From Candidatus Bipolaricaulis sp. (GTDB lineage: Bacteria; Bipolaricaulota; Bipolaricaulia; Bipolaricaulales; Bipolaricaulaceae), in NCBI GenBank assembly GCA_020062805.1, contig JAGUVP010000276.1, positions 1 to 15,775 of the forward strand: 15,775 nucleotides of DNA. Reading direction: 5' to 3'. The notes under the pieces are model-generated. The model was not told the DNA's origin and did no database searches. It saw nothing but the letters and a program-made list of their open reading frames with translations. Shown piece after piece: positions 1 to 15,775 of the stretch (position 1 is its first letter; each line of letters starts with the position of its first letter). Both the position numbers and the translations under genes were made by a program.

Positions 1-132
1 ATTCGCTGCATGTGCTGCCACGAGGTGTGCCGATTCCGCGCGATCGATCTCAGACGATCGGTTCTGGGGCAGGTGGTGCGCCCGTTCCTTCGGGCGGGGC
101 GCCGTGCTCGCCGACGCAGGGTGTCCGCATGA
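1..132 (+). other. Leader region of the hemolysin III gene; possible tail of an upstream gene
   Basis: All three plus-strand frames are open here, as expected by chance in GC-rich DNA. One frame is open from the window edge and stops at TGA 130-132, overlapping the ATG at 129 as ATGA. That junction is used elsewhere in this window, so the stretch could be the last 43 codons of an upstream gene. The translation is arginine-rich with a Cys cluster (CMCCHEVC) and is not recognised. An imperfect GC hairpin (CGCCCG, 6-nt loop, CGGGCG) lies near 80-100. No convincing promoter is visible. Confidence 0.2.
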
Positions 133-782
133 ACCGGGGCCTTCCCAAGTACTCGCTGGGCGAGGAGATCGCCAATGCCGTCACCCACGGCGTGGCGACG
201 GCGCTCAGCTTGGCTGGACTCGCCGCCCTCATCGTGCTTGGGGTGCTGAGGGGAGCGAGCTCAGGTCAGGTTGCAAGCCTTGTCGTGTACGGGACGACCC
301 TCGTCCTGACGCACCTCGCCTCAACCCTCTACCACAGCCTGACACACCCCCGGGCGAAAGCCGTGTTCCGCGTTCTCGATCACGCCTCGATCTACCTCCT
401 CATCGCCGGAACGTACACCCCGTTCCTCGTGATCCGCCTCTGGAACCCGTGGGGGTGGACTCTTCTCGGGGTCGTGTGGGCGATGGCCGTTCTCGGCGTC
501 CTGTTCAAATCCCTATTTTTGGGTCGCTTGAGCAAGGCATCGGTCGTCACCTACATCGCGATGGGGTGGCTCATCGTGGTGGCGGCGCGTCAGGTCGTGG
601 CGCACGTTCCGTTCGGCGCGCTCGTGTTCCTATTCACCGGCGGGGTGATCTACACCCTGGGGATCGTGTTCTACGCGTGGAAGAAGCTCCCGTTCAACCA
701 CGCCATCTGGCACCTCATGGTTCTCGCAGCCGGGATGTGCCACTACTTCGCGATCTTCCTCTACCTCCTGCCAGCCCGCTAA
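129..782 (+). CDS. Hemolysin III family (CREST superfamily) integral membrane protein
   Basis: A 217-residue inner-membrane protein with about seven hydrophobic segments, the usual length for the HlyIII/YqfA family. The family signatures are present: VTHG at residues 18-21, STLYHS at 65-70, VLDHASIYLLIAGTYTP at 82-98, and NHAIWH at 190-195 followed by GMCHYF. In the related PAQR receptors, one His in the second helix and two His four residues apart in the last helix bind zinc. H69, H191 and H195 are the matching residues here. The ATG at 129 was chosen because the conserved N-terminus (EEIANAVTHG) follows directly; the longer in-frame extension upstream has no family resemblance. The Shine-Dalgarno sequence is weak (GCAGGGTG). 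Family members were named for haemolysis but are better viewed as membrane-homeostasis proteins or putative hydrolases; the substrate is unknown. It has its own transcription direction, with no operon partner visible downstream. Confidence 0.9.
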   Translation: MNRGLPKYSLGEEIANAVTHGVATALSLAGLAALIVLGVLRGASSGQVASLVVYGTTLVLTHLASTLYHSLTHPRAKAVFRVLDHASIYLLIAGTYTPFLVIRLWNPWGWTLLGVVWAMAVLGVLFKSLFLGRLSKASVVTYIAMGWLIVVAARQVVAHVPFGALVFLFTGGVIYTLGIVFYAWKKLPFNHAIWHLMVLAAGMCHYFAIFLYLLPAR

Positions 783-826
783 GGCTCCCCCACGGGGTAC
801 CGACCGTGTTCTAACCGCCGAGCACA

Positions 827-844
827 GGGGCCCACGGAGGCCCC
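827..844 (+). terminator. Possible hairpin terminator after the hemolysin III gene
   Basis: GGGGCC, a six-base loop and GGCCCC form a perfect six-pair GC stem 45 bases after the stop codon. It is followed only by CTTGTG, so the U-tract is poor and the call is weak. The position between two plus-strand genes separated by about 200 bases fits a terminator. Confidence 0.3.
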
Positions 845-893
845 CTTGTGATCGGTGACGGGTGATGAGCACTGGGGGGAGAAGAACGGGGCC

Positions 894-914
894 ACGGATA
901 ACGGATCACGGAAT
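894..914 (+). repeat. Three tandem degenerate 7-base units
   Basis: ACGGATA, ACGGATC and ACGGAAT follow one another without gaps. A looser CGGTGA/CGGGTGA pair lies at about 854-866. The stretch lies in the 207-base spacer between the hemolysin III gene and the flavin-binding protein gene. It resembles short intergenic slippage repeats. No function can be assigned. Confidence 0.35.
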
Positions 915-974
915 GCCTCTGCGGTCAAGGGCGGGAAGCCCGTCGTGGAGGAGCGGTGGACGAGGTCTCTACGC

Positions 975-980
975 TATCAT
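975..980 (+). promoter_or_regulatory. Possible -10 box immediately upstream of the PNPOx-like gene
   Basis: TATCAT ends nine bases before the ATG at 990, which would place the transcript start at or next to the start codon. There is no Shine-Dalgarno sequence between them, consistent with a leaderless transcript. No good -35 box is seen at 16-18 bases; the nearest, TGGACG, is 12 bases away. The call is therefore weak. Confidence 0.3.
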
Positions 981-989
981 GTAGATCCC

Positions 990-1472
990 ATGCCGACCTA
1001 CCACATGCGCCGAGCGGAGAGGGAGATCGTCGAACGGAGCGAGATTGATGCCGTGCTCTGCAGCCAAAGGTACATGGCACTAGCGATGTGCCGTGACGGG
1101 GAGCCCTACGTCGTCACGCTCAATTACGGCTACACCGCCCAGGAGAACGCGCTCTACTTCCACTGCGCTCACAACGGGCTCAAGCTCGACATCCTCCGAG
1201 AGACCCCCCACGTTTGCGCAACGGTCGTGGAGGACCTCGGGTACAGGGAGGGCGAGTGCAGCCACGCCTATCGCTCGGTCGTAGTGCGGGGACGGATGAG
1301 GGTGGTCACGGACCGCGACGGAAAGGCTCACGGTCTGCGCGTGCTCCTCGCCCACCAGGAGAAGGATCCCGGCAGCGTTGAGCGGCGCCAACTCCCCGAT
1401 GACACGGCCTACGATCGCGCGACCGTTCTCCGGCTGGACATCGCGGAGATCACGGGAAAGCGGTCTGATTAG
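990..1472 (+). CDS. Pyridoxamine 5'-phosphate oxidase-like (NimA-type) flavin-binding split-barrel protein
   Basis: A 160-residue cytosolic protein of the PNPOx-like split beta-barrel superfamily, in the group often annotated as nitroimidazole-resistance (NimA-like) or FMN-binding protein. The N-terminal MRRAEREI, the strand pair EPYVVTLNYGYTA, YFHCAHNGLKLDILRETPHVCATV, and the YRSVVVRGRMRVV strand match that family in order. Members bind FMN, F420 or haem as dimers and usually act as small reductases. The substrate cannot be read from sequence. The ATG at 990 gives the family's normal length. An in-frame ATG at 855 would add 45 low-complexity residues translated from a repeat-bearing spacer, and was rejected. 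The start lacks a Shine-Dalgarno sequence. The gene converges on the minus-strand propeller gene with a 64-base gap; no terminator is evident there, only a repeated 12-mer (ACTGCACGCGCC) of unknown meaning. Confidence 0.82.
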   Translation: MPTYHMRRAEREIVERSEIDAVLCSQRYMALAMCRDGEPYVVTLNYGYTAQENALYFHCAHNGLKLDILRETPHVCATVVEDLGYREGECSHAYRSVVVRGRMRVVTDRDGKAHGLRVLLAHQEKDPGSVERRQLPDDTAYDRATVLRLDIAEITGKRSD

Positions 1473-1536
1473 AACTGCACGCGCCGCCCTCCGTCCCCGT
1501 TGGAGAGCCTCTGGTCCGTCGTGACCGCTGGTACCC

Positions 1537-2577
1537 CTACTGCACGCGCCCCGTGACCCGGAACGTCTCCACTTCCCCAGTCGTAGGCTGAATCGTTCCC
1601 CATATGTCGGGAACAAGGTAGATGCTGTATCGATAACCCGGGCTCTTCGCCGCATCGCGATCCGAAACGAACACAAGTGACTTCCCATCGGGAGCGGGAG
1701 ACCACGCTGGAGCGAAGTCTGCTCCAGGGTGCTGCGTGACCGGCCGCTCCTCCTTGGTGAACGGGTTGATCAGGTACACGTTCCAGTCACCGGTACGATC
1801 GGACTCGAACGCGATCCAATACCCCGTATCCCACTTCGGGCACCACTTCGGGTTCTGATCTTGCTTCGGGTGCGAGGTGATCCGCTGCACATTCCTGCCG
1901 TCGTAGTCCATGACGTAGATGTCCGTATTCCCGTTCACGTCCATGGTATACGCAATGTACCGACCATCGGGGGACACGTGAGGTGACGAGATCGGGTACT
2001 GGCTGTACGTGATCTGGGTCCACGTTCCGGTGGGGATGTTCACCCGGTAGAGCTGGGGGATCTTGCTGTACAGGTCGGAGACGATGATCAGCTCGCTATG
2101 CTGCCCTTGGCCGTCCTTGAGGGGACTCCAGGCAGGCATCGAATCGAGCCCTTGCGGGCGGTAGGTGACCCGGGTGTGGGTCCCCTTGAGAATGTCGTAA
2201 AGGTAGACATTACCCTGTGCTTGACCGTGCTTGTTGGAAACGTACGCCACTCGGCTCCCGTCCGGAGACACCGCTGGCTGGCGGTCATCGAACGTGTCAA
2301 TCGTGATCCGCGTGAGGGACTCCTCCGCACCCGGTGCCGGGGGCGCCACGAACAACTCCCGCGGAGCGTTCCTCTTGGACAGGTCGGCGCGGTTCGACAC
2401 GAACCAGATCGCCGTGGTCATCTTCCCATCAGGGTCCTTGGGGTCGATGTACCAGCCCCACGACGGCTGCACGTCCTCGATGGCCACCTTCTGGCCGCCT
2501 TGCCACACCACGACCAGCCCGATGGCCAACACCACAGCCAGCACTAACCCGATCGCTTCCAACGTCGCTTGCCCCAT
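1537..2577 (-). CDS. PD40/TolB-like beta-propeller protein with an N-terminal prepilin-like membrane anchor
   Basis: A 346-residue protein. After a short start (MG), the N-terminus is QATLEA followed by a hydrophobic helix to about residue 26. A Gly, then Gln, with Glu five residues after the Gly, then a helix, is the pattern of type IV/class III prepilin signals. The rest is a series of WD40-like (PD40) blades with the SPDG signature: AVSPDGSRVAYVS, MPAWSP, HVSPDGRYIAYT, NPKW, APAWSPAPDGKSLVFVSDRD. These match the TolB C-terminal propeller. The product is probably exported and held on the outer face of the membrane. The ATG at 2577 was chosen because AGGGGGAGG lies directly upstream and the promoter's -10 box covers the only other in-frame ATG codons (2640 and 2637). 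The short leader is odd for a prepilin. Ligand and function are unknown; it lies downstream of clp but has its own promoter. Confidence 0.75.
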   Translation of the reverse strand: MGQATLEAIGLVLAVVLAIGLVVVWQGGQKVAIEDVQPSWGWYIDPKDPDGKMTTAIWFVSNRADLSKRNAPRELFVAPPAPGAEESLTRITIDTFDDRQPAVSPDGSRVAYVSNKHGQAQGNVYLYDILKGTHTRVTYRPQGLDSMPAWSPLKDGQGQHSELIIVSDLYSKIPQLYRVNIPTGTWTQITYSQYPISSPHVSPDGRYIAYTMDVNGNTDIYVMDYDGRNVQRITSHPKQDQNPKWCPKWDTGYWIAFESDRTGDWNVYLINPFTKEERPVTQHPGADFAPAWSPAPDGKSLVFVSDRDAAKSPGYRYSIYLVPDIWGTIQPTTGEVETFRVTGRVQ

Positions 2578-2614
2578 CTCCTCCCCCTTGTTCTGGACGC
2601 GGCTGCTTTGCGTG

Positions 2615-2632
2615 AGACTGCAGATGCAGTCT
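2615..2632. promoter_or_regulatory. 18-bp palindrome over the -10 box of the propeller gene; candidate operator
   Basis: AGACTGCA, then GA, then TGCAGTCT: two perfect 8-base arms around a 2-base centre. It overlaps the -10 hexamer (2628-2633) and the expected transcription start, the classic place for a repressor site. It contains the hexamers GACTGC and GCAGTC, also found in the operator-like element before hsp20 but with different orientation and spacing. The regulator is not identifiable. Confidence 0.45.
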
Positions 2633-2656
2633 AGCATCATCGGTCCACCACGTCAA
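2628..2656 (-). promoter_or_regulatory. Sigma70-type promoter of the propeller gene
   Basis: On the minus strand: TTGACG (2656-2651), a 17-base spacer, then TAGACT (2633-2628) with an upstream TG (extended -10). The expected start is near 2621, leaving about 40 bases of leader that ends in the AGGGGGAGG Shine-Dalgarno sequence. This makes the propeller gene separable from the clp gene 150 bases upstream. Confidence 0.6.
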
Positions 2657-2726
2657 ACTTGGACAGGCCCTGGGTTGGTCGTGGAGACGCGGGTGTGGTC
2701 CGCTCGCTACCGTGGCTGTTCGCTTT

Positions 2727-5384
2727 TCACCCGGAGCCGCTTCCGGCAGAGATCCTGTCGAATCGAGTCTGGCATTGGCTTGGGTCGTACACAACGCGGA
2801 CGGCGTCGCCCTCGGAGACCTCCCCATTGAGGAGAGCGTTGGCAAGAGAGTTCTCGACCTCGCCCCGGATCCGGCGCTTGAGTTCGCGAGCCCCGAACTC
2901 GGGCTGGTACCCGACCTCCGTCAGGTGATCCACGAGCGACGCGTCGAACTCGAGATCCACCCCCTGGGCCTTCGCCATCCGTCGCACCCGCTCCAGCTGC
3001 AGGAAGACGATGTCCCGGAGCTGATCTTGAGTCAGAGCGTGAAACACGATCACTTCGTCGATTCGGTTCAGGAACTCCGGCCGGAAGTGATGGCGCAAGA
3101 CGTCCCCCAGCTTCTCCTTCAGCTGCGCGTAATCGAGGCGCTGTCCTGTCGGCGCGATGAGGTTGCGCTGGATGAGGTCGCTGCCAAGGTTGCTGGTGGC
3201 GATGAGGATCGTGTTCGCGAAGTCCACCACGCGGCCCTTGCCGTCGGTGAGCCGGCCATCGTCGAACACCTGGAGGAGGATATTGTGGACCTCGGGGTGG
3301 GCCTTCTCGATCTCGTCAAGGAGGATCACGCTGTACGGCCGGCGCCGCACCCGCTCCGTCAGCTGTCCTCCCTCCTCGTACCCCACGTACCCTGGTGGGG
3401 CCCCGACGAGGCGGGACACGGTGTGGCGCTCTGAGTACTCGCTCATGTCGATCCGGACCACCGCCTCTTCGTCGCCGAATACGGCCCAAGCGAGCGTCTT
3501 GGCGAGCTCCGTCTTCCCAACCCCGGTCGGCCCGAGGAACAAGAACGTGGCGGTGGGGCGGTGTCCTTCCTGGAGGCCGGCCCGCGACAGGCGCACCGCC
3601 GCGCTGACCGCCGCCACGGCCTCATCCTGGCCCACCACCCGCTCGTGCAGCACCTCCTCGAGCCGGAGGAGCTTGTCCCGCTCCTCGGCGGTGAGGTCAG
3701 CAACCGGGATTCCGGTAAGAGAGGACACGATCTCCGCCACGTGCTCCACCCTCACCTCAGGGGAACCGGAGGCGACGCCCTTCTTCCACCGCTCCGTGGC
3801 CTCATCGAGGTCCTTCTCCTTGTCCACGATCGAATCCTGAATGCCCTTCGCCCGATCGAACTGCTTCCGCGACGTGGCGTAGTCCTGTTCCCGCTTCAAC
3901 GCCCGGATCTCCGCCTCCAGCTCCTGGACCTCGGCTGGCCGGGAGGTGGTGGCGATCCGCACCCGCGCCCCAGCCTGGTCCACGAGGTCGATCGCCTTGT
4001 CCGGGAGGTAGCGCCCGCTGATGTAGCGATCGGAGAGCTCAGCTGCGGCAACGATCGCCTCGTCTGTGATGCGCACCTTGTGGTGGGCCTCGAACCGGTC
4101 ACGCAAGCCGCGCAGGATGTGGACCGTCTGATCCACCGTCGGCTCGGCGATGAACACCGGCTGGAATCGGCGCTCCAGTGCTGCGTCCTTCTCCACGTGC
4201 TTCTGATACTCGTTGAGGGTCGTCGCCCCGATGAGGTGCAGCTCCCCCCGCGCCAGCGCCGGTTTGAGGGTGTTGGCGATGTCCAGGCCTCCCTCGGCCT
4301 GGCCGGCCCCGACGATCGTGTGCAGCTCGTCAATGAACAAGACTAGCTCGCCCTGGTGGGCAACGATCTCGTCCAGCAGCTCCTTCACCCGTTCCTCGAA
4401 CTCGCCACGGTACTTCGTCCCCGCGACGAGGGAGTTCACCGAGAGCTCCACGAGCCGCTTCCCGCGTAGCACCTCCGGGACCTCGTCCCGGGCGATGCGC
4501 TGGGCGAGCCCCTCCACGATCGCCGTCTTCCCCACTCCAGGCTCGCCGATGAGCACCGGGTTGTTCTTCTTGCGACGAGCGAGGACCTCGATCACCGTCT
4601 CTATCTCCTTCGCACGGCCAATGACCGGGTCGAGCTTCCCCTGGTGGGCGAGCGCCGTCAGGTCGCGCGAGTGCTTATCCAAGTTCGGCGTTGCAGAGCG
4701 ACGCCCGCTCCCCCCTTCCTCCTTCCCGCGGCCGACCACCCGTGCCGCCCTCTCGCGCACGCCTTCAGTGGTCAGGCCGTATCGGCGGAGGATGTCCCCT
4801 CCCAACCCGTCCGGCTCGTTCACAAGGCCGATCAGCAGGTGCTCAGGCCCGACATAGGCATGTCCCAGCTCGCGAGAGGAAGCGAACGCCCTCTCGAGGA
4901 CCGCCTTCACGCGGGGTGTGATACCGATCCTAACGGTCTCGCCCTTCGCGGCCCGCCGCTCCCCCCGCGGGGCGTTGTGCTCGACGTGGCCGCGGACATC
5001 CTCCGCCGGCAGCTTGAACGCGCGGAGGATCTCCCGCACGACCTCACTTTCGGTGAGGGCGTGGAGCACGTGCTCCGTGTCGAGCTCCCTTCTCCCAAAC
5101 CCCACCGCGACCTTGGCCGCTGCCTGGAGCAGATCGCGCGCCTGCTGAGAGAGATAGGCCTGAACATCCACCGCTTCGCGGTCCCCTCCCCACCGACTGC
5201 CTTCCGAGGAGGAAAAGTCTTCAAACAGCGACTCCCAAGGAGATCTTGGGCTCTCCTGGCGCAGCCGAGCGTAGTCGTGCTCGCAAAGGTCGAGCGTGCG
5301 GCGCCGGCCGTCCTCGACCACGTCCACCCGCACCGTTGCCGGTCGGGCGCGACACAGGTCGCACAGCTTCGTCGTGTAGCTCAT
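2727..5384 (-). CDS. Zinc-finger Clp/Hsp100 AAA+ ATPase, ClpG/ClpK-like disaggregase
   Basis: An 885-residue two-ring-domain Hsp100 ATPase that threads proteins through a hexameric pore. Domains in order: zinc motif CxxC...CxH (C8, C11, C34, H36), as in ClpE and apparently ClpG N-terminal domains; Clp_N repeat pair at about 72-215; first AAA+ with GEPGVGKT (280-287), Walker B ending IDE (351-353) and pore-loop Y325; a short UVR-like ClpC-type middle domain (about 484-538); second AAA+ with GPTGVGKT (618-625), LLDE (688-691) and pore-loop GYVGYE (665-670); sensor-2 GAREL (831-835). The ClpC/ClpA ClpP-docking loop (IGF/VGF type) should fall at about 741-749, but the residues there are NLIAPTGQR. 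This suggests disaggregation without ClpP. The middle domain is too short for canonical ClpB. The ATG at 5384 has GAGGAGG and AGGA upstream. It follows hsp20 by 90 bases on the same strand. Sure of Clp ATPase; subgroup less so. Confidence 0.93.
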   Translation of the reverse strand: MSYTTKLCDLCRARPATVRVDVVEDGRRRTLDLCEHDYARLRQESPRSPWESLFEDFSSSEGSRWGGDREAVDVQAYLSQQARDLLQAAAKVAVGFGRRELDTEHVLHALTESEVVREILRAFKLPAEDVRGHVEHNAPRGERRAAKGETVRIGITPRVKAVLERAFASSRELGHAYVGPEHLLIGLVNEPDGLGGDILRRYGLTTEGVRERAARVVGRGKEEGGSGRRSATPNLDKHSRDLTALAHQGKLDPVIGRAKEIETVIEVLARRKKNNPVLIGEPGVGKTAIVEGLAQRIARDEVPEVLRGKRLVELSVNSLVAGTKYRGEFEERVKELLDEIVAHQGELVLFIDELHTIVGAGQAEGGLDIANTLKPALARGELHLIGATTLNEYQKHVEKDAALERRFQPVFIAEPTVDQTVHILRGLRDRFEAHHKVRITDEAIVAAAELSDRYISGRYLPDKAIDLVDQAGARVRIATTSRPAEVQELEAEIRALKREQDYATSRKQFDRAKGIQDSIVDKEKDLDEATERWKKGVASGSPEVRVEHVAEIVSSLTGIPVADLTAEERDKLLRLEEVLHERVVGQDEAVAAVSAAVRLSRAGLQEGHRPTATFLFLGPTGVGKTELAKTLAWAVFGDEEAVVRIDMSEYSERHTVSRLVGAPPGYVGYEEGGQLTERVRRRPYSVILLDEIEKAHPEVHNILLQVFDDGRLTDGKGRVVDFANTILIATSNLGSDLIQRNLIAPTGQRLDYAQLKEKLGDVLRHHFRPEFLNRIDEVIVFHALTQDQLRDIVFLQLERVRRMAKAQGVDLEFDASLVDHLTEVGYQPEFGARELKRRIRGEVENSLANALLNGEVSEGDAVRVVYDPSQCQTRFDRISAGSGSG

Positions 5385-5440
5385 GCAGATCCTAACTCCT
5401 CCTCAAGCGGCCCTCACAGCGAGGCAACGAAGGGAGCCGA

Positions 5441-5462
5441 GGAGGGGCAACGGTGCCCCTCC
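5441..5462 (-). terminator. Intercistronic hairpin between hsp20 and clp
   Basis: GGAGGGGCA, a four-base loop and TGCCCCTCC form a perfect nine-pair stem 12 bases after the hsp20 stop codon. The bases that follow on the transcript (TCGGCTCCCTTCG) are not a proper U-tract. It is more likely a partial terminator or mRNA-stabilising stem that gives more hsp20 than clp transcript. No separate clp promoter is convincing in the remaining gap. Confidence 0.5.
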
Positions 5463-5474
5463 CCAGCGTTCGCG

Positions 5475-5924
5475 CTACTCCACCGTCACGTCGAACGCAC
5501 CCTCACCCTCGGGCGCCCGCTTCAGCGGGACCTCGACGATGAGGATGCCGTTCTCAAAACGGGCCTTGATCCCCTTGCGATCCTCCGCTTCCTTCGGGAG
5601 GGGGAACACGCAGCGGAACGCACCGCACCGGCGCCCCATGCGGATGTAGCTCTCGCTGCGGATGTCCTCGCACCGCTTCGTCTCTCCCGAGATGACCAGG
5701 CGGTCGCCCTCCACCTTTACCTGAACGTCGTCCTTCGTGGCGCCGGGAAGTTCCGTCTCGATCACGAGGTTGCTGTCCTTCACGTAGATGTCCGTCTGTC
5801 CAAAGCCGGGAGACACCTCGAGGTCCGGGAAGCTCCCGAAGTCCTTGAAGAACTCGTCCACGATCTGCCCCATTCGGGACGTAATCGCGAACGGGTCTCG
5901 CCACACAATCGGTAGTCTCGGCAT
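5475..5924 (-). CDS. hsp20: Small heat-shock protein, Hsp20/alpha-crystallin family
   Basis: A 149-residue ATP-independent holdase that binds unfolding proteins and forms oligomers in the cytosol. The alpha-crystallin domain runs from about residue 42 to 135. It has IYVKDSNLVIETELPG, then DDVQVKVEGDRLVISGE, and the closing family motif ENGILIVEVP at 124-133. The C-terminus ends in VTV (146-148), matching the IxI/V-type tail that docks in neighbouring dimers. The ATG at 5924 has GGAGG seven bases upstream. The gene has a strong promoter and an HrcA-type operator-like palindrome at its start. It is followed by the Clp ATPase on the same strand, the same order as in shsp20-clpG/clpK heat-resistance loci, where the small heat-shock protein holds aggregates for the disaggregase. 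It carries three cysteines (C85, C100, C105), but no redox role is claimed. Confidence 0.93.
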   Translation of the reverse strand: MPRLPIVWRDPFAITSRMGQIVDEFFKDFGSFPDLEVSPGFGQTDIYVKDSNLVIETELPGATKDDVQVKVEGDRLVISGETKRCEDIRSESYIRMGRRCGAFRCVFPLPKEAEDRKGIKARFENGILIVEVPLKRAPEGEGAFDVTVE

Positions 5925-5938
5925 GATACCACCTCCGT

Positions 5939-5965
5939 TTAGCAGTCACCTGTGCCGACTGCCAG
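5939..5965. promoter_or_regulatory. CIRCE-like operator (HrcA-type) in the hsp20 leader, variant sequence
   Basis: TTAGCAGTC, exactly nine bases, then GACTGCCAG. The CIRCE consensus is TTAGCACTC-N9-GAGTGCTAA, so 14 of 18 arm positions match. The left arm differs at one base and the right arm at three. One of these changes is symmetric (C to G on the left, G to C on the right), so the palindrome is preserved. The element starts directly after the -10 box and covers the transcription start, the normal CIRCE position. HrcA itself is not in this window. Confidence 0.62.
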
Positions 5966-5994
5966 ATTCTAGAACGGAGAGGGCCCCCTGTCAA
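5966..5994 (-). promoter_or_regulatory. Strong sigma70-type promoter of the hsp20-clp unit
   Basis: On the minus strand: TTGACA (5994-5989, perfect), a 17-base spacer, then TAGAAT (5971-5966, five of six). The transcript start would fall near 5959, inside the CIRCE-like element, about 35 bases before the start codon. A vegetative promoter combined with a repressor palindrome is the standard HrcA-controlled arrangement. Confidence 0.75.
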
Positions 5995-6012
5995 GGGGAA
6001 GACGCGGTGCGA

Positions 6013-6894
6013 TCAGTGAGAGGTGGTCCAGCCGCGGGCCCGGTCCACGACACAACGCCGGCCGCTCAGCCGGTGGGATCGGTCACGGGCTTGTTTCTCC
6101 GGTAAGAACCGGGTCAGAGAGGTGGAAAGCGCTCGCACGACGTCACGATCGGGCCATACGCCAACCGCGAGGCCCGCGGACAACGTAGCGCCGAGCGAGG
6201 TCGTCTCGATCGTCTCCGAACGGACGATGGGGATGCCGAGAATGTCCGCCTGAAACTGACAAAGGAACGCGTCTCGCGCGGCCCCTCCATCCACCCGCAG
6301 CTCGGGCAGGCACGTGCGAGGAACTCCGAACAGATCGAGGAGCTCGGCATCCCCCGCACTGGTGTGGATGTCGTAGAGCAGGGTCTGTGAGGCGTCGGTG
6401 GGGTCGGTGGCGTGAACCCCGGCAAGGTTTCACTGAAGCCACGAGTCCACGGTTCCAACCAGGACGTCGCCGCGCTTAACCTTCTCCCGGAGGCCCGGCA
6501 CGAGGCCGAAAGGCCAGGCAAGCTCGGTCGCCGAGAAGTACGGGTCGCGGGGAAGGCCCGTCCGCTCGCGTACCCAGTCCTCCTCCCCCGCTGCCTTCAG
6601 CTCGCTGCATCGGTCTGCCGTGCGGCGGTCCTGCCACACGATCGCCGGGTACACCGCCTGCCCGGACGAGCGGTCCCAGGCCACGACCGTCTCCCGCTGG
6701 TTCGTGATTCCCAGCGCCTCGTGGACCACCGTGGAGGTGGCCGACAGCATTTCGACCGGGGCCTGCTCCACCTACCCTAGAGACGGGAACGCGAGCCCGA
6801 TTCCCCGATAAGCAGAGGGCATGAGCCGGACTCACTCGTCGAACAACGCACACCGCACCCCAGTGGTACCGAGGTCGATCACCTCAATGAAAGC
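6013..6894 (-). pseudogene. glpK: Decayed glycerol kinase gene (FGGY family)
   Basis: One minus-strand frame carries glycerol kinase motifs in family order: VIDLGTTGVRC (ATP-binding start), [77 protein letters not shown], then [22 protein letters not shown] and [13 protein letters not shown] to a natural-looking C-terminus. The frame is broken by TGA at 6834-6832, TAG at 6774-6772 and TGA at 6432-6430. The last two sit where the family has Trp (GWVEQ, WLxW). Compared with E. coli GlpK from memory, about 13 residues are missing before GITNQRET. About 185 residues are missing between LPELR and VDGGA, which removes the core of the ATPase fold, so no active kinase can be made. No recognisable original start codon remains. 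It lies 70 bases downstream of the Ldh2-family gene on the same strand and may once have been the last gene of that operon. Confidence 0.85.
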
Positions 6895-6964
6895 ACCGTC
6901 TAGACAGCGTCGACTCCGCGCTCGGGCGCAGTCTCACGATCACCGCCCCAGCCCATTCCCTCGC

Positions 6965-8074
6965 CTAGAACGGGAACCCGTGGCCCGTGAGCCCAAGCTC
7001 GGCCCGGATGGATCGGATCTCCGCCTGAAGGGACGGAGACACAGGGACCCCCTCGCCCCGAATCCTCTGCTCACGAGCATGCCCCTTCTCACCCGCCGTG
7101 TAGATCCGCTCCTCGCCCGGGGACTTGGCGGCGTTGCGGAGCTCGCGGAGGAGGCCGCCCAAGGTCAACCTGAACTCCTCCAGGGGAACGAAGTGCTCCA
7201 CAGAGAGCGCGAGGAAGAAATGGGCCAGCCGATGGGGCCGCGGCGTCCCGTCCTTCTCCATTCCCGATAGGGCCCACAGAAACGCCCCCGAGGAGAGGCC
7301 CGCACACAGGATCTCCACCATCGTCGCCAGGCCGTACCCCTTGTGCCCGCCCATCTCCTCACCGGCCCCGCCGATGGGCAGGAGGGCGAACAGCTCCTTG
7401 GGGATGCCGCGCAGGATCTCCTGGGTATCCGTGGAGAGCTGCCCGTTCCGGTCCACCACCCAGCCCTGAGGGGTTGGCTTCTTCTCCCGCGCCAGGACCT
7501 CGATCTTCCCACGCTGGGTGATCGAGGTCGCCGCGTCGAACAGGAACGGGAAGTCCTCGTCAGTAGGACACGCGAACGCAATCGGGTTCGTCCCAAGCAT
7601 CGGCTCAGCTCCGAACGTCGGCGCAACCGACGGCCGCGCGTTTGTGAACGAGAACCCGATCATCCCCTCCTCGGCTGCCATTCGCGCGTAGTAGCCCGCG
7701 ATCCCGTAGTGCGACGAGTTGCGCACCGCCACCGCCCCCAGCCCGTACTGCCGGGCCTTGGCGATCGCGAGGTTCATGGCGCGGTGGGCAATGGGGTGGC
7801 CGAGGCTCGTGTGGGCGTCCACGACCGCCGTGGTCGGACCGTCCCGGACCACCTCGAACCGGACCGCGGGGGAGATGATCCCCTTCTTGATCCAGTCGTA
7901 GTACATCTTGAGGCGGGACACGCCGTGGGACTCGATCCCCCGCAGATCAGAGGCGATCAAGACGTCGGCGCAGATCTGAGCGTTCTTCGGTTCTGTGCCC
8001 ACGCCCACGAACACCTCACGGACGAACGTCCGCAGCGCTTCTACAGGTACCAGCACGGTCTTGCCACTGTTCAT
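6965..8074 (-). CDS. Ldh2-family NAD(P)-dependent oxidoreductase (malate/L-lactate/ureidoglycolate/sulfolactate dehydrogenase type)
   Basis: A 369-residue cytosolic dehydrogenase of the Ldh_2 family (COG2055), unrelated to classical LDH/MDH, that interconverts 2-hydroxy acids and 2-oxo acids. Family motifs: GIESHGVSRL (S49, H50), AVRNSSHYGIAGYYA with H122, FTNARPSVAPTFG, MLGTNPIAFACP (159-170), DAATS (180-184), and LLPIGGAGEEMGGHKGYGLA (231-250). The length is normal for the family. The ATG at 8074 has AAGGGGGA four bases upstream. It overlaps the stop codon of the HAD gene as ATGA, so the two are translationally coupled. The substrate cannot be told from sequence: known members use malate, L-lactate, ureidoglycolate, sulfolactate or 2,3-diketogulonate. 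The transporter and phosphatase upstream suggest a role in handling a phosphorylated hydroxy acid or its product, which is inference. Confidence 0.9.
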   Translation of the reverse strand: MNSGKTVLVPVEALRTFVREVFVGVGTEPKNAQICADVLIASDLRGIESHGVSRLKMYYDWIKKGIISPAVRFEVVRDGPTTAVVDAHTSLGHPIAHRAMNLAIAKARQYGLGAVAVRNSSHYGIAGYYARMAAEEGMIGFSFTNARPSVAPTFGAEPMLGTNPIAFACPTDEDFPFLFDAATSITQRGKIEVLAREKKPTPQGWVVDRNGQLSTDTQEILRGIPKELFALLPIGGAGEEMGGHKGYGLATMVEILCAGLSSGAFLWALSGMEKDGTPRPHRLAHFFLALSVEHFVPLEEFRLTLGGLLRELRNAAKSPGEERIYTAGEKGHAREQRIRGEGVPVSPSLQAEIRSIRAELGLTGHGFPF

Positions 8075-8874
8075 GATTCCCCCTTGTTCATCAGTTCGTC
8101 TAGCCTCGGCAGCTCAGCGATCCCCTCGATCACGTGGTCCGGCTGCGGTGAGGCAGCGGCAACGGCCGAGCGGGGCGTGACGCCGGTGAGGGTGAGGACT
8201 GCCGTCATCCCCGCGGCTCGCGCCATCGAGATGTCCGTCTCCAGTCGGTCCCCGACAAGAGCGCAGGCAGAGGCGGGAAGCCCAAGAACCTCGCGTGCCG
8301 CGGCCGCCATCCGGAGCGAGGGCTTGCCGAACACCTCCTCCACACGACGGCCAGTCGTGGCTTCCAGAAACGCGATCCCCCCTGCTGCATCAGGGATCTC
8401 ACCGCCATCGACAGGGCACGTTCGGTCGGGGTTTGTGGCGTAGAACCGCGCCCCCTTCAGAAGCGCCTGGAACGCCGTGTTGAGCTTGGCGTAGGTGAGG
8501 GTGCGGTCAAACGCGACAACCACGTACTCGACCTCTGAGGGGTCCTCCGTCAGCACGAGCCCAGCCTGAGACAGCTCCGCTTGGAGCGGCAGCTCACCGA
8601 TCGCATACACCCTCGCCCCGGGAGATTCCTGGGCCAGATGCCGCGCGATGACGAGCGAGGAGTGGATCACCTCATCTTCGGTCGTCGGTATGCCCAACGC
8701 GGAGAGCTTCTCGGCGTAGTCCCGTCGGGAGTGGAGCGGCTTGTTCGATAGGAAGACGACCCTCCGCCCCCGTTCCCTCAGCTGCGCAACCGCCTGATCT
8801 GCCCCGGGGATGAGGCGGTCTCCGAGGTACACCGTGCCATCGAGGTCAAGAATGTAGCCAGCTACCGCCGTCAC
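8071..8874 (-). CDS. HAD superfamily IIA hydrolase (NagD/phosphoglycolate phosphatase-like)
   Basis: A 267-residue phosphatase. The four HAD motifs are visible: DLDGTVYLG with nucleophile D10 and acid D12; FLSNKP with S43-N44; K184 in FGKPS; and VGDRLETDI with D209 and D214. The C2-type cap carries ATNPDRTCPVDGG (146-158), typical of the NagD/AraL/PGP branch. Members act on UMP, sugar phosphates, phosphoglycolate or, in mycobacteria and mammals, glycerol 3-phosphate. The GTG start at 8874 overlaps the TGA of the transporter gene as GTGA, and GGAGGGGGT sits five bases upstream. The open frame extends further upstream without a start codon of comparable context, so the GTG is preferred. The downstream stop overlaps the Ldh2 start by four bases. 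It is the middle gene of a coupled three-gene operon. Confidence 0.9.
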   Translation of the reverse strand: MTAVAGYILDLDGTVYLGDRLIPGADQAVAQLRERGRRVVFLSNKPLHSRRDYAEKLSALGIPTTEDEVIHSSLVIARHLAQESPGARVYAIGELPLQAELSQAGLVLTEDPSEVEYVVVAFDRTLTYAKLNTAFQALLKGARFYATNPDRTCPVDGGEIPDAAGGIAFLEATTGRRVEEVFGKPSLRMAAAAREVLGLPASACALVGDRLETDISMARAAGMTAVLTLTGVTPRSAVAAASPQPDHVIEGIAELPRLDELMNKGES

Positions 8875-9743
8875 GGCACCCCCTCCCTCCGCCGTACCTG
8901 AACGAGCACCACCCCAACGAGCACGGTGGCCATGGCCACGATCTGCCACCCGGTCAGCCGTTCGCCGAGGGTGTACCAGGCCAAGATCGCTGTACCTAAC
9001 GGGCTCAGGTTCAAGATCACGTTGGCCTCGGTGGCGGTGAGGTGCTGCAGGGCGTGGTTGAACAACAGGTAGGCCAGCGCGGTGTTCACCAAGGCTAGGC
9101 CCGCGACCACGCCCCACGTGGACAGCGGCAGGCGAGGCACACCTTCCCAGGCCAGGGCAAGGGACAGGAGCACGCCGCCGCCGATTCCCAACGGGATAGC
9201 CGTGAGGGGAACCGTGGACACCGTCCGGTCACGGGCCAGTTCCCGCCCTAGCACCGGCAGTACAGCGAATGCGACGACAGCCAACCCGAGGGCCGCCAGC
9301 GCAGTGGCCTGCCCTGCTCCCGCGTCACGGGAGAAGAAGACCACCGCCCCCCCAACGGTGAGCGCCACCCCGCAGAGGGCCAACCCCCCCGGTCGCTCGC
9401 GCAGCCAGAGGACCTGGAAAAGGACAACCATGATCGGGACGAGGGCCAGGCTGAGGCTCCCTGCCGTAGCCGGCAAGCGCCCCAATGCCCAGAACAGGGC
9501 CGCGTTGCCCACCGTGTACTGCGCGATCCCGATCGCCGTCAAACGGACCCACGCCCCCTTGGCGAGAGCGGGCGAGGCCCGGCCCAGGAGCGGGAGGAAG
9601 AGGAGGAACGCCGCGAAGTACCGAAGCCCGCCCACGGTGAGGGGGCCGGCGTGCTCCAGGGCCACCTTGACCCCCACGAACGACGAGGCCCAGATCGCTG
9701 CGGCCAACACTGCCTCCCCCAGAGCCAGCGAACGGCCAACCAT
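8871..9743 (-). CDS. EamA/DMT superfamily transporter (RhaT/YdcZ-like drug or metabolite permease)
   Basis: About 290 residues with ten predicted hydrophobic helices in two EamA repeats. The first has AAAIWASSFVGVKVAL and GGLRYFAAFLLFL, then QYTVGNAALFWALGRLPATA. The second has GLALVNTALAYLLFNHALQHLTATEANVI and LNLSPLGTAILAWYTLGE. Members are inner-membrane exporters or exchangers of metabolites, amino acids or drugs; the substrate is unknown. The ATG at 9743 gives the family's usual length, with the first helix starting near residue 6 and a GAGG nine bases upstream. An in-frame ATG at 9812 with AAAGGCGAGG upstream would add 23 proline-rich residues and is the main alternative. The stop overlaps the GTG of the HAD gene, so it is first in the coupled operon. 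No promoter could be fixed in the 390-base spacer upstream. Confidence 0.88.
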   Translation of the reverse strand: MVGRSLALGEAVLAAAIWASSFVGVKVALEHAGPLTVGGLRYFAAFLLFLPLLGRASPALAKGAWVRLTAIGIAQYTVGNAALFWALGRLPATAGSLSLALVPIMVVLFQVLWLRERPGGLALCGVALTVGGAVVFFSRDAGAGQATALAALGLAVVAFAVLPVLGRELARDRTVSTVPLTAIPLGIGGGVLLSLALAWEGVPRLPLSTWGVVAGLALVNTALAYLLFNHALQHLTATEANVILNLSPLGTAILAWYTLGERLTGWQIVAMATVLVGVVLVQVRRREGVP

Positions 9744-9951
9744 CGCGGCCCGCCTCAGCTCAAGTCGAGCGCCAGCCATGCCGGGAGGACACGGGCTGCT
9801 CGGCGGGGGCATGGCCTCGCCTTTCGTCGAGAGTCGCACACAGCCGCTATGGCCAGTTGGTGCAACCCCAACACCCTCGCTCCGTCGAGAACAGCAGGCA
9901 TCAAACCAGGCGTTCAGAGGTAGACGCGAAGCCCCACCTCCGTGAGTTCGC

Positions 9952-10062
9952 CATCGGCACACGGGCCATCAGAGACGAACCGGCCGTCGCCAACACCTGT
10001 GCTACAGCCCAGAAGAGAGCTTTGTTGCCCAACACGCATCGACAGACTCCCCTAACCGCCCT
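9952..10062 (-). pseudogene. Degenerate fragment of a second EamA/DMT transporter gene
   Basis: In one minus-strand frame the segment LGNKALFWAVAQVLATAGS followed by SLMARVP closely parallels VGNAALFWALGRLPATAGS followed by LSLALVP of the intact transporter next door. Preceding residues (RDFRAV, CRCV) fit the end of the previous helix. Homology stops on both sides, no full helix set remains, and nothing suggests translation. It lies within the 390-base spacer (9744-10136) between the ABC transporter ATPase gene and the intact EamA gene. Apart from this fragment and a GTTGG/CCAAC inverted repeat near 9860-9876, I see nothing in that spacer. Divergence from the intact gene suggests an old paralogue rather than a recent duplication. 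Confidence 0.6.
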
Positions 10063-10136
10063 GAAGTCCCGTTCGCAGTGGACTAGCTGAGAAGTCTCAA
10101 GCGCACCGAGCGGCTCCTTCCCGACGTCGCGCCGCA

Positions 10137-11231
10137 TCAGGACGGAAGTACGACGCACTTCGCCGGGTCCAGGTAGATACGCGTCTCCTCCCCTTCGCTT
10201 CCCGCTTGCCTTGGGTGACACTGCGCTCTGATGACTGTATCGCGCACGCGAATGAACAGGTACAACAGGTGACCAAGATAGGCTCTCTCAGTTATCGTTC
10301 CCGTGTAGATGTTGTCCCTAGCTCCGTGCGTGCTGTTGATCACCTCGATGTCCTCTGGCCTTATGGAAAGGTAGACCGGTTCACCCTTGGCCACTGCGGC
10401 CCGATCGCGAACCCTGCACAGCGTCCTTCCCAGCCCGGTTCTCAAACCGACCAGCCCCGTGTCGTCCAGGATCTCCTCCACTTGCCCTTCCACAATGTTC
10501 GTCGTTCCGATGAAATCGGCGACAAATCGGCTAGCAGGCACATGGTAAATCTCGTCAGGCTTGGCCACTTGAACAAGCTTGCCCTGATCCATGATCGCCA
10601 CGCGATCTGAGAGCACCATTGCCTCTGCCTGATCGTGGGTAACGTAGACAGCCGTCATCTCCATCCGGCTGACAATATCCCTGATCTCGAATCTCATCTT
10701 CTCCCTGAGCTTGGCGTCAAGATTGCTCAGCGGTTCGTCGAGGAGGAGCACCTTGGGATGTCGCATCAGTGCCCTTGCGAGCGCAACCCGTTGTTGCTGG
10801 CCACCACTCATCTGCCCGGGGTATCTCCGCTCCAAGCCAGCCAGGCCCACGACGTCGAGCATCTCCCTCACCCGCGCCTCGCGAGTCCTTCTCGGAACCC
10901 CTTCGAGCTTGAGCCCGTAGGCAACGTTGGCGAACACCGTCATGTGAGGCCAGACCGCGTAGTTCTGGAAGACCATCCCGATCCCCCGCTTGGCCGGGGG
11001 AACGAACCCCTGGGAGAACATGGGAGCCCCGTCGATCAACACATCCCCGCTGTCAGGTCTCTCCAGACCCGCTATGCACCGCAAGGTGGTCGTCTTACCG
11101 CACCCGCTGGGGCCAAGAAGGGTTATCAGTTCGGCCTTCTCGATCTCAAGGCAGACGTTGTCGGCTGCCAGTACCTCGCCATACTTCGTCCTGAACCGCT
11201 TGACCAGGTTCCTGATGTCGATGAACCCCAT
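10137..11231 (-). CDS. ABC transporter ATP-binding protein, AfuC/FbpC/PotA type
   Basis: A 364-residue ATPase that powers the import system encoded just upstream, acting as a dimer on the cytoplasmic face. Walker A is GPSGCGKTT (40-48), the Q-loop is VFQNY (Q89), the signature is MSGGQQQR (141-148), Walker B is VLLLDEP (161-167), and the switch His is H199 in VTHDQAE. The C-terminal TOBE region includes LSIRPEDIEVI, typical of the COG3842 group (iron, spermidine, phosphonate, sugar-phosphate importers). The ATG at 11231 directly follows the permease TAG with no gap, and GGGGGAAG spanning the junction serves as Shine-Dalgarno sequence. The stop is TGA at 10139-10137. No U-tract terminator is visible after it. 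Confidence 0.93.
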   Translation of the reverse strand: MGFIDIRNLVKRFRTKYGEVLAADNVCLEIEKAELITLLGPSGCGKTTTLRCIAGLERPDSGDVLIDGAPMFSQGFVPPAKRGIGMVFQNYAVWPHMTVFANVAYGLKLEGVPRRTREARVREMLDVVGLAGLERRYPGQMSGGQQQRVALARALMRHPKVLLLDEPLSNLDAKLREKMRFEIRDIVSRMEMTAVYVTHDQAEAMVLSDRVAIMDQGKLVQVAKPDEIYHVPASRFVADFIGTTNIVEGQVEEILDDTGLVGLRTGLGRTLCRVRDRAAVAKGEPVYLSIRPEDIEVINSTHGARDNIYTGTITERAYLGHLLYLFIRVRDTVIRAQCHPRQAGSEGEETRIYLDPAKCVVLPS

Positions 11232-12998
11232 CTACTTCCCCCTTCCGCTTGAACCCCAAGCCACGTTGAGCACGCCCCCGCCGATCTTGGCGGCAACCAT
11301 CAACATGACGAAGACGATGACAACCATCATGAAAGCCAATGCCGCTGCGAATCCGAACTCCATGCCTCGATGCCAGTTCAGATACAGCCCCACGGGCAAG
11401 GTCTCCCACCCTCCTCTATAGAGGAAGATGGCTGTCGAGATCTCCTGGAAAGCCATGATGAAGAACATGATGACCCCGACGAAGATCCCCTTCAGGAGCA
11501 GAGGCAGCGAGATCGTGAGGAAGGTTCTTAGTTTGCTCGCTCCCGCAACCTCGGCCGCCTCCTCAAGACAAGGATCCAGCTGCTGGTAGGCAGCGTGCGC
11601 CATCCTTTGGAAGTAAGGCATGCGTCGTACGAACAGGGCTAGAGGCATCACCATCCAGTGAGTGGCAAGCGGGATTCCGTGCCAGAACGCTGTCAGATAG
11701 GCAACACCGACCGCGACGCCGGGGAAAACAAGCATGAGCGTGCTGACGAACTCAAGGCCGCTCCTCCCGAGTGCCTTGGTGCGAACGATGAGGTAGGCCA
11801 TGAGAAGACCAAATAGAACACCGATTCCCAGGGCCACACCGCTAAAGAGGAAGGAGTTGGAGATGAGTCGGGTCGCCCCAGTGAAGATGGTGCGGAAGTT
11901 ATCTAGGGTCCAGTGCTGCGGGAAAGGCGTGAGGACCCACCTTCTGGAGAAGCCCGACAGCCCCAGGACAATGGGAATGAGGAGGACCAAAGCGGAAACG
12001 AACAACATGTACAGGTAGGAAGCCACTCTCACCAGGGGTTTGGGCCGTATTGTTCTTCCCCCGAGAGTAGTGCCCTTCGAAAGACCCGTGTACCTCTTCC
12101 GTTCTACCCAGGCCTTCAACAGCAGGAAGGCGGCCACGCACACGCCCGACGATAGGACCACGGAGACAATGCCCATGTACTTGCGGCCAACATCTGTGAA
12201 GTGATAGGCGATGTTGATGTACGCTATGGAAGGAAGCAGATCAATGACCCCGAAGATCATGGGCGTAAGCCAATCTGTGAATGGCCAGAGGAAGACGAGG
12301 ATTGCGCCCGCCAGGTAACTGGGGGTACACAGGGGGAGGGTCACGGTGAAGAACCGTCGAATCCCGCTGGCTCCCTCCACTTCCGCTGCTTCCTCCAGAT
12401 CGGGGTCGATGCTGGTGAACGCCGCCAGGAGACTGAGCACCATGAACGGCAGCAGGTGGATCGCCTGCATGAAGACAACACCGTGCAGACCCGAGATGAA
12501 GTTGATGGGGCGGCTGATGATCCCCCACTGCATCAGCAGGAGGTTCAGGGTGCCGAACCTGCCGAAGAACACCACCCATGCAAAGGCTCCTGCATAGGCT
12601 GGCAGCACGATAGGCAGAATGGTCAGGGCAGTGAAAACGGTCTGTCCCCGCAGCCGGTACCGCGCAAGGATGTACGCCAGTGGCAGACCAAGCACCGTGG
12701 TGGTCAGGAGCACAAGGCCGGAGAGCATGAATGTCTTCAGAAACGCACCCATGTAGTACGGCTCTGAGAAGAAAGCCCTGTAGTTCTGTAAGCCAAAACG
12801 ATCCGAACCCGCTACCCTGAAGCTATCTACCACGAGGAAGGACAGGGGGTAGATAATCAGGAAAGCGACAACCAACCATGCGAACGCTGCCAAAAGGTTG
12901 TCCACCCGGATGAGGCTTCGGATGCCATGCTGGTGCGGGTGGGCTAGAAGCCCACCCGCACCGCCCATCCTCCGTTGACTTGGTCTCTGTTTACTCAT
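11232..12998 (-). CDS. ABC transporter permease, fused two-domain AfuB/FbpB type
   Basis: A 588-residue inner-membrane permease with two binding-protein-dependent transport domains in one chain, about 12 helices, as in FbpB, AfuB and ThiP (COG1178). The ATPase-coupling EAA loop appears twice: EEAAEVEGASGIRRF with TLPLCTP, and EEAAEVAGASKLRTF with SLPLLL. The first 31 codons are doubtful. The ATG at 12998 has only AGG abutting it, the next in-frame ATG (12968) has GGAGG also abutting, and the region contains a perfect 14-bp hairpin. A GTG at 12905 would start the protein at VDNLLAAF, just before the first helix. The gene follows the binding-protein gene by 10 bases and abuts the ATPase gene, so all three form one operon. 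Substrate follows the binding protein and is unproven. Confidence 0.92.
   Translation of the reverse strand: MSKQRPSQRRMGGAGGLLAHPHQHGIRSLIRVDNLLAAFAWLVVAFLIIYPLSFLVVDSFRVAGSDRFGLQNYRAFFSEPYYMGAFLKTFMLSGLVLLTTTVLGLPLAYILARYRLRGQTVFTALTILPIVLPAYAGAFAWVVFFGRFGTLNLLLMQWGIISRPINFISGLHGVVFMQAIHLLPFMVLSLLAAFTSIDPDLEEAAEVEGASGIRRFFTVTLPLCTPSYLAGAILVFLWPFTDWLTPMIFGVIDLLPSIAYINIAYHFTDVGRKYMGIVSVVLSSGVCVAAFLLLKAWVERKRYTGLSKGTTLGGRTIRPKPLVRVASYLYMLFVSALVLLIPIVLGLSGFSRRWVLTPFPQHWTLDNFRTIFTGATRLISNSFLFSGVALGIGVLFGLLMAYLIVRTKALGRSGLEFVSTLMLVFPGVAVGVAYLTAFWHGIPLATHWMVMPLALFVRRMPYFQRMAHAAYQQLDPCLEEAAEVAGASKLRTFLTISLPLLLKGIFVGVIMFFIMAFQEISTAIFLYRGGWETLPVGLYLNWHRGMEFGFAAALAFMMVVIVFVMLMVAAKIGGGVLNVAWGSSGRGK
12932..12962. 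repeat. Perfect 14-bp inverted repeat at the binding-protein/permease junction
   Basis: GGTGCGGGTGGGCT, three bases, then AGCCCACCCGCACC: a very stable RNA stem, 47 bases downstream of the binding-protein stop codon on the transcript. There is no U-run after it, so it is unlike an intrinsic terminator. Stems at this place in ABC operons often protect the upstream mRNA so that more binding protein than permease is made. It falls within the first 25 codons of the longest permease frame. Confidence 0.7.
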
Positions 12999-13008
12999 CC
13001 TGTGCGCG

Positions 13009-14289
13009 TTAACGTCTCAGGAGAGCACGTGCTTCGGTTACGGCAGTCCTCGCGGTAGCAAGCTCACCCTCCTCAAAGAGCGTTCTTGCCTCAGCAGCCT
13101 TGGCCTCGGCCGCAGCAACGTCTGCTCCCTTGGCCTTCGCGTCCGCGATCTGCAGCTCGACAGCCTCGATCTGAGACAGCGTGCTCTTCAGCTCTTCCCA
13201 CTTCCTGTAGATCTCCCTGTCGAAGGTGTTGTTGACCTCGTCCCACTGGGCCGTGGCAAGCTCAAGGTCGTAGTCCAGAAGATCGAGATCCACGGCCCAG
13301 AAGTTGTCGGCTCCGCCGAGCGCAGCGATGGCGTGCGAGGCCATGCTTACCCCCTCGGCCTGCCACTGCGTGAGGGAGATGTCGGTCCGGGCCACGAAGT
13401 ACCCACCTTGCAGCACGTACTTCTGACCCTCCATGCTGTAGAGCCAGTCGAGGAAGATCTTGGCGTTCCTCTCGTTAGGGGCACCAGCCAGCAGCGCTGC
13501 CGCCTCGGGAACGAGCACAGTAACGTCGGGAACAAGGTTTCCGACCGGATACCCATCACGGCGCGCAACCATCGCGTTCATCTGGGGTTGCGCGATGCCG
13601 ATCGGGTACTCTCCTCGCGTCACATTGTGGGTTGTGTCCGTGCTTCCAGTCGTCCAGCGACCCACCTGAGCCGCCAGATACCTTAGGTAGGCCCAGCCAT
13701 CCCTCCATCCGCGTGTCTGAAGCTGGATCTGAACGACCTCGTACATCGTGCCGGAGGCGTAGGTAAGGCACATCGCGATATGGCCTCTGTAGATGGGGTT
13801 CAAGAGATCGTCCCATGTAAGAGGAGGGGGCACGTTGTACATGCGGAGGACCAGCTCGTTGTACATGTTCGAAACGAGCCACGGCGCGAACGCGGACCAG
13901 TACCCGTCCGGATCCTTGGCGCTCATGCCGTGCCATTGGGCGGGGATCATGTCCCAATGAGCGTGTACATAGGGGACAGTCAGCCCGAGGCTTGCCAGAA
14001 CGGAATGGGCAGGAGCTCCCGCTCCCAGGAAGACATCGGCATCAGGCTTACCATCCCAAATTCTGACTCTATCAACACAGACGGGCCATCCGCCCGGCCT
14101 CACGAACGTAATCTCGATGGGTTCCCCGTAGGTTCTCAGGTAGTAGTCCTGGAAGCCTTTCTTCAGGCTCTCTGAGAGCTCCACGTAGATGGGGCCAACC
14201 CAACCAAGCTTCTGCTGCGCTGCTCCCGCCACAGCAAGAAGCGTGAGAAGGAGAAGACACGCTACAGCCAACATCTTTCCGCTTTTCAC
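13009..14289 (-). CDS. ABC transporter substrate-binding protein, AfuA/FbpA-like, with helical C-terminal tail
   Basis: A 426-residue exported binding protein (COG1840-like). The GTG at 14289 is chosen because AAGGAGG lies seven bases upstream and it gives a clean signal peptide: VKSGK, a hydrophobic run LAVACLLLLTLLAVAG, and a cleavage region around AGAAQQ. No lipobox Cys is present. The mature part follows the family pattern: ADVFLGAGAPAHSVLASLGL, then YWSAFAPWLVSNMYN, LTWDDLLNPIYRGHIAM, RGEYPIGIAQPQMNAM, and NAKIFLDWLYSMEGQKYV. After about residue 350 comes a charged helical stretch ending in an alanine-rich coiled-coil-like tail of about 65 residues (AKAKGADVAAAEAKAAEAR and on), which is not part of the ordinary fold. 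Relatives bind Fe3+, but AfuA of Actinobacillus binds hexose phosphates. The clustered metal-binding tyrosines of FbpA were not located, so the ligand is open. It is first in the three-gene transporter operon, just downstream of deoR. Confidence 0.88.
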   Translation of the reverse strand: MKSGKMLAVACLLLLTLLAVAGAAQQKLGWVGPIYVELSESLKKGFQDYYLRTYGEPIEITFVRPGGWPVCVDRVRIWDGKPDADVFLGAGAPAHSVLASLGLTVPYVHAHWDMIPAQWHGMSAKDPDGYWSAFAPWLVSNMYNELVLRMYNVPPPLTWDDLLNPIYRGHIAMCLTYASGTMYEVVQIQLQTRGWRDGWAYLRYLAAQVGRWTTGSTDTTHNVTRGEYPIGIAQPQMNAMVARRDGYPVGNLVPDVTVLVPEAAALLAGAPNERNAKIFLDWLYSMEGQKYVLQGGYFVARTDISLTQWQAEGVSMASHAIAALGGADNFWAVDLDLLDYDLELATAQWDEVNNTFDREIYRKWEELKSTLSQIEAVELQIADAKAKGADVAAAEAKAAEARTLFEEGELATARTAVTEARALLRR

Positions 14290-14377
14290 CTTGTTCCTCC
14301 TTATTGTTCCGTGTTGTCGGATCGCGCCACACGTCGGCACTTAGGTCTCCGCACTGCCGGTCTTCTGCCCGTCGCTA

Positions 14378-14470
14378 GGCGATCACCTCCCAGTTATCAG
14401 GCGACACCGCCCACTTCCTCTTCTGTCTGCCAGTTCGTCCCTGATACCGCGTTCTGCCGAGCTGATCGCC
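14378..14470. other. Leader of the transporter operon, with a widely spaced inverted repeat
   Basis: The 195-base gap (14290-14484) between deoR and the binding-protein gene holds no gene. GGCGATCA (14378-14385) and its complement TGATCGCC (14463-14470) are perfect 8-base arms 77 bases apart. They could be paired operator half-sites for the DeoR-type repressor, or coincidence. No good sigma70 promoter was found; GATAAC near 14395 is the best -10 and lacks a -35. Read-through from the deoR promoter is possible. Confidence 0.25.
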
Positions 14471-14484
14471 ACCACCCACCCTCT

Positions 14485-15273
14485 CTACGCGAGGAGCAGC
14501 TCCAAGCCCATGGTTGCTAGCTCTTCCCGGAATCCCACGTCCAACTCCTCATCGGTGACAATGATACCCACTCGCGACAGCTCAGCGATCTTGCCGTGGG
14601 TGATGGTCTCGAACTTGCTGTGATCAGCGACGATCACCACGCGCTGGGCGTGTGAGATGATCTCCCGCGCCGTCTCTGCCTCTTCCAAGGAGGGAATCGT
14701 GATCCCGTGGCCTACCGACAGCCCGTTGACCCCCAGGAACGCAAGATCAAAGTACACCCCCTCCAGGGCCTGGCGGGCCAACGGGCCGACCATGGCAAAG
14801 GACACACCCCGCAGGTACCCGCCGATCACGCAGACCTCCACCCCGGGGATCTCCGCCAGCTCGGTGGCATGGGTGAGGGCGTTGGTGAAGACCTTGACTT
14901 CCACAGGAGGCCGCTCCCGTAGCGCGCGCACGATCTCGATCGTCGTCGTGCCGTTGCCGATGAACACCGCCATTCCTTCCTCGATGAGCAACGCCGCCCG
15001 GCGCCCGATACGCCGTTTCTCGTCGAGGTTCCGGGTTGCCTTCTCGTAGTAGGACGGTTCAAGGGCCACCCGCTCCCGGAGCATCGCCCCTCCGTGCACG
15101 CGGACGAGCTCTCTCCTCGCCTCCAACGCAGCGAGATCGCTGCGAATGGTCATCGCCGATACGGCGAACCTCCGCGCAAGTTCCCCCGTGCGCACCACGC
15201 CCCGCTCCCGCAGCCCCTCCAGGATGAGCTGGCGTCGCTCCTCGGTCAACACTTGCTTGCGTCTTCTCACCAT
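14485..15273 (-). CDS. DeoR/GlpR-family transcriptional repressor
   Basis: A 262-residue repressor of the length usual for DeoR proteins. Residues 8-62 form the DeoR winged helix-turn-helix (EERRQLILEGLRERG, then RTGELARRFAVSAMTIRSDLAAL, closing with VRVHGGA). Residues 75-240 form the DeoRC sensor, a sugar-phosphate isomerase-like fold: GNGTTTIEI (107-115), TNALTHATEL, IGGYLRG, FLGVNGLSVGHGIT (179-192) and VADHSKF (215-221). Known relatives release DNA on binding a phosphorylated sugar or intermediate, for example glycerol 3-phosphate for GlpR. The ATG at 15273 has AAAGGA abutting it; the next codon is GTG and could be the real start with better spacing. It has its own promoter. Upstream lies a DUF1667 gene of the glycerol operon type, downstream an AfuABC-type transporter, and either could be its target. 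Confidence 0.92.
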   Translation of the reverse strand: MVRRRKQVLTEERRQLILEGLRERGVVRTGELARRFAVSAMTIRSDLAALEARRELVRVHGGAMLRERVALEPSYYEKATRNLDEKRRIGRRAALLIEEGMAVFIGNGTTTIEIVRALRERPPVEVKVFTNALTHATELAEIPGVEVCVIGGYLRGVSFAMVGPLARQALEGVYFDLAFLGVNGLSVGHGITIPSLEEAETAREIISHAQRVVIVADHSKFETITHGKIAELSRVGIIVTDEELDVGFREELATMGLELLLA

Positions 15274-15676
15274 TCCTTTCTTTTTCCATTATAGGCGCCC
15301 TCGCCTCCCCGTCAACGGCGCCCCGTGCAGCCACGGCCCGGGTGGCGACAAACGCAGCCCCGATGCCGAGGACGTCGCCGACCACCACCTGCCCCGCTTC
15401 CACCGGGGCGGAGACCTCCACGGACCGGAGCACGGTCATCGCCGCGGGGATGAGGTGCCGCGGGATGGGGTGTGTCGTGCGGATGGAGGCCAGCGGGAGG
15501 TCCCCCCCGATGACGCGCACGCTCGTGGTGAGGACCCGCTTGGGATCGAGAACTTCCTCACGAGCGTACACCACGCCGCGGGGACAGCCATGACCGCTCA
15601 CCCGCGCCGGGATCCCTCCTGCGACCTCGACCTCGATCGCGCAGCCCATCGGGCAGGACACGCAGATGATCCTCAT
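15059..15676 (-). CDS. DUF1667 protein of the glycerol-3-phosphate operon type, reading frame run-on into deoR
   Basis: The first 115 or so residues are a DUF1667 domain, a small protein with iron-sulfur-type cysteines encoded beside FAD-dependent glycerol-3-phosphate dehydrogenase and NADH-oxidase-like subunits. CVSCPMGC (C5, C8, C12) and HGCPRGVVYAREE (C31) lead, followed by LDPKRVLTTSVRVIGG, ASIRTTHPIPRHLIP and DVLGIGAAFVATR near residue 113, where the family normally ends. Here no stop follows: the frame continues about 90 more residues of low-complexity arginine- and glycine-rich sequence, overlapping the first 215 bases of deoR. A TGA lies one base out of frame at 15314-15312, right where the natural end is expected. 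A one-base indel, real or a sequence error, would explain this. The ATG at 15676 overlaps the upstream stop as ATGA. Confidence 0.75.
   Translation of the reverse strand: MRIICVSCPMGCAIEVEVAGGIPARVSGHGCPRGVVYAREEVLDPKRVLTTSVRVIGGDLPLASIRTTHPIPRHLIPAAMTVLRSVEVSAPVEAGQVVVGDVLGIGAAFVATRAVAARGAVDGEARAPIMEKERNGEKTQASVDRGATPAHPGGAAGAGRGAHGGTCAEVRRIGDDHSQRSRCVGGEERARPRARRGDAPGAGGP
15288..15315 (-). promoter_or_regulatory. Consensus sigma70 promoter of deoR
   Basis: On the minus strand: TTGACG (15315-15310), a 16-base spacer, then TATAAT (15293-15288, perfect). The start would fall around 15280, only 5-8 bases before the ATG at 15273, leaving little room for a leader. The Shine-Dalgarno AAAGGA overlaps this. 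The promoter lies within the run-on part of the DUF1667 frame, which supports that part not being a conserved protein. Confidence 0.65.
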
Positions 15677-15775
15677 CGCAGCGCGGTCACCTCCACCGTC
15701 ACCTCGCGGCGGTGGGCCATCGCTTCCGTCTCCTCGGCCGTGAGGCGGACCTCGATCATCTCCGCGGGACGAACC
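15673..15775 (-). CDS. C-terminal end of an upstream gene, probably FAD/NAD-dependent oxidoreductase of the glp-type operon (partial)
   Basis: A frame open from the window edge reads VRPAEMIEVRLTAEETEAM and ends VTALR with TGA at 15675-15673, overlapping the DUF1667 start as ATGA. The 33 residues are not diagnostic. The assignment rests on context: DUF1667 genes usually directly follow a pyridine-nucleotide-disulphide oxidoreductase in glycerol operons. The four-base overlap shows it is cotranscribed with and translationally coupled to DUF1667. Confidence 0.5.
   Translation of the reverse strand, partial: VRPAEMIEVRLTAEETEAMAHRREVTVEVTALR

Follow-up and report, generated by a model that had tools for sequence, protein, structure and literature searches.

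A chromosomal ClpG-type Hsp100 gene next to hsp20 in Candidatus Bipolaricaulota

The literature describes ClpG, whether mobile or core, as an additional disaggregase in Proteobacteria that possess ClpB as well. In the tLST island, a dna-hsp20-clpG core is flanked by mobile elements and accompanied by stress cargo, and a 2021 review considered current data insufficient to tell where the island originated (PMC8290217). According to one report (PMC8024975), a defining feature of ClpG and ClpK is an N1 domain that precedes the common N domain, and ClpG_GI without its C-terminal extension shows slightly decreased dnaK103 heat resistance and a clearer decrease of complementation at 41 C. The zinc site of ClpG is formed by C6, C9, C31 and H34, a single H34A mutant remaining largely active, and aggregate binding requires two residues, V17 and L21; the L21E exchange lowered the activity of P. 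aeruginosa ClpG, and some ClpG proteins carry Gln at this place (PMC10641755).

We analysed a stretch of 15,775 nucleotides, hereafter the window, from a Candidatus Bipolaricaulota MAG. A sequence-only reading of this DNA had recognised a small heat-shock gene followed on the same strand by an Hsp100 gene. Both genes are real (Table 1), although the right edge given earlier, 5994, overshoots hsp20 and belongs to an open reading frame in another frame. The Hsp100 is a two-ring protein in which a Pfam search identified AAA, AAA_lid_9, AAA_2, ClpB_D2-small and Clp_N domains. Walker A (residues 280 and 618), Walker B (348 and 686) and the pore motifs KYRG (324) and GYVG (665) are all intact, and the N domains of other Hsp100s align with the protein from about residue 78.

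Table 1. Position and supporting evidence of the locus features in the window
Feature	Positions	Strand	Basis or remark
TolB-like beta-propeller gene, downstream of clpG	1537..2640	-	Same neighbour in G002, G009, G010
clpG-type gene, 885 aa Hsp100	2727..5384	-	ORF, Pfam, NCBIfam, M/loop comparison, tree
Domain order of the Hsp100: N1 zinc finger, Clp_N (N2), AAA1 with short M domain, AAA2			
C-terminal tail, residues 866-885 (20 residues)	2730..2789	-	Row comparison
AAA2 stretch, residues 732-772, site of the ClpC xGF ClpP-docking loop	3069..3191	-	Loop missing
Short M-domain region, residues 465-546	3747..3992	-	81 residues
N2 domain (Clp_N-like), residues about 78-217	4734..5153	-	PF02861 on 166-217
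N1 domain, residues 1-44; C8, C11, C34, and D37 at the place of ClpG H34	5253..5384	-	Alignment, profile, fold search
hsp20-clpG spacer, 90 nt; SDH protease gene at the same place in 11 relatives	5385..5474	-	
hsp20 small heat-shock gene, 149 aa	5475..5924	-	PF00011 (HSP20), E 4e-16

The best NCBIfam models for the window protein are ClpG (1260.1 bits) and ClpK (1244.6 bits); with 983 bits, it stays below the cut-off of 1232 of the ClpB model TIGR03346. The cut-off of 1900 set for NF033607 and NF033606 is likewise not reached (1260 and 1245 bits); P. fragi ClpK passes it (2159), and the proteins of Agrobacterium (1596), Deinococcus (1426) and B. multivorans (1442) fail. Identity to plasmid relatives amounts to 61-65%; it is 61.0% with Klebsiella ClpK and 63.9% with a Deinococcus relative, over 99-100% of the length, compared to 50.8% over 89% with a ClpC-like Paenibacillus protein. 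All three trees place the window protein in one clade with ClpG/ClpK, with an SH-aLRT of 100 in the first and values of 100/100 in the second and third. The first tree omitted five of the rows extracted (L018, L028, L048 and L124, partial; L033, a near-copy), the second four long-branch rows including ClpA and ClpL, and the third 21 of 68 rows (long branches and near-copies) with six added.

The M domain has the length found in ClpC rows, and the N1-type finger is shared with ClpE (PDB 29hb, E 2.6e-4 in a profile search), as would suit the ATPase of a ClpP protease related to either family. However, both ClpC and ClpE carry the ClpP loop, as seen in the aligned rows for ClpC and stated in PMC13125188 for ClpE. 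A row alignment found no xGF docking loop in the AAA2 of the window protein, versus 21 of 23 sampled Bipolaricaulota paralogs that possess it, and the missing loop implies that window ClpG would be unable to dock ClpP in the usual way. Grouping Bipolaricaulota ClpG and the loop-bearing paralogs of the phylum as one clade was rejected by an AU test (p 8e-5, ten Bipolaricaulota paralogs in the tree). A ClpC or ClpE identity was therefore discarded, and this largely refuted explanation is very improbable. The protein is chromosomal and belongs to the ClpG/ClpK clade, which supports part of the sequence-only reading. With ClpB, it shares two rings with threading motifs, the lack of a ClpP loop and a presumed role in disaggregation; it differs by its N1 domain, its separate clade and the short middle domain already noticed from the letters, whose length equals that of ten ClpG/K references, versus 139-142 residues in five ClpB rows (two named, three assigned from M length and the tree).

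The N1 profile of the window protein matches the solved ClpG N1 (PDB 8p66, E 1.8e-8), which is also its best Foldseek match, a weak one (E 0.013); by these two comparisons, N1 precedes the common N domain here as in ClpG and ClpK. Of the CxxC/CxH pattern proposed earlier, the CxxC half (C8 and C11) and C34 held, these three cysteines of the putative zinc site being invariant in 16 aligned rows. H36 did not, since it is not conserved and the place of the ClpG ligand H34 is occupied by D37. Asp is aligned at this fourth position in Deinococcus and Microvirga as well, His in P. fragi ClpK, Agrobacterium and B. multivorans, and Cys in three further rows (L025, L026, L045). V20 aligns with ClpG V17, and Glu24 falls at the place of L21, where other family rows have Q, R, S or V. 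The C-terminal tail is shorter than the extension of the ten ClpG/K references (43-78 residues), and A-type Bipolaricaulota rows range from 17 to 63. The short tail, the Asp at the fourth zinc position and the missed NCBIfam cut-offs were each counted against a disaggregase reading.

Having hsp20 just upstream, the locus resembles the clpK loci of P. fragi and Aeromonas. It differs from the tLST island in comprising hsp20 and clpG only; queries with ftsH, trxC, hdeD, yfdX1, kefB, htpX, degP, rhomboid and SDH had no match in the window at the thresholds applied. It also differs from the described ClpG/ClpK genes in being chromosomal, with no mobile genes seen. The claim that mobile-element signals are absent agrees with a scan of ten further window ORFs, which did not cover those at 13009-14340 and 15059-15676, and codon use is native as proposed, clpG ranking third of 12 window genes in its closeness to the remaining ones. 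On these grounds, and with the TolB neighbour common to G002, G009 and G010, a mobile origin of the window copy was rejected. The same locus occurs in G005 and G009, both of them single-contig genomes (1.3 and 1.7 Mb, respectively), and is thus chromosomal in both. In relatives too, hsp20 precedes clpG in the same orientation; this applies to 10 of the 11 genomes of the genus that have ClpG (the contig of the eleventh, G006, stops 35 nt upstream of clpG) and in 16/34 across the phylum. A search for HrcA/CIRCE control with up to 3 mismatches allowed gave zero matches, as did Rfam in the window.

Our survey covered Bipolaricaulota, Pseudomonadota and Acidobacteriota, and found ClpG in 34 of 100 Bipolaricaulota genomes (E limit 1e-250). 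With an E limit of 1e-240 and only two candidates scored per genome, so that some may have been missed in either set, it was found in 5 of 398 Pseudomonadota and in none of 396 Acidobacteriota, a set without positive control. A further difference from the described systems is that ClpB exceeds its cut-off in 1/100 genomes of the phylum. As to the proposed check for canonical ClpB in relatives, none was found in the 34 ClpG-bearing genomes, many of them incomplete MAGs. A phylum in which chromosomal ClpG is common and ClpB was not found beside it offers a natural test of ClpG as a main disaggregase.

Altogether, the window protein is probably a ClpG-family disaggregase encoded on the chromosome; it seems to have been retained through descent within the genus and would work with the small heat-shock protein. 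Hsp20 would keep unfolding proteins in loose aggregates, to which several N1 zinc fingers of a ClpG hexamer would bind without the help of DnaK; the AAA rings would then pull polypeptides through the pore and set them free for refolding. By analogy with characterised ClpG proteins, window ClpG would bind aggregates and disaggregate them autonomously, and it may do the job of ClpB in a genus where ClpB was not found.

DnaK is nevertheless present (850 bits; above cut-off in 47 of 59 relatives), so that independence from DnaK does not follow from the genome content. With ClpB so rare, DnaK lacks its usual partner, and the window protein might have replaced ClpB while aggregate targeting stayed DnaK-dependent, all the more as Glu24 could weaken N1 binding. 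This is quite improbable, for the M domain has ClpG rather than ClpB length and N1 would give the protein its own route to aggregates. Our confidence in the ClpG disaggregase reading is nonetheless reduced by Glu24 at the L21 place and by a third Hsp100 of B-type genomes. Six genomes with B-type ClpG additionally encode this Hsp100 of about 750 aa; the two that were aligned (G026, G048) have no loop and almost no M domain, and ClpG need not be the sole loop-less Hsp100 there.

The usual clpG neighbour in the window's group, another difference from described ClpG/ClpK loci, is a gene for a membrane SDH/ClpP-fold protease. It adjoins clpG in 23/34 genomes, before it in 11 and after it in 12 (the gene is partial on the contigs of G013 and G038), and in 21 of the 23 the two genes share 1 or 4 nt, where a start codon of the latter gene runs into the stop of the former. 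We did not find this linkage and overlap in the literature searched. The proteins belong to the SDH family Clp-fold serine proteinases (PF01972 and NF047768; 410 and 420 bits, above both cut-offs). The predicted structure shows an extended helix at the N-terminus (2-41) and fits best to SppA and ClpP, with moderate matches (E 1e-5 to 1e-3, TM 0.3-0.6), and an AMSGG motif is invariant in ten aligned rows. One SDH row set left out duplicates, the partial L100 and L111, and the SDH pieces of G013 (L024) and G038 (L022).

With clpG coupled to a protease gene in most relatives, extracted proteins may meet fates other than refolding. Taken further, ClpG and membrane-anchored SDH could form one machine that extracts proteins from aggregates and hands them over for degradation at the membrane, the window lineage having lost the protease of the locus. 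The two gene orders, the overlaps, the predicted helix and fold and the motif would fit such a machine, and of the ten plasmid records outside Thermus that contain a full-length SDH relative, eight have a clpG relative as well, at a distance of 3-8 kb. A docking feature was not found, however, and the fold matches are moderate. SDH also adjoins hsp20 in six genomes in which ClpG was not found, was not found itself in the window genome, G002 and G010, occurs at 4 of 15 non-Bipolaricaulota clpG loci searched, and, on a Thermus plasmid, shows no annotated clp ATPase up to 6 kb away. We consider a single machine unlikely; the coupled gene still makes it possible to test for a connection between disaggregation and proteolysis at the membrane.

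SDH lies between hsp20 and clpG in five genomes of the window's genus and in six that belong to genera g5 and g12. The bare hsp20-clpG order, taken earlier as a possible ancestral form, is thus probably derived in the window, and its likeness to mobile islands is probably secondary. As for the protein, the proposed ancestral version is favoured by the best trees, in which proteobacterial and Deinococcus ClpG/K are nested inside Bipolaricaulota ClpG, and is unproven, since AU tests still allow sister groups (p 0.086 for the second tree, 0.202 in the analysis of the third). A firm claim that Proteobacteria got ClpG from Bipolaricaulota was not made, given these same values and the limited sampling of phyla.

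An unlikely scenario would make Bipolaricaulota or close kin the source of the mobile ClpG/ClpK island core. An old module in which Hsp20 and ClpG were joined by co-translated membrane SDH, at times with a rhomboid protease, ClpG feeding SDH, would have been kept as hsp20, clpG, rhomboid and SDH in some alphaproteobacterial islands and as hsp20-clpK only in the clpK type, the window lineage dropping the protease independently. SDH relatives are present in alphaproteobacterial heat-resistance islands. As a close chromosomal ClpG/ClpK relative beside hsp20, the window protein may help trace the origin of the mobile version, and Bipolaricaulota ClpG proteins are candidate donors to compare. The trees gave no stable sister group for the ClpG clade itself: ClpB took this place in the first two and was grouped with Bipolaricaulota paralogs in the third.

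The Hsp100 of the window is a member of the ClpG/ClpK clade. A first tree (68 rows, 631 AAA columns), the only one to include ClpA and ClpL, placed it there with an SH-aLRT of 100, and the clade, window protein included, was recovered at 100/100 in both careful trees (64 and 53 rows). Joining the Bipolaricaulota ClpG proteins with the loop-bearing paralogs of their own phylum was rejected (AU p 8.2e-5), and the phylogeny proposed by the sequence-only reading upheld the kinship that it had suspected. The sister of the whole ClpG clade was unstable, being ClpB in the 68- and 64-row trees, with no clear sister in the 53-row tree. NCBIfam models ranked ClpG (1260.1 bits) and ClpK (1244.6) first, followed by ClpB (983) and ClpA (742). 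The window protein lies below the ClpG/ClpK cut-off of 1900, which P. fragi ClpK passes (2159); because relatives from Agrobacterium (1596), Deinococcus (1426) and B. multivorans (1442) miss it too, this cut-off marks narrow subfamilies. The best 60 of 2295 plasmid records share 60.9-64.7% identity over 97-100% of the window protein, Klebsiella ClpK (61.0%) among them, and a ClpC-like Paenibacillus protein shares 50.8% over 89%. In named genomes, 29 loci matched; the best 22 (68-98% identity) belong to MAGs filed as Bipolaricaulota or Acetothermia, except one filed as Thermotoga. The latter locus (L033, 'Thermotoga sp. isolate BE2012_65_8') encodes a ClpG 98% identical to that of the window, and its label looks wrong.

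Bipolaricaulota ClpG proteins fall into two lineages: A, made up of the window protein and the rows that share 70-98% identity with it, and B, whose rows share 60-64%. In the best tree (53 rows), a single group (99/93) of twelve Pseudomonadota and Deinococcus proteins lies within A; a ClpK and the five copies found in the Pseudomonadota genome sample belong to it. Of 200 bootstrap trees for these 53 rows, 1% had a branch that set lineage A apart from all other rows, and the monophyly of A was not rejected in two AU tests (p-AU 0.086 and 0.202); A and B together against the rest were rejected (AU p 3.6e-5). According to part of PMC8290217, tLST genes are known in Proteobacteria and Deinococcus and their origin cannot be told.

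Both rings of the window ClpG retain intact Walker A, Walker B and pore motifs. Its M region is 81 residues long, a length shared by ten ClpG/K references and by the ClpC-like rows, whereas five ClpB rows have 139-142. None of the aligned ClpG rows has the xGF ClpP loop, which 21 of the 23 Bipolaricaulota paralogs sampled carry. The C-terminal tail has 20 residues; the ten references have 43-78 and the A-type Bipolaricaulota rows 17-63. An extended N-terminal domain and a shorter M domain characterise ClpG_GI (PMC7785292, in part), and ClpE has an N1-like domain and a VGF motif (PMC13125188, in part).

The CxxC/CxH N-terminus noted from the sequence survives in its cysteines, C8, C11 and C34 of the N1 core being invariant in 16 aligned rows, but not in His36, which is not conserved. 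At the place of the ClpG zinc ligand H34 stands Asp37, with Asp also in Deinococcus and Microvirga, His in P. fragi ClpK, Agrobacterium and B. multivorans, and Cys in two B-type rows and the row L045. Characterised ClpG binds N1 zinc via C6/C9/C31/H34, and a single H34A change largely keeps activity; V17 and L21 are required for aggregate binding, and L21E lowers activity (PMC10641755, in part). V17 aligns with V20 of the window protein and L21 with Glu24, for which V22 and V23 might compensate. A profile built from the N1 domains of 15 Bipolaricaulota rows matched the solved N1 of ClpG (8p66, E 1.8e-8), ClpE (29hb, 2.6e-4) and McsA (8wtb, 0.016). The predicted N1 model (mean pLDDT 71; 91 for residues 11-20 and 92 for 31-40) had 8p66 as its top, weak fold match (E 0.013, TM 0.48/0.59). 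B-type N-termini (L023-L027, L029) carry a four-cysteine finger (CxxC...CxxC), like ClpE, in contrast to Cys3-His/Asp.

At E <= 1e-250, ClpG was found in 34 of the 100 Bipolaricaulota genomes, that of the window among them; 11 of these belong to the window's genus, which has 12 genomes in the set. With two candidates scored per genome, it was found in 5/398 Pseudomonadota genomes (the phylum of a Hyphomicrobiales genome) and in 0/396 in the phylum of an Acidobacteria genome (E <= 1e-240). Canonical ClpB passed its curated cut-off in a single Bipolaricaulota genome of the 100 and in none of the 34 with ClpG, an absence that the sequence-only reading had proposed to check; the same search was positive in 8 of 14 control genomes. 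The one exception, G068, is a 4.1-Mb genome where ClpG was not found. Of 59 relatives, 47 had DnaK above its cut-off, the window's genome among them; G010, 95% complete and carrying hsp20-clpG, showed neither DnaK over cut-off nor SDH, the membrane-anchored serine protease of the ClpP-fold SDH family. Among the other 11 genomes of the genus, 10 have strong ClpP matches (~240 bits); G002 and the incomplete genome of the window showed none. Six B-type genomes (G012, G013, G018, G024, G026, G048) also encode a third type of Hsp100, of ~750 aa; the two aligned (L127 from G026, L135 from G048) have no ClpP loop and an M region of 21-24 residues. Hsp100s of similar length occur in other Bipolaricaulota genomes, with none among the matches listed for the window's genus.

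Characterised ClpG captures aggregates through N1, of which each hexamer needs several, and has AAA2 as its main threading motor (PMC8024975 and PMC10641755, both in part); ClpG_GI works without DnaK (PMC7785292, in part). The window protein holds the parts that characterised ClpG uses. Its N1 domains would bind aggregates and its AAA rings, AAA2 chiefly, would thread the polypeptide, with Hsp20 beside it as holdase. By this analogy, our best estimate is a stand-alone ClpG-type disaggregase acting with Hsp20 in place of ClpB.

Gene orders, loci and coordinates of the features discussed
Feature	Location	Strand	Remarks
hsp20	window 5475-5924	-	149 aa
Hsp100 (clpG)	window 2727-5384	-	885 aa; 90 nt after hsp20
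FGGY carbohydrate kinase	window 6013-6853	-	seemingly only pieces in different frames; PF00370 on 6430-6771
ClpB of G068	G068:C12:63651-66230		1369 bits
Long ORF of G052	L047 8509-10935		overlapping, after clpG and SDH
Order hsp20-clpG direct	5 loci		G000 (window's genome), G002, G005, G008, G010
Order hsp20-SDH-clpG	11 loci
Order clpG-SDH	12 loci		four with rhomboid-like gene just before clpG
None of these orders	6 loci		G006, G036 cut by contig ends
hsp20 + SDH, ClpG not found in genome	L077-L080, L084, L089		G033, G029, G035, G017, G023, G031

All 34 Bipolaricaulota ClpG loci were searched for neighbours. As to the hsp20-clp adjacency that the sequence-only reading proposed to survey, 16/34 loci have hsp20 upstream of clpG in the same orientation (in G026 it is upstream on the other strand), and in 5/34 it directly precedes clpG. 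SDH adjoins clpG in 23 (G013 and G038 with only part of it on the contig), and in 21 of these, whichever gene comes first, the two reading frames overlap by 1 or 4 nt at a start codon of the second and the stop of the first, other starts being possible; G015 and G025 are the exceptions. The G022 SDH reaches 410 bits against PF01972 and 420 against NF047768 (cut-off 250), and its model has a long N-terminal helix and SppA and ClpP as best fold matches. ClpG and SDH possibly form a joint machine in most relatives. Counting against a strict link are the genomes with SDH beside hsp20 where ClpG was not found, G028 with SDH likewise (all 69-91% complete), and one Thermus plasmid SDH, which has no clp ATPase annotated up to 6 kb away; hsp20 and SDH may together form an independent unit. 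In G052, the long ORF has, by eye, the look of a Lon-type ATPase protease.

Plasmid SDH relatives (at least 80% of length, 58-63% identity) comprise six Thermus records and ten others among 16, and 8 of the ten have a clpG relative 3-8 kb from SDH. Agrobacterium and Paracoccus stretches hold clpG, a rhomboid gene, SDH, ftsH and trxC, with three hsp20s in Agrobacterium; rhomboid and SDH are neighbours in these islands too. Rhomboid-like genes before Bipolaricaulota clpG are 48-58% identical to the annotated Agrobacterium rhomboid protease, and at L024, L029, L167 and L168 one lies directly upstream of a B-type clpG, with SDH downstream. Among 15 non-Bipolaricaulota clpG loci, SDH lay within the stretch in four (Agrobacterium, Roseomonas, Paracoccus, G443) and was not found in 11, the P. 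fragi and Aeromonas clpK loci included. In the SDH tree, whose deep branches are weak, five SDHs from Pseudomonadota cluster together (100/100) among the Bipolaricaulota types. In one open-access library, none of the titles and abstract starts among the papers listed reported ClpG in Bipolaricaulota or an SDH-clpG link, nor did passages of PMC10850787 (FtsH linkers) and PMC10086821; the words SDH, serine protease, rhomboid and Acetothermia are absent from the main text of PMC8290217.

The bare hsp20-clpG order, first taken as possibly ancestral, is probably derived: SDH intervenes in five genomes of the window's genus and six of the genera g5 and g12. Given these eleven, the bare pair is most simply explained by loss of SDH, both in the lineage of the window (G000, G002, G010) and in G005/G008, where SDH of another type is retained elsewhere in the genome. 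The G008 ClpG branches apart from the window's in the 53-row tree, a hint that SDH was lost twice. On this account, the resemblance to the mobile hsp20-clpK order would not be inherited as such.

The window (contig C39) belongs to a genome of 1.71 Mb in 330 contigs, 73% complete; the same locus is also present in two single-contig genomes, G005 and G009. No transposase or integrase was found among ten further window ORFs scanned, which include PAQR/HlyIII, pyridoxamine-oxidase-like, FGGY kinase piece, Ldh2, HAD, EamA, ABC transporter and DeoR regulator genes, and clpG (G+C 0.666, window 0.638) ranks third closest to the rest in codon use among 12 window genes, in line with the absence of mobile-element signals and the native codon use first read from the sequence. 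A TolB-like gene lies downstream of clpG, as in G002, G010 and G009. The FGGY pieces are either a decayed gene or assembly errors.
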